Under the pieces are notes generated by a model. That model did not search any database. It worked only from the letters and a program-made list of their open reading frames with translations, and was not told where the DNA came from. A stretch of 64,000 nucleotides of DNA from Phyllobacterium myrsinacearum. Its GTDB lineage: Bacteria > Pseudomonadota > Alphaproteobacteria > Rhizobiales > Rhizobiaceae. The stretch covers positions 1,663,314 through 1,727,313 of the forward strand of contig NZ_JACGXN010000001.1 in NCBI RefSeq assembly GCF_014138285.1, given 5' to 3'. This document shows, piece by piece, positions 1-64,000 of this stretch (its first letter is position 1; every line of letters begins with the position of its first letter). The position numbers and the translations under genes are program-made.

Positions 1-290
1 CGGATGTAAAGTTCGTAGATTTCACCCTTTTGCGGCAGCTGTCGTGCCCGGTTGGGTCCCAGTGTGGCATAACCTGCGACGATGCCGCCAATATCGGCAA
101 CGAGAATTTGTGTGGAGCGGCGAATGGCTCTCGCCCACCAGTCCGCACCGCGACGGTGCAACATGGTATTGAGTGAACGATGGGGAATGATGCCCCGATA
201 GGCACCTTGCCAGGCAGCCAGATGCACGGCGGAGATTGCGCCCGCATCGGCCAGTTCTGCTCGTCTGATCTCGGTCACATGGGTGTTCAT
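1..290 (-). CDS. GNAT-family N-acetyltransferase, partial (C-terminal part beyond the left edge)
   Basis: The minus strand is open from an ATG at 290 to the left edge, giving 96 codons. The product starts MNTHVTEIRRAELADAGAIS and continues with the A-x-x-x-V-H-x-x-A-W-Q-x-A-Y-R-G pattern common at the N-terminus of RimI-like GNAT acetyltransferases that use acetyl-CoA. The conserved acetyl-CoA loop would lie outside the window, so the substrate cannot be guessed. It lies downstream of typA on the same strand but is separated from it by a strong terminator, so it is probably transcribed alone. The family call rests on the N-terminal pattern only. Confidence 0.65.
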   Translation of the reverse strand, partial: MNTHVTEIRRAELADAGAISAVHLAAWQGAYRGIIPHRSLNTMLHRRGADWWARAIRRSTQILVADIGGIVAGYATLGPNRARQLPQKGEIYELYI

Positions 291-380
291 GATTTCTTAA
301 CCATAGACCCGGCAGTCAGGACTTCGCAACTGGCATTCAAAACGATTTTTTGCGTCTTGCACCAAAAAGAAAATGGCACA

Positions 381-412
381 AAAAAGAAGAGCGGCGAAAA
401 TCGCCGCTCTTC
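381..412 (-). terminator. Rho-independent terminator of typA
   Basis: A perfect 12-bp stem (386-397 with 401-412) closes on a 3-nt loop. On the minus strand it is followed by a run of six T. It lies 26 bp past the typA stop codon. Confidence 0.9.
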
Positions 413-437
413 CGGTCATTGAATGGTTGAGGCCGTT

Positions 438-2267
438 TTACGCAGCCCCGGCAGTCTTGCTGCTCTTCTCAAAACGCTTGCGTTCGTTCGGATCAAGGTA
501 AAGCTTGCGCAGACGAATGGATTTCGGTGTGACTTCAACCAGTTCGTCATCCTGAATCCATGACAGGGCGCGTTCCAGCGTCATGCGGATCGGCGGTGTC
601 AGCTTGACCGCTTCATCCTTGCCGGCGGCCCGGATGTTGGTCAGCTTCTTGCCCTTGAGCACATTCACTTCCAGATCGTTATCACGTGAGTGAATGCCGA
701 TGATCATGCCGGCATAAACCTTCGTGCCGGCTTCGATAACCATCGGGCCGCGATCTTCGAGGTTCCACATGGCGAAGGCAACCGACTCGCCCTGATCGTT
801 GGAGATCAGAACGCCGTTGTTGCGGCCAGCGATTTCACCCTTGAAGGGCTCATAGGCGCGGAACAGACGGTTCATGATGGCGGTGCCGCGTGTATCGGTC
901 AGAAGTTCCGACTGATAGCCGATGAGACCACGGGTCGGTGCGTAGAATACCATGCGGACGCGATTGCCGCCGGATGGACGCAGCTCGACCATTTCGGCCT
1001 TGCGCTCGGACATCTTCTGCACGACCGTGCCCGAATATTCCTCGTCAACGTCGATGAGAACTTCTTCGATCGGTTCAAGCAGGTTGCCGTCTTCGTCTTT
1101 TTCCATGACGACGCGCGGACGCGATACGCCAAGTTCGAAACCTTCGCGGCGCATGTTTTCGATGAGAACAGCAAGCTGCAATTCGCCGCGGCCGGACACG
1201 AAGAACGAATCCTTGTCACCGGATTCTTCGACTTTCAGCGCAACGTTGCCTTCGGCTTCCTTGAGGAGGCGGTCACGAATGACACGGCTCGTTACCTTGT
1301 CGCCTTCGGTACCGGCAAGCGGAGAATCGTTGACGATGAAGGACATGGTGACGGTTGGCGGATCGATCGGCTGAGCGTGGAGCGGCTCGCTGACATCCGT
1401 TGCGCAGAACGTGTCGGCAACCGTGCCCTTCTGCAGGCCGGCGATAGCAACGATGTCGCCCGCATGCGCTTCGTCAATCGGCTGGCGCTCAAGACCGCGG
1501 AATGCGAGAATCTTCGAGATGCGGCCGGTTTCAAGCTGGGTGCCGTCGCCATGCAAAACCTTGACCTGCTGGTTCGACTTGACCGTGCCCGAATGAATGC
1601 GGCCGGTAATGATACGGCCAAGGAAAGGATCGGCCTCGAGAATCGTACCGATCATCTTGAACGGACCTTCGCCAACGGTAGGCGCAGGCACATGTTCAAG
1701 AACCATGTCGAAGAGTGCCGACAGACCCTGATCCTGCGGACCTTCCGGGTTGCGCGCCATCCAGCCATTGCGGCCTGAACCGTAGAGGATCGGGAAGTCG
1801 AGCTGTTCATCCGTCGCGTCAAGAGCGGCAAAGAGATCGAAGACCTCATTGACGACTTCTTCGTGACGCGCGTCAGGACGATCGATCTTGTTGATGGCAA
1901 CGATCGGACGCAGGCCGACCTTGAGCGCCTTGCCGACCACGAATTTGGTCTGTGGCATCGGGCCTTCGGCAGCGTCAACGAGAACGATCGCGCCATCCAC
2001 CATGCTCAGAATACGTTCGACTTCGCCGCCGAAATCAGCGTGGCCTGGGGTGTCGACGATGTTGATGCGTGCATCCTTCCAGACGACCGAAGTGGCTTTG
2101 GCGAGAATGGTGATCCCGCGTTCCTTTTCGATGTCGTTCGAATCCATCATGCGTTCGGCAACGCGCTGGTTGTCACGGAAATTGCCGGACTGTTTCAGAA
2201 GTTCGTCAACGAGCGTGGTTTTGCCATGGTCAACGTGTGCGATGATCGCGATGTTGCGCAGTTTCAT
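438..2267 (-). CDS. typA: Ribosome-associated GTPase TypA/BipA
   Basis: TypA is a translational GTPase related to EF-G and LepA that binds the 70S ribosome and assists 50S assembly and stress or cold adaptation. The 609-residue product begins [20 protein letters not shown], which contains the P-loop G1 motif; [16 protein letters not shown] (G3) and NKIDRPDA (G4) follow. Domain II, the EF-G-like domains and the BipA C-terminal domain ([20 protein letters not shown]) are present, and the length matches the family. The ORF opens further upstream at 2300, but the ATG at 2267 gives the usual N-terminus and has an AGAG sequence before it. Upstream is mgtE on the same strand, about 200 bp away, so typA probably has its own promoter. 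Confidence 0.97.
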
Positions 2268-2465
2268 GAGTTTCTCTTTTGGAGGATTGTGGACGCTCAC
2301 ATGCTGGCGCCGCTTTGCATTTGCGCGCTCCTTACATGTTTTTTCGCAAATGCGAAAGGGGGGATACGCTTTTGGCTGGCCGTTGCCTGCATTACAGCTA
2401 TGCAGGCGTAACAGCTCTCCGCTGGGGTTGAGCGCGGCAAATCCGGGAAATTGCCGCGCGTCTGG
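2268..2465 (-). promoter_or_regulatory. typA upstream region with a dyad, and hairpin after mgtE
   Basis: A 9-bp inverted repeat GCATTTGCG/CGCAAATGC (2317-2325 and 2345-2353) lies about 50-85 bp before the typA start and may be a leader hairpin or operator. A second perfect 9-bp stem (2432-2440 with 2451-2459) lies just after the mgtE stop; it lacks a U-tract, so it is at best a weak terminator. No clear -35/-10 pair was identified. Confidence 0.4.
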
Positions 2466-3851
2466 TCAAAGCAGGGTGCCGGAAAGGAAGACCAGCGCAA
2501 TCGAGAAATAGATCACCAGCCCGGTCACGTCGACCAGCGTGGCGACAAAAGGCGCAGAGGCGCTGGCAGGATCGAAGCCGATCTTTTGCAGGAGAAATGG
2601 CAGCATCGATCCGACGAGCGATCCGAAGGTCACAATACCGATCAACGCAGCGCCAACAGTTGCGGCGATCAGCATCCAGTGCGGGCCGTAATCATACAGG
2701 CCGATCATCTGCCATGTACTGATGCGGATGACGCCGATCAGGCCAAGGAAGGAGCCAAGCACCATCCCGGTGGGCAGCTCACGCAGGGCGACCCGCCACC
2801 AATCCTTCAGACGCAATTCCTGCAACGCCAGGGCACGTATCAACAGCGATGTGGCCTGGGAGCCGGAATTGCCCCCTGAACTCATGATCAATGGTATGAA
2901 CAAGGTGAGAACGACAGCCTTTTCCAGTTCACCCTCGAAATACTGCATGGCACTGGCGGTCAGCATCTCGCTGAGAAACAATACACCCAGCCAGCCTGCC
3001 CGCTTGCGCAGCATTTGGACAAATCCGATCTGCATGTAGGGCTTGTTCAAGGCCTCCATGCCGCCGAATTTCAGCGTGTCTTCGGTCATTTCCTGCGTCA
3101 TGGCGTCGATCACATCATCGACGGTAACGATACCGATGATGTGATTGTCGTCATTGACCACGGGAACGGCAAGCAGATCGTGCTTGCGGAAGAGCCGGGC
3201 GACGTCCTCCTGGTCGGTCAGCGGACCGACAGTCACGGGGGCTACGTCGCGGCCGACGCTCATGATGGAATCATTTGCCTCGCTGGTGATCAGTCGGCGC
3301 AATGCAACAGCACGCAACAGACCCTTGGTCTTCGGGTCGGTCACGTAGATTGCATAAATCGTCTCGCGAGACCGCTCAACTTCGCGAATATGCTGAAGCG
3401 TTGCAGCGACGTTCCAGTTGGCGGGAACGCTGACAAACTCCGTGGTCATCAGGCTGCCTGCCGTATGGGGCGGGTAATGCAACAGTTTGCGAAGCGCGGC
3501 CTTGGTTTCCTGCCCGAGGCTGGAAGCAAGGCGGATACGGGTTTCATCGTCGAACTGCTGGAAAATATCCGTGACACGGTCGGCCGACATAGCATCGAGC
3601 AGTTCGCGTGCGATCGGTGCGGGAAGCTCGGCGATAATCTCGGCGGATGAGTGCAGTTCGGGCTGATCCAGGATCAAAACGGCGTGATCGCGCGGCATTT
3701 CAGCCAGAATGCCGACAGCATCCTCGATATCGAGTTCATTGAGCAGTTCAACAGCATCAGCGGCCTGCATGGCAGCAAGCTGTTCAGCTACATTGGATGC
3801 CTGTGCCAAGTCGGCATTGAGTGCATCCTGGGTTAAGCGAAGGTCGTTCAT
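2466..3851 (-). CDS. mgtE: Magnesium transporter MgtE
   Basis: MgtE is a homodimeric inner-membrane Mg2+ channel/transporter gated by cytosolic Mg2+. The 461-residue protein shows the family order: an N-terminal helical MgtE_N superhelix (about residues 20-130), two CBS domains (about 135-255), and five membrane helices at the C-terminus. The pore signature [19 protein letters not shown] and the C-terminal [19 protein letters not shown] segment are both present. The length fits the family. The gene stands between typA and a convergent-sense oxidoreductase gene with no partner. No M-box-like leader was recognised upstream. Confidence 0.95.
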
Positions 3852-4134
3852 TTTAGCTCGCCTTTCCGTCGATCCGCCGTCACGGCTGATCGGGGCGAGC
3901 TGATCTCTTAAGAATCAGGCCACGATCGCCAATGACGGCGCAAACAATCGACTATGACTGTCGTCGTTGGGCATAAGAGATAGACTCCGGTTTGGTGATA
4001 CGTGACCGAAATTTTCCGGTCACGTGGTGCCATTTGGTCCCCTTCCCAGGGAAAGTCAACCCCCTGGAAATTATGCCGCAGGGGGCTGAATTGCTGGGGT
4101 TTTGGCGTGCTCAGTTCAAGGGTTAATCAATCCC
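3852..4134. other. Intergenic region between the oxidoreductase gene and mgtE
   Basis: This 283-bp stretch has no credible ORF. A 7-bp inverted repeat CCCCCTG/CAGGGGG (4060-4066 and 4079-4085) lies about 50 bp past the stop of the minus-strand flavoprotein gene and may help end its transcript, although no T-run follows it. The mgtE promoter should lie here but was not located. Confidence 0.4.
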
Positions 4135-6576
4135 TCACGCCTTCACTTTTGCGTTCTGCGGATCGTAGAGAGGATCGAGGTGAATTCTGGCGGGGAACCG
4201 TTCATTGGCGACAATGAGTTCGTAGGTTTCATCGGTCAGAAAACCATCCGTCACACCATCCGGATGACGTACATAACCAAAGCCGATGGGCTTGCCGATC
4301 GTGTAGCCAAAACCGCCGCTGGTCAGATAACCGACCGCTTCGCCGTTGCGCAGGATTGTCTCGCGCCCGAGAAGAACCACGTCGTCCTTGATCACCGTGA
4401 ACCCGGCAAAGCGCTTCTTGAGTGGGGTAGCCCGAATGGTCTCACTGGCTTTCCGGCCAAGGAATTCCGTGTTTTTGCGCAGTTTGACGGCCCAGCCCAG
4501 CCCGGCCTCGAAAGGCGAGTCATTCGGGGTGATGTCGGAACCCCAAGCACGGTAGCCTTTTTCCAGCCGCAGGGATTCCAGTGCCCGGTATCCGACTGGC
4601 TCTATGCCGAAATCCGCACCGGCCAGCATCAAGGCGTCGAAGACGGCGCCGGTGGCGGCAATGGGGATGTGCAGTTCCCAGCCGAGTTCACCGACATAGG
4701 TGACACGCAGGGCGCGGACCGTTGCGCCGGCAACGGTGATTTCCCTGACATGACCAAAGGGGAAGGCGCTGTTGCCAACGTCGGTCTCCGTGATCCGGGC
4801 GAGGACATCCCGCGCTTTCGGTCCCATGAGGGAAAGCGTGCCGAAATGCTCGGTGATATCGACCAGGCGTGCATCCAGCCCTTCCCCGATATGGTCCCTG
4901 ATCCAGGCAAAGTCATGTGTCCGGAAACCGGTTCCGGTCACGATATAGAATTTGTCCTCGGCAAGCCGCGCGACGGTGAGATCGCATTCAATGCCGCCGC
5001 GGGTATTGAGAAGCTGCGTGTAAGTCAGGCGCCCCACGGGCTTGGCGACATCATTGGCGCAGATATAGTCCAATGCCTTTAGCGCGTCCTTGCCTGTCAG
5101 TTCATACTTGGCAAAGGAAGACTGGTCGAAAATGCCGACCTTTTCCCGGATAAGCGCATGCTCTTTACCGACCTGATCAAACCAGTTCTGCCGACCCATT
5201 GAATAGATGTCGATCGCTTCCACGCCCTTCGGCGCGAACCAGTTGGGGCGTTCCCACCCGAGTTTTGAACCGAAAACGGCACCATGCCGCTTCAGACGAT
5301 CGTAGAGGGGCGACATGATGGCAGGCCGTCCGGACGTGTACTCCTCATGCGGAAAACCGATCGTGTAATGTTTGCCGTAGGCTTCCAGCGTGCGATCGAG
5401 CACCCAGTCGCGATCGCGGTGGAGATTGGAGAAGCGCCTGATATCGACGGTCCAGAGATCGAGCGGCGCTTCGCCATCGATGACCCACTGGGCCAGAACC
5501 CAGCCAGCGCCGCCCCCGGACGCGATGCCAAAGGCATTGAAGCCTGCGCCGACAAACATGTTGGAACATTCGGGAGCCCGCCCGAGGATAAAATTGCCGT
5601 CGGGCGTGAAACTCTCAGGCCCATTGATCATCTGCTTGACGCCGACGGTTTCGAGGGCGGGAATACGCTTGATGGCCTGCACCATATGCTGTTCAAAATG
5701 ATCGAAATCATCGTCGAACAGGCGGAACTGCCAATCTTCGGGTACATCGCCGGTCACCCAACCCTGCGGATTGGGCTCATAGCCACCCATGACCAGTCCG
5801 CCCACCTCTTCCTTGAAATAGGTGCGCCGGTCGGGGTCACGGATTGTCGGCGCATCAGAGGACAGGCCATCGATCTTTTCTGTAATGATATACTGGTGCT
5901 TGACGGGTTGGAGCGGGACGTTGATGCCCGCCATCGCCCCCACCTGCCGTGCCCATTGGCCAGCGCAATTGACCACCTTTTCACAGGTGATGTCACCCTG
6001 ATCCGTCTTGACCTTGACGATACGCTCACCGTCCATCTCGAAACCGGTCACGCGAATATTCTCGACCAGTTTCGCGCCGTTCATGCGCGCACCACGCGCG
6101 AGCGACTGAGTAATATCAGAGGGACTCGCCTGTCCGTCCGTCGGCAGCCAGCTCGCTCCAACCAGGTCATCAACGCGCATGAGTGGCCACATAGCCTTGA
6201 CCTCCTGCGGCGATAGAAGATGCATCTCCATGCCGAAGCTGCCAGCGGTTGTTGCCAAGCGCCGAAACTCGGTCCAGCGATCCTGATTGGTGGCAAGCCG
6301 CAGGCAGCCCGTCATTTTCCAGCCCGTTGCCAGACCGGTCTCCTCGTCAAGCCGTTTGTATAGATCGACCGAGTATTTGAGGACGCGTGTGATCGATGCG
6401 GAGGAGCGTAACTGCCCGACCAGTCCCGCCGCATGCCAGGTTGAACCTGACGTCAGCTGTCCCTGTTCCAGAAGGATGACATCGGCTTTGTGGTCCTTGG
6501 CAAGATGGTAGGCTGTCGAACAGCCGATGATGCCGCCGCCGATAACGACGATCTGAGCGTGATTGGGCAGGGTCAT
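4135..6576 (-). CDS. FAD-dependent oxidoreductase with GcvT domains, dimethylglycine/sarcosine dehydrogenase family
   Basis: The 813-residue protein has the two-part layout of dimethylglycine and sarcosine dehydrogenases. An N-terminal DAO-type FAD domain (residues 1-370) carries the dinucleotide-binding GGGIIGCSTAYHL motif near residue 13 and SGSTWHAAG near residue 43, whose His is the expected covalent FAD attachment site. An FAO_M linker and a C-terminal folate-binding GcvT domain (about 430-805) follow. Such enzymes demethylate N-methyl amines and pass the one-carbon unit to tetrahydrofolate. The ATG at 6576 overlaps the stop of the upstream kinase gene (ATGA), which implies translational coupling. 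The true substrate is unknown. Confidence 0.85.
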   Translation of the reverse strand: MTLPNHAQIVVIGGGIIGCSTAYHLAKDHKADVILLEQGQLTSGSTWHAAGLVGQLRSSASITRVLKYSVDLYKRLDEETGLATGWKMTGCLRLATNQDRWTEFRRLATTAGSFGMEMHLLSPQEVKAMWPLMRVDDLVGASWLPTDGQASPSDITQSLARGARMNGAKLVENIRVTGFEMDGERIVKVKTDQGDITCEKVVNCAGQWARQVGAMAGINVPLQPVKHQYIITEKIDGLSSDAPTIRDPDRRTYFKEEVGGLVMGGYEPNPQGWVTGDVPEDWQFRLFDDDFDHFEQHMVQAIKRIPALETVGVKQMINGPESFTPDGNFILGRAPECSNMFVGAGFNAFGIASGGGAGWVLAQWVIDGEAPLDLWTVDIRRFSNLHRDRDWVLDRTLEAYGKHYTIGFPHEEYTSGRPAIMSPLYDRLKRHGAVFGSKLGWERPNWFAPKGVEAIDIYSMGRQNWFDQVGKEHALIREKVGIFDQSSFAKYELTGKDALKALDYICANDVAKPVGRLTYTQLLNTRGGIECDLTVARLAEDKFYIVTGTGFRTHDFAWIRDHIGEGLDARLVDITEHFGTLSLMGPKARDVLARITETDVGNSAFPFGHVREITVAGATVRALRVTYVGELGWELHIPIAATGAVFDALMLAGADFGIEPVGYRALESLRLEKGYRAWGSDITPNDSPFEAGLGWAVKLRKNTEFLGRKASETIRATPLKKRFAGFTVIKDDVVLLGRETILRNGEAVGYLTSGGFGYTIGKPIGFGYVRHPDGVTDGFLTDETYELIVANERFPARIHLDPLYDPQNAKVKA

Positions 6577-7469
6577 GATCTGTTTCCGTATGTGGTTCGA
6601 AACCGGTCGAGCGCCTGATCCAGCCGCTCCAGATTTTCGTGGGTATAGGCGGCGTAATCGACGCCGGGTGCATTGAGGTAGAGTTCGGAGACCATGCCCC
6701 ACATGGCTTCGCGCAGCAGCGAGGCACACTGCATGGCCGCATGGGCGCGTTTCAGCGCGGAGTCAGGCGAAGTCCCGAAATAGAGGGCCAGCAATGCTTC
6801 CGATTCATCGTCACTCAGACCGGCGTTGGAGGCGATGCCGGCAAGATCGAACATGGCCGTGGAAAAGCCCGCATATTCAAAATCGATCAACCAGAGACGC
6901 TCACCGTCGTCGAGGATATTGGCGGGCAAGAGATCATTGTGGCTGAAGATGATCGGCAAGGGGATCTGCGCCGTCTCCATCTCCGTGGCTATGGCGAGGT
7001 AGCTGTCCAGATGACCGACCATACGGCTCTTGCCCGCAGCCAGTGTGCGGGCATAGTCGCGGATGACATGAAACACCCAGAACATGAATCCGGCGCCGGT
7101 AATATGCTCCGGCATTGTCGAATGGAACTGCCGGATCAGGTTGGCAACACCAGCAATGTTTCTACGCACGTCAGGTGCGTTGTAGGTTTTGGCGCCGAGA
7201 AATGCCGAGACCATGACGCCTTCGTCCGCGTAGAAAAGCTCCGGTGCAAATCCGGCCTTATGGGCTGCCTTGGCCGTCATGGCCTCGCGATCGCGAAAGA
7301 CATGATGAAATGGGTAATCCCGGCCAAAGCGCACCACATATTTGCGGGCACTATCCTCGACGACGTAGCTTTCATTGCTGATCCCGCCCTTGAGGAGCGA
7401 TACGCGAATGGTTCCGCGCCATAGCGGCAACGCAGCAATCCGGGCTTCACTGGTCTGGCTCTGCGTCAT
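6573..7469 (-). CDS. Choline/ethanolamine-kinase-like phosphotransferase (APH fold)
   Basis: The 298-residue product belongs to the aminoglycoside phosphotransferase/choline kinase fold. It has an N-terminal lobe with KGGISNESYVVE, the catalytic loop HNDLLPANIL near residue 195, and the metal-binding IDFEYAG (DFG equivalent) near residue 212. The HNDLLxxN form resembles choline and ethanolamine kinases more than drug kinases. A TTG at 7475 could extend it by two residues, but the ATG at 7469 is preferred. The gene is translationally coupled to the downstream flavoprotein gene and divergent from a DeoR regulator. Inference: it phosphorylates an amino alcohol or related compound whose phosphate may act as the DeoR effector. 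Confidence 0.8.
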   Translation of the reverse strand: MTQSQTSEARIAALPLWRGTIRVSLLKGGISNESYVVEDSARKYVVRFGRDYPFHHVFRDREAMTAKAAHKAGFAPELFYADEGVMVSAFLGAKTYNAPDVRRNIAGVANLIRQFHSTMPEHITGAGFMFWVFHVIRDYARTLAAGKSRMVGHLDSYLAIATEMETAQIPLPIIFSHNDLLPANILDDGERLWLIDFEYAGFSTAMFDLAGIASNAGLSDDESEALLALYFGTSPDSALKRAHAAMQCASLLREAMWGMVSELYLNAPGVDYAAYTHENLERLDQALDRFRTTYGNRS

Positions 7470-7550
7470 GGGCAATCCAGAGAAATGGGTCCCCGCCTTG
7501 AGTACCCTATGCGGTAAATCTCATCCGCATCACAGGCCTTGTCAATGCAT

Positions 7551-7610
7551 TTCTGTGAGTTTTTGTGGTTTTTATGACTGATATATAAAATTTTTGTGGT
7601 AATGATGTTT
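7551..7610. promoter_or_regulatory. Direct-repeat operator candidate between the kinase operon and deoR-type gene
   Basis: The decamer TTTTTGTGGT occurs twice on the plus strand, at 7560-7569 and 7591-7600, and a weaker relative (TTCTGTGAG) is at 7551-7559. The 31-bp spacing is about three helical turns, so both copies face the same side of the DNA. Between them lies an AT-rich segment that could hold a promoter. Direct repeats fit the operator style of several DeoR-family repressors. Confidence 0.5.
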
Positions 7611-7648
7611 GAGGCTGCATTGGTCATGCAGCATTGACGAGGTGAATT

Positions 7649-8416
7649 ATGGTTTCCAAACGGCGTGGTGAGATCACGAAAGTTTTGCAGGATGAAGGTA
7701 CGATCTCGATTTCGGATTTGGCGCAAAGGCTCGGCGTTTCCCTGGAAACGATACGGCGTGACGTCAAACCGCTGACGGATGAAGGTGTCATCGTACGAAC
7801 CCATGGTGCTGTCGGACTGCCGCAACATCTGGGTGAAGCACCATTCGAGCGGCGTATGCGCGAGAATGCCGGCGCCAAGCGGGCAATCGCCAGATATGTT
7901 GCGAGCACTATCGGTAATGGCGACTCGATCATGCTCGATACCGGCACGACGACAAGTTTTCTGGCGCGGGAGCTGCTGCAATACCGCAACCTGACCGTCG
8001 TGACCAATTCTTCCGACATCGCGCGAACACTGGCGACGGTGAACGGCAACAAGGTTTTCATGGCGGGTGGCGAACTGCGCAGCGACAACGGTGCTGCTTT
8101 CGGTGCGCTTGCCATCGACTTTATAAGCCGCTTCAATGTTGCTCATTCCATCATCTCCATCGGCGCTGTCGATGCGACGCACGGATTGATGGACTACAAT
8201 CTGGAGGAAGCGGAATTCGCGCGGATGGTCCTGTCGCGTGGCGAGCGATCGGTGGTAGTGACGGATGCATCCAAGTTCGGCCGGCAGGGTCTTGTTCAGG
8301 TCTGTGATTTCACCGGGTTTGATGAACTTGTAACCGACTCTGCACCCCCCGAAGCCATTGTCCTGTCGCTTGGCCGGGCGGGTATAAAAGTCAATATCGC
8401 TGACAGTAGTGCCTGA
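7649..8416 (+). CDS. DeoR/GlpR-family transcriptional regulator
   Basis: The 255-residue protein has an N-terminal DeoR-type winged helix (residues 1-57, with GTISISDLAQRLGVSLETIR as the helix-turn-helix) and a C-terminal DeoRC sensor domain of the phosphosugar-isomerase fold, including the IMLDTGTTT and VVTNSSDIARTL segments. Members usually repress catabolic operons and release DNA on binding a phosphorylated metabolite. GAGGTG is placed properly before the ATG. It is divergent from the kinase/flavoprotein operon, with repeat elements between them, so it probably controls that operon and itself. The ligand is unknown. Confidence 0.88.
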   Translation: MVSKRRGEITKVLQDEGTISISDLAQRLGVSLETIRRDVKPLTDEGVIVRTHGAVGLPQHLGEAPFERRMRENAGAKRAIARYVASTIGNGDSIMLDTGTTTSFLARELLQYRNLTVVTNSSDIARTLATVNGNKVFMAGGELRSDNGAAFGALAIDFISRFNVAHSIISIGAVDATHGLMDYNLEEAEFARMVLSRGERSVVVTDASKFGRQGLVQVCDFTGFDELVTDSAPPEAIVLSLGRAGIKVNIADSSA

Positions 8417-8462
8417 CAAGAATCGGGTGGCGGCTTGAGGACAAGCGGATAGAATCGCGCGC

Positions 8463-9050
8463 ATGAGTCGGGAGATCCTCGTGACAAAGACCTTGCGCTA
8501 CAAACATATCCAGACGCCAATCGGTCCCATGATTGCCATGGCGAACGATGAAGGGCTTTCGCTGCTTGAGTTCGCCGACCGGCCTGCCTTACCTGCGGAA
8601 CTGACGGAACTCGAGCAGCGCTATCGCTATACCATCATGCCCGGCAACCACCGGTATCTCGATCAGATCGAAGGCGAAATAGCGGCCTATTTTGCCGGGG
8701 AACAGACGGTGTTCAAGACGCCCCTGTTTCTGCCTGCCACGCCGTTTCAGCGTACGATCTGGTCCATGCTCCTCGACATTCCCTTTGGCGAAACCCGTAC
8801 CTATGGCGGGATGGCACGGGCACTCGGCAAGCCGAATTCCAGCCGGGCGGTGGGCGGTGCGAACGGCCAGAATCGCATTGCCATTGTCGTTCCCTGTCAC
8901 CGGATCATTGGGGCTGACGGATCGTTGACCGGCTATGGCGGCGGCCAGCCGCGCAAGCGCTTTCTGCTTGATCTGGAACACCGGGTTGCCGCACGGAAAT
9001 CGGAAGAGCCCGTGTTTCACCCCATTACCGCGCAGGGAAGCTTTCTCTAG
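8463..9050 (+). CDS. ogt: Methylated-DNA-[protein]-cysteine S-methyltransferase
   Basis: This suicide enzyme removes the alkyl group from O6-alkylguanine in DNA and transfers it to its own cysteine. The 195-residue product carries the active-site motif VPCHRIIG with Cys145, the helix-turn-helix recognition segment PFGETRTYGGMARALGKPNS, and the glycine-rich tail motif DGSLTGYGGG. It lacks the N-terminal Ada zinc domain, so it is Ogt-like rather than a full Ada. It stands 46 bp after the DeoR gene on the same strand and overlaps the 3' end of the convergent mocR-type gene by 4 bp. Confidence 0.93.
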   Translation: MSREILVTKTLRYKHIQTPIGPMIAMANDEGLSLLEFADRPALPAELTELEQRYRYTIMPGNHRYLDQIEGEIAAYFAGEQTVFKTPLFLPATPFQRTIWSMLLDIPFGETRTYGGMARALGKPNSSRAVGGANGQNRIAIVVPCHRIIGADGSLTGYGGGQPRKRFLLDLEHRVAARKSEEPVFHPITAQGSFL

Positions 9051-10432
9051 ACAATAATCCCCGTAGCGAAACGCGGCTCGTGCAGCAACCGGTCAAGCAG
9101 GACCAGTGCCTGCTCAAGCCTTTCCCTGTTTGGCGCAGCTCCCAGTGACAGCCGGACAGCTTCAGGTGCCGTCGGGGCAATGCTGAAGGCCGAGGCGGGA
9201 ACGATTCCGATGCCGGAACGGCGCGCGAGAGCAGAAAACTCCGCGGCGCTCCACTGGACCGGCACGTCAAGCCAAAGGTGGTGGGCGGCAGGCTGTGCCG
9301 AGAAATGCCAGTTCTTCAGAACCTTTCGGGCGATGGCCTGCCGCGCACGGCTTTCTTCACGGATGGCATCGGCAATCCTGTAAAGAATGCCCTCATTGAT
9401 CCATGCGGTGGCGATGGCCATCAGCAGTGGCGATGCGGTGGGATTGCTGGCACGCAGGCTCGATGCAAGCTTCAGCACGTCCAGCCCGGAGGGGCAGACA
9501 ACATAGGCCACGCGCAATGCCGGTGTGGCGCATTTCGAGAGAGTTGCGATATGCCAGGTGATATCGGGTGCTATCGAGGCGATCGCGGGCAAGGGGTTAT
9601 CAAGAAGCTCTGCATAGGGATCGTCCTCGATAATCATGACATCGTGGCGTTGGGCGATGCTGACGATGATCTGACGGCGTGAAAGCGGCATCGTCACCGT
9701 TGTTGGATTATCGATCGAGGGGCAGAGGTAAATCGCCTTGGGTTTCGACGTTCTGCAGCAACTTTCGAACACATCGGGGATAATCCCGCTCCTGTCCGTG
9801 GCAAGCGGGTGCAGAGGGATGCCAAGTGCCGAGCAGACCGATTTCAGACCGGGATAGGTCAATGCTGCGGCGCATATGGAACCTTGCCCGGCCAGGAGGC
9901 TGCAAATGGCAAAGAGTGCACTCTGAGCGCCTCCAGCGACCAGCAGGCGATCGGCCGACGGCGCTTCGCCAAAGCGCGGGGCCAGCCATTTTGTTCCGGC
10001 GGCCCGTGCAGCCTCTGTTCCGGTGCCTTCCTGATAGCTGAGGAAGTGGCTCGATGCGCCATTGAGGACGTGACTGACCCCGTTGATCAGGTGGCCGTGA
10101 AGATCCGCTTCTGCCGGTTGCGGTGGAATGATCATTGTCAAATCAAGGTCCGTCAGAAGGGATGCCATGCTTTGCACGGGCTGTGCCAACGAGCCCTTTA
10201 TGGTGGTTCCGGAGCCGACTTTCGCTTCGATGATATCAAGGCGTCGTGCTTCGGTCATTGCCCGGGTGACGGTGGTCAGATCAATTCCGAGCTGCTTGGC
10301 AATCTCGCGCTGGGGAGGAAGAGAATCACCCGGCTTCAATACACCGGTCTCAATGTCGGCCACCAGCGCATCGACAATGCCCTGGTGCTTATAACGGGAT
10401 GTGGTGGCGATTCGAGGCTTCCAAACGGTCAT
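9047..10432 (-). CDS. MocR/PdxR-type GntR regulator with aminotransferase domain
   Basis: The 461-residue protein joins an N-terminal GntR winged helix (about residues 10-75, with PPQREIAKQLGIDLTTVTRA) to a C-terminal fold-type I aminotransferase domain. The PLP-binding lysine is in HIATLSKCATPALRVAY near residue 300, and SIDNPTTVTMPLSRR is the usual substrate-pocket region. MocR proteins use PLP or PLP adducts to sense vitamin B6, GABA, taurine and similar compounds. The ATG at 10432 follows AAGAGCC and is preferred over upstream codons. It is divergent from a DUF983 gene across a gap rich in CATACAAT boxes, which are probably its binding sites. The effector is unknown. Confidence 0.9.
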   Translation of the reverse strand: MTVWKPRIATTSRYKHQGIVDALVADIETGVLKPGDSLPPQREIAKQLGIDLTTVTRAMTEARRLDIIEAKVGSGTTIKGSLAQPVQSMASLLTDLDLTMIIPPQPAEADLHGHLINGVSHVLNGASSHFLSYQEGTGTEAARAAGTKWLAPRFGEAPSADRLLVAGGAQSALFAICSLLAGQGSICAAALTYPGLKSVCSALGIPLHPLATDRSGIIPDVFESCCRTSKPKAIYLCPSIDNPTTVTMPLSRRQIIVSIAQRHDVMIIEDDPYAELLDNPLPAIASIAPDITWHIATLSKCATPALRVAYVVCPSGLDVLKLASSLRASNPTASPLLMAIATAWINEGILYRIADAIREESRARQAIARKVLKNWHFSAQPAAHHLWLDVPVQWSAAEFSALARRSGIGIVPASAFSIAPTAPEAVRLSLGAAPNRERLEQALVLLDRLLHEPRFATGIIV

Positions 10433-10441
10433 GTCAGGCTC

Positions 10442-10604
10442 TTTGTATGGTTTATCGCCGTACAATTATCCGGATGATTATGCCCGGGCAAGGACAAATT
10501 TGGCGGTTGATGAGTCACTGCACTTGCTTTTCTGCATACAATGTCTATGTTCTGCATAAATAGTATGCGTATTGTACGTTTAGTCATACAAATATCCATA
10601 CAAT
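10442..10604. promoter_or_regulatory. Cluster of six CATACAAT-type boxes between mocR-type gene and DUF983 gene
   Basis: Variants of C(A/G)TACAA(T/A) occur on the plus strand at 10459-10466, 10535-10542, 10585-10592 and 10597-10604, and on the minus strand at 10442-10449 and 10571-10578. A palindrome GCATA-N5-TATGC lies at 10554-10568. Multiple direct and inverted boxes around a divergent promoter are typical of MocR regulation. Confidence 0.6.
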
Positions 10605-10629
10605 AGATCAGCTTTGGAAAGGCTCCGCC

Positions 10630-11022
10630 ATGTCTCAGACAGGCCACTACCACGCGACTGACAATCCAATGAAGACCGGCATCCTTGGACGCTGTCCGCA
10701 GTGCCAACAGGGGCGATTGTTCCACGGGTTCCTCAAGCTTGCACCCTCCTGCGAAGTTTGCGGACTGGATTATTCCTTTGCCGATCCGGCGGATGGCCCC
10801 GCTTTTTTTGCCATGACCATTGTGGCGGTTCCGGCGATGCTGTTCGCACTCTGGCTACAGACGACCTATGAGGTCTCAATCTGGGTGCATATTTTCACCA
10901 CACTACCACTGACACTCTTCGGAAGCCTTATCCTTCTACGGCCGCTGAAGGGCTGGCTGGTGTGTTCGCAGTTTTTCCACAAGGCCGAAGAAGGCCGTCT
11001 GGTACGCAAGGGCGAGCAATAG
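10630..11022 (+). CDS. DUF983 family membrane protein with zinc-ribbon-like N-terminus
   Basis: The 130-residue product has two CxxC pairs near its N-terminus (CPQC and CEVC, residues about 22-44), then two membrane helices (about 55-75 and 82-102) and a short basic tail. This is the DUF983 layout, widespread in alphaproteobacteria and of unknown function. AAAGG lies upstream of the ATG. It is divergent from the MocR-type regulator, and the box-rich gap suggests that the regulator controls it. The hairpin at its 3' end is oriented mainly as the terminator of the convergent SDR gene. Confidence 0.8.
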   Translation: MSQTGHYHATDNPMKTGILGRCPQCQQGRLFHGFLKLAPSCEVCGLDYSFADPADGPAFFAMTIVAVPAMLFALWLQTTYEVSIWVHIFTTLPLTLFGSLILLRPLKGWLVCSQFFHKAEEGRLVRKGEQ

Positions 11023-11049
11023 AAAAACCCGGGCGGAAAACCACCCGGG
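11023..11049 (-). terminator. Terminator of the SDR gene (possibly bidirectional)
   Basis: A 9-bp stem (11028-11036 with 11041-11049, one G-T wobble on the minus strand) encloses four bases. It is followed on the minus strand by TTTTT. It lies between the convergent DUF983 and SDR genes. Confidence 0.75.
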
Positions 11050-11063
11050 ACATTTTGGATTGA

Positions 11064-11804
11064 TCAAGTGTTCGCGCCGCCATCGATTGTGAGCGATGTA
11101 CCATTGATGAAACGGCCCTCTTCGCCGGCAAGAAATGCCACGAGACCGGCAATGTCCTTTGCCTCACCGAAACGCGGGATAGCCATGCGGGCGCGCTGGC
11201 CTTCAGCGTGATCGCCATTGGCAGGATTCATATCCGTGTCCGTAGAGCCGGGATGAACAATGTTCGCGGTGATCTCCCTGGGTCCGAGGTCGCGTGCCAG
11301 TGCCTTGGTCAGGCCAATCAATGCGGCCTTGCTGGTCGAGTAGGCGATGAGGCCAGAGAAAGGCACGATTTCTGCCAGATTGCTGCCGATGCTGATGATT
11401 CGCCCGCCTGCGGGCATGAGTGCGGCGGCAGCCTTTGCGGCAACGAAGCTTGCACGAACATGAATTGACATCACGCGATCAAATTCTTCCAGTTCCAGCT
11501 TATCGACGGTGTCCATTGTGTAGACGCCAGCACTGTTTACAAGAATATCCAGCCGCCCGAGTTTGGCGTGGGCTTCGTTGACCGCGCTCTCAACCGCTTT
11601 CGCATCTGTATTGTCCGCCTTGATGGCAATTGCCCGGCGGCCAAGTTTTTCGACGGCCTTGACCGTCTGATCCGCCTTATCAGGAGCGCTGGTGTAGGTG
11701 ATGGCGATATCCGCACCATCTTCTGCCAGTTTAAGGGCAATGGCTGCGCCGATACCGCGGCTACCGCCGGTGACGAAGGCGACTTTATTGGAGAGACGAG
11801 ACAT
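11064..11804 (-). CDS. SDR-family NAD(P)-dependent oxidoreductase
   Basis: The 246-residue protein is a classical short-chain dehydrogenase/reductase. It has the cofactor motif TGGSRGIG (residues 12-19), the NSAG motif near residue 90, the catalytic YxxxK at Tyr155/Lys159 with serines shortly upstream, and the tail SLTIDGGANT. An Arg-free, Thr/Ser-containing loop after beta-2 leaves NAD versus NADP unclear. The ATG at 11804 follows AAGGAAA and is preferred over an upstream in-frame codon at 11834. It is divergent from a TetR regulator with a matched inverted repeat between them, so it is probably that regulator's target. The substrate is unknown. Confidence 0.9.
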   Translation of the reverse strand: MSRLSNKVAFVTGGSRGIGAAIALKLAEDGADIAITYTSAPDKADQTVKAVEKLGRRAIAIKADNTDAKAVESAVNEAHAKLGRLDILVNSAGVYTMDTVDKLELEEFDRVMSIHVRASFVAAKAAAALMPAGGRIISIGSNLAEIVPFSGLIAYSTSKAALIGLTKALARDLGPREITANIVHPGSTDTDMNPANGDHAEGQRARMAIPRFGEAKDIAGLVAFLAGEEGRFINGTSLTIDGGANT

Positions 11805-11817
11805 CAGTTTTCCTTTT

Positions 11818-11890
11818 TGTAATGATTGATACATAAACCATTGCCACTCTTGCGCAGAGGCGTCAAGTGATTTATGTATTGATTGTTACA
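11818..11890. promoter_or_regulatory. Paired 20-bp inverted repeat between SDR and TetR genes
   Basis: The 20-bp arms at 11818-11837 and 11871-11890 are inverted copies that match at 17 positions (core TGTA...ATACATAAA). One arm lies just before the SDR Shine-Dalgarno and the other just before the TetR Shine-Dalgarno, so each could block one of the two divergent genes. Confidence 0.65.
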
Positions 11891-11903
11891 AAAGGAGTTT
11901 GTC

Positions 11904-12515
11904 ATGTCGCCGAAAGGTCGGCCCCGCGCATTTGATCGTGATGCTGCGTTGGAACGCGCAATGCTGGTTTTCTGGCAGAAGGGGTATGACAGTGCCTCGA
12001 TGTCTGATCTGACCGCGGCGATGCAGATCAACGCGCCAAGCCTTTACGCGGCTTTCGGCAGCAAGGCTGGTCTGTTCAGGGCGGCGGTTGAACTTTACAG
12101 CAACCAAGTTGGACAGCGCATCAAGAATTCTTTGCCAATGGCAGAAACTGCAAAAAAGGGGATTGCTGATTTTCTTATGCAGACAGCCATTTCGCATACG
12201 CAACCTGGCCAGCCGCATGGATGCATGGTGGTTCTGGGTGCATTGCATGGTGAGGAAGGCGTGGACACGCCTTGTTCTCTTCTGAGGGAACGCCGTCTCG
12301 ATAATGTAACACTTTTACGTGAGCGTCTGGAACGCGGGGTACGCGAAGGCGAACTTTCAAAAACGGTCGATCTTCAGCAGGTTGCCGAGTTCTACGCGAC
12401 CGTACAGCACGGGATGTCGATCACCGCACGCGACGGCTCGACACTGGATCAGCTGGTGAAGACTGCAAACGCGGCCATGGCCGCCTGGGATGGGCTGACG
12501 GTAGATACTGATTAA
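11904..12515 (+). CDS. TetR/AcrR-family transcriptional regulator
   Basis: The 203-residue product opens with SPKGRPRAFDRDAALERAM and a TetR helix-turn-helix (SMSDLTAAMQINAPSLYAAF, about residues 33-53), followed by an all-helical ligand domain with a PHGCMVVLGAL segment typical of the YdhM/NemR-like branch. AAGGAG at 11892 sets the start at 11904 rather than the upstream in-frame codon at 11883. It is divergent from the SDR gene. Inference: it represses that gene and itself through the paired repeat and releases DNA on a reactive or aromatic compound. Confidence 0.88.
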   Translation: MSPKGRPRAFDRDAALERAMLVFWQKGYDSASMSDLTAAMQINAPSLYAAFGSKAGLFRAAVELYSNQVGQRIKNSLPMAETAKKGIADFLMQTAISHTQPGQPHGCMVVLGALHGEEGVDTPCSLLRERRLDNVTLLRERLERGVREGELSKTVDLQQVAEFYATVQHGMSITARDGSTLDQLVKTANAAMAAWDGLTVDTD

Positions 12516-12516
12516 A

Positions 12517-12548
12517 ACAAAAACGGGCGGCAAAGCCACCCGTTTTGC
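12517..12548. terminator. Bidirectional terminator between tetR-type gene and rpsP
   Basis: An 11-bp stem (12521-12531 with 12535-12545, one wobble on the minus strand) has a 3-nt loop. T-runs flank it on both sides, so it can end the TetR transcript and the ffh-rpsP transcript. Confidence 0.8.
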
Positions 12549-12570
12549 GGTCGATATGTGAGGCCGTTTA

Positions 12571-13032
12571 TTAGCTGGCGGCTTCTTCAGTCGCAGCTTC
12601 TTCTGCAGGGGCAGCAGCAGCTTCAGCGGCAGCAGCCTTGGCGGCTTCTTCAGCTGCCTTTGCAGCTTCTGCTTCCGCAATAACCTTTGCCTTCGCATCT
12701 TCTTCAGCCTGCTTGGCAAAAGCAATACGCTCCTGAGCCTTCTTGCCTGGAAGAGCCTTTTCCGGGTTGTTGCGTGTGTCGCGCTTGGCAATGCCAGCCT
12801 GATCGAGGAAGCGCAGAACGCGGTCTGTCGGCTGTGCGCCGTGACTTATCCAGTAGTTGATGCGGTCCGCATCAAGCTTGACGCGATCGCCGTCCTTAGG
12901 AAGCATCGGGTTCCAGGAACCAACGTTTTCGATGAAACGGCCGTCGCGTGGTGCGCGAACGTCAGCGATAACGACGTGGTAGTAAGGGCGCTTCTTGGAG
13001 CCGGCGCGTGCCAGGCGAATCTTGATAGACAT
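12571..13032 (-). CDS. rpsP: 30S ribosomal protein S16 with acidic Ala-rich tail
   Basis: S16 is a primary component of the 30S body. Residues 1-85 are the conserved fold ([20 protein letters not shown], then [21 protein letters not shown]). The remaining 68 residues are a low-complexity Ala/Glu/Lys extension, common in Rhizobiales and absent from E. coli S16. AAGGAG precedes the ATG. It closes a minus-strand unit ffh-chorismate mutase-rpsP and is followed by a terminator. The usual rimM-trmD-rplS genes do not follow within the window; a convergent TetR gene does. Confidence 0.97.
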
Positions 13033-13049
13033 GGGGTATTCTCCTTAGG

Positions 13050-13358
13050 TTAGTTCGCGGCGTTCTCTTTGGCCGCAGTTGTTTCGTGATGTCTGATCAC
13101 TTCCTTGACGATGAAGTTCAGAAACTTCTCGGCAAAATCGGGGTCGAGGTCGGCCGACTGGGCGAGGGAGCGCAGACGTTCAACCTGTCGTTTTTCGCGC
13201 GCGGGATCGGCAGCAGCGAGGCCATTCTTGGCCTTCAGCACACCCACGGCTTTGGTGCAGCGGAAACGTTCCGCCAGCATGTGGATCAGCGCCGCATCGA
13301 TATTGTCGATGGATGCGCGCAGTTCGAGCAATTCTTTGGGCAGAGAGGAAGACGTCAT
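13050..13358 (-). CDS. Chorismate mutase, AroQ type
   Basis: The enzyme converts chorismate to prephenate, the first committed step to phenylalanine and tyrosine. The 102-residue product is a single AroQ helical domain: LLELRASIDNIDAALIHML, then ERFRCTKAVGVLKAKNG, with the conserved Arg and Lys side chains of the active site, and DPAREKRQVERLR. The length is right for a stand-alone mutase. Its ATG lies 2 bp past the ffh stop and its Shine-Dalgarno is inside the ffh 3' end, so translation is probably coupled. rpsP follows after 17 bp. Confidence 0.9.
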   Translation of the reverse strand: MTSSSLPKELLELRASIDNIDAALIHMLAERFRCTKAVGVLKAKNGLAAADPAREKRQVERLRSLAQSADLDPDFAEKFLNFIVKEVIRHHETTAAKENAAN

Positions 13359-13360
13359 GC

Positions 13361-14944
13361 TTATCCCTTCTTCTTCGGCAGGCCCGGAAGGCCGCCACCA
13401 AGGCCGGGCAAGCGCGGGAGGCCGCCACCCAAACCACCACCACCGAGACCGCCGGGAAGACCGGGCAATCCACCACCCTTGCCGAATCCGGCGGCTTCCG
13501 CCTGTTTCTGCAAGGCTTCAAGCTGTTTCGGGTCCATCTTGGACAGGTCGGGCATGCCGCCCATACCACCCATGCCGCCTAAACCGCCAAGACCCATCTT
13601 TGCACCAATACCGCCCATCATCTGTTTCATGATGCCGCCTTTGCCCTTGCCGCCCATCGCCTTCATCATATCCGCCATCTGGCGGTGCATTTTGAGAAGC
13701 TTGTTGATGTCGGCGGCATTGGTGCCGGAGCCCTTGGCGATGCGCTGCTTGCGTGAATGTTTCAGCATGTCCGGATTGGTGCGTTCGGCAGCAGTCATTG
13801 ATGAAATGATCGCGAGCTGGCGTTTGAAAATGGAGTCGTCAAGACCCGCTGCTGCCATCTGATCCTTCATCTTGCCCATGCCGGGCATCATGCCCATGAT
13901 GCCGCCCATGCCGCCAAGCTTCTGCATCTGGCCGATCTGGTCCGCCAGATCGTTGAGATCGAACTTGCCGGACTGCATCTTCTTGGCCATCGCTGCGGCT
14001 TTTTCCGCGTCGATGTTTTCGGCTGCTTTTTCAACGAGCGAAACAATGTCACCCATGCCGAGGATACGGTCAGCGATACGCCGCGGGTAGAATTCCTCCA
14101 GCGCATCCATCTTTTCGCCGGTGGCGATCAGTTTGATCGGCTTGCCGGTAACAGCACGCATCGAGAGGGCTGCACCGCCACGGCCATCGCCGTCCATGCG
14201 GGTGAGGACAAGGCCGGTAATACCAACACGCTCATCGAAGGACCGCGCGAGATTGACGGCATCCTGACCGGTCAGGGCGTCGGCAACGAGCAGAATTTCA
14301 TGCGGATTGGTCTTCTTCTTGATGTCGGCCATCTCGACCATCAAGGGCTCGTCAATGTGCGTACGGCCTGCCGTGTCGAGAATAACGACATCATGACCGC
14401 CGAGCTTGGCAGCCTGTACCGCGCGCGCGGCGATCTCGACCGGTGTCTGACCGGCAATAATGGGGAGCGTATCGACGCCAGTCTGCACGCCAAGCTGCCG
14501 CAGCTGTTCCTGGGCAGCCGGTCGGCGCGTATCGAGCGACGCCATCAGTACTTTTTTCTTCGAGCGTTCGGTCAGACGCTTGCCGATCTTGCCCGTGGTG
14601 GTGGTTTTACCGGAGCCCTGCAGACCAACCATCATGATAACGACGGGAGCCGGGGCATTCAGGTCAATAGTGACGCCTTCGGCACCGAGCATGTCGACGA
14701 GTTCATCATGGACGATCTTGACGACCATCTGGCCCGGCTTGATGCTCTTCAGGACTTCAGCGCCGACAGCCTTGGCGCGGACCTTGTCCGTGAACGAGCG
14801 GACAACATCGAGGGCAACGTCAGCTTCGATCAGTGCCCGGCGCACTTCGCGCAAGGCCGCCGCGACGTCGGCATCCGACAACGCGCCGCGACCCGTCAGG
14901 CCATTCAAAATCGAACCTAGTCGTTCCTGTAAGCTCTCAAACAT
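13361..14944 (-). CDS. ffh: Signal recognition particle protein Ffh (SRP54)
   Basis: Ffh binds 4.5S RNA and signal sequences of nascent membrane proteins and hands ribosomes to FtsY. The 527-residue protein has the N domain, the GTPase G domain (GLQGSGKTTTTGKIG near residue 105, DTAGR, and TRMDGDGRGGAALS), and an M domain (about 300-450) with the SGTNAADINKLLKMHRQM RNA-binding segment. The last 75 residues are Gly/Met/Leu-rich low complexity. AAGGAAA precedes the ATG at 14944, preferred to the in-frame codon at 15004. It leads the ffh-chorismate mutase-rpsP unit. Confidence 0.97.
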   Translation of the reverse strand: MFESLQERLGSILNGLTGRGALSDADVAAALREVRRALIEADVALDVVRSFTDKVRAKAVGAEVLKSIKPGQMVVKIVHDELVDMLGAEGVTIDLNAPAPVVIMMVGLQGSGKTTTTGKIGKRLTERSKKKVLMASLDTRRPAAQEQLRQLGVQTGVDTLPIIAGQTPVEIAARAVQAAKLGGHDVVILDTAGRTHIDEPLMVEMADIKKKTNPHEILLVADALTGQDAVNLARSFDERVGITGLVLTRMDGDGRGGAALSMRAVTGKPIKLIATGEKMDALEEFYPRRIADRILGMGDIVSLVEKAAENIDAEKAAAMAKKMQSGKFDLNDLADQIGQMQKLGGMGGIMGMMPGMGKMKDQMAAAGLDDSIFKRQLAIISSMTAAERTNPDMLKHSRKQRIAKGSGTNAADINKLLKMHRQMADMMKAMGGKGKGGIMKQMMGGIGAKMGLGGLGGMGGMGGMPDLSKMDPKQLEALQKQAEAAGFGKGGGLPGLPGGLGGGGLGGGLPRLPGLGGGLPGLPKKKG

Positions 14945-15189
14945 CCGTTTTCCTTTATCCTTCCGGGAACCGTTTCCCCGAGAGGTAAGCATCCTCCGCG
15001 CCAAAGCCCATACCCAAAATGCGGCTCAAAGCAAAATTGCACCCGAGGGCGCATCGCGCTGTCGGGTGTTGACCTCCGGGATCGTCAGACCCTTGCGGGG
15101 CCCCGGTCGGCTGCTCGGAGTTTGGAACTCGTCGCGGATTGATGCGCGGCTTAAACAGTAAATGCAGCTCAAAGTCAAGGTGGCCGCTG
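14945..15189 (-). promoter_or_regulatory. GC-rich structured ffh upstream region
   Basis: This 245-bp region has no credible ORF. It holds a compound hairpin at 15040-15068: a 7-bp outer stem (CACCCGA/TCGGGTG) and a 4-bp inner stem (GCGC/GCGC). On the minus strand it is followed by CAATTTTG. A GGGGCCCC palindrome lies further upstream (near 15100). This could be a leader or a short minus-strand RNA; no match to SRP RNA was recognised. Confidence 0.35.
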
Positions 15190-15444
15190 CTATGCGCGCT
15201 TTTTCAGCCCCGCCGCTTTGCGCAAGACCTCGTCGATACGACTCTGCCAGCCGGGACCACCGGAACGGAAATAATCAAGCACATCAGGGCTGAGCCGGAT
15301 GGAGACAGGCGTCTTGGTTATATCCGCAACCGGCCTGCCAGGCTTGCGCTTACTCAATTGTGTAATGAGAACAGTATCCGGATCTGCCAGCCCTGCCTTG
15401 GTAAGCGCAGCATCTTCTTCGGGGGTAATCTTATCCAAAGCCAC
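15190..15444 (-). CDS. brnA: BrnA-like antitoxin, orphan
   Basis: BrnA proteins neutralise the RNase toxin BrnT and repress their own operon through a ribbon-helix-helix domain. The 84-residue product ends with the family signature KTPVSIRLSPDVLDYFRSGG followed by PGWQSRIDEVLRKAA, which is the C-terminal DNA-binding and dimer region. The start is a GTG at 15444, 28 bp after the stop of the brnT remnant and in the same frame as it. The toxin gene upstream is truncated and frameshifted, so this antitoxin appears to be an orphan. Family assignment is from motif recall. Confidence 0.8.
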   Translation of the reverse strand: MALDKITPEEDAALTKAGLADPDTVLITQLSKRKPGRPVADITKTPVSIRLSPDVLDYFRSGGPGWQSRIDEVLRKAAGLKKRA

Positions 15445-15471
15445 TTGAATGCGTGCTCTGTGTGCCGTTTC

Positions 15472-15643
15472 TCAGTCATATTCGTTTGCATATCTTCTGA
15501 TCTCGATGGTTGTCGATCTGCGTAAGGATATGACTCTAATCTGGTCACCGCGTTCGGTATAAAAGCGTGAAAAGGTTCTGCCCGATAAAGCCTATCACCA
15601 CGGTTCGCTCTTCTGCATAGTTTTCTAGGCTGCCTATCAATAA
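15472..15643 (-). pseudogene. brnT toxin remnant, N-terminally truncated and frameshifted
   Basis: Two frames on the minus strand together encode the C-terminal half of a BrnT RNase toxin. From 15643 to about 15557 one frame reads ENYAEERTVVIGFIGQNLF then TLLY. After a shift near 15555-15559 (two bases appear missing) the next frame reads TERGDQIRVISLRRSTTIEI then RRYANEYD and stops at 15472. Together these match the usual EER...YTxRGxxIRIIS pattern of BrnT. No BrnT-like N-terminal half could be read in any frame upstream. It sits directly before brnA, as in intact modules. Confidence 0.7.
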
Positions 15644-15884
15644 GTCTAAGCATTGCCGCCGAATCAGGTTGTACTAAGCAATCATGGGTTGCGTATGGTT
15701 CGGGTATGGAGGATCTGCCGGAGATCCACGAAACGCACTCAGAGAGCGATGGAACGGCAAAACTGGGCCAGAATAAACGGAATAGGCGCGGTTTCGCCCA
15801 ATATCGCCCGATTCTGCCAGATGACAGAATGACAGAAAAATGGCAGATAGGTTCAAAGTAGATTTAACTTTTAAGGAGATTTCC
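15644..15884. other. Intergenic region before the lytic transglycosylase gene
   Basis: No convincing ORF is present. A 7-bp inverted repeat TCTGCCA/TGGCAGA (15813-15819 and 15841-15847) lies about 40-70 bp before the transglycosylase ATG and may be part of its promoter region. AAGGAG at 15873 is that gene's Shine-Dalgarno. Confidence 0.35.
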
Positions 15885-16706
15885 ATGGCGTTTGTTGCCA
15901 AAGGCAAGTTTTTTGCGGGCGTAGCAGCCGCGCTTCTCATGACAGCAGGAGCGGCTCAGGCAGCGGCCCAGTGCGGCAACAATTCCGCTGGATTTCCGGC
16001 ATGGGTTGAACAGTTCAAGCAACAAGCCAAATCCCAGGGTATTGGCAGCAAGGGTCTGAATGCCCTTAACAACCTGACCTACGCATCCAAGACGATCAGC
16101 TATGATCGGAATCAGAAGAGCTTCAAATACTCCCTCGAGAAGTTCATGCAGGTGCGCGGCGCTCAGGCGATCGTAGCGCGCGGCAAGAGGCAGAAGGCCG
16201 CGAATGCAGCTCTGTTCGCCAGTATTGAAAAGCGGTACGGCGTGCCAGCTGGTCCCATCATTGCCATCTGGGGTCTGGAAACCGGTTTCGGTGCGGCCAC
16301 AGGAAACCAGCACACATTGTCCGCCGTGGCGACCCTTGCTTATGATTGCCGCCGCAGTGCCTATTTTACTGAGCAGCTTTATGCAGCCTTGCGTCTGATC
16401 GACAAGGATGACCTTGCTGCCGATGCCAGAGGCGCCCTGCACGGTGAAATCGGCCAGACGCAGTTCATGCCTGCCAACGTACTGAAGTACGGTGCTGATG
16501 GCGATGGCAGCGGTCATATCGATATGGTTCATTCCAAAGCTGATGCGCTGGCATCGACCGCGAATTATCTCGCCGGTCATGGCTGGCAGCGCGGTGCGGG
16601 TTATCAGCCCGGACAGCCGAATTTTGCGGCAATCCAGGAATGGAACGCAGCAACGGTGTACCAGCAGACTATTGCCATCATGGGCGCGCAGATCGACGGC
16701 AACTGA
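15885..16706 (+). CDS. Lytic murein transglycosylase (MltB/SLT-like)
   Basis: This exported enzyme cleaves the glycan strands of peptidoglycan to 1,6-anhydro ends. The 273-residue precursor has a Sec signal peptide ending AGAAQAAAQC (about residues 1-28), then the MltB-type domain with catalytic Glu in AIWGLETGFGAATGN (near residue 130), the RRSAYFTEQLYAALRLID segment, and GEIGQTQFMPANVLKYG. It is shorter than full MltB-family proteins because it lacks a C-terminal peptidoglycan-binding domain. AAGGAG sets the start at 15885. The Cys after AQ is followed by GNN, so lipidation is possible but not clear. Confidence 0.9.
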   Translation: MAFVAKGKFFAGVAAALLMTAGAAQAAAQCGNNSAGFPAWVEQFKQQAKSQGIGSKGLNALNNLTYASKTISYDRNQKSFKYSLEKFMQVRGAQAIVARGKRQKAANAALFASIEKRYGVPAGPIIAIWGLETGFGAATGNQHTLSAVATLAYDCRRSAYFTEQLYAALRLIDKDDLAADARGALHGEIGQTQFMPANVLKYGADGDGSGHIDMVHSKADALASTANYLAGHGWQRGAGYQPGQPNFAAIQEWNAATVYQQTIAIMGAQIDGN

Positions 16707-16735
16707 GATTGGTCTCGATCCGCGATGAGTCAGAA

Positions 16736-16766
16736 AAGGCCGGTGCTCTGCATCGGCCTTATCTTT
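16736..16766. terminator. Bidirectional terminator after the transglycosylase gene
   Basis: A 7-bp stem AAGGCCG/CGGCCTT (16736-16742 and 16754-16760) has an 11-nt loop, with TATCTTT on the plus side and TTTTC on the minus side. It lies between convergent genes. Confidence 0.55.
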
Positions 16767-17175
16767 AAAAGCCTTCGCAGGTCTCGCCTATTGCACCCTG
16801 TGCGCTGGCACTGATCTTGCCATTGCGGAAGCTGAATATTTCGCGGGAATAGGTGGTGTTCCCGGGGAACTCGTAGCACACGAACATTGTCAGTTTGCCG
16901 TTCTCCATGCCGCCCAATTTATGCCTGACGGTCGTTCCCTTTACCGCGCTTTCCCATTCGTCAAGAGAAGCGAGAAATTCGCTCTTGGTCTGCTCTATCT
17001 CCTGATCTTCAATAATAATCGTTGCGTCGTCGGTCAGGAGATCGGCAAATTCGGACCTGTTGGCGGTTTCGAGTGCCGCGTACCAGCGCTCGGCAAGCCT
17101 TTCCGGTGTATCTTCGGCCAGAGATGGCAGGGCGAGGCTGAGAAGCAGCACAAGGGAGACCAACAGCCTCTGCAT
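16765..17175 (-). CDS. Secreted NTF2-like/SnoaL-like hypothetical protein
   Basis: The 136-residue product begins with a clear signal peptide (MQRLLVSLVLLLSLALPSLA, cleavage expected before EDTPE). The mature part resembles the NTF2/DUF4440 cone fold: ERLAERWYAALETANRSEFADLL, then DDATIII, and a beta-rich C-terminal half. No catalytic residues can be assigned. It follows the carbonic anhydrase gene by 3 bp, so the two are one operon. Its role in the periplasm is unknown. Confidence 0.65.
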   Translation of the reverse strand: MQRLLVSLVLLLSLALPSLAEDTPERLAERWYAALETANRSEFADLLTDDATIIIEDQEIEQTKSEFLASLDEWESAVKGTTVRHKLGGMENGKLTMFVCYEFPGNTTYSREIFSFRNGKISASAQGAIGETCEGF

Positions 17176-17178
17176 CGG

Positions 17179-17847
17179 TTATTGCCCCGGCTGAAGGTCG
17201 ACCAGTTCCGGGTCAGGGCGCAAAAAATCCCCAGTTTCAGGATTCATCACCCACAATTCGCCCGTCGAGATATCGAACCATGCACCGTGCAGGGTGAGGC
17301 GGCCCTTCTTCTCCAGAATGTCGACACAGGGGAAACTGCGCAGGTTCTTCAGGGAATAGCGGATGGAAATGCGCTCCAGGGCGGTCTGGCGTTCGAACGG
17401 CGTCATGAGCTCATTGGCGGCAACGGCTTCGGCAGCGGGCGCCACCAGACTCATCCATTTGCCGATGAAATCACCGGGTGAAAGCGGTTTGCTTTCCGTA
17501 TCAAGCGCGGCCTTGATACCGCCGCAGCGTCCGTGACCCAAAACCACGATGTTTTTCACCTTGAGGCTTTGTACAGCAAATTCCAGCGCCGCCGAGGTCG
17601 AGTGGTATTCACCGTCGGGTGAATAGGGCGGGACCAGATTGGCGACATTGCGGATGACGAAAATCTCGCCGGGGCTGGTGTCGAAAATGATCTCGGGTGC
17701 AGCGCGGGAGTCGCAACAGGCGATTACCAGCGTTTCAGGAGTCTGGCCTTGTTCGGCCAACTGGCGGTAGCGCATGGTTTCATTGGCATACCGCTGTGCC
17801 ATGAAGGTGCGATAACCGGTGAGCAGTCTCTCAGGAAGCATGGTCAT
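17179..17847 (-). CDS. Beta-class carbonic anhydrase
   Basis: The enzyme interconverts CO2 and bicarbonate with a zinc ion. The 222-residue protein has the zinc ligands of beta carbonic anhydrases: Cys45 and Asp46 in CCDSRAAP, His105 and Cys108 in VLGHGRCGGIKAAL. The RNVANLVPPY segment is also typical. The length fits the family. The start at 17847 (MTM) is followed by a second ATG at 17841, so either could be used. It is the first gene of a two-gene unit with a secreted NTF2-like protein. Confidence 0.95.
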   Translation of the reverse strand: MTMLPERLLTGYRTFMAQRYANETMRYRQLAEQGQTPETLVIACCDSRAAPEIIFDTSPGEIFVIRNVANLVPPYSPDGEYHSTSAALEFAVQSLKVKNIVVLGHGRCGGIKAALDTESKPLSPGDFIGKWMSLVAPAAEAVAANELMTPFERQTALERISIRYSLKNLRSFPCVDILEKKGRLTLHGAWFDISTGELWVMNPETGDFLRPDPELVDLQPGQ

Positions 17848-17915
17848 GATGGTGCATTAATCCCGATTGAGGGGAAGATCAATTAGTCTTGCGTAGGTAG
17901 CAGCGAGCCAGAGGC

Positions 17916-18452
17916 TCAGGGCTCAAATGTCAGATACCAAAATAGGGCAGTTTCTTGTCGTGTCATCGGGATTGCTTTGTAAAGGCCCGTGTCGAAACCG
18001 CGCAGGGTAAAGCCGCAATGCCGGTAGAATGCACAGGCGGCGGCATTGTTATCCTGGGTTTCCAGCATAACGCCGGCAAGGTCGCGTGCTCTTGCCCACT
18101 CGATGGCCTGATCGACAAGCATCTTCCCCATGCCCGCTTTGCGGAAGTGTGCATCCACGGCAATGTTGTCGATGATGGCGTACTTGTTCCAGTTTTCCGA
18201 CAGTTGAAGAACACCGGCCGGTGTCCGGTCTATCAGGGCAAGAAAGCCTGCCTTGTCGCTGACACCAATATAGTCAGCCAGATCATCTTCCTCATCATAG
18301 CACTTGATATAGGGCTCAACAGGAGCTGTTTGATAATCGATGACGCCATCGGCAAGGGAAAGCACAAGCCGCGCTTCCACCCGAAAAGAACCGTCGATTT
18401 TACGGACACGCCCGATGTCAGCGGTCTCCAATGGTCTGATCAACACCATCAT
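17916..18452 (-). CDS. GNAT acetyltransferase resembling streptothricin acetyltransferase (Sat)
   Basis: The 178-residue product is a GNAT enzyme. The acetyl-CoA loop is RKAGMGKMLVDQAIEWA (about residues 105-121). The segments WNKYAIIDNIAVD, LETQDNNAAACAFYRHCGF and ETALFWYL match the pattern remembered for SatA-type streptothricin/nourseothricin N-acetyltransferases. Whether it acts on that drug or a related beta-lysine compound is not shown by sequence. It lies 8 bp after pdxY on the same strand, so it is probably co-transcribed. The extreme N-terminus has two adjacent ATGs. Confidence 0.75.
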   Translation of the reverse strand: MMVLIRPLETADIGRVRKIDGSFRVEARLVLSLADGVIDYQTAPVEPYIKCYDEEDDLADYIGVSDKAGFLALIDRTPAGVLQLSENWNKYAIIDNIAVDAHFRKAGMGKMLVDQAIEWARARDLAGVMLETQDNNAAACAFYRHCGFTLRGFDTGLYKAIPMTRQETALFWYLTFEP

Positions 18453-18460
18453 AATTGTGT

Positions 18461-19345
18461 TCAGGCCCTTATGCCTTTGCTCGGATGGGTCAGCCTGCGC
18501 ATCTGGATCATGGCCATTGGGGTTGAGAGGCTGGAAGCATCGGCTTCGAGCATCAACTCGTCGGCGCCACGCTTCGCCGAGCGGGCCATGATTTCAAAGA
18601 CGGATGCAGTGGTGCGCTGCAAAATCTGTTCATGATCAAGGCCAGCCAGCATGCGTGCGAGGAAGAGCGCCGACGTCAGGTCGCCAAGTCCATTGGTCGG
18701 ACCGGTCACGAGGCGATGCTCGGCGAGCATGGCGAAGGAGTGGGTGACCAGAAGATTCCCCGTGCCACCCGCCAGCATGGGATGGGCGGAGGTTACCAGC
18801 ATCGTGCCGGGCCCGGCGTGCAAGGCAGCTTGCATGATCGCCTTGTTGTCGGGCAGATCAGCTCCGGCAAGCCAGGCAAGTTCGAAACGGTTGGGTGTCG
18901 AAATATCCGCCAGCGGCATGAGTTCGTCGCGGATGCCAACGGCGGTTGCTTCGGGAACATACAATCCCTTTGTATCGCCGATCACGGGATCGCAGAGATA
19001 GAGCACATCCTTGTTCTGGCTTTTGACCTTCTTGACGAGGCGGGCAACGGACGTCGCCTGCGCGGCATTGCCGAGATAGCCCGTCATGATCGCTCGCACC
19101 TCGCCGAGCCAGGGCGCGCGCTCGAGATCCGCGATCAGATCATCAAATTGCTGGGGTTCCGGCACGATGCGCTTGGCTGGTCCATGACCCGGATGCCAAG
19201 GCAATATGACCGTCGGCACGGCCCAGACGGGGTGACCGAGGGTCTCAAGGGCAAAGACTGCCGCCCGGTTGCCGACGGAACCACGCACGACGTGGCTGGA
19301 TATGACGATGACAGCATTGGAGGAGGGAGCAACAGAACCGGTCAT
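18461..19345 (-). CDS. pdxY: Pyridoxal kinase PdxY
   Basis: PdxY phosphorylates pyridoxal in the PLP salvage pathway. The 294-residue protein has the ribokinase-fold landmarks: IVISSHVVRGSVGNRAAVFA (substrate region, residues 13-32), LGHPVWAVPTVILPWHPGHG, the ATP/metal segment CDPVIGDTKGLYV near residue 118, TPNRFELAWLAG, and the GTGDL-like anion-hole motif TGPTNGLGDLTSALFLARML with the catalytic Asp near residue 230. Length and order match the family. It is followed after 8 bp by a GNAT gene and preceded by a small membrane-protein gene. Confidence 0.95.
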   Translation of the reverse strand: MTGSVAPSSNAVIVISSHVVRGSVGNRAAVFALETLGHPVWAVPTVILPWHPGHGPAKRIVPEPQQFDDLIADLERAPWLGEVRAIMTGYLGNAAQATSVARLVKKVKSQNKDVLYLCDPVIGDTKGLYVPEATAVGIRDELMPLADISTPNRFELAWLAGADLPDNKAIMQAALHAGPGTMLVTSAHPMLAGGTGNLLVTHSFAMLAEHRLVTGPTNGLGDLTSALFLARMLAGLDHEQILQRTTASVFEIMARSAKRGADELMLEADASSLSTPMAMIQMRRLTHPSKGIRA

Positions 19346-19393
19346 GGAGATACTCGAGAAAGAGTTCGGAAAAGCGGGGGTGAGCCCACGGAC

Positions 19394-19654
19394 TCAGCTT
19401 TTGCCGATGATAAGACTGATCAACCAGATAAACATGGCAATCAACACAAGCAATCCCAGAAACCGGCCAATGCGCGTTCCCCAGATTTCTATCGGATCTG
19501 TTGTGTCGGCATCCTCTGCGGTGAAATGGTCTTTGGTTCTGGAGACAGTGCGCTCAACCGCAGACCGCCCGGCAGGATTGGACTCATGGCCGATGCGCTC
19601 CAGAATCTGCTTCGATTCTGTTACAGCCTGACGTTCTTTGTCATTTGCAGCCAT
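19394..19654 (-). CDS. Small hypothetical membrane protein
   Basis: The 86-residue product (from the ATG at 19654; CGGAA lies upstream) has a polar, charged N-terminal two thirds (ANDKERQAVTESKQILERIG) and one C-terminal membrane helix (IGRFLGLLVLIAMFIWLISL). The topology suggests a tail-anchored protein with a cytoplasmic helical head. I do not recognise the family. An in-frame TTG at 19717 would add 21 residues. It is 48 bp upstream of pdxY on the same strand and divergent from lemA. Confidence 0.6.
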   Translation of the reverse strand: MAANDKERQAVTESKQILERIGHESNPAGRSAVERTVSRTKDHFTAEDADTTDPIEIWGTRIGRFLGLLVLIAMFIWLISLIIGKS

Positions 19655-19793
19655 GGCGATTCCGCTTGATCCTTGTTGCAAGGCAGCATAGCGCTTTGCC
19701 AGTTCCTTTTGCAGCAAAAAATGGCTACGCTCAGCCTGCTTCGTTCCAAAATGGCCAACAGGTCAGGAAAATGAGTATTGAGGAGAGAGTTTT

Positions 19794-20414
19794 ATGCAAA
19801 AAATGGCGTCTTTGACCGGCTTTCTGCCCCGCAATGTCTTTTCGGTTCTTGCTCTCGTTGTCCTCGTTCCGCTGCTGTCCGCGTGCGGCTTCAATACGAT
19901 TCCGACCAATGAAGAGCAGGCCAAGGCCGCATGGAGTGAAGTGCTCAACCAGTATCAGCGCCGCGCCGACCTTATCCCTAATCTCGTTGAAACCGTCAAA
20001 GGTTATGCGGCTCAGGAAAAAGATGTGCTGACGTCAGTCGTCGAAGCACGCGCCAAGGCGACATCGGTGCAGGTCACTCCGGATACCCTCAAAGATCCCA
20101 ATGCCTTCAAGGCATTCCAGGACAATCAGGCCAATTTGACCGGCGCCCTGTCGCGGCTTCTGGCGGTTGTCGAAAACTATCCGGACCTCAAGTCCAATCA
20201 GAACTTCCTGGCACTGCAATCACAGCTCGAAGGCACTGAAAACCGTATAGCGGTTGCGCGCCGCGACTATATCGAGGCGGTGCGGGTTTATAATACATCG
20301 CTCAGGACCATGCCGACGATTATCTGGACCTGGATCTGGTACACCAGCAGCGAACCATTCCAGACTTTCACCATCGACGACTCCGCCAAGCAAACACCCC
20401 AAGTCAAATTCTAG
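19794..20414 (+). CDS. lemA: LemA-family lipoprotein
   Basis: LemA proteins are membrane-anchored helical bundles of uncertain role, often linked to envelope proteins. The 206-residue product has a lipoprotein signal with lipobox LLSACG (Cys about residue 31), then the family segments WSEVLNQYQRRADLIPNLVE and VKGYAAQEKDVL, and ENYPDLKSNQNFLALQSQLE near residue 125. GAGGAGAG is well placed before the ATG. It starts a three-gene module with two TPM-domain genes, a common pairing in bacteria. Confidence 0.93.
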   Translation: MQKMASLTGFLPRNVFSVLALVVLVPLLSACGFNTIPTNEEQAKAAWSEVLNQYQRRADLIPNLVETVKGYAAQEKDVLTSVVEARAKATSVQVTPDTLKDPNAFKAFQDNQANLTGALSRLLAVVENYPDLKSNQNFLALQSQLEGTENRIAVARRDYIEAVRVYNTSLRTMPTIIWTWIWYTSSEPFQTFTIDDSAKQTPQVKF

Positions 20415-20423
20415 GCTTTCATA

Positions 20424-21287
20424 ATGCGCAGCATGCGCCAAAGTGCGGTCATTACCGTATGGAATCCCTTTTCAAGGCGGATTTCATACGGCTTGCTCCT
20501 GATACCGGTCTTACTCGGGCTGTTTCTCAGCCATGTCCAGGCAGCAGACCTGCCCGTATTGACGGGGCGGGTTGTTGATGGAGCCAATGTCATCGATGCC
20601 GGAACGCGGGATGCGATCACCCAGAAGCTCGCGGCGTTCGAAGCAAAATCCTCGGATCAGGTGGTTGTGGTTACTGTTCCAAGTCTCGATGGAGAGGCGA
20701 TAGAGCCCTATTCCAACCGGCTCTATCGTGCCTGGGCCCTGGGACAAAAACAGGAAAACAACGGTGTGCTCCTTGTCGTTGCGCCCAATGACCGCAAGGT
20801 GCGCATTGAAGTCGGCTATGGCCTGGAAGGAACACTGACGGACCTTCTGTCAAAACTCATCATCGAGAACGCCATCATTCCCGGCTTCCGCTCGGGCGAT
20901 TATTCCGGAGGGATAGCGCGAGGGGTCGACGACATCCTGAAGGTGCTGTCGGGTGATTCAGCCGAACTCGAAGCGCGGGCAAAGCGGAATATCAAAGACG
21001 AATCCTCCGATATCGACTGGTTTGGGGTCATCTTCATTTCGATATGGGTCATCATTTTCTTCGGCGGATTCGGAATGGCGATACTTGTTCCGGTTTTTGG
21101 CCAGAAAATCGGGCCCGGCCGGTACAAATGGCTCGGCATGGTCATTGATACGCGATCGTCCGGCGGTGGTTCCGGTGGTGGCTGGTCTTCGGGCGGTGGG
21201 GGCGGCTGGTCCTCCGGTGGTGGCGGCGGTGGCTTTTCGGGCGGTGGCGGATCGTCCGGCGGCGGCGGCGCGTCGGGAAGCTGGTAG
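20424..21287 (+). CDS. TPM-domain protein (YgcG family) with Gly/Ser-rich tail
   Basis: The 287-residue protein has a signal peptide or signal anchor (residues 1-40, ending HVQAAD), a TPM domain (about 45-175, with LTGRVVDGANVIDAGTRDAI and NNGVLLVVAPNDRKVRIEVG), one membrane helix near 200-220, and a tail of about 50 residues made of Gly, Ser and Trp (repeats of GGGWSSGGG). TPM domains have been proposed as phosphatase or photosystem-repair modules. The gene begins 9 bp after lemA and is followed by a second TPM gene, so they form an operon. Confidence 0.88.
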   Translation: MRSMRQSAVITVWNPFSRRISYGLLLIPVLLGLFLSHVQAADLPVLTGRVVDGANVIDAGTRDAITQKLAAFEAKSSDQVVVVTVPSLDGEAIEPYSNRLYRAWALGQKQENNGVLLVVAPNDRKVRIEVGYGLEGTLTDLLSKLIIENAIIPGFRSGDYSGGIARGVDDILKVLSGDSAELEARAKRNIKDESSDIDWFGVIFISIWVIIFFGGFGMAILVPVFGQKIGPGRYKWLGMVIDTRSSGGGSGGGWSSGGGGGWSSGGGGGGFSGGGGSSGGGGASGSW

Positions 21288-21295
21288 GAGAGAAC

Positions 21296-21928
21296 ATGTC
21301 AGTGATGAGCGACAACGATCACGCCCGCATTGCCGCAGCGATCCGTGATGCGGAAAGCCGCACGAGCGGCGAAATCTATGCTGTGCTCGCGCGCAGCAGC
21401 GATACCTACTTCTTTGTTGCCGGTTTCGCCGTCACGGTGGGTATTCTGATTGCTGCCATCATCGTTGCGCTGGCCGCCCATTGGTACTGGTTCACGATCT
21501 CCCTGCCGTTCTTTGGCCTAGCGATCCTTGCGGCGTTCGCGACGGCCATTCTTCTTCTCTGGCTGATACCGGGACTCAGCCTGCGATTTGTGCCCAAACG
21601 CATTCTCTATCAGCGTGCGCATCTCAACGCGGTTCAGCAATTCCTGACACGCAATGTACACCTCACCGAGAAACGGACGGGAATTCTGCTTTTTGTGTCG
21701 CTGGCGGAGCGTTATGCCGAGGTGGTGGCCGATGCCGGTATCAATGCAAAAGTTGGGCAGGATGAGTGGAATGGCATTGTCACAATCCTGACGGACCATG
21801 CCGCGCTGGAAGACCATGCCTCGGGTTTTCTCAAGGCTATTCAGCAAGCGGGCCATCTGTTGGAGACCCATTTTCCGGCGGGTCCCGATAACGTCAACGA
21901 ACTCGATGACCATTTGGTCGAATTGTAA
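21296..21928 (+). CDS. TPM-domain membrane protein
   Basis: The 210-residue product begins with a TPM-like segment (HARIAAAIRDAESRTSGEIY). Two membrane helices follow (about residues 40-62 and 66-92), then a cytosolic domain with TEKRTGILLFVSLAERYAEV and a helical C-terminus. This is the usual second TPM protein found after LemA and YgcG-type genes in alphaproteobacteria. It lies 8 bp after the first TPM gene. Function is unknown; physical interaction with LemA is an inference from the gene order. Confidence 0.85.
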   Translation: MSVMSDNDHARIAAAIRDAESRTSGEIYAVLARSSDTYFFVAGFAVTVGILIAAIIVALAAHWYWFTISLPFFGLAILAAFATAILLLWLIPGLSLRFVPKRILYQRAHLNAVQQFLTRNVHLTEKRTGILLFVSLAERYAEVVADAGINAKVGQDEWNGIVTILTDHAALEDHASGFLKAIQQAGHLLETHFPAGPDNVNELDDHLVEL

Positions 21929-22034
21929 CCTGCACGATGTCATGCGAATTTTACGTCTGGCGTGCAGTTTGCAGTCGAAAATGCAATTTCAGTGGCTATG
22001 ATCAGCCAAAATGCCTGTTCAGGGAGAGATTCTG

Positions 22035-25000
22035 ATGGCTTCAACGAAAAAATCGGGCGGAAAAGTCGCTCCGGCATCAAAAACAGCCAAAGCCACGAAA
22101 GAGAAGAAACAAACGCCAGGGTTGTTTGAAGAGCTGCTGTTTGCGCGGGCTCCCGCAGAAGACCTTGCCGATTACGATGCCGGCGCTCTGACAGCTTCCG
22201 CCAAGCTCGCTGAGGATGCGCTCAGCCGGTTCAAATCAGGTACGCCTCTCATCGATCTTTCGGATGGCAGTGCGGTCTACCGCGACGGCAGACCGATCAC
22301 TGTTGTCACCCTGATCAACGATAATATGCCCTTCCTGCTCGACTCGGTTCTTGGCGAGATCAGCGAGCGGGTCAGTTCGGTCTATCTGGTCCTGCATCCG
22401 GTGATGGACGTCGACAAGAAAAGCGGTGCCGTTATTGGCGGCGCTGGTCCCGACAAGCCAGGCAAAGACGAGATACGTGTTTCGGTGATGCAGATTCACG
22501 TGCCGGCGCTGGATGCACCTGTACGCGAAATCATGGTCGAAGCGCTCAATCTTGTGCTCAAGCAAGTACGCGAAGCGGTGAACGACCGTGCCGCCATGGT
22601 TGCGCGTCTCGGTGATGCAATCGAGGCGTACAAGACCGGCAAGACGCCCATGAAGAAGGCTGCGGCCGAAGAAGCGGTCGAATTCCTCGAATGGCTGCGC
22701 GACAATAATTTTACTTTCCTTGGTGTGCGCGAGTACGACTATGAGGGCGATGGCAGCCAGGGCGAGCTGGAACGTTCGGGCAAACCCGGTCTGGGTATTC
22801 TGCGTGATCCCGATGTGCGTGTGCTTAAACGCGGCAATCAGGGCGTGACGACTACACCGCAGATCATTGCGTTTCTCACAGGCCCCGAGCCGCTGATCGT
22901 TACCAAGGCGAACACCAAGTCTCTGGTGCATCGCCGCGGCTATATGGATTATATCGGCATCAAAACCTATGACGCGAAGGGGAAGGTGAGCGGCGAATTG
23001 CGGTTCGTCGGGCTGTTTACCTCCGGAGCCTATACGCGTTCCGTACTGAAAATCCCCTATCTGCGCTCGAAGACGGAAAGTGTCATCAGCCGATTGGGTT
23101 TCAATCGCGAGGATCACTCGGGCAAACAGCTGATCAAGGTTCTCGAGGGGTATCCGCGCGACGATCTTTTCCAGATCGATATCAAGACATTGACCCGCAA
23201 TGCCGAGATCATTCTGGCACTTGGCGAGCGTCCGCGGGTTCGCGTGCTGCCGCGCATTGATCCCTTCGGCCGGTTTGCCTCCATCATCGTTTACGTTCCG
23301 CGCGAACGTTACGATTCCATTGTGCGCGAGAAGATGGGATCCTATTTCGCGTCCATCTATCAGGGGCATGTTTCCGCCTATTACCCGGCGTTCCCGGAAG
23401 GCAATCTGGCGCGCGTCCATTTCATCATCGGCCATGCGGATAATGACTTTCCCAAGGTCAAGCGCGAGGTTCTGGAGGAGACTGTCCGTTCCATCGTCCG
23501 CACCTGGGAAGATGCCGTGGCCGAGGTCGGCGATCGCAGCGGCCTTGCCGAGTTTTCGTCGCTTGCTGCGGTATTTCCCGATTCCTACCGCGAAAACTTT
23601 TCACCGGATGAAGCGCTGGTCGATGCCAGCCGCATTGCCGGGCTGTCGCGCACGAATCCTCTGTTCGTTGATTTTTATCGTCACCGGACAGACGGTCCCA
23701 ACGCAGCATCGCTGAAAATCTATCACTACGGTTCAGCTGTCGCTCTGTCCCAGCGCGTGCCGCTGCTCGAAAATATGGGCTTCCGGGTAATCAGTGAGCA
23801 GACCTTTGCATTGCCCGCCGGTGATGGAAGCCCGCTTTTCGTGCATGATATGGAATTGGTCAGTACCTCCGGCTCACCGATCGACCTCAGAGACAACGGC
23901 GATTTGTTTGAAGATGTGTTCCGCAACATATGGAGCGGCAGATCAGATAATGACGGTTACAATGCTCTTGCCCTCACGGGACAGCTCACGGCACGCCAGA
24001 TCATTATCCTTCGCGCCTATGGCCGCTATCTGCAGCAGGCGGGGATACCCTATTCGCAGGATTTCATTGCGATAGCGCTCAATCGCTATCCCGATATTGC
24101 CAAGCAATTGTTCACTCTGTTCGAACAGCGGCTTGATCCGAAAAAAGGCAGCTCTGCTCAATCGGAACGCAAACAGGCAACCATTCGCGCTTCCATCGAA
24201 GAGGCGCTTCAGGGTGTGCCAAGCCTTGATGATGACCGTATTCTGCGCCGTTTCCTCAATCTGATCGAATCGACATTGCGCACCAATGCCTTTGCACCTG
24301 AGGAAGATGGCGGTGAACGTGTGACGCTGGCCTTCAAGCTTGACCCGCGTGCGCTGGATGACTTGCCGGAGCCTCGGCCCTATCGCGAAATCTTTGTCTA
24401 TGGTCCCGAAGTTGAAGGTGTCCACCTGCGCTTTGGTCCGGTCGCTCGTGGCGGGTTGCGCTGGTCGGATCGAGCACAAGACTACCGCACGGAAGTCCTG
24501 GGCCTGGTCAAGGCACAGCAGGTCAAGAACGCGGTTATCGTGCCGGTGGGTGCCAAAGGCGGTTTTTACCCCAAGCGACTGCCGGCAGGCGGCGACCGCA
24601 ATGTGATCTTCGAAGCCGGGCGTTCCGCCTACATCACCTTTATTGCGACCCTGTTGTCGGTGACGGATAACCTGCAAGGCGAAACTGTCGTGCCGCCGGA
24701 CAATATCCTGCGGCTGGATGGCGACGATCCCTATTTCGTCGTCGCTGCTGACAAAGGTACCGCGACATTCTCCGATACCGCCAATGCGATCAGCCAGGCG
24801 CATGATTTCTGGCTGGATGATGCCTTCGCATCGGGTGGTTCGGCCGGTTACGACCATAAGAAGATGGGCATCACCGCTCGTGGTGCCTGGGAGGCCGTAA
24901 AAAGGCATTTCCGCGAAATCGGCACGGATATCCAGAAAGTACCTTTTGTGGCAGTCGGCGTCGGTGACATGTCCGGCGACGTCTTTGGCAATGGCATGCT

Positions 25001-26828
25001 GCTATCGCCGCAGACCAAGCTTGTTGCGGCGTTCGATCACCGCGATATCTTCATTGACCCGGAACCGGACGTCAAAGCCAGCCTGAAAGAGCGCCAGCGG
25101 CTGTTCAACCTGCCGCGTTCCAGCTGGCAGGACTATGACAAGTCGAAGATTTCGGCAGGGGGTGGTGTGTTCTCCCGTTCGCAGAAGTCCATCACGCTGT
25201 CGAAAGAGGCGGCCAAGGTGATCGGTCTGGCCAAGACCACGGCGACGCCATTCGAAATCATGACGGCCATTCTGAAAGCGCCGGTTGATCTCCTGTGGTT
25301 CGGCGGTATCGGCACCTATGTGCGCTCCAGTTTCGAGACTGATGCGGAAGTGGGTGACCGCGCCAATGATGCCATCCGCATTACCGGGCTCGATGTGCGG
25401 GCCAAGGTAATCGGCGAGGGCGCCAATCTTGGCGTCACGCAAAAGGCGCGTATCGAGTTCGGGCTTGCCGGCGGACGGTGCAATTCCGATGCTATCGATA
25501 ATTCTGCCGGCGTGAATACATCCGACGTTGAGGTCAACATCAAGATCGCGCTGGCGCAGGCCATGCGTTCCGGCAAGCTGCAGCGCGACAAGCGCGACAC
25601 GCTGCTTGAATCGATGACTGATGAGGTGGGTGATCTCGTCCTGCGCAACAATTATCTGCAGACGCTGGCGCTGTCCTTGGCGCAGCGGCGCGGATTGACC
25701 GATCTTGCCTATCAGTCGCGTTTCATGAGCGAGCTGGAAGCCAAGAAACTGCTCAACCGCAAGGTGGAAACCCTACCGGATGACAAGGCTTTGGCGGAAC
25801 GGCAGGCCGATGGCATTGCCCTCAGCCGCGCTGAGCTCGGCGTTCTTCTCGCCTATGCCAAGATCGTGCTGTCGGATCAGCTGCTGGCCAGCAACCTGCC
25901 AGATGACCCCTATCTTGAGCGTGGCCTGCTCGATTACTTCCCGAAACAGATGAAGGAAGGTTATGGCGAGGAAATCCGCACGCACCGTCTGCGTCGGGAA
26001 ATCATCGCGACTCAGCTCGCCAATGATGCCATCAACCGGGGCGGTCCGACCTTTGTCAGCCGTCTCGCCGATCTGACGGGACAATCGGCACCGGATATCG
26101 TGCGTGCCTACGTGATCGTGCGCGATGGTTTCGAAGTGGATGGACTGTTTGCCGAGATTGATGCGCTGGATAACGCATTGCCCGGCGATGCGCAGAACGG
26201 CTTCTACGCCAAGGTGGCGCAGATGCTGAACTGGACCACGGCGTGGGTTCTGCGCAACCGCACCGTCGGTGTGGGACTGCAGGCGGCTATCGGGGAAATC
26301 AAGGCGGCGCGCGCTACCTTGCAGCCCAAACTCGAAAAGCTGCTGCCGCTGTCCATGAGCAACCAGTTGCGTGACGATACGGCTTATTATGCCGGACTGG
26401 GTGCGCCTGCGGCTCTCGCCGCTCAGCTCGCCCGATTGGAAATTGCGCCGATCATCCCGGATATTGCTGCGGTTGCACAGCAGGCCGGTACCGATATTGC
26501 CAGCGCCGCCAAGGCTTATTTCGATATTTCCGAAGCGTTCCGCATCGGCCGTATCGTGGAAGCTGCGCGGGGCGTATCCGTTGCGGATTACTATGACGGT
26601 ATCGCACTGGCGCGGGCATCCGACCTGATTTCGCAGGCTCGGCGCGGCATCGCCGTGGCTGCACTCAGCGAATACGGCAAGAAGTCCGATCCGGCGAAGG
26701 AGTGGATTGCGAACCGGGGCGTGCGCGTAGACGAGTTGCGGCAGCGGATGGTCAACATCGTTGAAGGCGGGGATTTGACCGTCTCGCGGCTTGCGGTGGC
26801 TGCCGGATTGCTTTCCGATCTGTCCTAG
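22035..26828 (+). CDS. gdhB: NAD-specific glutamate dehydrogenase, large (about 180 kDa) type
   Basis: This very large enzyme class oxidatively deaminates glutamate to 2-oxoglutarate with NAD. The 1597-residue protein has long N-terminal regulatory regions with ACT-like segments (about 30-480), and a catalytic core near 730-1210 with the substrate-lysine motif VPVGAKGGFYPKRLP (about 836-850), KVPFVAVGVGDMSGDVFGNG (about 970-990) and a Rossmann region with IGEGANLGVTQKARIEFG. A helical C-terminal region follows. GGGAGAG before the ATG at 22035 is preferred to the in-frame codon at 22011. It stands alone; a CTGCACG/CGTGCAG dyad (21930-21936, 21961-21967) lies in its promoter region. Confidence 0.95.
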   Translation: MASTKKSGGKVAPASKTAKATKEKKQTPGLFEELLFARAPAEDLADYDAGALTASAKLAEDALSRFKSGTPLIDLSDGSAVYRDGRPITVVTLINDNMPFLLDSVLGEISERVSSVYLVLHPVMDVDKKSGAVIGGAGPDKPGKDEIRVSVMQIHVPALDAPVREIMVEALNLVLKQVREAVNDRAAMVARLGDAIEAYKTGKTPMKKAAAEEAVEFLEWLRDNNFTFLGVREYDYEGDGSQGELERSGKPGLGILRDPDVRVLKRGNQGVTTTPQIIAFLTGPEPLIVTKANTKSLVHRRGYMDYIGIKTYDAKGKVSGELRFVGLFTSGAYTRSVLKIPYLRSKTESVISRLGFNREDHSGKQLIKVLEGYPRDDLFQIDIKTLTRNAEIILALGERPRVRVLPRIDPFGRFASIIVYVPRERYDSIVREKMGSYFASIYQGHVSAYYPAFPEGNLARVHFIIGHADNDFPKVKREVLEETVRSIVRTWEDAVAEVGDRSGLAEFSSLAAVFPDSYRENFSPDEALVDASRIAGLSRTNPLFVDFYRHRTDGPNAASLKIYHYGSAVALSQRVPLLENMGFRVISEQTFALPAGDGSPLFVHDMELVSTSGSPIDLRDNGDLFEDVFRNIWSGRSDNDGYNALALTGQLTARQIIILRAYGRYLQQAGIPYSQDFIAIALNRYPDIAKQLFTLFEQRLDPKKGSSAQSERKQATIRASIEEALQGVPSLDDDRILRRFLNLIESTLRTNAFAPEEDGGERVTLAFKLDPRALDDLPEPRPYREIFVYGPEVEGVHLRFGPVARGGLRWSDRAQDYRTEVLGLVKAQQVKNAVIVPVGAKGGFYPKRLPAGGDRNVIFEAGRSAYITFIATLLSVTDNLQGETVVPPDNILRLDGDDPYFVVAADKGTATFSDTANAISQAHDFWLDDAFASGGSAGYDHKKMGITARGAWEAVKRHFREIGTDIQKVPFVAVGVGDMSGDVFGNGMLLSPQTKLVAAFDHRDIFIDPEPDVKASLKERQRLFNLPRSSWQDYDKSKISAGGGVFSRSQKSITLSKEAAKVIGLAKTTATPFEIMTAILKAPVDLLWFGGIGTYVRSSFETDAEVGDRANDAIRITGLDVRAKVIGEGANLGVTQKARIEFGLAGGRCNSDAIDNSAGVNTSDVEVNIKIALAQAMRSGKLQRDKRDTLLESMTDEVGDLVLRNNYLQTLALSLAQRRGLTDLAYQSRFMSELEAKKLLNRKVETLPDDKALAERQADGIALSRAELGVLLAYAKIVLSDQLLASNLPDDPYLERGLLDYFPKQMKEGYGEEIRTHRLRREIIATQLANDAINRGGPTFVSRLADLTGQSAPDIVRAYVIVRDGFEVDGLFAEIDALDNALPGDAQNGFYAKVAQMLNWTTAWVLRNRTVGVGLQAAIGEIKAARATLQPKLEKLLPLSMSNQLRDDTAYYAGLGAPAALAAQLARLEIAPIIPDIAAVAQQAGTDIASAAKAYFDISEAFRIGRIVEAARGVSVADYYDGIALARASDLISQARRGIAVAALSEYGKKSDPAKEWIANRGVRVDELRQRMVNIVEGGDLTVSRLAVAAGLLSDLS

Positions 26829-26865
26829 ACAAAAGTAGGGGACCGGATCAGGGGAAGGGAACGAC

Positions 26866-28233
26866 ATGGCTGCGTCTAAACGGGGCATCTGGGGATGGAT
26901 GCTCTTCGACTGGGCGGCGCAGCCATTCTTCACTGTTGTCACGACCTTTATTTTCGGTCCCTATTTCGTTGCACGGATGGCGAGTGATCCCGCCGTCGGT
27001 CAGGCTGCCTGGGGTTATGGCATAGCCATATCCGGCCTCATCATTGCAGTGCTGTCTCCCGTCCTTGGCTCGATTGCCGACCAGTCCGGAGCGCGAAAAC
27101 CCTGGATCGGTTTCTTTGCCGTCATCCAGATTGTTGCCCTGTCAATGCTGTGGTTCGCGGCGCCGGGTTCAAACCTGATCGTGCCGCTGCTCTTCTTTTC
27201 ACTGGCATCGATTGCCGCTGAGTTTTCCATCGTTTTCAATGATTCGATGATGCCCCGCCTGGTGCCGGAAAAGGATATCGGCCGTATCTCCAATATGGCC
27301 TGGGGCCTTGGCTATCTCGGCGGCATGATCGTCCTGATCTTCGTGGTGGCCTTCATGGCGGGCTCGCCCGAAACGGGAAAAACCATGCTGGGATTGAACC
27401 CGATCCTCGGGCTTGATCCGGTCACAGGCGAGGGGGACCGGGCAACCGGGCCCCTGTCGGCGCTGTGGTATCTGATTTTCGTCCTTCCCATGTTCCTGTT
27501 CACGCCTGACAGCGGCAAGGGCCTCCCCATTGGCAGGGCCGTGCATACGGGGCTGGCCGAGCTCAAATCGACCATCGGCGAAGTGCGGCAACGGCCGGGT
27601 ATTCTACGGTTCCTGATTGGACGCATGATCTATCAGGATGGCGTTAATGCCTTGATCGCACTCGGCGGAGCCTTCGCGGCCACCATGTTTGGCTGGGCGA
27701 CCGCCGAGATCGGCATTTACGGAATCATCCTGAATGTTGTTGCGATTTTTGGCTGTCTTGCCGCAAGCCGCCTTGATACGCTGCTTGGATCAAAAGTGGT
27801 CGTGGTGATATCGCTGGTACTGCTGACGATTGCCACAGTCGGCATTGTTTCGACGGGACCCGGCTATACGCTTTTTGGCCTATGGCCGCTGCCCGGTGCG
27901 GATACGGGCGGGCTGTTCGGCACACCTGCGGAAAAGGCCTATATCGTGTTCGGCCTGCTGATCGGCGTCGCGTTTGGCCCGGTCCAGGCCTCCTCGCGGT
28001 CCTATATGGCGCGAAGCGTGACGATCGATGAGGCTGGCCGTTATTTCGGCATCTATGCCCTGTCGGGACGGGCAACGAGTTTTCTTGCACCATTCGTTGT
28101 TGCAACGGTAACGGCGGTCAGTGGATCGCCGCGCCTCGGCATGGCGATGATCGTTATTTTCCTGCTGGCCGGATTGGCGGTTCTGTTGCGAACCCCCTAT
28201 CCGGCAGCAGTTCCGGTAAAGCCTAGTGCCTGA
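26866..28233 (+). CDS. MFS transporter, UMF1/ATG22-like family
   Basis: The 455-residue protein has about 12 membrane helices and the UMF1-type opening [20 protein letters not shown]. Loop motifs [17 protein letters not shown] (between helices 2 and 3) and [20 protein letters not shown] match the ATG22-like group of the major facilitator superfamily. The substrate is unknown; amino acid export has been linked to the fungal relatives. It starts 37 bp after gdhB on the same strand and may be read through from it. Its last 11 bp overlap the convergent purH stop. Confidence 0.85.
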
Positions 28234-29839
28234 AATGGCGCATGCCGGTGAATACCATGGCAATGCCATGTTCGTCGGCGGCGGCAATCACATCATCATC
28301 CCGCATGGAACCGCCGGGTTGGATAACGGCAGTTGCTCCGGCAGCAACCGCTGAAAGTAGTCCATCCGCGAACGGGAAGAACGCATCGGAGGCGACGACC
28401 GAGCCTTTGGTGAGAGGTGTTGGCAAGCCGGCGGCTTCCGCAGCATCTTCGGCTTTGCGGGCGGCGATGCGCGCCGAATCGACACGGCTCATCTGACCGG
28501 CACCGATGCCGACCGCTGCACCGTCTTTTACATAGACGATAGCATTGGATTTGACGTGTTTGGCGATGCGGAAGGCAAGCTTCAGATCGGTCATTTCCTG
28601 CTCGGTTGGGGCACGCTTGGTCACAACCTTCAGATCAAGATCGTCAACCACACCGCTGTCGCGTGACTGGACCAGAATGCCACCGGCGACGGTCTTTGCG
28701 GTGATACCCGAAGCGCGGGGATCCGGCAGGCCTCCGGTGATGAGCAGGCGAAGGTTCTTCTTGGCGGCAACGATTGCCTGGGCTTCCGGCGTGGCATCGG
28801 GCGCAATGATGACTTCGGTGAAAATCTTGACGATTTCTTCGGCAGCATCCGCGTCCAGTGTCTTGTTGAGCGCAACAATGCCGCCGAAGGCTGAAACGGG
28901 ATCACAGGCAAATGCCTTGAGATACGCGTCCTTCAACGTCGTACCCTCGGCTACACCGCAGGGGTTTGCGTGCTTGATGATGGCAACAGCGGATGTGCGG
29001 GCAGGATCAAACTCGGCAACGAGTTCGAAGGCCGCATCCGTATCGTTGATGTTGTTGTAGGAAAGCTGCTTGCCCTGCAACTGGGTTGCCGTGGCAACGC
29101 CCGGACGTTTTTCGCCGGTGAGGTAGAAGCCGGCGGACTGGTGCGGATTTTCGCCGTAACGCATGACGGAATGCAAATGACCGCCGATTGCCCGGCGTGA
29201 TGGCGTTTCGGTCATCAGCGCTTCGGCGAACCAGCCTGAAATAGCGGCGTCATAGGTTGCCGTGCGGGCATAGGCCTTGGCAGCAAGGCTCTGGCGGAAG
29301 GAATAGGGCAGCGATCCCTCGTGTTTGTCGAGCATGGCAATCACCATCTCGTAATCGCCCGTATCGGTGACGACGCCGACATAGGCATGGTTCTTTGCCG
29401 CGGCGCGGATCATGGCCGGTCCGCCAATGTCGATGTTCTCGACGATATTGGCGTAGTCGGCACCGGAATGGCGGACTTCTTCAAAGGGGTAGAGATTGAT
29501 GACAGCCAGATCGATGGCACCGATGCCGTGCGCCTGCATGGCATCGGCGTGTTCCGGATCATCACGCACTGCCAAAAGGCCGCCATGCACCTTGGGGTGC
29601 AGGGTCTTGACGCGGCCATCCATGATCTCGGGAAAGTTGGTGACTTCGGAAACGTCAATGACGGGAATGCCTTCCGCCGCAATGGTCTTGGATGTGCCGC
29701 CGGTCGACAGAATTTCAATGCCGTGCCGGTGCAGTGCGTGGGCGAGTGCTGTCAGGCCCGCTTTGTCGGAAACCGAAATGAGTGCGCGCTTGACAGGATG
29801 AAGGTTGGGGGCGGGAATGGATTTTGCAGTGACGGCCAT
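28223..29839 (-). CDS. purH: Bifunctional AICAR transformylase/IMP cyclohydrolase PurH
   Basis: PurH performs the last two steps of IMP synthesis. The 538-residue protein has the N-terminal cyclohydrolase domain ([20 protein letters not shown] and GGTSKTI, then [19 protein letters not shown]) and the C-terminal formyltransferase domain with the catalytic [11 protein letters not shown] motif near residue 270 and [15 protein letters not shown] near the end. The length is typical. It lies downstream of the heparinase-like gene on the same strand, 126 bp away, as in many Rhizobiales. Confidence 0.97.
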
Positions 29840-29939
29840 GGGAGAATTCGTCCTCAGCGGAAAAGTTTGGGGGATTTTGACAGCCGGTTAGCACAGGCTG
29901 CCAAGGAATCCTACTTCCGATCGCATATTCAGACGAATT

Positions 29940-29959
29940 GGGGCGGTTTTCCCCACCCC
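29940..29959 (-). terminator. Weak terminator candidate after the heparinase-like gene
   Basis: A 7-bp stem (29940-29946 with 29953-29959, one wobble on the minus strand) lies 7 bp past the gene's stop codon. Only AATT follows it, so termination strength is doubtful. Confidence 0.35.
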
Positions 29960-29965
29960 ATGGGG

Positions 29966-31675
29966 TCAGCCATAGGCTCCGAGGGATGTCCGGGTGAACT
30001 GCCATTCCACTTCCGGTAGCTGTGATGCATTGAGCGAAAGCGTGATCTGGCGTGTTTTGACCGGTCCGCGGAAACCGGCGAAGAACAACGAGTCTTCAAT
30101 GAAGGGCTGGACCGTAGCGGAGAACATCCAGATATCGTCATTGTCCACCTGAAGGATGATCAAGCCATGATCATCGACACTGACATTGACCGAGGGATGG
30201 AGATGGAAGCGGATGACGACATTCTCGCGCCCCGTGCCACGCAGGGGATTGCGACCTGCGGCGAAGAAACTGTCGATGCCTTCGATGACGCTGCCATTGT
30301 GTGACAGGACAATCTGGCGTTCGTGATAGATGCCGAATGGCCGGACATAGCCATTGTGGTTGGCGACGAAACCAACCGCGCCCGGTCGTTCGATCCGCTC
30401 TACATTGACCTTTGTCGGCCCGGCGATGATCGGGGTACCGATCATGGTAGACAGACCTGATGTCGCGCTGAAACGGCATGACGAGGTATCATTGATCGTG
30501 GCGGTGGAATGGGCGGCAGTCGAGCGCGCAAGCGGGCGAAATTCTGCCGGGCCATAGCGGTCGACACCGGCATTGACGACGTAGCGGTTGCGCCCGGATG
30601 ACATTTCGAAGGACAGACATCCGGCATGGGCGTCGCGTGACGCGGTCACCGGTGGTGCAAGCCCGGTGTCTGCGATGATGGTGGTGGAGTCCATCGAAAG
30701 CCGCTCATAACCGGAGTGCAATGCATGGGTGAGTGGCAGACCGCCGATATCATCGTGGCGCAGAACAGCAATGACACGTTCCGGCATTGTTGCACCAACA
30801 CCATTGAACAGGGCCAGATTGCCGTCATGGTGGCGGAAAAAACGCAAGGCCGGGAGCATGCGCTCGATCGCTTCCATCAGCGCTTTTGGCGGCGCTTCCG
30901 TGCCGCTGGCATAGGTCTGGCGCAGCGGCAGAAGATCGGCCAGAAGCTCAAGCACCGTCAGCGGATTGCGGGAAATGTGGCCGCCATCCGGCAGGATCTG
31001 GCGGACGAGTTCAAATTCGAGATTGCGGCGCGCGGAACGCGCGGTGTTGGACGAAACGGGCAGGGCCAATGCGGCAAAGGCCAGCGCAATGCGGGCACGC
31101 AGCTTTTCTTCGCCGTCATCCATCACGGCAGCCATGGTCTTGAGATAGCGCACCTGCATGGCGAGCGAGCGCATGAACTGGCGATAGGCGCGCAGTTCTG
31201 CACCGGCCAGAATGAGGCTGGAATGCTGCAGCCAGGCGATAATGCGCTGCGCCGTTACCTCTGGTGTCCAGGCGGGGCCGCCGATCGAGCGGCCGTGGGT
31301 CGTGATCCAGTCGCTGAGGAGCGCGCGGGCATTGGCCGTGGCAAGCTCCGTGCCGGAGGCGCGCATATGGCGCAGCCAGCCGAAATTGTGCAGCGCCGCC
31401 TGCCAGGCGGCATTGGGCGGCTCGACGATGAAGGGTGAGCGTCCGCCTGTTTCAACCACGCGTCCGGCGAGGGCAAAGCGGCCATGATAGAACTCTTCCG
31501 CAAGTTGCGGGTCGGCTGGGCGCAGATCCTGCGGCGCAATAAGCACGCGTTCGGGCGTGAAGCCGGTGAAGCGCCAGCGAAACAGCGGACCCATGCGCAG
31601 GCGCCTGCGAAAACGGCGCCATAATTGCGCAGTCGCAAGTCCCCAGAGTTGCGGTGTTTCGCTAAACGCGACCAT
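29966..31675 (-). CDS. Heparinase II/III family protein
   Basis: The 569-residue protein has an N-terminal alpha/alpha-toroid region (about residues 1-300, with RSPFIVEPPNAAWQAALHNF and TAQRIIAWLQHSSLIL) and a C-terminal beta-sandwich (about 320-560), the layout of heparinase II/III-type polysaccharide lyases. No signal peptide is evident, which is unusual for a secreted lyase and suggests a cytosolic or periplasm-independent role on bacterial glycans. In Rhizobiales this gene is commonly found between rsmB and purH, as here. The substrate is unknown. Confidence 0.85.
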   Translation of the reverse strand: MVAFSETPQLWGLATAQLWRRFRRRLRMGPLFRWRFTGFTPERVLIAPQDLRPADPQLAEEFYHGRFALAGRVVETGGRSPFIVEPPNAAWQAALHNFGWLRHMRASGTELATANARALLSDWITTHGRSIGGPAWTPEVTAQRIIAWLQHSSLILAGAELRAYRQFMRSLAMQVRYLKTMAAVMDDGEEKLRARIALAFAALALPVSSNTARSARRNLEFELVRQILPDGGHISRNPLTVLELLADLLPLRQTYASGTEAPPKALMEAIERMLPALRFFRHHDGNLALFNGVGATMPERVIAVLRHDDIGGLPLTHALHSGYERLSMDSTTIIADTGLAPPVTASRDAHAGCLSFEMSSGRNRYVVNAGVDRYGPAEFRPLARSTAAHSTATINDTSSCRFSATSGLSTMIGTPIIAGPTKVNVERIERPGAVGFVANHNGYVRPFGIYHERQIVLSHNGSVIEGIDSFFAAGRNPLRGTGRENVVIRFHLHPSVNVSVDDHGLIILQVDNDDIWMFSATVQPFIEDSLFFAGFRGPVKTRQITLSLNASQLPEVEWQFTRTSLGAYG

Positions 31676-31860
31676 CTCGCGGCATTTCCTCGCTTCGCCG
31701 CGTTCCGGCGCACTTCAGTCTGCTTTTATGCATGTTCGTGAAACATTTCCCGCACAGCGGAATTCTGCTCCAGCTCCCTGAAATCATTGCTTTGGTTTCA
31801 ACCCATCGACGACAAACCGGGACTATGCAACCAAAACAGTTAAAATTTTAGTAGTTGATT

Positions 31861-33240
31861 TTAATCTTTCCGGCGAAAACGTGCAGCGAAGAAACCATCC
31901 ATACCCGAGAGTGCCGGATCAGCATTCGAGAGATCAGCGGGTGTGGAACGCACATAGCCCTCCGGGGTGATCAGTTCGGCAAATCCGCCTACCTCTTCCT
32001 TGCTGACGGGCAGCAACTCGATGGAGGGATTCTTGGCCAGAAGATCGTTGGCAACCTTTTCGCCTTCGAGCGGATCAAGCGAACAATTGGAAAAGACCAC
32101 GACGCCGCCGGGTTTAACCAGCGTGACCGCATGATCGAGCAATTTGGCCTGAAGCGCGGCAAGCTTCTGGATATCGGCCGGCGACTTCGTCCACGGAACA
32201 TCGGGGTGACGCCGCACGGTGCCTGTCGAGGAGCATGGTGCATCGAGCAAAATCGTGTCGAATAATTCCGAGGGATTGTATGTCGAGAGATTGGCTTCCA
32301 CGGTTTCTGCCGTCAGCTGCAGGCGTTCGAGGTTGGATCGCAGGCGTTTCAGCCGATTGGCTGACAGATCAAGCGCGGTGACGTGGGCGCCAGCCTGCGC
32401 CAATTGTGCCGTCTTGCCACCCGGTGCGGCACAAAGATCGGCAACGCGTTTGCCCTTGATGTCACCGAAGAGCTTTGCCGGGAGGCTTGCGGCTGTATCC
32501 TGCACCCACCATTCGCCCTCGGCAAAGCCTGCAAGGCTGGTCAGCGCACCATCAACCTGGGCGATACGCACCGACCCGGTTGGAAGGGCAAGACCGCCGA
32601 GACGCTCAGCCCATTCCTGCGGATCGCCTTTGACAGTGAGGTCAATAGGCGGCTCCTTGCTCTGAATATCGAGAATTGCGCTGGTCTTCTCCTTGCCGTA
32701 GGCGGCAATCAGACTGTCCTCGAACCACGCAGGTACATTGCTTGCATTCGAGACGATTGTGTCCTTTTCGCGTGACAGGCGACGCAGCACGGCGTTGACC
32801 ATCGAAGCGAAACGGCGGTTTCGCGGATCATTGTTGGCAGCGGTGACGGCAAGATCGACGGCAGCACGATCCGGCAAATCCAGATAAAGCATCTGTGCCG
32901 CGGCCACATGCAGCAAGTGCCGCAAGGCAACAGCGTTTTCGGGCAGCGGACGATCGATCAACTGGCCAATGGCCGCTTCAATGGTGCCACGGTTGCGCAG
33001 GGCAGCACCCAGAATGGCGCGAACCAGTGACCGGTCGCGATCGTCGAGCGCCATATACTGCGGATGGCCGTTGCTGTTGTCGGTCAATCCATCCAGCGAA
33101 GTCTGCTTTTCAATGACGGCACCCAGCAGCCGGGTCGCGCACTGACGCGCAGCCAGCCCCGGCCGGTCTTCGGCCTCATGGTAGCTTGACGTGCTGTTCT
33201 TCTTGCCGAATGGCCGCTTTCTCTCCTGTCCCGCGCTCAT
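31861..33240 (-). CDS. rsmB: 16S rRNA m5C967 methyltransferase RsmB-like (NusB plus methyltransferase)
   Basis: This SAM-dependent enzyme methylates a cytosine in 16S rRNA. The 459-residue protein has a NusB-like N-terminal RNA-binding domain (about residues 30-165) and a Rossmann methyltransferase domain with [15 protein letters not shown] near residue 265, the cysteine motif [16 protein letters not shown], and [14 protein letters not shown] carrying the catalytic Cys. Two starts are close: ATG at 33246 and ATG at 33240. The second forms an ATGA overlap with the htpX stop and is preferred. It is coupled to htpX. Confidence 0.92.
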
Positions 33241-34208
33241 GCCCATGGGCCTTTACGCGAGGAACCGTCACGGCCCCAGGGAGAAGGTGTTTCATCGTCC
33301 TGCTGGTTCTCACTCATGGTAGTTTCGGGTGTTGCCATTGGCTGTGGCGTGGCAGGGTGCTGGCGAAATTCGTCTGCCATCGCTTCCAGTGCTGCGATAC
33401 GGTTTTCCGTCTTCGGGTGGGTTGAGAACAAATTGTCAGCTCCTTGGCCGCTCAATGGATTGATGATGAAGAGCGACGCGGAGGCCGGATTGCGCTCGGC
33501 TTCCTCGTTAACGATCTCCTTGGCACCGCGGGCAATCTTGTTGAGAGCCGAAGCGAGCCACAGGGGATTTCCGCAAATTTCCGCACCACGCCGGTCAGCC
33601 GAATATTCGCGTGTCCGGCTGATTGCCATCTGGACGATCATGGCGGCGAATGGCGCGACAATCATGGCAACGATAACACCGATGAAGCCGAGCGGATTGT
33701 TGTTGTTACGGTTGCCGCCAAAGAACATGGCGAAATTACCGAGCATGGAGATCGCTCCGGCAAGGGTGGCCGTGACGGTCATGGTCAGGGTATCACGGTG
33801 CTCCACATGTGCGAGCTCATGCGCCATGACAGCAGCAACTTCGTTGGGGGACAGGCGATGCAACAGCCCGGTTGAAGCAGCGACAGCAGCGTTCTGCGGG
33901 TTTCGGCCTGTAGCGAAAGCATTCGGCTGATCGTTTTCAATGAGATACACACGCGGCATGGGCAGGCCCGCGCGCGCAGCGAGGTCTCGGACGATGCCAT
34001 AATATTCCGGTGCGTTGTTCTGATCCACTTCGACGGCGTTGTACATCCGCAGGACCATCTTGTCGGAATTCCAGTAGCTGAAGAGATTCATGCCTGCTGC
34101 TACGACAAGGGCAATCATCATGCCGCCCGTGCCACCAATGAGAAAACCAACGCCCATAAACAAGGCGGTCATGAAGGCGAGCAGCATTCCTGTGCGCATT
34201 ACATTCAT
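33237..34208 (-). CDS. htpX: Membrane zinc metalloprotease HtpX
   Basis: HtpX is an inner-membrane M48 protease that helps quality control of membrane proteins under envelope or heat stress. The 323-residue protein has two N-terminal membrane helices (about 6-26 and 30-47), the zinc motif [10 protein letters not shown] at residues 130-139, two further helices near 145-200, and the third zinc ligand in the SADRRGAEI segment. The last 50 residues (after [17 protein letters not shown]) are a polar tail seen in Rhizobiales. Its stop overlaps the rsmB start. Confidence 0.96.
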
Positions 34209-34323
34209 GGTTTCATTCCCCGCATTGTGAACATCTTACGTATCAAGATCATTCCTTTTGTTCGACATCTTCCGGTATATGATGGTGTTTCGTACAGCAA
34301 GCTTCAATGATGGACAGACCAGA

Positions 34324-34557
34324 ATGACCAGTAACCCGACATCAGAGACGCCACGGGCCGACGCCAGCGAGCAACCGTCACGCAAGCCGTTCGATCAACT
34401 GCCGCCTGCGGCACAGCGCGCATTGCTGGAAGCTGAAGCGCGCCATAAGGCCGAGGAAAAACTGGCCAGCCAGCCGCGGGAAATCGGCGGGCGTGGCGGC
34501 AAGGATCCTGCCCGCTTCGGTGATTGGGAAATAAAGGGCCGCACTATCGATTTTTGA
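34324..34557 (+). CDS. DUF1674/SDHAF4-family succinate dehydrogenase assembly factor
   Basis: The 77-residue product ends in the family signature GGRGGKDPARFGDWEIKGRT followed by IDF, which matches the C-terminus of SDHAF4/Sdh8, the factor that protects flavinylated SdhA before complex II assembly. The N-terminal part is polar and variable. The ORF opens at 34258, but the ATG at 34324 leaves a family-sized protein. It is divergent from htpX and its stop lies 1 bp from the stop of the convergent MATE gene. Confidence 0.85.
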   Translation: MTSNPTSETPRADASEQPSRKPFDQLPPAAQRALLEAEARHKAEEKLASQPREIGGRGGKDPARFGDWEIKGRTIDF

Positions 34558-34558
34558 T

Positions 34559-35959
34559 TTAGTGCCGGATGATCTCGATACCCAGCTTTTCGCGCCTGAG
34601 CCAACGGCTCATCAACAGAATGGCTGCTGCAGCGAGACCGGAAAGCAATCCGAGCCAGATGCCTGCGCCTTCCAGTTTCAGCCAGAAACCAAAGGCAACC
34701 GAGAGCGGCAGTCCGATGCCCCAATAGGCAATGGCAGCATAGATCATCGGTATGGTCGTGTCATGCAGTCCGCGCAGCATACCACTGGCAACGGCCTGCC
34801 CGCCGTCAAAAATCTGAAAAAGTGCGGCGAAAGCCAGAAATGAGACTGCCAGCGATACAACAGAGGCATTCGCCGGATCGTTGACATCAATGAAAGCGCG
34901 AATGAGCTGATAGGGCGCCAGCAGCATCAGCAGCGCCGTCAGAACCATGAAACCAGTGCCTGCAGTGAACGCGACCCAGCCCGCACGTTTGATGCCGTCC
35001 TTGTCCTGCGCACCGTAGGCACGGCCGATGCGCACCGTCGCGGCCTGACCAAAGCCCATGGGCACCATGAAGCTGATTGAGGCGATCTGGATGGCAATGG
35101 CATGAGCGGCAAGGGAATCGGGGCCGATAATGCCCATCAGAAACGCCGCCGCGTTGAAAATGGTCACTTCAAAGCTGAGAATCGCCGCAATGGGCAAGCC
35201 GAGACGCAGCAATTCGCCATAGCGGGCCCAGTCTGGGCGCCAGAACCGGCCAAACAGGCGATAGCGGCGAAACTGCCGGTCTTTCAGTACGACAATGACA
35301 AGGCCAATGAACATCAGGGCGGAGGAAAGCGTTGTCGCAATGCCTGAACCGACGATGCCGAGCTTGGGGAACCCGAGATTACCGAAAATCAGGCACCAGT
35401 TTGCCAGCGCGTTGAACATGACGGCGAGAACAGCGATCACCAGTGCCCAGCCGGGACGCTCCAGTGCTGCGAGGAACGAGCGGACCACGATATAGCAATA
35501 GAAGGGGAGGGCGGCCCACTGCAGAGCCCGTACATAGGCGCCTGCCTCGGCCGCGAGTGCATGATCCTGTCCCATGGCAGTCAGGATGTGTTGAGTGTTC
35601 CACAACACACACCAGATGGGGATGGAGATTGTCACGGCAATCCAGAGGCCCTGGCGCACGGTGCGACGGATTTCCCGGACAGTGTGTTTGTTGCGGCCAA
35701 GCTCCCGCGCCATCATCGGCGATGTCGCCAGCATGAGACCGAGGCCAAAGATCATCGGAACGTAGTAAAGATTGGTACCCAGTGCCCCGGCGGCCAGCGT
35801 ATGAGCGCTGACCCACCCCATCATCATGACATCAGTCGCCGTCATGGCGGTCTGGGCCAGATTTGTGAGGATCATCGGCCAGCTCAAAGCCAGCATCGCA
35901 ATGATTTCGTCACGCCATGCACGCTTTGGTGCTGCGTTTGGGGTTGAAAGGGCGGACAT
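34559..35959 (-). CDS. MATE-family multidrug efflux transporter (NorM-like)
   Basis: MATE proteins export cationic drugs in exchange for Na+ or H+. The 466-residue protein has 12 membrane helices in two homologous halves. The first half opens WPMILTNLAQTAMTATDVMM with the conserved Asp region; the second contains VTIFNAAAFLMGIIGPDSLA and GFGQAATVRIGRAYGAQDKD. The ATG at 35959 is preceded by GGAAAG; a TTG at 35989 is less likely. Upstream are two dyads, then a terminator and a 22-codon ORF on the same strand, which together suggest regulation by attenuation or a local repressor. Confidence 0.92.
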   Translation of the reverse strand: MSALSTPNAAPKRAWRDEIIAMLALSWPMILTNLAQTAMTATDVMMMGWVSAHTLAAGALGTNLYYVPMIFGLGLMLATSPMMARELGRNKHTVREIRRTVRQGLWIAVTISIPIWCVLWNTQHILTAMGQDHALAAEAGAYVRALQWAALPFYCYIVVRSFLAALERPGWALVIAVLAVMFNALANWCLIFGNLGFPKLGIVGSGIATTLSSALMFIGLVIVVLKDRQFRRYRLFGRFWRPDWARYGELLRLGLPIAAILSFEVTIFNAAAFLMGIIGPDSLAAHAIAIQIASISFMVPMGFGQAATVRIGRAYGAQDKDGIKRAGWVAFTAGTGFMVLTALLMLLAPYQLIRAFIDVNDPANASVVSLAVSFLAFAALFQIFDGGQAVASGMLRGLHDTTIPMIYAAIAYWGIGLPLSVAFGFWLKLEGAGIWLGLLSGLAAAAILLMSRWLRREKLGIEIIRH

Positions 35960-35981
35960 CGTGGGTCTTTCCGAGGGAATT

Positions 35982-36035
35982 GCCTCCAATGGAGGCAGAG
36001 TGCACCATTTTCAGGCATAAACTTGGTATCACCAA
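35982..36035. promoter_or_regulatory. Two dyads just upstream of the MATE gene
   Basis: A perfect TTGGT-ATC-ACCAA dyad is at 36023-36035 and a perfect 7-bp GCCTCCA-N-TGGAGGC dyad is at 35982-35996, 23 bp before the MATE start. Either could be a repressor operator; the first resembles GntR-type sites. No regulator gene is adjacent. Confidence 0.4.
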
Positions 36036-36087
36036 TTTCGGAAAGAGCAAAGCAGATGGAAGAGAATTCTGGCTGCCTAAACGGAAA

Positions 36088-36109
36088 GGGCCACTCCGAA
36101 GAGTGGCCC
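36088..36109 (-). terminator. UUCG-loop terminator upstream of the MATE gene
   Basis: A perfect 9-bp stem (36088-36096 with 36101-36109) has, on the minus strand, a TTCG tetraloop and a following TTTCCGTTT. It lies 66 bp past the 22-codon ORF and 129 bp before the MATE start, so it ends a short leader transcript or a separate small RNA. Confidence 0.75.
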
Positions 36110-36174
36110 CGCAATTCCGTCTGGCACAAAGCTGTCGTTTGGCCTTCTTACCCGGCGCGAGCCAGGGCGCTTAT

Positions 36175-36243
36175 TCAACGGAGAGACGATCCCCGATGGA
36201 AAGCATCAGACGCCTTGTGGCAGTTTGCGAAATCACGAGACAT
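36175..36243 (-). CDS. Putative 22-residue leader peptide with perfect Shine-Dalgarno
   Basis: A minus-strand ATG at 36243 opens 22 codons (MSRDFANCHKASDAFHRGSS then LR) and stops at 36175. Twelve bases, AAGGAGGTGATC at 36257-36246, are fully complementary to the 16S rRNA 3' end, 7 nt from the ATG when measured from AGGAGG. This is the strongest ribosome site in the window. A second 11-codon ORF overlaps it in another frame (36206-36171). The terminator at 36088-36109 follows. The peptide belongs to no family I know; it may be a leader peptide for the MATE gene or a small protein in its own right. Confidence 0.5.
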   Translation of the reverse strand: MSRDFANCHKASDAFHRGSSLR

Positions 36244-36432
36244 CAGATCACCTCCTTTTCATTCGTTGAACACAAATTGAGAATGGGGTGTATTGCCTCA
36301 GGTTTCAAGAGGAAATTTTCAACCACTCCTTTGGCTGCCCTTGAAAGTGCGTTGCCAGCCGGAAACGAAGCGCATAGGTTCTGCCAAACCTCCGGCCTAA
36401 GTATTCCGGAGTATATGATTTGGAGTTGTTGA
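36244..36432. other. Upstream region shared by the leader ORF and cfa
   Basis: No further ORF is convincing here. On the minus strand CTTGAA, 17 bases and CCATTC lie about 20-50 bp before the leader ORF and are a weak promoter candidate. GGAG just before 36433 serves cfa on the plus strand. Confidence 0.3.
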
Positions 36433-37698
36433 ATGGCGGCACAAGAGAGCGCGGCGCGGATCATCCGCACAGTCATACATATGCTGGAGCCGCAATTTGC
36501 TGTCGAACTATGGAACGGCGAACGCATCGGCGACATGGATGGGCCGGTACTCGCCATCAATGATCCGATGGCAGTGCGCCGGCTGGCGCTGAAACCCAAT
36601 ATCGGATCGATTGTCGAGTTGTGGATTTCGGGCCAGATCGACGTCAAGAACGGCACGCTTTTTGACCTTGTCGAGCGCGGGCCCAAGGGGAAGTTCAAGC
36701 AGAAGCTTAAGACGCTACCGAAATGGCAATTGCTGAAGGATGTTCCCGCATTGCTGCTCGGCGGTCGCGGGACGGATGCTTCGGGTGTCGACGGGCAGAA
36801 GCCTTTTGTCAGCGGTTCCGACAAGGCTGCCATCACCCACCACTATGATGTCTCGAACGAATTCTATCAGCTCTTCCTCGATGAACGGATGGTCTATACC
36901 TGCGCCTACTTCACGGATTGGGCGAATAGCCTCGATCAGGCACAGGAAGCCAAGCTCGACCTCATCTGCCGGAAACTGCGATTGAAGCCCGGCGAAAAGC
37001 TGTTGGATATTGGCTGCGGCTGGGGCGCAATGCTGATCCACGCGGCCAAACATTACGGAATCATCGGAACCGGCGTGTCACTTTCGGAGGCCCAGACCGC
37101 GCTGGCCCGTGAGCGGATCAAGGCAGAGGGTCTGGAAGACAAGATCACGATTCACGTGAAATCCTACGAACATCTCGATGAGCAGTTCGACAAAATCTCG
37201 TCGATCGGTATGTTCGAGCATGTTGGCATCGCCAATTACGACACGTATTTTTCCAGTGTCCATCGCTTGCTGCGGCCGGGCGGCCTTTATCTGCATCACG
37301 CGATTACCCGCCGTATGAAGCGCAACAAGAAGACGTTCGGCCGCAAGAGCGCCGAGCATCTGGCATTGGTGAAATATATCTTCCCGGGTGGTGAACTCGA
37401 CCATCTCGGCATGACAATCGAAAACCTTGAAGGTTATGGTTTCGAGGTTCACGATGTGGAAAATCTGCGCGAGCACTATGGCAAGACGTGCCGTCTGTGG
37501 GCCGATCGGCTGCATGCCCGGTTTGACGAAGCCATTGCTGAAGTCGGTGCACCAAAGGCCCGGCTCTGGCTGCTCTATCTGACCGGTTGCGCACTGGCAT
37601 TCGAGCGTGGAACCGTACAGATCAACCAGACCCTTGCATCCAGACGCAAGCGCGGGATTTCAGCGGTACCGCAGACCAGAGCAGATTTGTATCGGTAG
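36433..37698 (+). CDS. cfa: Cyclopropane-fatty-acyl-phospholipid synthase
   Basis: The enzyme adds a methylene group from SAM to unsaturated acyl chains of membrane phospholipids, typically on entry to stationary phase or under acid stress. The 421-residue protein has an N-terminal lipid-binding domain (about 1-125), then AITHHYDVSNEFYQLFLDER and MVYTCAYF. The SAM motif LLDIGCGWGAMLIHAAKHYG is near residue 190, and SIGMFEHVGIANYD and GLYLHHAITR follow. The last 90 residues match the family C-terminus. GGAG precedes the ATG. A large inverted repeat lies just downstream. Confidence 0.95.
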   Translation: MAAQESAARIIRTVIHMLEPQFAVELWNGERIGDMDGPVLAINDPMAVRRLALKPNIGSIVELWISGQIDVKNGTLFDLVERGPKGKFKQKLKTLPKWQLLKDVPALLLGGRGTDASGVDGQKPFVSGSDKAAITHHYDVSNEFYQLFLDERMVYTCAYFTDWANSLDQAQEAKLDLICRKLRLKPGEKLLDIGCGWGAMLIHAAKHYGIIGTGVSLSEAQTALARERIKAEGLEDKITIHVKSYEHLDEQFDKISSIGMFEHVGIANYDTYFSSVHRLLRPGGLYLHHAITRRMKRNKKTFGRKSAEHLALVKYIFPGGELDHLGMTIENLEGYGFEVHDVENLREHYGKTCRLWADRLHARFDEAIAEVGAPKARLWLLYLTGCALAFERGTVQINQTLASRRKRGISAVPQTRADLYR

Positions 37699-37720
37699 TC
37701 CTCGATTGCAGTAACTTCTA

Positions 37721-37843
37721 TGCGTGGTTCGACAAGCTCACCATGAGGGAATTGGATTGATTGCAGGAAGCCAAGACCTGCAACGACAATGACTATCGTT
37801 ACAGTCGTCCACTTCCCTCATGGTGAGCTTGTCGAACCACGCA
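37721..37843. repeat. Perfect 31-bp inverted repeat between cfa and acs
   Basis: Arms 37721-37751 and 37813-37843 are exact reverse complements (core GGTTCGACAAGCTCACCATG) separated by 61 bp. A third, single copy with one mismatch is at 62996-63024. The element sits between convergent genes and can form a long hairpin that may end both transcripts. The core is a sequence I recall as dispersed in Rhizobiales genomes. Confidence 0.85.
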
Positions 37844-37866
37844 CAGTGTTTCCGGTCAGCGGATCA

Positions 37867-39819
37867 TCAGCCCTTTTTGTTCTGCCGGTTGGCGATCAAG
37901 TCATCGACAACGGCGGGATCGGCCAATGTCGATGTATCGCCCAATGAGCCGAAATCGTCCTCGGCGATCTTGCGCAGGATGCGGCGCATGATCTTGCCCG
38001 AGCGTGTCTTGGGCAAGCCCGGTGCGAACTGGATCTTGTCCGGAGAGGCAATTGGCCCGATTTCCTTGCGCACGTGGGTGACGAGTTCCTTGCGCAGCTC
38101 GTCCGTACCTTCAAGGCCGGCCATCAGCGTGACATAACAATAGATGCCCTGACCTTTGAGATCATGCGGGTAGCCGACGACGGCGGCTTCCGAAACCGTA
38201 TCATGAGATACAAGGGCGGATTCCACCTCGGCAGTGCCCATGCGGTGCCCCGAGACATTGAGCACATCATCAACGCGGCCGGTGATCCAGTAATAGCCGT
38301 CCTTGTCGCGGCGGCAGCCGTCCCCGGTAAAATACTTGCCCTTGTATGTGGAGAAGTAAGCCTCAATGAAGCGTTTGTGATCGCCATAAAGCGTGCGCAT
38401 CTGGCCCGGCCATGAGTCGGTGATGCAGAGGTTGCCATCGGCAGCGCCTGCCAGCACATCCCCTTCATTGTCGACAAGCTGCGGCTGTACGCCGAAGAAT
38501 GGGCGCGTGGCAGAACCCGGTTTCAGGTCGGTGGCACCCGGCAACGGGGTGATGAGAATGCCGCCGGTTTCCGTCTGCCACCAGGTATCGACGATGGGCG
38601 AGCGCTTGTCGCCGACCACCTGATAGTACCATTCCCAGGCTTCCGGATTGATCGGTTCGCCGACGGAGCCAAGAATACGCAGCGACTTGCGTGAAGTCTT
38701 CTTGACCGGTTCATCCCCGGCACTCATCAACGCGCGAATGGCAGTGGGAGCCGTGTAGAAGATATTGACCTTGTGCTTGTCGATGACTTCCCAGAAGCGC
38801 GAATTGGTCGGGTAGTTGGGAACACCCTCGAACATCAGCGTTGTAGCACCGTTGGCAAGCGGGCCATAGACGATGTAGGAATGGCCAGTGACCCAGCCCA
38901 CGTCGGCCGTACACCAGTAAATATCGCCGTCGTGATAATCGAAGACATATTGGTGGGTCATCGAGGCGTAGACGAGATAGCCGCCGGTCGTGTGCAGCAC
39001 ACCCTTCGGCTTGCCGGTGGAACCCGAAGTGTAAAGGATGAACAGCGGGTCTTCCGCCTTCATTTTTTCCGGCTTGCAATCGGGCTTAACGCTGAGAATT
39101 TCCTCGTGGTACCAGAAATCGCGGTTGGGTGCCCAGGTGGTCTTGCCGCCGGTGCGGCGGACAACCAGCACGCTCTTCACCATCACATGATGCTTGGCGG
39201 CGATGTCGATGGCCTTGTCGGTGTTATCCTTGAGCGGGATCGGCTTGCCGCCGCGCATGCCTTCATCGGCGGTGATGACGAAGGTCGATTCGCAATCAAT
39301 GATACGGCCTGCCAGGGCATCGGGCGAGAAGCCGCCGAAAACAACGGAATGGACAGCGCCGATACGCGAGCAGGCGAGCATGGCGTAGGTCGCTTCCACA
39401 ATCATCGGCATGTAGATCGTTACACGGTCACCCTTCTTGACCCCGTGCTTTTTCAGCACGTTGGCGAGACGGCAGACCTGCTCGTGCAGTTCGTTATAGG
39501 TGACTTTCTTGTCGAGATAGGGATTGTCACCTTCCCAGATAATGGCGACCTGATCGCCGCGCGTCTTCAGATGCCGGTCGATACAGTTGTAAGAGACGTT
39601 GGTCTGGCCATCCTCAAACCATTTGATTGAGACCTTGCCGTCGAAGGAAGTGTTTTTGACCTTGGTGTAAGGCTTGAACCAATCGATGCGCTTGCCGTGC
39701 TTGGACCAGAACTTCTCCGGATCCTTGATGCTCTGCTTGTACCAGGCGAGGTACGTTTCATTGTCGATAAGCGCGTTTTTCTTCGCGCTTGGCAGCACGG
39801 GATAGACCTTCTCGGACAT
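37867..39819 (-). CDS. acs: Acetyl-CoA synthetase
   Basis: Acs activates acetate to acetyl-CoA through acetyl-AMP. The 650-residue protein has the adenylate-forming signature [20 protein letters not shown] near residue 263, [16 protein letters not shown] near 413, and the C-terminal swinging domain with [15 protein letters not shown], whose Lys near residue 609 is the site of regulatory acetylation. Length and N-terminal ACS segment ([20 protein letters not shown]) match the family. GGAGGAAATTG precedes the ATG at 39819; the codon before it is a TTG. It stands alone. Confidence 0.97.
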
Positions 39820-40115
39820 CAATTTCCTCCAAACCTGAGCTGACGGGCCTCCACCCGGATGCCTCCCGGAGAGAGAGGCGCATGGCCTTCATTATCACCA
39901 TGCAAATCGATGCGTAAATACAACAAATGCCCCTGAGGGAATGGCGTTCCGTCGCACACGATCCACAACGCATTGTAATATTGCGTTACATTTTGTTATG
40001 GGCCGTGGTCCATTTTGAACACATTTTGCCTTAGACCGTCACTGCCTTGACTGGGGAGGATAATTTTGGCGCGCCGTGTGGACTGAGAAGCGCGTGCCCA
40101 ATCAAGGACTGATGA
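39820..40115. other. Upstream region of acs and the DUF882 gene
   Basis: This 296-bp divergent region has no ORF. A perfect dyad TGTAA-N7-TTACA is at 39974-39990, about 155 bp before the acs start and 126 bp before the DUF882 gene. It could be an operator for either gene. No promoter was identified with confidence. Confidence 0.35.
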
Positions 40116-40658
40116 ATGACGATGTTACTCTTGCGCAGCGTTGTGTTTTGCGCAAAATCGGCCTCTCTGGCGCTTGCCCTGCTCGGGCTTGCTTTTACCA
40201 TTCCCGCGACCGCCGGTACGCTACCTGAGCCTGCCAACCCATGGAAAAGGCTTGGTGCGCATCTCTTTGATGAGGAGCATGCGCATTTGCTCGGCGACTC
40301 CCTGTTCGACAAGATCAATCCGCTGGTTCTCGCTGCCATGCCGCGCGGCAAAGCCTACGTCCAGTACAAGGCGCCGGCCAATTGCGTACCGGAGCGGCTG
40401 AAGAATGTCTTGAACCGCGTTTCGGCGAGTTACGGGCCGATCACCGTGAATTCGACGGTGCGCTCACGCAACGGAAACCGCAGGGTAGGCGGTCGGGAAA
40501 AATCCTATCACCTGAGCTGCCAGGCTGTTGATTTCCGTGTGCACGGAAGCGCTTCCGGCCTTTTGCAGCATCTGTCGGGCAGCAAGGAAGTCGGCGGTTT
40601 CAAGCGCTATCCTGCGGGTTACTACCACATCGATACCGGACCGCGCCGCAGCTGGTAA
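40116..40658 (+). CDS. Exported DUF882/peptidase M15A-like protein
   Basis: The 180-residue product has a signal peptide (about residues 1-33, ending PATAG). Its C-terminal half carries the M15A/DUF882 zinc pattern: SYHLSCQAVDFRV (SxHxxxxAxD, about residues 128-140) and YYHIDTGPRRSW near the end. Such proteins are zinc carboxypeptidases or related enzymes acting on peptidoglycan. The length is within the family range. It is divergent from acs and convergent with yggS, 11 bp apart, with no shared operon. The exact bond cut is unknown. Confidence 0.85.
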   Translation: MTMLLLRSVVFCAKSASLALALLGLAFTIPATAGTLPEPANPWKRLGAHLFDEEHAHLLGDSLFDKINPLVLAAMPRGKAYVQYKAPANCVPERLKNVLNRVSASYGPITVNSTVRSRNGNRRVGGREKSYHLSCQAVDFRVHGSASGLLQHLSGSKEVGGFKRYPAGYYHIDTGPRRSW

Positions 40659-40669
40659 CTGGCGGGTCT

Positions 40670-41335
40670 TCAGGTTCGGCTGCCGAAAATTGCAGACCCG
40701 ACGCGCACTGACGTCGCGCCGAAGCCGACGGCAATCTCATAATCGCCTGACATGCCCATGGACAGCTTTTCGACGTCCGCTTCGCGCGCGATCTTTTCCA
40801 GAAGCGCAAAGTGCGGGCCGGGATTCTCATCGGCGGGCGGAATACACATCAGGCCCTCGATGGCCAGGCCATGGATGGCACGGCAGCGTTTGACGAAGGC
40901 GACGGCTTCCTTCGGTTCAATCCCGGCCTTTTGAGGTTCTGAGCCAGTATTGACCTGAACATAGAGTTTGGGAAATCGGTTCTGCTTCTTCATTTCAGCT
41001 GCGAGGGCCGCTGCGATCTTTTCCCGGTCGACCGTTTCGATAACATCAAACAGTGCAACGGCGTCTTCACTCTTGTTTGACTGCAATGGTCCAATGAGAT
41101 GTAGCTCGATATCCGCATAATCCTCGCGCAAACGCGGCCATTTCGACTGTGCTTCCTGAACCCGGTTTTCACCGAAGACGCGCTGTCCGGCATCAAGAAC
41201 GGGGCGAATCTCGTCGGATTCGAAGGTTTTCGATACGGCAACGAGCGTCACCGAGCCTTCCCTGCGGTTGGCTTCCAGTTCGGCTTTCACAATAGCCTTT
41301 CGAACGGCAAGAAGGTGTTCAACGGCGGTCGACAT
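40670..41335 (-). CDS. yggS: PLP homeostasis protein (YggS/PLPBP family)
   Basis: This family binds PLP without catalysis and keeps vitamin B6 and amino acid pools balanced. The 221-residue protein has the PLP lysine at residue 36 in LVAVSKTFESDEI, the segment FGENRVQEAQSKWP, LHLIGPLQSNKSEDAV, YVQVNTGSEPQKAGI, and the phosphate-binding C-terminal LSMGMSGDYEIAVGFGATSV. The ORF opens at 41380; the ATG at 41335 gives the family N-terminus and has AAGGACC upstream. It is divergent from leuS. Confidence 0.95.
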   Translation of the reverse strand: MSTAVEHLLAVRKAIVKAELEANRREGSVTLVAVSKTFESDEIRPVLDAGQRVFGENRVQEAQSKWPRLREDYADIELHLIGPLQSNKSEDAVALFDVIETVDREKIAAALAAEMKKQNRFPKLYVQVNTGSEPQKAGIEPKEAVAFVKRCRAIHGLAIEGLMCIPPADENPGPHFALLEKIAREADVEKLSMGMSGDYEIAVGFGATSVRVGSAIFGSRT

Positions 41336-41455
41336 GGTCAGGCAGGTCCTTTTTGATGCAGTTTCGCGCGGTTCCCTCATTGTCTATGGTTGACGCTCTG
41401 GTCAATCCATGGTGAAGGTCCGCCCATCACTATCCTTTGCAAGAGAATCCCGTTC

Positions 41456-44086
41456 ATGGCAACCGAACGATACAATCCCCGCGTAGCCGAGAAGCATTGG
41501 CAAGAGGTTTGGGACGAAGCCAAGCTCTTCGAAACCAACAATGATGATCCGCGCGATCCTTACTATGTGCTCGAGATGTTCCCGTATCCGTCGGGACGTA
41601 TCCATATGGGGCATGTGCGCAACTACGCCATGGGCGATGTAGTTGCCCGCTACAAGCGTGCCAAGGGATTCAATGTCCTCCATCCGATGGGATGGGATGC
41701 GTTCGGCATGCCCGCAGAAAATGCGGCGATGCAGAACAAGGTGCATCCCAAGGAATGGACGTATCAGAACATCGCGAGCATGCGTAGCCAGTTGAAATCC
41801 ATGGGGCTTTCGCTGGACTGGTCGCGTGAATTTGCGACCTGCGATGTCGAATATTACCACCGCCAGCAGATGCTGTTCCTGGACTTTGTCGAGAAGGGGC
41901 TGGTGACGCGCAAATCCTCCAAGGTCAATTGGGACCCCGAGGACATGACGGTGCTTGCCAACGAGCAGGTTATCGATGGCCGTGGATGGCGCTCCGGCGC
42001 GCTGGTTGAACAGCGTGAACTGACGCAATGGTTCTTCAAGATCACCGATTTCAATGAAGAGTTGCTGGGCGCTCTGGATGGTCTCGATCAGTGGCCGGAC
42101 AAGGTGCGGCTGATGCAGCGCAACTGGATCGGCAAGTCAGAGGGCATGCTGATCCGCTGGGCGCTGGATGCCAAGTCGCAGATTGGCGGCGTGACGGAAG
42201 TCGAAGTTTATACGACACGGCCCGATACCCTGTTCGGCGCATCGTTCCTGGCGATTGCCGCGGATCACCCGCTGGCCAAGAAAGCCGCGGAAGATAATCC
42301 TGATCTCGCTGAATTCAACGAGGAGTGCCGCCGCGCGGGTACCTCCCTCGCTGCCCTGGAAACGGCCGAGAAACGCGGTTTCGACACCGGTCTGCGTGTC
42401 AAGCATCCTCTCGATGAAAATTGGACGTTGCCGGTCTATGTCGCGAACTTCGTGCTGATGGATTACGGCACGGGCGCGATTTTCGGTTGCCCGTCCGGCG
42501 ATCAGCGCGATCTGGACTTTGCCAACAAGTATGGTTTGCCTGTCGTGGCCGTCGTCATGCCCGAGGGCGGCGATGCCGCGACATTCCAGATCACTGAAAC
42601 GGCCTATGTCGACGATGGCGTGATGATCAACTCGCGCTTCCTTGATGGGCTGTCTCCTGCGGAGGCCTTTGACGAGGTTGCAAAGCGGCTGGAACAACAG
42701 TCGATCGGCGGCCGCCCGCAGGGCGAACGCAAGGTCAATTTCCGCCTGCGTGACTGGGGTATCTCCCGTCAACGCTACTGGGGTTGCCCGATTCCGATGA
42801 TCCATTGCGATGATTGCGGTGTCGTTCCTGTTCCCAAGGCTGATTTGCCGGTAAAGCTGCCGGATGACGTGGAATTCGATCGACCGGGCAATCCGCTCGA
42901 CCGGCATCCGACATGGCGGCATGTCAATTGTCCGCAGTGCGGCAAGGCTGCACGGCGCGAAACCGACACGATGGATACGTTCGTCGATTCATCCTGGTAT
43001 TTTGCCCGTTTCACTGCGCCATGGGAGAACGAGCCGACGGACCCGAAGGCGGCCAATCACTGGCTGCCGGTTGATCAATATATCGGCGGTATCGAGCATG
43101 CGATCCTGCATCTGCTGTACTCGCGCTTCTTTACCCGTGCCATGAAAGTCGCTGGTCATCTTGATATCAGCGAGCCGTTCAAGGGCCTGTTCACACAGGG
43201 CATGGTTGTTCACGAGACCTACCGGCTTGGGACGGGTGCCAATGGAAGCTGGGTCACACCGGCGGAAGTGCGGCTGGAGGAAAGCGATGGCAAGCGCCGG
43301 GCGATTTTGATTGCCACGGGTGACGAGGTGGAAATCGGCTCAATCGAAAAAATGTCGAAGTCGAAAAAGAACGTTGTCGATCCGGATGATATTATCGCTT
43401 CCTATGGTGCCGATACTGCACGTTGGTTCATGCTGTCCGATTCACCGCCCGAACGGGATGTGATCTGGACCGAAGCGGGAGCAGAGGGTGCACACCGCTT
43501 TGTTCAACGTGTCTGGCGGTTGATTTCCGAAGCAGCGCCTGCCCTGCAGGATGCGATCGCCGCCCCAGCCTCTGAGGGTGATGCAGCGGCGATTTCCAAG
43601 GCAGCACACAGAACGGTGAAAGCCGTAGGCGAAGACATTGAGAAGCTGGCTTTCAATAAGGCTGTTGCCAGACTCTATGAACTCGTCAATGTACTGGCTG
43701 CCCCCTTGCAGAAAATTGCGGCCGGTGACGCGGATGCGGCAACGATTGCTGCCTGCCGTGAAGCAACTGACATGCTGATCGCCATGATCGCGCCGATGAT
43801 GCCGCATCTGGCGGAGGAGTGCTGGAAAGCACTCAAGGGCACGGGTCTCGTTGCCGACAGGGCCTGGCCGCATTATGATGATGCACTGATCGTTGAGAAC
43901 ACCGTCACAATGCCTGTGCAGATTAACGGAAAGAAGCGTGGTGATTTGACAATTGCCCGCGATGCGGATCAATTGACGGTCGAAAAGGCCGCCCTTGAAC
44001 TTGATTTTGTCAAAATGGCCTTGAACGGTAATCCGCCGAAGAAAGTCATTATCGTACCGCAGAGGATCATCAATGTCGTTGCCTGA
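41456..44086 (+). CDS. leuS: Leucyl-tRNA synthetase
   Basis: LeuRS charges tRNA-Leu. The 876-residue class I enzyme has the HIGH-type motif HMGH (residues 50-53) in [20 protein letters not shown], the CP1 editing domain (about 225-420) with [20 protein letters not shown], a zinc-like CDDC/CPQC region, and the KMSKS motif near residue 632. A C-terminal anticodon-binding and extension region follows. AGAGAA precedes the ATG at 41456; the ORF opens at 41390. Its 3' end overlaps lptE by 14 bp. Confidence 0.98.
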
Positions 44087-44654
44087 TCGTTTCCAGCCGT
44101 TTTCCGGCTCCAAGCGTTTGCTGTCCGCGTGCGTTCTCGGCATGGCTCTGATCGCTGGCGGTTGCCAGGTTCGACCGCTTTATTCCAATCCGGGCCCGGT
44201 TGCCGGTGCAGGCGCTGGTGTGAGTGGCAGCGTGCAGTCAAAACTGGCCAGTATCACCATCCCTGAAGTGGGCACGCGCGAAGCGCAACAGGTGCGCAAC
44301 AATCTGATCTTCATGTTTAATCATGGAGCCGGACAGCCTGCGAGTGCGGCTTATACGTTGCAACTCAGTGTTGGCTATCAGGATTTGTCGCTGGCTCTTA
44401 TCCAGAACGCAACCAACGACAAGTCGGGTCAGCCGACAGCCGGTTCTATGCGTATGACAGGCAGCTATACGCTGACCCGCATTTCCGACGGTAAAGTTGT
44501 TGGCAAGGGCACGCGCCTTATCACGGCAGACTACGATGCGCCGAGACAGCGTTACGCCGTGCTTCGGGCCCAGCGCGACGCGATCAATCGGGCAGCACGT
44601 GAAACCGCGGAAGCATTGAATCTCAGCGTGGCGCAGGACATGTCCAAGCTTTGA
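44073..44654 (+). CDS. lptE: LPS assembly lipoprotein LptE-like
   Basis: LptE plugs the outer-membrane LptD translocon for lipopolysaccharide. The 193-residue product has a lipoprotein signal with lipobox IAGGC (Cys about residue 32) followed by QVRPLYS, the usual start of mature alphaproteobacterial LptE. A mixed alpha/beta domain follows, ending in helices ([17 protein letters not shown]). GAGG lies before the ATG, inside leuS; the 14-bp overlap implies coupling. In most Rhizobiales holA follows; here an AAA ATPase gene does. Confidence 0.85.
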
Positions 44655-44675
44655 AATTATGACGGGTGGCATTCC

Positions 44676-45836
44676 ATGCGCCTGATTTCCCTATCAGCGA
44701 TCGGTTACCGGTCGCTGCAGTCGATCCGTCTGGATATCCGCCAACTCGCCGTGTTCATTGGCGAGAACGGTGTCGGTAAATCCAATCTTTATCGCGCCAT
44801 GCAGATGATAAAAGCCGCGGCGGAGGGTACGCTTTCCTATGAGATAGCGCGGGAGGGCGGTATGCAATCGGCGTTGTGGACCGGTAAACGCAAACCGGGC
44901 CCGGTAAGGATGATTTTCAGCGCTTCTTTTGACGATGACGAGGAAGCGATCCGGACCGGCCATGCCGTTCGAACGGGCTTTGCCCCGACTTACAGCATTG
45001 AGATAGGACTGAGACCCCCTGCTGCGGCAGGCTTTGCCTTTGAGCCTCAGATCAAGGAAGAAGCTCTCACCATCGATTCCGGGCGCCGGCCAGTCGAGAT
45101 GATGGGTCGCAAGGGGCCAGCCGTGTTCGCTCGCGACGATAGCGGCCGAAGAATCGAGCACCCGGTTCGGTTACTCGATTCGGAGACAGCACTCTCGACC
45201 CTTAGGAATGCTGGGCGATATCCCGAAATTGGGGATCTGCGGGCCACGATTCTCGGATGGCGATTTTATCATGGCTTCCGGACGGATCGCGATTCGCCGA
45301 TCCGCCAGCCCGCCTTGGCAATTACCGCGCCGATGCTGGATGAGGACGGCAAGAATCTGGCTGCTGTTTTCGCGACGCTGGTTCACATCCGCGAGGATAC
45401 CGCCGATCTTGATCATTGCGTTGCATCTGCCCTCGGCGGCGCAGTGCTGGATGTACCGGTTCCGGGCGAAACCGCAACATTCGGTTTGCAACTGCCGGAA
45501 TTCCCGCAACGCATCTTCCGGCCGGAAGAACTGTCAGACGGTCAGATCCGGTTTCTGGCGCTGGCGGGAGCATTGCTTTCCTATCGTTTGCCCCGGCTTA
45601 TCGCGCTGAATGAGCCGGAAACCAGCCTGCATCCGTCCATGCTTCCCGCGCTGGCTGAAATGATTACGAACGCCGCCGAACGGACACAGGTTTGGATCGT
45701 CACCCATTCGCGTATCCTTGCCGACGAAATTGAGGCGAGAACCGGCACGCGCGCCCTGACAGTGGTGCGTGACCATGGCGCCACAACCATCAAAGGCATG
45801 CGCCTGTCCGGTAGCTATGCGGATGACGACGACTGA
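44676..45836 (+). CDS. Stand-alone AAA (SMC/RecF-like) ATPase
   Basis: The 386-residue protein is an ABC-type AAA ATPase of the COG4637/OLD-like group. It shows Walker A GENGVGKSN (residues 29-37), an ABC signature LSDGQIRFLALAGALL near residue 289, Walker B LIALNEPETSLHP near residue 308, and an H-loop IVTHSRIL near 346. No TOPRIM, HNH or other effector domain is visible, nor a toxin partner next to it. A predicted role in DNA repair or defence cannot be supported further. It starts 21 bp after lptE and precedes the sulfonate genes. Confidence 0.8.
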   Translation: MRLISLSAIGYRSLQSIRLDIRQLAVFIGENGVGKSNLYRAMQMIKAAAEGTLSYEIAREGGMQSALWTGKRKPGPVRMIFSASFDDDEEAIRTGHAVRTGFAPTYSIEIGLRPPAAAGFAFEPQIKEEALTIDSGRRPVEMMGRKGPAVFARDDSGRRIEHPVRLLDSETALSTLRNAGRYPEIGDLRATILGWRFYHGFRTDRDSPIRQPALAITAPMLDEDGKNLAAVFATLVHIREDTADLDHCVASALGGAVLDVPVPGETATFGLQLPEFPQRIFRPEELSDGQIRFLALAGALLSYRLPRLIALNEPETSLHPSMLPALAEMITNAAERTQVWIVTHSRILADEIEARTGTRALTVVRDHGATTIKGMRLSGSYADDDD

Positions 45837-45985
45837 CGGTTTGTTTACCGTCATTTCTCTGGAGAAGCATCGCCGGAAGAAATAATTTTCTCCTAGCGGC
45901 AGAATCTTGGCAGATCGTAACTCTACAATTCGAGTAGAGGCGACCAGAGTTGGAACAGAAATGTTTCAACAGGTCAGGATCACCG
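45837..45985 (+). promoter_or_regulatory. Upstream region of tauA with dyad
   Basis: A perfect 6-bp dyad CTCTAC-N7-GTAGAG at 45921-45939 lies 47 bp before the tauA ATG. It could be an operator or part of the promoter. The adjacent GGAGAA...TTCTCC pair (near 45861 and 45887) could form a weak hairpin after the ATPase gene. Confidence 0.3.
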
Positions 45986-46993
45986 ATGTTTACCCGCCGC
46001 CATTTCCTTGCTGCGACGACTGTTCTCTTCAGTCTCGGGGCGTTTTCCACCGCACAGGCGGAAGATCTGAAGATTACTATCGGCTATCAGACGGTGGTCG
46101 AGCCATCGAAGGTCCCGCAGGCGGACGCTGCTTATGAAAAGGCAGCGGCCGCCAAAATCGATTGGCGGAAGTTTGATTCCGGAGCGGATGTCATCGCCGC
46201 AGTCGCTTCCGGCTCAGTTGATATCGGCTATGTCGGGTCCAGCCCGCTGGCGGCTGCCGCCAGCCGTGAGCTACCGATCCAGACCATTCTTGTCGTCGGC
46301 CTCATCGGCGAATCGGAAGCACTGGTCGCCCGCAACGGTTCCAATGTCAGCACGATTGCGGATTTGGCCGGCAAGAAAGTGGCTGTCCCCTTTGTGTCAA
46401 CGACACACTACAGCCTGCTTGCCGCATTGAAGCATGAAGGTGTCGATTCACAATCCGTCAATATCCTCAACCTGCGTCCGCCCGAGATCGCTGCAGCGTG
46501 GGAGCGTGGCGATATCGACGCGGCCTACGTGTGGGATCCGGCACTTGGCCAGATCAGGACCAGTGGGAAAATCATCGTCGATTCATCGAAGGTGGCGCAG
46601 TGGGGCGCGCCCACATTTGACGCCTGGATCGTCCGCACGGAATTCGCCGAAAAACACCCGGATGCCGTTCGCGATTTCGTCAAGGTAACCGGTGCGGCCT
46701 ATGCTGATTATCTGGCGAAACCGGATGCATGGTCCGCGACATCGCCGCAGGCCGAGAAGATCAGCCGCCTGACCGGTGCAAAGGTGGATGATGTGCCGCT
46801 TCTGTTGAAGGGCTATGTTTTCCCGACGCTGACGGAACAGGCGTCTGCCAAGTTTCTGGGGGGTGACACGGTTAAAGCAATTGCAGCCACGTCCGAGTTT
46901 CTCAAAGAGCAGGGGAAGATCGACGCTGTCCTTCCCGACTACTCGAAATATGCAACGGCAAAGTTCGTGGAGGCGGCAATCGCATCGAACTGA
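45986..46993 (+). CDS. tauA: Taurine ABC transporter, periplasmic binding protein
   Basis: TauA delivers taurine (2-aminoethanesulfonate) to the TauBC importer. The 335-residue precursor has a twin-residue-containing signal peptide (FTRRHFLAATTVLFSLGAF, cleaved near AQAED). The mature part follows E. coli TauA closely from memory: ITIGYQTVVEPSKVPQADAA, DWRKFDSGADVIAAVASG, VPFVSTTHYSLLAALKHEGV and WERGDIDAAYVWDPAL. The ORF opens at 45950, but AGGTCAGG before the ATG at 45986 and the signal peptide favour the later start. It leads tauABC. Confidence 0.93.
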   Translation: MFTRRHFLAATTVLFSLGAFSTAQAEDLKITIGYQTVVEPSKVPQADAAYEKAAAAKIDWRKFDSGADVIAAVASGSVDIGYVGSSPLAAAASRELPIQTILVVGLIGESEALVARNGSNVSTIADLAGKKVAVPFVSTTHYSLLAALKHEGVDSQSVNILNLRPPEIAAAWERGDIDAAYVWDPALGQIRTSGKIIVDSSKVAQWGAPTFDAWIVRTEFAEKHPDAVRDFVKVTGAAYADYLAKPDAWSATSPQAEKISRLTGAKVDDVPLLLKGYVFPTLTEQASAKFLGGDTVKAIAATSEFLKEQGKIDAVLPDYSKYATAKFVEAAIASN

Positions 46994-47024
46994 GTTCAAA
47001 TCTTGATAGTGCGGGGGCGTTCGT

Positions 47025-47879
47025 GTGTCCTTTCCGGTCTTCGGGGTACCCACTCCCCCGACCGCCGGAAAGGCCACGGACGCCGCCGTTCAACCGGTAG
47101 ACCCCATGGCACATCTCGTTCTCGATCATGTTTCCGTTCACTACGAAGGTCAGACGCAGCCAGCCGTCGTGCAGGCCAGCATTTCTGTCAAATCGGGTGA
47201 TTTCGTCGTGCTGGTGGGCCGGTCCGGTTGCGGCAAGACGACATTGCTCAACACGGCTGCCGGATTGGTCACGCCTACCGGAGGAGCGGTGACGGTGGAT
47301 GGGAGAAACATCACGTCACCGGGTGCTGATCGCGCCGTTGTATTTCAGAATGACGCGCTATTTCCCTGGTTGAGCGTAAAGGACAATGTCGGCTTTGCCC
47401 TGAAACTGCGCGGAGTGCCTCAACAGGAAAGGGACGCTGCCGCAACGCGCCTGCTTGAACGGGTCAAGCTCGATGGCATCGGCGGTAAGGCGATCTGGGA
47501 ATTGTCCGGCGGTATGCGCCAAAGGGTTGGGCTCGCCCGGGCACTGGCGGCGGAGCCGGATTTTCTGTTGATGGACGAGCCGCTGGGTGCACTTGATGCC
47601 TTGACGCGTGAGCGTATGCAGACACTGCTTCTCGATATCTGGGCCGCCAACTCCGTTGGCGTTCTTATGGTGACCCACGGCATTGACGAGGCGCTGCTGC
47701 TCGCAACGCGTATCGTGGTGCTCGCTCCGGGTCCAGGTAGGATTGTCAGGCAGATGGAGGCCGGTTTTGGCCGCCGCTATGTGGGCGGCGAACCCGTACG
47801 GTCGATCAAGGCTGACCCGGCGTTCAATCGGGCCCGTGCCGAGCTCGAGGATTCCATCTTCGAAGGAGAGACTGCATGA
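47025..47879 (+). CDS. tauB: Taurine ABC transporter, ATP-binding protein
   Basis: The 284-residue protein powers taurine import. It has Walker A GRSGCGKTT near residue 65, the Q-loop VVFQNDALFPWLSV, the signature LSGGMRQRVGLARALAA near 160, Walker B FLLMDEPLGALDAL near 182, and the H-loop MVTHGIDEAL. The GTG at 47025 gives a 27-residue lead before MAHLVLDHVSV; an ATG at 47106 is the other possible start and fits homologues better, though neither has a clear Shine-Dalgarno. Its stop overlaps the tauC start (ATGA). Confidence 0.92.
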   Translation: MSFPVFGVPTPPTAGKATDAAVQPVDPMAHLVLDHVSVHYEGQTQPAVVQASISVKSGDFVVLVGRSGCGKTTLLNTAAGLVTPTGGAVTVDGRNITSPGADRAVVFQNDALFPWLSVKDNVGFALKLRGVPQQERDAAATRLLERVKLDGIGGKAIWELSGGMRQRVGLARALAAEPDFLLMDEPLGALDALTRERMQTLLLDIWAANSVGVLMVTHGIDEALLLATRIVVLAPGPGRIVRQMEAGFGRRYVGGEPVRSIKADPAFNRARAELEDSIFEGETA

Positions 47880-48727
47880 CACTCTCCATAGAAGCCAGCG
47901 GTGATATTGCAGATGCTGCTGTCGGGAGCGTACCGACGGAGCCGAAGGCAAAGCCCTCAGCGAAACGAACTGCGCGCATTGCCAGCGCAGTGACCGTTAC
48001 TGGCTTGCTGCTGCTCTGGATCGTCTCGGCGCATTTCAAACTGGTTTCTCCGGTTTTTCTGCCCTCACCGGCGGCGGTGCTGTGGAAGTTCTATTCAGTC
48101 GCGACCAATGGTTTTGTCGACGCCACATTGTGGCAGCATCTCCTTGCAAGCCTGTTGCGGGTGTTTGCCGCGCTGTTGTTTGCATTGCTTGTGGCTGTTC
48201 CCGCAGGCATCGCCATTGGTGTCAGTGCCGTCGGGCGCGGCATATTCGATCCGATCATCGAGTTCATCAGACCGATTCCGCCGCTGGCCTATCTGCCGCT
48301 GGTCATTATCTGGTTTGGCATAGGCGAGCCGTCCAAGATCCTGGTGATCGCGATTGCCATGCTGGCGCCCATTGCCATTTCAACGGCCGCGGGTGTCAAA
48401 GGTGCATCCCTCGACCGGATCAATGCTGCGAGGGCGCTCGGGGCCACACGGTTGCAGGTTATCCGTCATGTGATTTTGCCAAGTGCACTTCCCAACATCC
48501 TGACCGGGTTGCGTATTGCGCTAGGTGCAGGATGGTCGACGCTGGTTGCCGCCGAACTGGTGGCTGCCACACGCGGCCTTGGATTTATGATTCAGTCCGC
48601 GGCGCAGTTTCTGGTCACGGATGTGGTTATCATGGGCATTTTCGTTATTGCCGGTGTGGCGTTCATTCTGGAGATCGGAATCCGGCGGCTCGAGCGGCTA
48701 CTCGTGCCTTGGGCCGGGAAGGAATAA
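47876..48727 (+). CDS. tauC: Taurine ABC transporter, permease
   Basis: The 283-residue inner-membrane protein has about six helices after a polar N-terminal tail of 35 residues. It carries the BPD_transp_1 coupling motif INAARALGATRLQVIRHVIL with PSALPNILTGLRIALG, which contacts the ATPase. The order and length fit TauC/SsuC permeases. The start overlaps the tauB stop by 4 bp, so the two are translationally coupled. A 217-bp gap then separates it from ssuA. Confidence 0.92.
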   Translation: MTLSIEASGDIADAAVGSVPTEPKAKPSAKRTARIASAVTVTGLLLLWIVSAHFKLVSPVFLPSPAAVLWKFYSVATNGFVDATLWQHLLASLLRVFAALLFALLVAVPAGIAIGVSAVGRGIFDPIIEFIRPIPPLAYLPLVIIWFGIGEPSKILVIAIAMLAPIAISTAAGVKGASLDRINAARALGATRLQVIRHVILPSALPNILTGLRIALGAGWSTLVAAELVAATRGLGFMIQSAAQFLVTDVVIMGIFVIAGVAFILEIGIRRLERLLVPWAGKE

Positions 48728-48944
48728 ATTGCTCGCAAATGAGAGGCACGGCGTGAAATCGCCCGCCTTTGCTTGAGCGGGCGCGGTTATCGGAAAACCA
48801 ATCCGCATAGCCTGCATTATATGAAATATATTTTCTCTATAGAAATAGTCGGGTTGAATAGCATTGCAGCAGTTCCTGATCAGACAGGAGACCGTCGATC
48901 GCTTTTGATGACGTGTTCCCAACCGGCAGAATTGCGAGAGACCC
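48728..48944 (+). promoter_or_regulatory. tauC-ssuA intergenic region, probable second promoter
   Basis: This 217-bp gap has no ORF. An AT-rich segment (near 48820-48850) includes the dyad TTTCT-CTAT-AGAAA, a reasonable place for a promoter or operator for ssuADCB. No terminator hairpin was seen after tauC. Confidence 0.35.
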
Positions 48945-49901
48945 ATGTCCATACTGACACGCAGATTATTTGGTGCAGCTGTATTGGCTGTTGCGGCACT
49001 GGCTGCAACGGCCTCTTTTGCCGTCGAACCGTTACAGGAATTCAAGATCGGCTTTCAGAAAACGAGCTTGCCGGTCATTGCCCAGCAGCAGAAGGTCGTT
49101 GAAAAGGCGCTCGAGCCGAAAGGCATCAAGGTCAAATGGGTCGAATTTTCTGCTGGTCCGCCATTGGTTGAGGCGCTGAATGTCGGCAGCATCAATGTGG
49201 GATGGGTTGGCGATGCCCCGCCGATCTTCGGACAGTCCGCGGGTTCGGCCATTGTCTATGTCGCTGCGCTGCCATCCAATGGCAAAGGTGAGGCGATTTT
49301 CGTCAAGCCGGGTTCTTCAATCCAGTCTCTGGCCGATCTGAAAGGCAAGAAGGTTGGTGTTGGCAAGGGAACAAGTGCGCACAACCTGCTCGTGGCTGCC
49401 CTTGAAAAGGCGAAGGTCGGTTATGACGAGATCACGCCCATCTACCTCAGTCCCGCCGATGCAGCGGCAGCCTTTGCCAGCGACAAGATTGATGCGTGGG
49501 CGGTCTGGGATCCGTTCTTTGCCATTGCCGAAACCCGTTATCAGCCCCGCATTCTGGCGCGCTCCAGTGATGTGCTCGACGTCAACACGTACTTTCTGGC
49601 AAACCGCGACTTCGCCGCTGCGCATCCCGATGTCGTGACCACAACGGTTGCCGCCTTGAAGGAAGCCGCCACATGGGCCGATGCAAACAAGGACAAGGTT
49701 GCAGCGGCGCTGCATGAAGTTACAGGTGTTCCGCTCGAAGCGCAGACCATTGCAGCAAACCGTTCCGTATTCGGGATCTTTCCAATCACTCCCGAGATCA
49801 TCGCGCATCAACAGGAAACGGCGGATCGTTTCTTCAAGCTGAAACTGATCCCGAAAGCCATCAAGATTTCCGATGCCGTTTGGACGGCACCCGGTAACTG
49901 A
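48945..49901 (+). CDS. ssuA: Aliphatic sulfonate ABC transporter, periplasmic binding protein
   Basis: SsuA captures alkanesulfonates. The 318-residue precursor has a signal peptide ([20 protein letters not shown], cleaved near SFAVE). The mature protein shows [36 protein letters not shown]-like and [20 protein letters not shown] segments typical of SsuA, and is clearly different from the TauA encoded 2 kb upstream. It opens an ssuADCB gene order with ssuD starting 58 bp later. Confidence 0.92.
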
Positions 49902-49959
49902 GCAAACAACTGGGGATGTGGAACCCATCCCGCACCTTGGAAAGAACTGGATACCCGTC

Positions 49960-51129
49960 ATGACGCAGCCAGCAAACGCCTCGCAAGCCCCGCTCGACTT
50001 TTTCTGGTTCATTCCAACCCATGGGGATGGAACCTATCTTGGGTCGGAGACACAGCAACGGCCGCCCGAGTTCGCCTATTTCAAGGAGATTGCCCAGGCC
50101 GTGGACCGGTTGGGTTTCCCGGGCGTGCTGCTGCCGACGGGGCAAAGCTGTGAAGACTCCTGGATTACGGCCACAGGTCTTGCCGCCCATACGGAGCGAT
50201 TGAAGTTTCTGGTTGCACTGCGCCCCGGCATTGTCTCGCCAGCTTTTGCCGCGCGGCAGACTGCGGCGCTTGATCGGCTCAGCAACGGCCGACTGCTGCT
50301 CAACGTGGTTGTCGGCGGCAACCCGACGGAACTCGCAGGCGATGGCGTCTTCCTGCCGCATGATCAACGTTACGAACAGGCGGCCGAGTTCCTGAAAATC
50401 TGGCGGGGACTGGTGACCGGCGAGACCGTTGATTTCGAGGGCAAGCATTACCGCGTTCAGGGCGGGCGGCTCGATTTGTTGCCGGTTCAGACCCCGCCGC
50501 CGCTTTACTTTGGCGGATCATCCGATGCGGGTCAGGATCTGGCAGCCGAGCAGGTGGATATGTATCTGACCTGGGGTGAACCAGTGGCGCAGGTTGCCGA
50601 AAAGATCGAGCGCGCGCGCAAGAGGGCAGCACTCAAGGGGCGCAAGCTGCGGTTCGGCATAAGGCTGCATTTCATTGTTCGCGAAACCGAGGACGAGGCT
50701 TGGGCAGCGGCTGACAGGCTGATCAGCCGCGTGACCGATGCGCAGATCGAGATTGCGCAGCAGCGCTTCCTCAAGGAAATGGATTCGGTTGGTCAGCGCC
50801 GCATGGCGGAACTGCATGGCGGACGTCGTGACAAGCTGCTTGTCGGGCCCAATCTGTGGGCAGGTGTCGGGCTGGTGCGCGGCGGTGCGGGCACAGCGCT
50901 GGTTGGTAATCCCGAAAGCATTGCGGCGCGGATCCGCGAATATCAGGACGTGGGTATCGATACAATTATCGGCTCCGGTTATCCGCATCTTGAAGAAGCC
51001 TATCGCGTCGCCGAGCTATTGTTCCCGAAATTGGGATTGGGTGGGCGGAAGAACACACTTCGACAAGAGATTGCGAACGAATTTGCCGTTGGTTCACACG
51101 GAGCCAAGCGGTTGCAGGCTACTTCATGA
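49960..51129 (+). CDS. ssuD: FMNH2-dependent alkanesulfonate monooxygenase
   Basis: SsuD is a luciferase-fold enzyme that uses FMNH2 and O2 to release sulfite from alkanesulfonates, giving the aldehyde. The 389-residue protein has [20 protein letters not shown] at the start, [40 protein letters not shown] and [20 protein letters not shown], all family segments. The ORF opens at 49873 but the ATG at 49960 gives the usual N-terminus. The flavin reductase gene ssuE is not in the window. Its stop overlaps ssuC (ATGA). Confidence 0.94.
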
Positions 51130-51905
51130 GCAGGGCGCTTCAATCCATCGGCCGTAGCGCCATAGGTTGGCTGCTTCCCGCCCTTCTGCTTGTCGGGTGG
51201 GAAATCGCATCCCGCGCCGGTGTCATCTCGGCCAATGTCCTGCCTGCACCTTCTGCCGTGGGCGCAGCTTTCTGGAAACTGCTTCTGTCAGGCGAACTGC
51301 TTGAAAATATACGCATATCGACGCTGCGGGCCTTGAGCGGCTTCGCCGTCGGCGGTGCCATCGGCTTTGGTCTCGGCCTTGCCAACGGGCTTTCAGCGCT
51401 CAGCCGCGGCCTCACCGACACCACCATCCAGATGATCCGCAATATCCCGCATCTTGCGCTGATCCCGCTGGTGATCCTGTGGTTCGGTATCGACGAGGAA
51501 GCAAAACTGTTTCTGGTTGCGCTCGGCGTTTTCTTTCCGATCTACATCAATACGCTTCTCGGTATTCAGGGTGTCGATCCGCAATTGGTTGAAATGGGCC
51601 GTATCTACGGCATGTCCCGTTCACAACTGTTTGTCCGGGTTATCCTGCCGGGCGCCTTGCCCTCCATCTTCGTCGGGCTGCGTTATGCGCTCGGGATCAT
51701 GTGGCTGACGCTGATTGTGGCCGAGACGATCTCCGCATCCTCCGGCCTTGGCTATATGGCCATGCAGGCTCGAGAGTTCCTGCTGATCGATGTGGTTGTC
51801 CTGTCAATCCTGATTTATGCGCTTCTCGGAAAACTCGCTGATACTTTGGCGCGCTATCTCGAGCGGCTTTGCCTGCAATGGCATCCCGCCTTTCAAAACG
51901 CGTGA
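51126..51905 (+). CDS. ssuC: Aliphatic sulfonate ABC transporter, permease
   Basis: The 259-residue inner-membrane protein has about six helices and the coupling motif [20 protein letters not shown] then [15 protein letters not shown]. It fits SsuC in length and sequence style and differs from the TauC encoded upstream. It is coupled to ssuD by a 4-bp ATGA overlap and is followed after 9 bp by ssuB, so transporter and oxygenase are made from one transcript. Confidence 0.92.
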
Positions 51906-51914
51906 GGAACGACG

Positions 51915-52721
51915 ATGACTGCAGCAACCATTACTGCCCGCCAATCCTTTACCGAAACCACAGCGCGTGCGACCGTAACGGCACAGGAGCGCAAGATTGC
52001 CTTCTCGTTCCGTAACGTTACCAAACGCTTCGGTGACAAGACCGTGCTGCAGGGTGTCGACCTTGATGTGCATGACGGCCAGTTCGTTGCCGTGATCGGC
52101 AAGAGCGGATGTGGAAAGAGCACATTGCTGCGGTTGCTGGCCGGGCTCGACAAACCAACATCAGGCGAACTTGTTCATGCTGATGAAACAAAGGATCAGA
52201 AACGCACGCGCATCATGTTTCAGGAACCGCGTCTCCTGCCATGGGCACGGGTTGGAGCCAACGTGGATGTCGGGTTGACCGGTATCGCCAAAGGAGTGGA
52301 GGTCCGGAAGAAGAGCCTGGATATCCTTGCAGAAGTCGGATTGGCAGATCGCAGCGAAGAGTGGCCCTCGGTGTTGTCGGGTGGTCAACGTCAGCGGGTG
52401 GCTCTGGCGCGTGCGCTGGTTGGCCACCCCAGCATTCTGGCTCTGGACGAGCCGCTCGGTGCGCTTGATGCCCTGACCCGCATTGAAATGCAGCAATTGC
52501 TTGAACGTATCTGGCTCAGCAAGAAATTTACAGCAGTGCTGGTGACCCATGACGTGGCGGAAGCGGTTGCCCTCGCGGATCGTGTTGTTGTGATCGACAG
52601 CGGCCGGATTGCCCTTGATCTGCCCATTCCGGTGGAGCGGCCGCGGCGGCATGCGTCGCCGGAACTTGCCTTCTTCGAGCGCCAGATTCTGGACCAGCTT
52701 TACAAGCAAAAAACACCTTGA
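51915..52721 (+). CDS. ssuB: Aliphatic sulfonate ABC transporter, ATP-binding protein
   Basis: The 268-residue ATPase has Walker A GKSGCGKST near residue 62, Q-loop IMFQEPRLLPWARV, signature LSGGQRQRVALARALVG near 154, Walker B ILALDEPLGALDAL near 175, and H-loop VTHDVAEAVAL. A Thr/Ala-rich N-terminal lead of about 30 residues precedes the ATPase fold. It completes the SsuABC importer. An oxygenase gene follows 50 bp downstream on the same strand. Confidence 0.93.
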   Translation: MTAATITARQSFTETTARATVTAQERKIAFSFRNVTKRFGDKTVLQGVDLDVHDGQFVAVIGKSGCGKSTLLRLLAGLDKPTSGELVHADETKDQKRTRIMFQEPRLLPWARVGANVDVGLTGIAKGVEVRKKSLDILAEVGLADRSEEWPSVLSGGQRQRVALARALVGHPSILALDEPLGALDALTRIEMQQLLERIWLSKKFTAVLVTHDVAEAVALADRVVVIDSGRIALDLPIPVERPRRHASPELAFFERQILDQLYKQKTP

Positions 52722-52771
52722 AGTTGAATGCACCGAGATAGACAATCTGTTTGCATGCGGAGACCCGGACC

Positions 52772-53782
52772 ATGAGCGCCCTGCCCAAAACCGACACACT
52801 GCCAACACTTGATTTCAGGCGTTATCGTGATCCTGCGCAACGGGAAGCTTTCTTCGAGGACTTGCGCCATGCAGCGCGGACCTATGGTTTCTTCTATCTG
52901 AGTGGCCATGGCGTTTCAGAGCAATTGCAAAAAGATGTTGTCGCTGTTTCCAAACGGTTCTTTGCCATGCCGGACGTGGACAAGCTCGCCGTCGAAATGG
53001 TCAATTCCCCGCATTTTCGCGGTTACACCCGTGCGGGCTGGGAGCGGACCAAAGGACAGGCGGATTGGCGCGAGCAGTTTGATGTGGGAGCAGAAAGAGC
53101 GGTCGTCAAACAGGACACAGCAACGCCCGCATGGTCGCGGCTGCAGGGGCCGAATCAGTGGCCGGACACCCTGCCTGATCTGAAATCCACAGTGCTGGAA
53201 TGGCAGAACGAGCTGACCCGTGTTGCCATCGAGCTGCTGCAGGCCTTTGCAACAGCACTTGGGCAGGACAAGGATGTTTTCAAGCCGATCTATGAAAAGG
53301 CGCCCAACCAGCACCTGAAAATCATCCGCTATCCCGGCCGTGACGCAACAGGCAGCGATCAAGGTGTGGGCGCACACAAGGATAGCGGTTTTCTGACCCT
53401 GCTCCTGCAGGACGTGCAGGGCGGTTTGCAGGTGGAAAAGGATGGCGGGTGGATTGATGCCACACCGGTTTCCGGTACTTTCGTCATCAATATCGGTGAA
53501 ATTCTCGAGCTGGCCTCGAATGGTTATCTCAAGGCGACCGTGCACCGGGTCGTCACGCCGCCATCGGGTAAGGACAGGCTATCGGTCGCGTTCTTCTTCG
53601 GCGCGGATCTCAATGCCAATGTGCCTTTGTTGACGCTGCCGGACGATCTTGCGCGGGAAGCGGGTGGTGCCGACTCCGACCCGGACAATCCGTTGTTCCG
53701 GGAAGTCGGGCGCAACTATCTCAAGGGGCGCCTGCGCTCGCATCCGGATGTCGCACAGCGCCACCACGCTGATCTGTTGTAG
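52772..53782 (+). CDS. Isopenicillin-N-synthase-like Fe(II)/2-oxoglutarate dioxygenase
   Basis: The 336-residue protein belongs to the plant-type DIOX_N/2OG-FeII_Oxy family. The N-terminal DIOX_N part includes LPTLDFRRYRDPAQREAFFE and AARTYGFFYLSGHGV. The Fe(II) ligands are His202 and Asp204 in VGAHKDSGFLTLLLQD and the distal His near residue 257 in TVHRVVTPP; RLSVAFFF supplies the 2-oxoglutarate Arg. It is not TauD-like. GGAG before the ATG at 52772 is preferred to the codon at 52751. Being last in the sulfonate block, it may oxidise a sulfonate or a product of SsuD; this is an inference. Confidence 0.85.
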   Translation: MSALPKTDTLPTLDFRRYRDPAQREAFFEDLRHAARTYGFFYLSGHGVSEQLQKDVVAVSKRFFAMPDVDKLAVEMVNSPHFRGYTRAGWERTKGQADWREQFDVGAERAVVKQDTATPAWSRLQGPNQWPDTLPDLKSTVLEWQNELTRVAIELLQAFATALGQDKDVFKPIYEKAPNQHLKIIRYPGRDATGSDQGVGAHKDSGFLTLLLQDVQGGLQVEKDGGWIDATPVSGTFVINIGEILELASNGYLKATVHRVVTPPSGKDRLSVAFFFGADLNANVPLLTLPDDLAREAGGADSDPDNPLFREVGRNYLKGRLRSHPDVAQRHHADLL

Positions 53783-53830
53783 TTCTTTGGCCGGTACGAG
53801 GCGGGTTGATTTCGCCAGCGACACCCATAA

Positions 53831-53869
53831 ACAAAACGCCCGCCGGTTTTGAACCGGCGGGCGTTTTGT
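53831..53869. terminator. Strong bidirectional terminator between the dioxygenase gene and tal
   Basis: A perfect 18-bp stem (53831-53848 with 53852-53869) closes on a 3-nt loop, with T-rich tails on both strands. It separates two convergent genes. Confidence 0.92.
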
Positions 53870-53890
53870 CTTAAAAGGGATATGCCTGTA

Positions 53891-54544
53891 TCAGGCGATT
53901 TTCTGACCAGTCTTAGCCCAATCTGCGAGGAAGGTCTCGAGGCCCTTGTCGGTCAGCGGATGCTTGACCAGTGCTTTGAGTGTTGCCGGCGGGATGGTGG
54001 CAACGTCGGCGCCGATCAGCGCAGCTTCCTTGACATGGTTGACCGTGCGAATCGATGCGGCAAGGATTTCTGTCTTGTAATCGTAATTGTCATAGATCGT
54101 GCGGATTTCCGCAATCAGATCCATGCCGTTGATGCCCATGTCATCGATGCGGCCAATGAATGGCGAGATGAATGTGGCGCCGGCCTTGGCAGCAAGCAGC
54201 GCCTGGGTGGCGGAGAAGCACAGCGTTACGTTGACCATGTGGCCATCGGAGCTGAGCGCCTTGCAGGCCTTCAGGCCATCGAGCGTCAGCGGAACCTTGA
54301 TGCAGATGTTCTTGGCGATCTTGGAAAGAACCGCCGCTTCCTTCATCATCTGCTCATATTCGACAGCTGCAACCTCTGCAGAAACCGGACCATCGACGAT
54401 GCTGCAGATTTCCTTGGTGACTTCCAGGATACTGCGACCGGATTTGAGGATCAACGACGGATTGGTTGTTACGCCGTCTAGCAATCCGAGATCGTTCAGC
54501 TCACGGATATCCTTCACATCAGCAGTATCGACAAAAAATTTCAT
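53891..54544 (-). CDS. tal: Transaldolase, short TalC/fructose-6-phosphate aldolase type
   Basis: The enzyme transfers dihydroxyacetone units between sugar phosphates in the pentose phosphate pathway. The 217-residue protein is the short form: [34 protein letters not shown], the Schiff-base lysine Lys83 in [11 protein letters not shown], and [16 protein letters not shown]. The length fits TalC/FSA-like transaldolases; which reaction dominates cannot be told by eye. AGGAGG lies before the ATG. It is divergent from priA, an arrangement common in Rhizobiales. Confidence 0.94.
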
Positions 54545-54635
54545 TGGAGCAGTCCTCCTTAAATGGGGCTAAAGGGATGGTGTCCCGGAAAAGTGGCTTT
54601 TCTTTAACTGAAAGCCGCGCCAAGGTCACGAGGTT

Positions 54636-56819
54636 ATGAAGCAAGATTCGCCTTCCGCGCAAAAAATTGTCCCAGTGCTCGTGCCTATGCCGGCAGCGAA
54701 GCCCTACAGCTATGCTGTGCCGGAAGGAATGGAGGTAAAAGCCGGCTCAATTGTTCGTGTCCCCTTGGGTCCGCGCGAGGTTGCGGGGATTGTGACAGAG
54801 GGTTCGACTGATTCGATTGATGCGAAAAAGCTGCGGCCGATCTCGGAGCTGTTCGATTGTCCTCCTGTGGACAATGACATGATGCGCTTCATGCGCTGGG
54901 CGGCGGATTATACGATCTCGCCACCGGGCATGGTGGCTCGGATGGTCCTGCGCGTGCCTGCTGCTTTCGATCCAGAGCCACCGGTGCCGGGTCTGCGTTT
55001 TTCCGGCCAGCAACCGGAACGGATGACTGGTGCGCGCTCGCGGGTGCTTGAACTGGCTGGTGACGGCCTTGCATGGACCCGCACGGGCTTGGCCCACGCC
55101 GCGGGGGTTTCGGCAACGGTGATCGACGGGCTTTCGGCGCAAGGCGTGTTCGAGGAAGTCATGATCCCCGCACGTCCCGTCGTTGCGCCGCCTGATCCGG
55201 ACTATGCACCGGCCCAGCTCTCCGGTGATCAGGCCGATGCGGCAAAACAGCTGGTGGATGCAGTTTCGTCACGCGGTTTCTCCGTTTCCCTGCTGGATGG
55301 CGTGACGGGTTCCGGCAAGACGGAAGTCTATTTTGAAGCGGTGGCAAAGGCGATCGGGCAGGGAAAGCAGGTGCTGATCCTTCTACCTGAAATCGCCCTG
55401 ACCCAGCAGTTTCTGGAACGCTTCCACGATCGTTTCGGCTCGAAACCCGCGGAATGGCATTCTGATCTCGCACCGAAAACGCGCGAGCGTGTCTGGCGGC
55501 AGGTGATGGAAGGACAGGTGCGGGTTGTCGCAGGCGCGCGCTCGGCACTGTTCCTGCCCTTTCGGGATCTGGGCCTCATCATTGTGGATGAAGAACATGA
55601 CCCTGCCTACAAACAGGAGGACCGCGTTTTCTACAATGCACGCGACATGGCAGTGGTTCGTGGGCATATCGGCAGCTTCCCAGTCATTCTGGCTTCCGCC
55701 ACGCCGTCCGTCGAGAGCCAGGTCAACGCCCTGCAGGGCCGCTATAACCGGATCCGCCTGACAGGCCGTTATGCGGAAGCGGCGATGCCGGATCTGAAAG
55801 CCATCGATATGCGCCGCTCGCCGCCGCGTCCCGGTGGCTTCCTGTCCCCGGCGCTGGTCGAGGCGATGAACCAGACCTTGCAGCGCAAGGAACAGTCACT
55901 GCTGTTTCTCAATCGCCGTGGCTATGCGCCTTTGACGCTGTGCCGGGTGTGCGGGCATCGCTTTCAGTGTCCGTGCTGCTCAAGCTGGCTGGTCGAGCAT
56001 CGGTTTCGCGGCCAGCTTGTCTGCCATCAATGCGGACACAAGGAACCGCGGCCGGAGGCCTGTCCTTCCTGCGGGACGCTGGATCATCTCGTCGCCTGCG
56101 GACCGGGTGTCGAGCGTATTGCCGAGGAAGCGGAGAAAACCTTTCCCGAGGCGCGGATCATTGTCCTGTCTTCCGATCTGATGGGGGTGAAGCGGCTGCG
56201 GTTGGAGCTGGATGCAATTGCACGCGGTGAAGCCGATATTGTTATCGGCACGCAGCTTGTCGCAAAGGGACACAACTTCCCCAATATGACGCTGGTGGGC
56301 GTGGTCGACGCCGATCTTGGTCTGGCCAATGGCGACCCGCGGGCAGCAGAACGGACGTTCCAGTTGCTGAGCCAGGTGACCGGCCGGGCAGGACGCACCG
56401 GCAAGAAGAGTCTGGGCCTTCTGCAGACCTATCAGCCGGATCATCCTGTCATGCGTGCGATTGTCTCCGGTGATGCGGATGCCTTCTATGCACGGGAAAT
56501 CGAGGAGCGGGAAAGATCCGGTTTGCCGCCCTATGGAAGGTTGGGTGCCCTTATCATCTCAGCCGGAACGCGGGCGGAAGCGGAAAACCACGCGCGGGCA
56601 TTGCGCCGTGCTGCCCCGCAATCGCCAGAGATCAATGTGCTCGGTCCGGCAGAAGCGCCGCTTGCCCTTATCCGGGGGCAGCATCGTTTTCGTCTGCTGA
56701 TCCACGGAACACGCAAGGCAGACATCCAGAATTTCATTCGCGCAATTCTGAGTGCCGGACCAAAAGAGCGTGGATCAGTGCGCGTTCAGATTGATATCGA
56801 CCCGCAAAGTTTTCTATAA
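54636..56819 (+). CDS. priA: Primosomal replication restart helicase PriA
   Basis: PriA recognises abandoned replication forks and reloads the replisome. The 727-residue protein has the 3'-end binding N-terminal domain (PVLVPMPAAKPYSYAVPEG), a helicase core with Walker A GVTGSGKTEVY near residue 222 and DEEH box near 318, and a zinc region (about 435-483) with paired cysteines in CRVCGHRFQCPCC, CHQCGH and CPSCG. Motifs V and VI (GTQLVAKGHNFPNMTLVGVV and QLLSQVTGRAGRTGK) follow. Length is typical. A small membrane-protein gene and the atp operon come next. Confidence 0.97.
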   Translation: MKQDSPSAQKIVPVLVPMPAAKPYSYAVPEGMEVKAGSIVRVPLGPREVAGIVTEGSTDSIDAKKLRPISELFDCPPVDNDMMRFMRWAADYTISPPGMVARMVLRVPAAFDPEPPVPGLRFSGQQPERMTGARSRVLELAGDGLAWTRTGLAHAAGVSATVIDGLSAQGVFEEVMIPARPVVAPPDPDYAPAQLSGDQADAAKQLVDAVSSRGFSVSLLDGVTGSGKTEVYFEAVAKAIGQGKQVLILLPEIALTQQFLERFHDRFGSKPAEWHSDLAPKTRERVWRQVMEGQVRVVAGARSALFLPFRDLGLIIVDEEHDPAYKQEDRVFYNARDMAVVRGHIGSFPVILASATPSVESQVNALQGRYNRIRLTGRYAEAAMPDLKAIDMRRSPPRPGGFLSPALVEAMNQTLQRKEQSLLFLNRRGYAPLTLCRVCGHRFQCPCCSSWLVEHRFRGQLVCHQCGHKEPRPEACPSCGTLDHLVACGPGVERIAEEAEKTFPEARIIVLSSDLMGVKRLRLELDAIARGEADIVIGTQLVAKGHNFPNMTLVGVVDADLGLANGDPRAAERTFQLLSQVTGRAGRTGKKSLGLLQTYQPDHPVMRAIVSGDADAFYAREIEERERSGLPPYGRLGALIISAGTRAEAENHARALRRAAPQSPEINVLGPAEAPLALIRGQHRFRLLIHGTRKADIQNFIRAILSAGPKERGSVRVQIDIDPQSFL

Positions 56820-56858
56820 GCAAACAGCGGAAATGGTTAACGCAGCGGGGACGCAAGA

Positions 56859-57251
56859 ATGATCGAATTGTATTGGCCAGCCAGTCAAGGCGAGTGGATC
56901 GCCTGGAGTTCTGCTGGCGTCACGGTTTTTTTTGGCCTGATCCTGTTTTTTGCACCCCGCATTGCATTCAGGATACTACGTCTGCAACCTGTTCCGGCGC
57001 ATCCGGAAGCGCTGTCCGAGGCGCGGGCCACAATGGCAGGGTTCTATCTGGGACTTGGGCTTTGCGCCCTGCTCTTTGCGCAACCGTTTCTGTGGATCGC
57101 GCTCGGGGCCTCCTGGGGGTTCACGGTTTTTGGCCGCCTGATCTCGATGATGTCGGACCGGGGCAATACACTTTACAACTGGATTTCCGTGCTGATCGAG
57201 CTGGCGTTGGCAGTGGGGCCACTCCTGTTCGCCTTCGGCTTTATTGCCTAG
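56859..57251 (+). CDS. Small four-helix membrane protein, DUF4345-like
   Basis: The 130-residue product has four hydrophobic segments (about residues 14-35, 54-72, 76-92 and 105-128). The segment EARATMAGFYLGLGLCALLF resembles the core of DUF4345 proteins, whose function is unknown. GGGGAC precedes the ATG. It lies 39 bp after priA and 243 bp before atpH; genes of this kind between priA and atpH are common in Rhizobiales. No enzymatic motif is present. Confidence 0.6.
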   Translation: MIELYWPASQGEWIAWSSAGVTVFFGLILFFAPRIAFRILRLQPVPAHPEALSEARATMAGFYLGLGLCALLFAQPFLWIALGASWGFTVFGRLISMMSDRGNTLYNWISVLIELALAVGPLLFAFGFIA

Positions 57252-57494
57252 GCGGGTCGTCCAAAAGTTGAGTGTCTAATTCAAAATTTGCCGCTGCGGC
57301 AATTCTGACGCCAGTTTTAGCGGATTCGCGTGTTGCGACTCCTGCTTCTCTATGCTAGACGGCATTCAAATCTCGTCGGGGGACAGTTTCAGAGTTGTTT
57401 CCGGGGCGATAAAAAATCAATAATGCCAAAGATTTGACCGAAAATTCCTTTTGGTTTCCCGATTTTTGGCTTCAACGCAGAGAGCTTGTCGTTC
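57252..57494 (+). promoter_or_regulatory. Upstream region of the atpHAGDC operon
   Basis: This 243-bp gap should hold the operon promoter. GTTGCG (57332-57337), 17 bases and CTAGAC (57355-57360) is a fair match to the alphaproteobacterial housekeeping pattern. A perfect TTGCCGC-T-GCGGCAA dyad lies at 57288-57302. No ORF is evident. Confidence 0.4.
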
Positions 57495-59584
<2,090 letters not shown>

Positions 59585-59603
59585 CCACTGACGGGATGAA
59601 CGG

Positions 59604-60482
59604 ATGCCTTCGTTAAAGGATCTGAGAAACCGGATCGCCTCGGTCAAGGCGACGCAGAAAATCACCAAGGCGATGCAGATGGTCGCCGCGGCGAAGCTGC
59701 GTCGTGCGCAGGAAGCTGCGGAAGCCGCGCGTCCCTATTCACAGCGTATGGCTGCTGTGCTGGCCAACATCGCTGCCAATGTGGATGGTGATGATGCTCC
59801 TGTACTGATGAGCGGAACCGGCAAGGACGATGTGCATCTGCTCATCGTCTGCACATCGGAGCGTGGTCTCTGCGGTGGTTTCAATTCGCAGATCGCCCGT
59901 CTGGCCCGTGAACATGCACGCCGTCTGCTTGCGGACGGCAAGACGGTCAAGATCATCACTGTCGGCAAGAAGGGCGCGGATATCCTGCGCCGTGATCTCG
60001 GCAAGCATATCATCGATCACGTTGATCTGCGCGATGTGAAGCAGCTCGGCTTTGTCAATGCTGATGCGATCGGTCACAAGATCATCGACCTTTATAATGA
60101 AGGTGCGTTTGACGTTGCGACGCTGTTCTATTCGGAATTCAAGTCGGTGATTTCCCAGATACCAACTGCCCAGCAGTTGATTCCCGCAAGCGCCATCGGC
60201 GATGCCGAACCGGAAACGGCAGGCGATGCGGTTTATGAATATGAGCCGGATCCGGCATCCATTCTTGGCGATCTGATCCCACGCAATATTTCCGTCCAGG
60301 TTTTCCGCGCTCTCCTCGAAAACGCGGCATCGGAGCAGGGTGCGCGTATGTCCGCCATGGACAACGCAACCCGCAATGCCGGTGACATGATCAACAAGCT
60401 GACAATGTCGTACAACCGCCAGCGTCAGGCTCAGATCACCAAAGAACTGATCGAAATCATTTCGGGCGCGGAAGCGCTCTAA
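59604..60482 (+). CDS. atpG: F1 ATP synthase subunit gamma
   Basis: Gamma is the rotating central shaft of F1. The 292-residue protein has the long N-terminal helix [20 protein letters not shown], the Rossmann-like core with [20 protein letters not shown], and the C-terminal helix [20 protein letters not shown] then [13 protein letters not shown], which fits into the hexamer. Length is typical. It sits between atpA and atpD with short spacers. Confidence 0.97.
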
Positions 60483-60494
60483 TCGCGAAGGTAA

Positions 60495-62111
<1,617 letters not shown>

Positions 62112-62124
62112 TCTGGAACATAAT

Positions 62125-62146
62125 GGCGGGCTTCGGCCCGCCCTTT
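62125..62146 (+). terminator. Terminator-like hairpin inside the atp operon, between atpD and atpC
   Basis: A perfect GGCGGGC/GCCCGCC stem (62125-62131 with 62136-62142) has a TTCG loop and is followed by CTTTCTT. It lies 13 bp past the atpD stop and 60 bp before atpC. It could reduce read-through into the epsilon gene. Confidence 0.65.
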
Positions 62147-62202
62147 CTTGTCAAGGCCATCCCTTCTATCAGGTCAATGACCGCAGGAATTGAGTGAATA
62201 TC

Positions 62203-62610
62203 ATGGCAGAAGCCTTCCATTTTGAACTCGTATCGCCAGAACGTCTGCTGCTCTCGGAACAGGTCACCGAAGTTGTGGTTCCGGGCACGGAAGGTTACAT
62301 GACTGTGATGGCACATCATGCGCCGCTGATGGCGACGATCAAGCCAGGTGTCGTGACTGTGAAGACGGCGGACGGCAAGCCGGACAGCTATGTCGTATTC
62401 GGCGGTTTCGTCGACGTGACACCGGACGGATGCATTCTCCTCGCGGAATCGGCGGTACACGTCACCGATATAAAGGCTGATGAGCTGCAGAACCGCATAA
62501 AGGACGCGAAGGAAGACTTCGAAGATGCGACGACGCGCGAACAAAAGGCCAAGGCAGAAGATCTTCTCGGCCAGTTGACAACGCTGCAGGAAGCCATCAA
62601 GGCTGCTTGA
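62203..62610 (+). CDS. atpC: F1 ATP synthase subunit epsilon
   Basis: Epsilon regulates rotation and inhibits ATP hydrolysis. The 135-residue protein has the N-terminal beta-sandwich (FHFELVSPERLLLSEQVTEV, VVPGTEGYMTVMAHHAPLM, YVVFGGFVDVTPDGCILLAE) and a C-terminal helical hairpin. An in-frame GTG at 62194 would add three residues; the ATG at 62203 gives the usual length. It ends the operon and is followed by a clear terminator. Confidence 0.95.
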   Translation: MAEAFHFELVSPERLLLSEQVTEVVVPGTEGYMTVMAHHAPLMATIKPGVVTVKTADGKPDSYVVFGGFVDVTPDGCILLAESAVHVTDIKADELQNRIKDAKEDFEDATTREQKAKAEDLLGQLTTLQEAIKAA

Positions 62611-62638
62611 TTGATTTCCAAGCCTCGGTAATGATTAG

Positions 62639-62664
62639 AGCGGGCCTTTTGGTCCGCTTTTTTT
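62639..62664 (+). terminator. Rho-independent terminator of the atp operon
   Basis: An 8-bp stem AGCGGGCC/GGTCCGCT with one wobble (62639-62646 and 62651-62658) and a 4-nt loop is followed by a run of seven T. It lies 28 bp past the atpC stop. Confidence 0.88.
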
Positions 62665-62697
62665 GTTTGAACTGGGTTGCAGGATCTTATCACAAGG

Positions 62698-62909
62698 TCC
62701 TCCCTCTTCGTCATCCTCGGGCTTAGCCCGAGGACCCACGAGCGAGGAACTCCGCCGTTCCAACTGGCTTAATGCATCCCAGTTTAGTCAATCCGCAACG
62801 AAGAAGAATTTGTGCAGCCAGTTCGCTGGATCCCTTTGCATTTCTAGATAGGGCTATACTCTTTGCCGTGGGTCCTCGGGTCAAGCCCGAGGATGACACA
62901 AAGGGAGGA
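62698..62909. repeat. Imperfect 43-bp inverted repeat after the atp operon
   Basis: Arms 62698-62740 and 62867-62909 are inverted copies with five mismatches in 43 bp, separated by 126 bp. Each arm holds a self-complementary core (CCTCGGGCTT-AG/GA-CCCGAGG). The interior has no credible ORF. This looks like a miniature dispersed palindromic repeat; the core is of a kind I recall as frequent in Rhizobiales. Confidence 0.75.
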
Positions 62910-62995
62910 GCTCGAAGATATAGGAGCGGTAAGGTTGTGGTTTTTCAACGAGATATACCGAAGTTACGGGGTTAGCTTTGCGCAATCATCCATCC

Positions 62996-63024
62996 CCCTC
63001 ATCGTGAGCTTGTCGAACCACGCA
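62996..63024. repeat. Single copy of the cfa-acs repeat
   Basis: These 29 bp match one arm of the 37721-37843 inverted repeat with a single mismatch (C for G at 63004). It lies 32 bp from the rppH stop, between convergent transcription units. Confidence 0.8.
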
Positions 63025-63055
63025 CAACAGAAATGCAGGCGGGAAATAGTGCGGA

Positions 63056-63580
63056 TCAATCCGCCAGATGCCTGAAAGCAGCGACGACCTGCTCGTAGAC
63101 CTCGCGTTTAAACGGCACGATCAGATCCGGGAGTTGAACCATTGGCTTCCACGCCCATGCGTCGAATTCAGCCGTGTGGCCACCGGGCGGCGGGTTGATG
63201 GCGATCTCGCTTTCGTCGCCGTCAAAACGGTAGGCAAACCATTTCTGTGTCTGGCCGCGGTACTTGCCTTTCAGTGCCAGCCCGACGAGTTCCGGCGGCA
63301 GGTCATAGTTGATCCAGTCCGGCGCTTCTGCGAGCAGGGAAACGGTTTTCATGCCGGTTTCTTCATAGAGCTCCCGGCGCGCTGCAATCTCCGCGTCTTC
63401 GCCCTTGTCGATACCACCCTGCGGCATCTGCCAAAGCTGGGTTGCGCCTTCCATCTCGTCATTGGGTATGACAATGCGATGACCCGCCCAGACAAGCCCT
63501 TCAGCGTTGAGAACCATGATGCCGACGCAAGGCCGATAGGGGAGTGTATCCGGATCAACTGGCCCATGTTTCTTGCTCAT
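63056..63580 (-). CDS. rppH: RNA pyrophosphohydrolase RppH (Nudix)
   Basis: RppH removes pyrophosphate from mRNA 5' ends and starts decay. The 174-residue protein has [34 protein letters not shown] and the full Nudix box GGIDKGED...[10 protein letters not shown] (about residues 55-77), with the catalytic glutamates present. The QKWFAYRF segment is also family-typical. Length fits alphaproteobacterial RppH/NudH. It follows the deacetylase-like gene on the minus strand after 38 bp, so both may be one operon. Confidence 0.95.
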
Positions 63581-63618
63581 GAGAATACTCCGCTGCAGAA
63601 GGTCGTGATGATGGGTGC

Positions 63619-64000
63619 CTAGCCCTTTTCAGGGTCCCGGACAAGGGCGGAAACCGGTACAATCTCAATGCCCCGGGTCTTGGCTTCGTTTGCCCAGGCA
63701 GTAACGGCGTCAACGGTCACGTCAAAGGCCGAGCCGGTAGCAATGGCCGTGCCCTTGGCGCGAGCGATGCGCTCGAGTTCATCGAGCTTCTTGAGAATAC
63801 TGCCCCGATCCTGTGCGCCGTCAATCAGGATGTCAGCGGCGGCAAAGGGCGTCCCCTGCTGTGCGGCGATCATGTCAGCCTGGCTGCGGGCCGAACTGCC
63901 ATCATCAAGATAAAGCAGGCCGCGCTTTGTTACGTCCTGCATCACCGGAGTCATCGCTTTGGTGTCGGCGGTAAAACGGGCACCCATGTAATTCATGACC
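63619..64000 (-). CDS. Divergent polysaccharide deacetylase family protein, partial (N-terminal part beyond the right edge)
   Basis: The reading frame runs off the right edge, and about 127 codons of the C-terminus are visible. [35 protein letters not shown] and the tail [20 protein letters not shown] match the divergent polysaccharide deacetylase (YibQ-like) family, which is periplasmic in relatives. It is upstream of rppH, a common Rhizobiales neighbour. The N-terminal signal or anchor cannot be seen. Confidence 0.8.

Follow-up and report, generated by a model that had tools for sequence, protein, structure and literature searches.

A CC2171-type small RNA gene with a conserved, probably translated short frame beside a MATE exporter gene in Phyllobacterium myrsinacearum

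In the 64,000-nt stretch of Phyllobacterium myrsinacearum DNA that we analysed (hereafter the window), a compact minus-strand unit lies between cfa (36433-37698, plus strand, Pfam CMAS) and a MATE exporter gene (34559-35989, minus strand, Pfam MatE). It comprises promoter-like boxes, a short 5′ end, a complement to the 3′ tail of 16S rRNA, a short open reading frame (ORF), hairpins and a terminator. A first-pass annotation had offered two readings of this layout, a ribosome-mediated attenuator of the exporter gene or a gene for a small protein or small RNA, and the question is which of them the locus and its relatives bear out.

All the parts described here lie on the minus strand. A promoter (36280-36309) was predicted from the sequence, with a −35 box CTTGAA at 36309-36304 (or TTGAAA at 36308-36303), a 17-nt spacer and a −10 box CATTCT at 36285-36280. 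In 99 homologues found with the covariance model R1, described below, TTG is concentrated 50-53 nt ahead of the ribosome site (60 occurrences) and.A...T 26-29 nt ahead of it (83 occurrences, against a median of 6 per position for this motif). The predicted RNA of ~195 nt (36079-36272), whose ends were placed from the promoter and the terminator, begins with the short 5′ end UGUUCAAC. The complement to the 16S tail, AAAGGAGGTGATC, had been read as 12 bases (36257-36246); it is there, but it is 13 nt long and occupies 36246-36258. The 22-codon ORF MSRDFANCHKASDAFHRGSSLR, with a TGA stop (36175-36243), is present as annotated. Two arms of a long-range helix that we call P1 are CGUGAUUUC, nucleotides +7 to +15 of the ORF (36229-36237), and GGAAUUGCG, immediately 5′ of the terminator stem (36110-36118). 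Hairpin H2 (CGGGGA-UCGUC-UCUCCG, 36179-36195) covers the last codons of the ORF. A lineage-specific hairpin follows the stop codon (CCCUGGC-UCGC-GCCGGG, 36151-36167); Phyllobacterium sequences compared by eye show compensating differences in it. The intrinsic terminator (36079-36109) has its stem-loop at 36109-36088, 65 nt past the stop codon; the perfect 9-bp stem and UUCG loop reported for it were found, but the U-tract is poor (UUUCCGUUU). A scan of the window for tRNA and tmRNA genes found none. Elsewhere in the window, Rfam places an ffh small RNA (RF01793) at 15032-15083 on the minus strand, with 71.2 bits and above its cut-off.

At gathering scores, Rfam returned nothing at the element or in ten loci with diverse relatives. 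A permissive scan (291 bases) gave a match to RF01867, the CC2171 family, at 36268-36087, covering the model from end to end (positions 1-159 of 159) with 32.1 bits and E=2.3e-5, short of the family's gathering cut-off of 75 bits. This is the sole RF01867 match in the genome, and among 14 control genomes only Caulobacter vibrioides matched. Nine of ten sources, the window's locus included, matched RF01867 at E<=0.01, two of them above the cut-off, and locus L340 gave no match at that threshold; in a scan of the class, 40 of 192 genomes matched, six above the cut-off. The model R1 was built from sequences picked independently of RF01867, namely 75 of 155 distinct homologues (76 were chosen and L113 was excluded), and was used at E<=1e-3, its E-values being rough by the tool's own statement. 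At the predicted RNA, R1 and RF01867 match the same place, and they do so, by eye, in 38 of the 40 RF01867-matched genomes (exceptions G557 and G657), so that the element is continuous with the sequences above the RF01867 cut-off. The end-to-end match and this co-location indicate one continuous series in which the window RNA is, by sequence, a distant CC2171 homologue below the formal cut-off, and the element is almost certainly a free-standing RNA gene of the CC2171 type.

CC2171 is a known but little-studied small RNA, which is said to stem from the work of Landt and colleagues in 2008. It shares with the window RNA a 5′ block with GAAAGGAGGUGAUCC, a start codon and a long-range helix ending right before a GC-rich terminator, and all six CC2171 loci above the cut-off have ORFs of 22-26 codons, as in the window. 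The two differ in the start codon, which is ATG in the window and GTG in CC2171, and in the H2 hairpin. Rfam types RF01867 as a small RNA and we saw no mention of an ORF there, whereas the window RNA carries one. No description of an ORF of CC2171 was found in the literature searched, and a search with RNA or peptide sequence strings matched no paper.

How far does the element extend? A 430-bp query matched 25 of 59 genomes, including all 20 of the genus Phyllobacterium, and the conserved block in these 20 members runs from promoter through terminator (36319-36072). The 18-mer around the ribosome site, AGGAGGTGATCYGATGTC, was found in 41 of 397 genomes of the order and 58 of 151 of the family, at most once per genome, and its reversed control had no match in these scans. 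It occurs in at least 118 stretches of named genomes, with carriers among the matches listed in Mesorhizobium, Hoeflea, Aureimonas, Hyphomicrobium, Rhodomicrobium, Ponticaulis, Oceanicaulis, SAR116 and Rhodospirillaceae bins. R1 matched 83 of 289 genomes of the class and 118 of 151 of the family (E<=1e-3), mostly once per genome; in another genus of the family each of eight genomes had one strong match (E 5e-16 or better), with numerous weak ones in a listing extended to E 10. The remaining 206 of the 289 sampled class genomes had no R1 match, so the element is widespread, not universal. The 100-source set omitted some loci, including near-duplicates, L226, L243-L246, L347, L351, L353, L354, L356-L359 and L361-L363.

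A sample of the phylum gave matches in 45 of 199 genomes, two of them outside the class: G865 (E 1.3e-12) and G962 (E 2.3e-4, partial). The strong match in G865 (L334) and a pattern match at L147, from a bin whose title reads Gammaproteobacteria, may reflect transfer, wrong binning or a wider distribution. One genome of the class, G564, holds two strong copies (L292 and L309) plus a third weak match; the ORFs of the strong copies differ (MSHCH... and MSHGS...), and the two copies indicate that this RNA family can duplicate. Two loci are atypical: L318 has the ribosome-site block followed by a 56-codon frame resembling an exported protein, and L040 has the block but lacks the usual pre-terminator motif. 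The ribosome-site block alone is therefore no proof of membership.

The MATE gene does lie where it had been described, with a probable ATG at 35959, on the same strand and 129 bp beyond the terminator stem. It follows directly on the same strand in five of 20 Phyllobacterium species, that of the window included, which is the evidence in favour of a leader. A tblastn search with the MATE protein and two small genes found opposite-strand addiction-module genes between the terminator and MATE in the other 15 species: an antidote gene (Pfam dnstrm_HI1420) and, in 14 of the 15, a match to its partner. The antidote, alone or with the partner, is present at L002-L005, L008-L016, L019 and L020 and missing in the window (36088-35989) and four others, so that gain or loss happened within Phyllobacterium; at L010 the partner gene is in two broken pieces. 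Outside the genus, MATE was found at none of 169 loci (median ~1.5 kb available on either side). Of 184 loci, 105 have their next downstream ORF on the opposite strand, 66 have it on the same strand and 13 have none within the stretch, so a leader or attenuator would have no conserved same-strand target directly downstream. No antiterminator competing with the terminator stem was evident in the folds inspected, in which the conserved helices leave the stem intact; P1 abuts the terminator without using its stem bases. We rejected the element as a MATE leader or attenuator on this synteny, and a ribosome-mediated control of the exporter gene can hardly be true. The element does not resemble a switch for the adjacent drug exporter gene: it is real and conserved, and MATE is the wrong partner. 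The other half of the first-pass annotation, a small-protein or small RNA gene, fits a free-standing RNA gene homologous to a Caulobacter small RNA, with an ORF that looks translated, so the annotation as a whole is partly supported.

On the other side of the element, an acs-like gene (acetyl-CoA synthetase) is upstream in 61 of the 169 non-Phyllobacterium loci, on the same strand in 60, and none was found within the available stretch in the other 108. In the window, acs is at 37867-39822, with cfa between it and the element. The other neighbours scanned are diverse (Clp protease, glutathione peroxidase, CoA transferase and others). A functional link to acs was set aside on this absence and diversity, and we take the adjacency as inherited position rather than function.

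R1 gave 103 rows; three of these (one each at L239, L296 and L338) were incomplete or on the opposite strand and were set aside. All 100 full-length matches have a start codon (ATG, GTG or TTG) at the right place. Among the 95 parsed by script there are 62 ATG, 26 GTG and 7 TTG; in the other five, judged by eye, codon 2 is not UCN. The ORF is 18-30 codons long in 87 of these 95 homologues. In non-redundant sets of 88 of the 99 model-found and 66 of the 151 pattern-found members, frame 0 stays free of stops through codon 18 in 87/88 and 66/66, against 42-80% for frames +1 and +2 and 60-65% for shuffles, and its first stop lies within codons 19-31 in 80/88 and 66/66. An excess of third-position substitutions was sought in the Phyllobacterium and Mesorhizobium-like sets and none was found: substitutions at positions 1/2/3 number 66/219/182 and 3004/2962/2126, respectively (all pairs summed and not independent), and single-change codons are non-synonymous over synonymous by 143 to 56 and 2405 to 938. 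The H2 motif GGAGCAGCC falls in reading frames that differ between lineages, as counted from clear cases only; the motif search left 37 of 155 sequences without a hit and gave spurious hits, for example at L002, L007, L018, L020, L047, L057 and L088. An open frame and a kept length with no third-position excess mean that start, frame and length are conserved and the peptide is not. In the comparison of codons with structure that had been suggested as a check, the structure and the start, frame and length are conserved but the amino acids drift. Conserved start, frame and length are what is expected of a dual-function RNA, and the short frame is probably translated, to judge by its sequence. 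New here are the frame and length conserved despite amino-acid drift and the long-range helix P1.

The ribosome site is a further new feature: ATG, GTG or TTG stands right after a 10-15-nt complement to the 16S tail in 100/100 full-length matches, the match being 15 nt long in 60 and 10-14 nt in the rest. In Rhizobium-type members the site is interrupted as GGAAGG. In the 5.97-Mb draft assembly the window's 13-mer is unique; that search met no 16S 3′ end, and the complement was judged against the standard 16S tail sequence. The predicted duplex with this tail has an energy of −23.6 kcal/mol for the window and −29.7 kcal/mol for the consensus, against −8.3 kcal/mol for a made-up ordinary site. 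The constancy of the site is partly ascertainment, as R1 leans on that block.

The window RNA folds more stably than shuffled versions of it (z −3.18; 1 of 200 as good). Helices P1, H2 and the terminator were counted on a MAFFT alignment of the 75 homologues, in which 85.2% of cells pair, against 74.3% in shuffled alignments (0/500 reached the observed value) and 44-53% after sliding. Both sides change in 23 of the 28 pairs, H2 contributes 9 of 9, and the terminator stem covaries. The model-fitted alignment of the 103 matches, which favours the structure, gave 88.6% against 64.2%. P1 joins codons 3-5 to the foot of the terminator, and its pairing is kept across lineages as GUGAG/CUCAC, CAUUGUC/GACAAUG and CGUGAUUUC/GGAAUUGCG. 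In a cleaner, alignment-free partner-swap test, restricted to sequences with a terminator found and distinct arms, P1 arms paired better with their own partners than with those of other species (z −12.4, n=78; z −9.3, n=100; −13.4 and −9.2 in a first run). Controls with reversed or displaced segments gave z from −3.2 to +1.6, not all at zero, which is a point against the mechanism proposed below. The strict terminator finder succeeded in 113 of 155 sequences; in several of the 42 that it missed, mismatches in the stem are visible by eye. P1 itself, like the homology, the distribution and the conservation of start, frame and length, came directly out of the computations. For the window RNA, a fold that contains both P1 and H2 costs 2.7 kcal/mol more than the minimum, or 1.2 more with the ribosome site kept free, so that P1 is not the predicted ground state; these energies do not support P1 as the dominant fold of the RNA of this species. 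H2 is gapped in 43-49 of 103 class-wide rows per pair, missing or unaligned there, and this counts against the mechanism that we propose below.

What might such an RNA do? The reading that we favour, tentatively and a little short of calling it probable, is that ribosomes loading onto its own short frame govern how it folds. The gene, a free-standing small RNA gene of CC2171 type with a wide distribution in the Alphaproteobacteria, would double as a tiny mRNA, on which the 30S subunit would dock through the near-complete complement to the 16S tail and start at the ATG, GTG or TTG ~7 nt past GGAGG. Selection would retain the RNA structure and translation as such (start, frame and length) rather than the peptide. 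The 5′ arm of P1, which starts at codon 3, would lie within the footprint of an initiating 30S, and a terminating ribosome would cover H2, over the last codons where H2 exists; with P1 inside the footprint and H2 over the last codons, translation and folding would be mutually exclusive. The availability of free 30S subunits whose 16S tail is intact would set the state of the RNA, open and translated or closed, and the closed RNA would then be stable, or active as a trans-acting regulator. We infer translation in this organism, the exclusion between ribosome and folding, and a regulatory output. The further step, that this widespread, usually single-copy RNA, its folding gated by translation of a frame fixed in length but free in sequence, is a built-in gauge of free, intact 30S that reports through its own activity, we hold to be somewhat unlikely. 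Also counted against the mechanism is the record in Caulobacter, where, in the part of the paper available to us, two earlier ncRNAs, left unnamed there, are reported translated and most are not (PMC4117421).

Three other explanations compete with ribosome-governed folding. The RNA could be an ordinary trans-acting, base-pairing small RNA whose ORF is translated merely for protection or as an accompaniment, free of regulatory meaning; the Rfam typing, the conserved stand-alone gene with its terminator and the conservation of structure but not of peptide all suit it, yet almost every member retains the start, the frame and the length, beyond what an incidental ORF needs, and we think this explanation unlikely. 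If instead the 18-30-aa peptide were the product, the conserved frame and length and a Met-Ser start in 95/100 would follow naturally, and a detected Sinorhizobium meliloti peptide, SEP1, may be the local version (see below). The absence of a third-position excess, the dominance of non-synonymous single changes in both sets and a hairpin motif whose frame varies by lineage argue against it, and a small-protein gene seems to us decidedly unlikely.

The RNA might also be a ribosome decoy, with the job of occupying 30S through its near-complete complement to the 16S tail. The complement present in every full-length match and a predicted duplex far more stable than that of the ordinary site speak for this; the conserved frame length, P1 and the pairing next to the terminator would be left unexplained, and we consider a decoy very doubtful.

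Among published data, a close entry is MH_s33 of Mesorhizobium huakuii, a 215-nt RNA-seq product listed as RF01867 (PMC5596092, Table 1); the part of that paper available to us held no mention of its translation or function. Its size is close to the R1 span of 211-214 nt in Mesorhizobium genomes G103, G139, G170, G243, G263, G282 and G299. It comes from another genus than the window and is equated by the RF01867 listing and size, not by sequence. A comparable case is rnTrpL/RcsR1 of S. meliloti with its peptide peTrpL, described in the accessible parts of two papers as a trans-acting small RNA and tiny mRNA (PMC7143759, PMC10117765). The window RNA is like it in being a small RNA that doubles as a tiny mRNA, with trans action proposed for the window RNA; unlike it, rnTrpL is leaderless, derives from the trp attenuator and has no such ribosome-site block, and no homology between the two was found as far as examined. 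According to PMC7143759, RcsR1 coincides in position with rnTrpL, and the identification of our element with RcsR1 was rejected on that account. SEP1 of S. meliloti, in the portion of PMC10117765 at hand, is a 23-aa peptide of pI 4.18, positive in a Western blot and with the top translation efficiency among 54 high-confidence candidates. Acidic peptides of 22-25 aa are encoded by many of the Rhizobiaceae homologues inspected (basic ones at L345, L346, L350 and L351), and on this likeness SEP1 may be the local version of our ORF.

What had been catalogued as a lone small RNA thus seems to be a gene of wide distribution whose short frame is conserved and probably translated. RF01867 at its cut-off had missed this distribution, with 6 of 192 class genomes against the 83 of 289 in the class and 118 of 151 in the family reached by R1. 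In this family one could test cleanly if, in a stand-alone RNA, translation can be retained by selection when the peptide is not, and also how a nearly complete complement to the 16S tail behaves in initiation.
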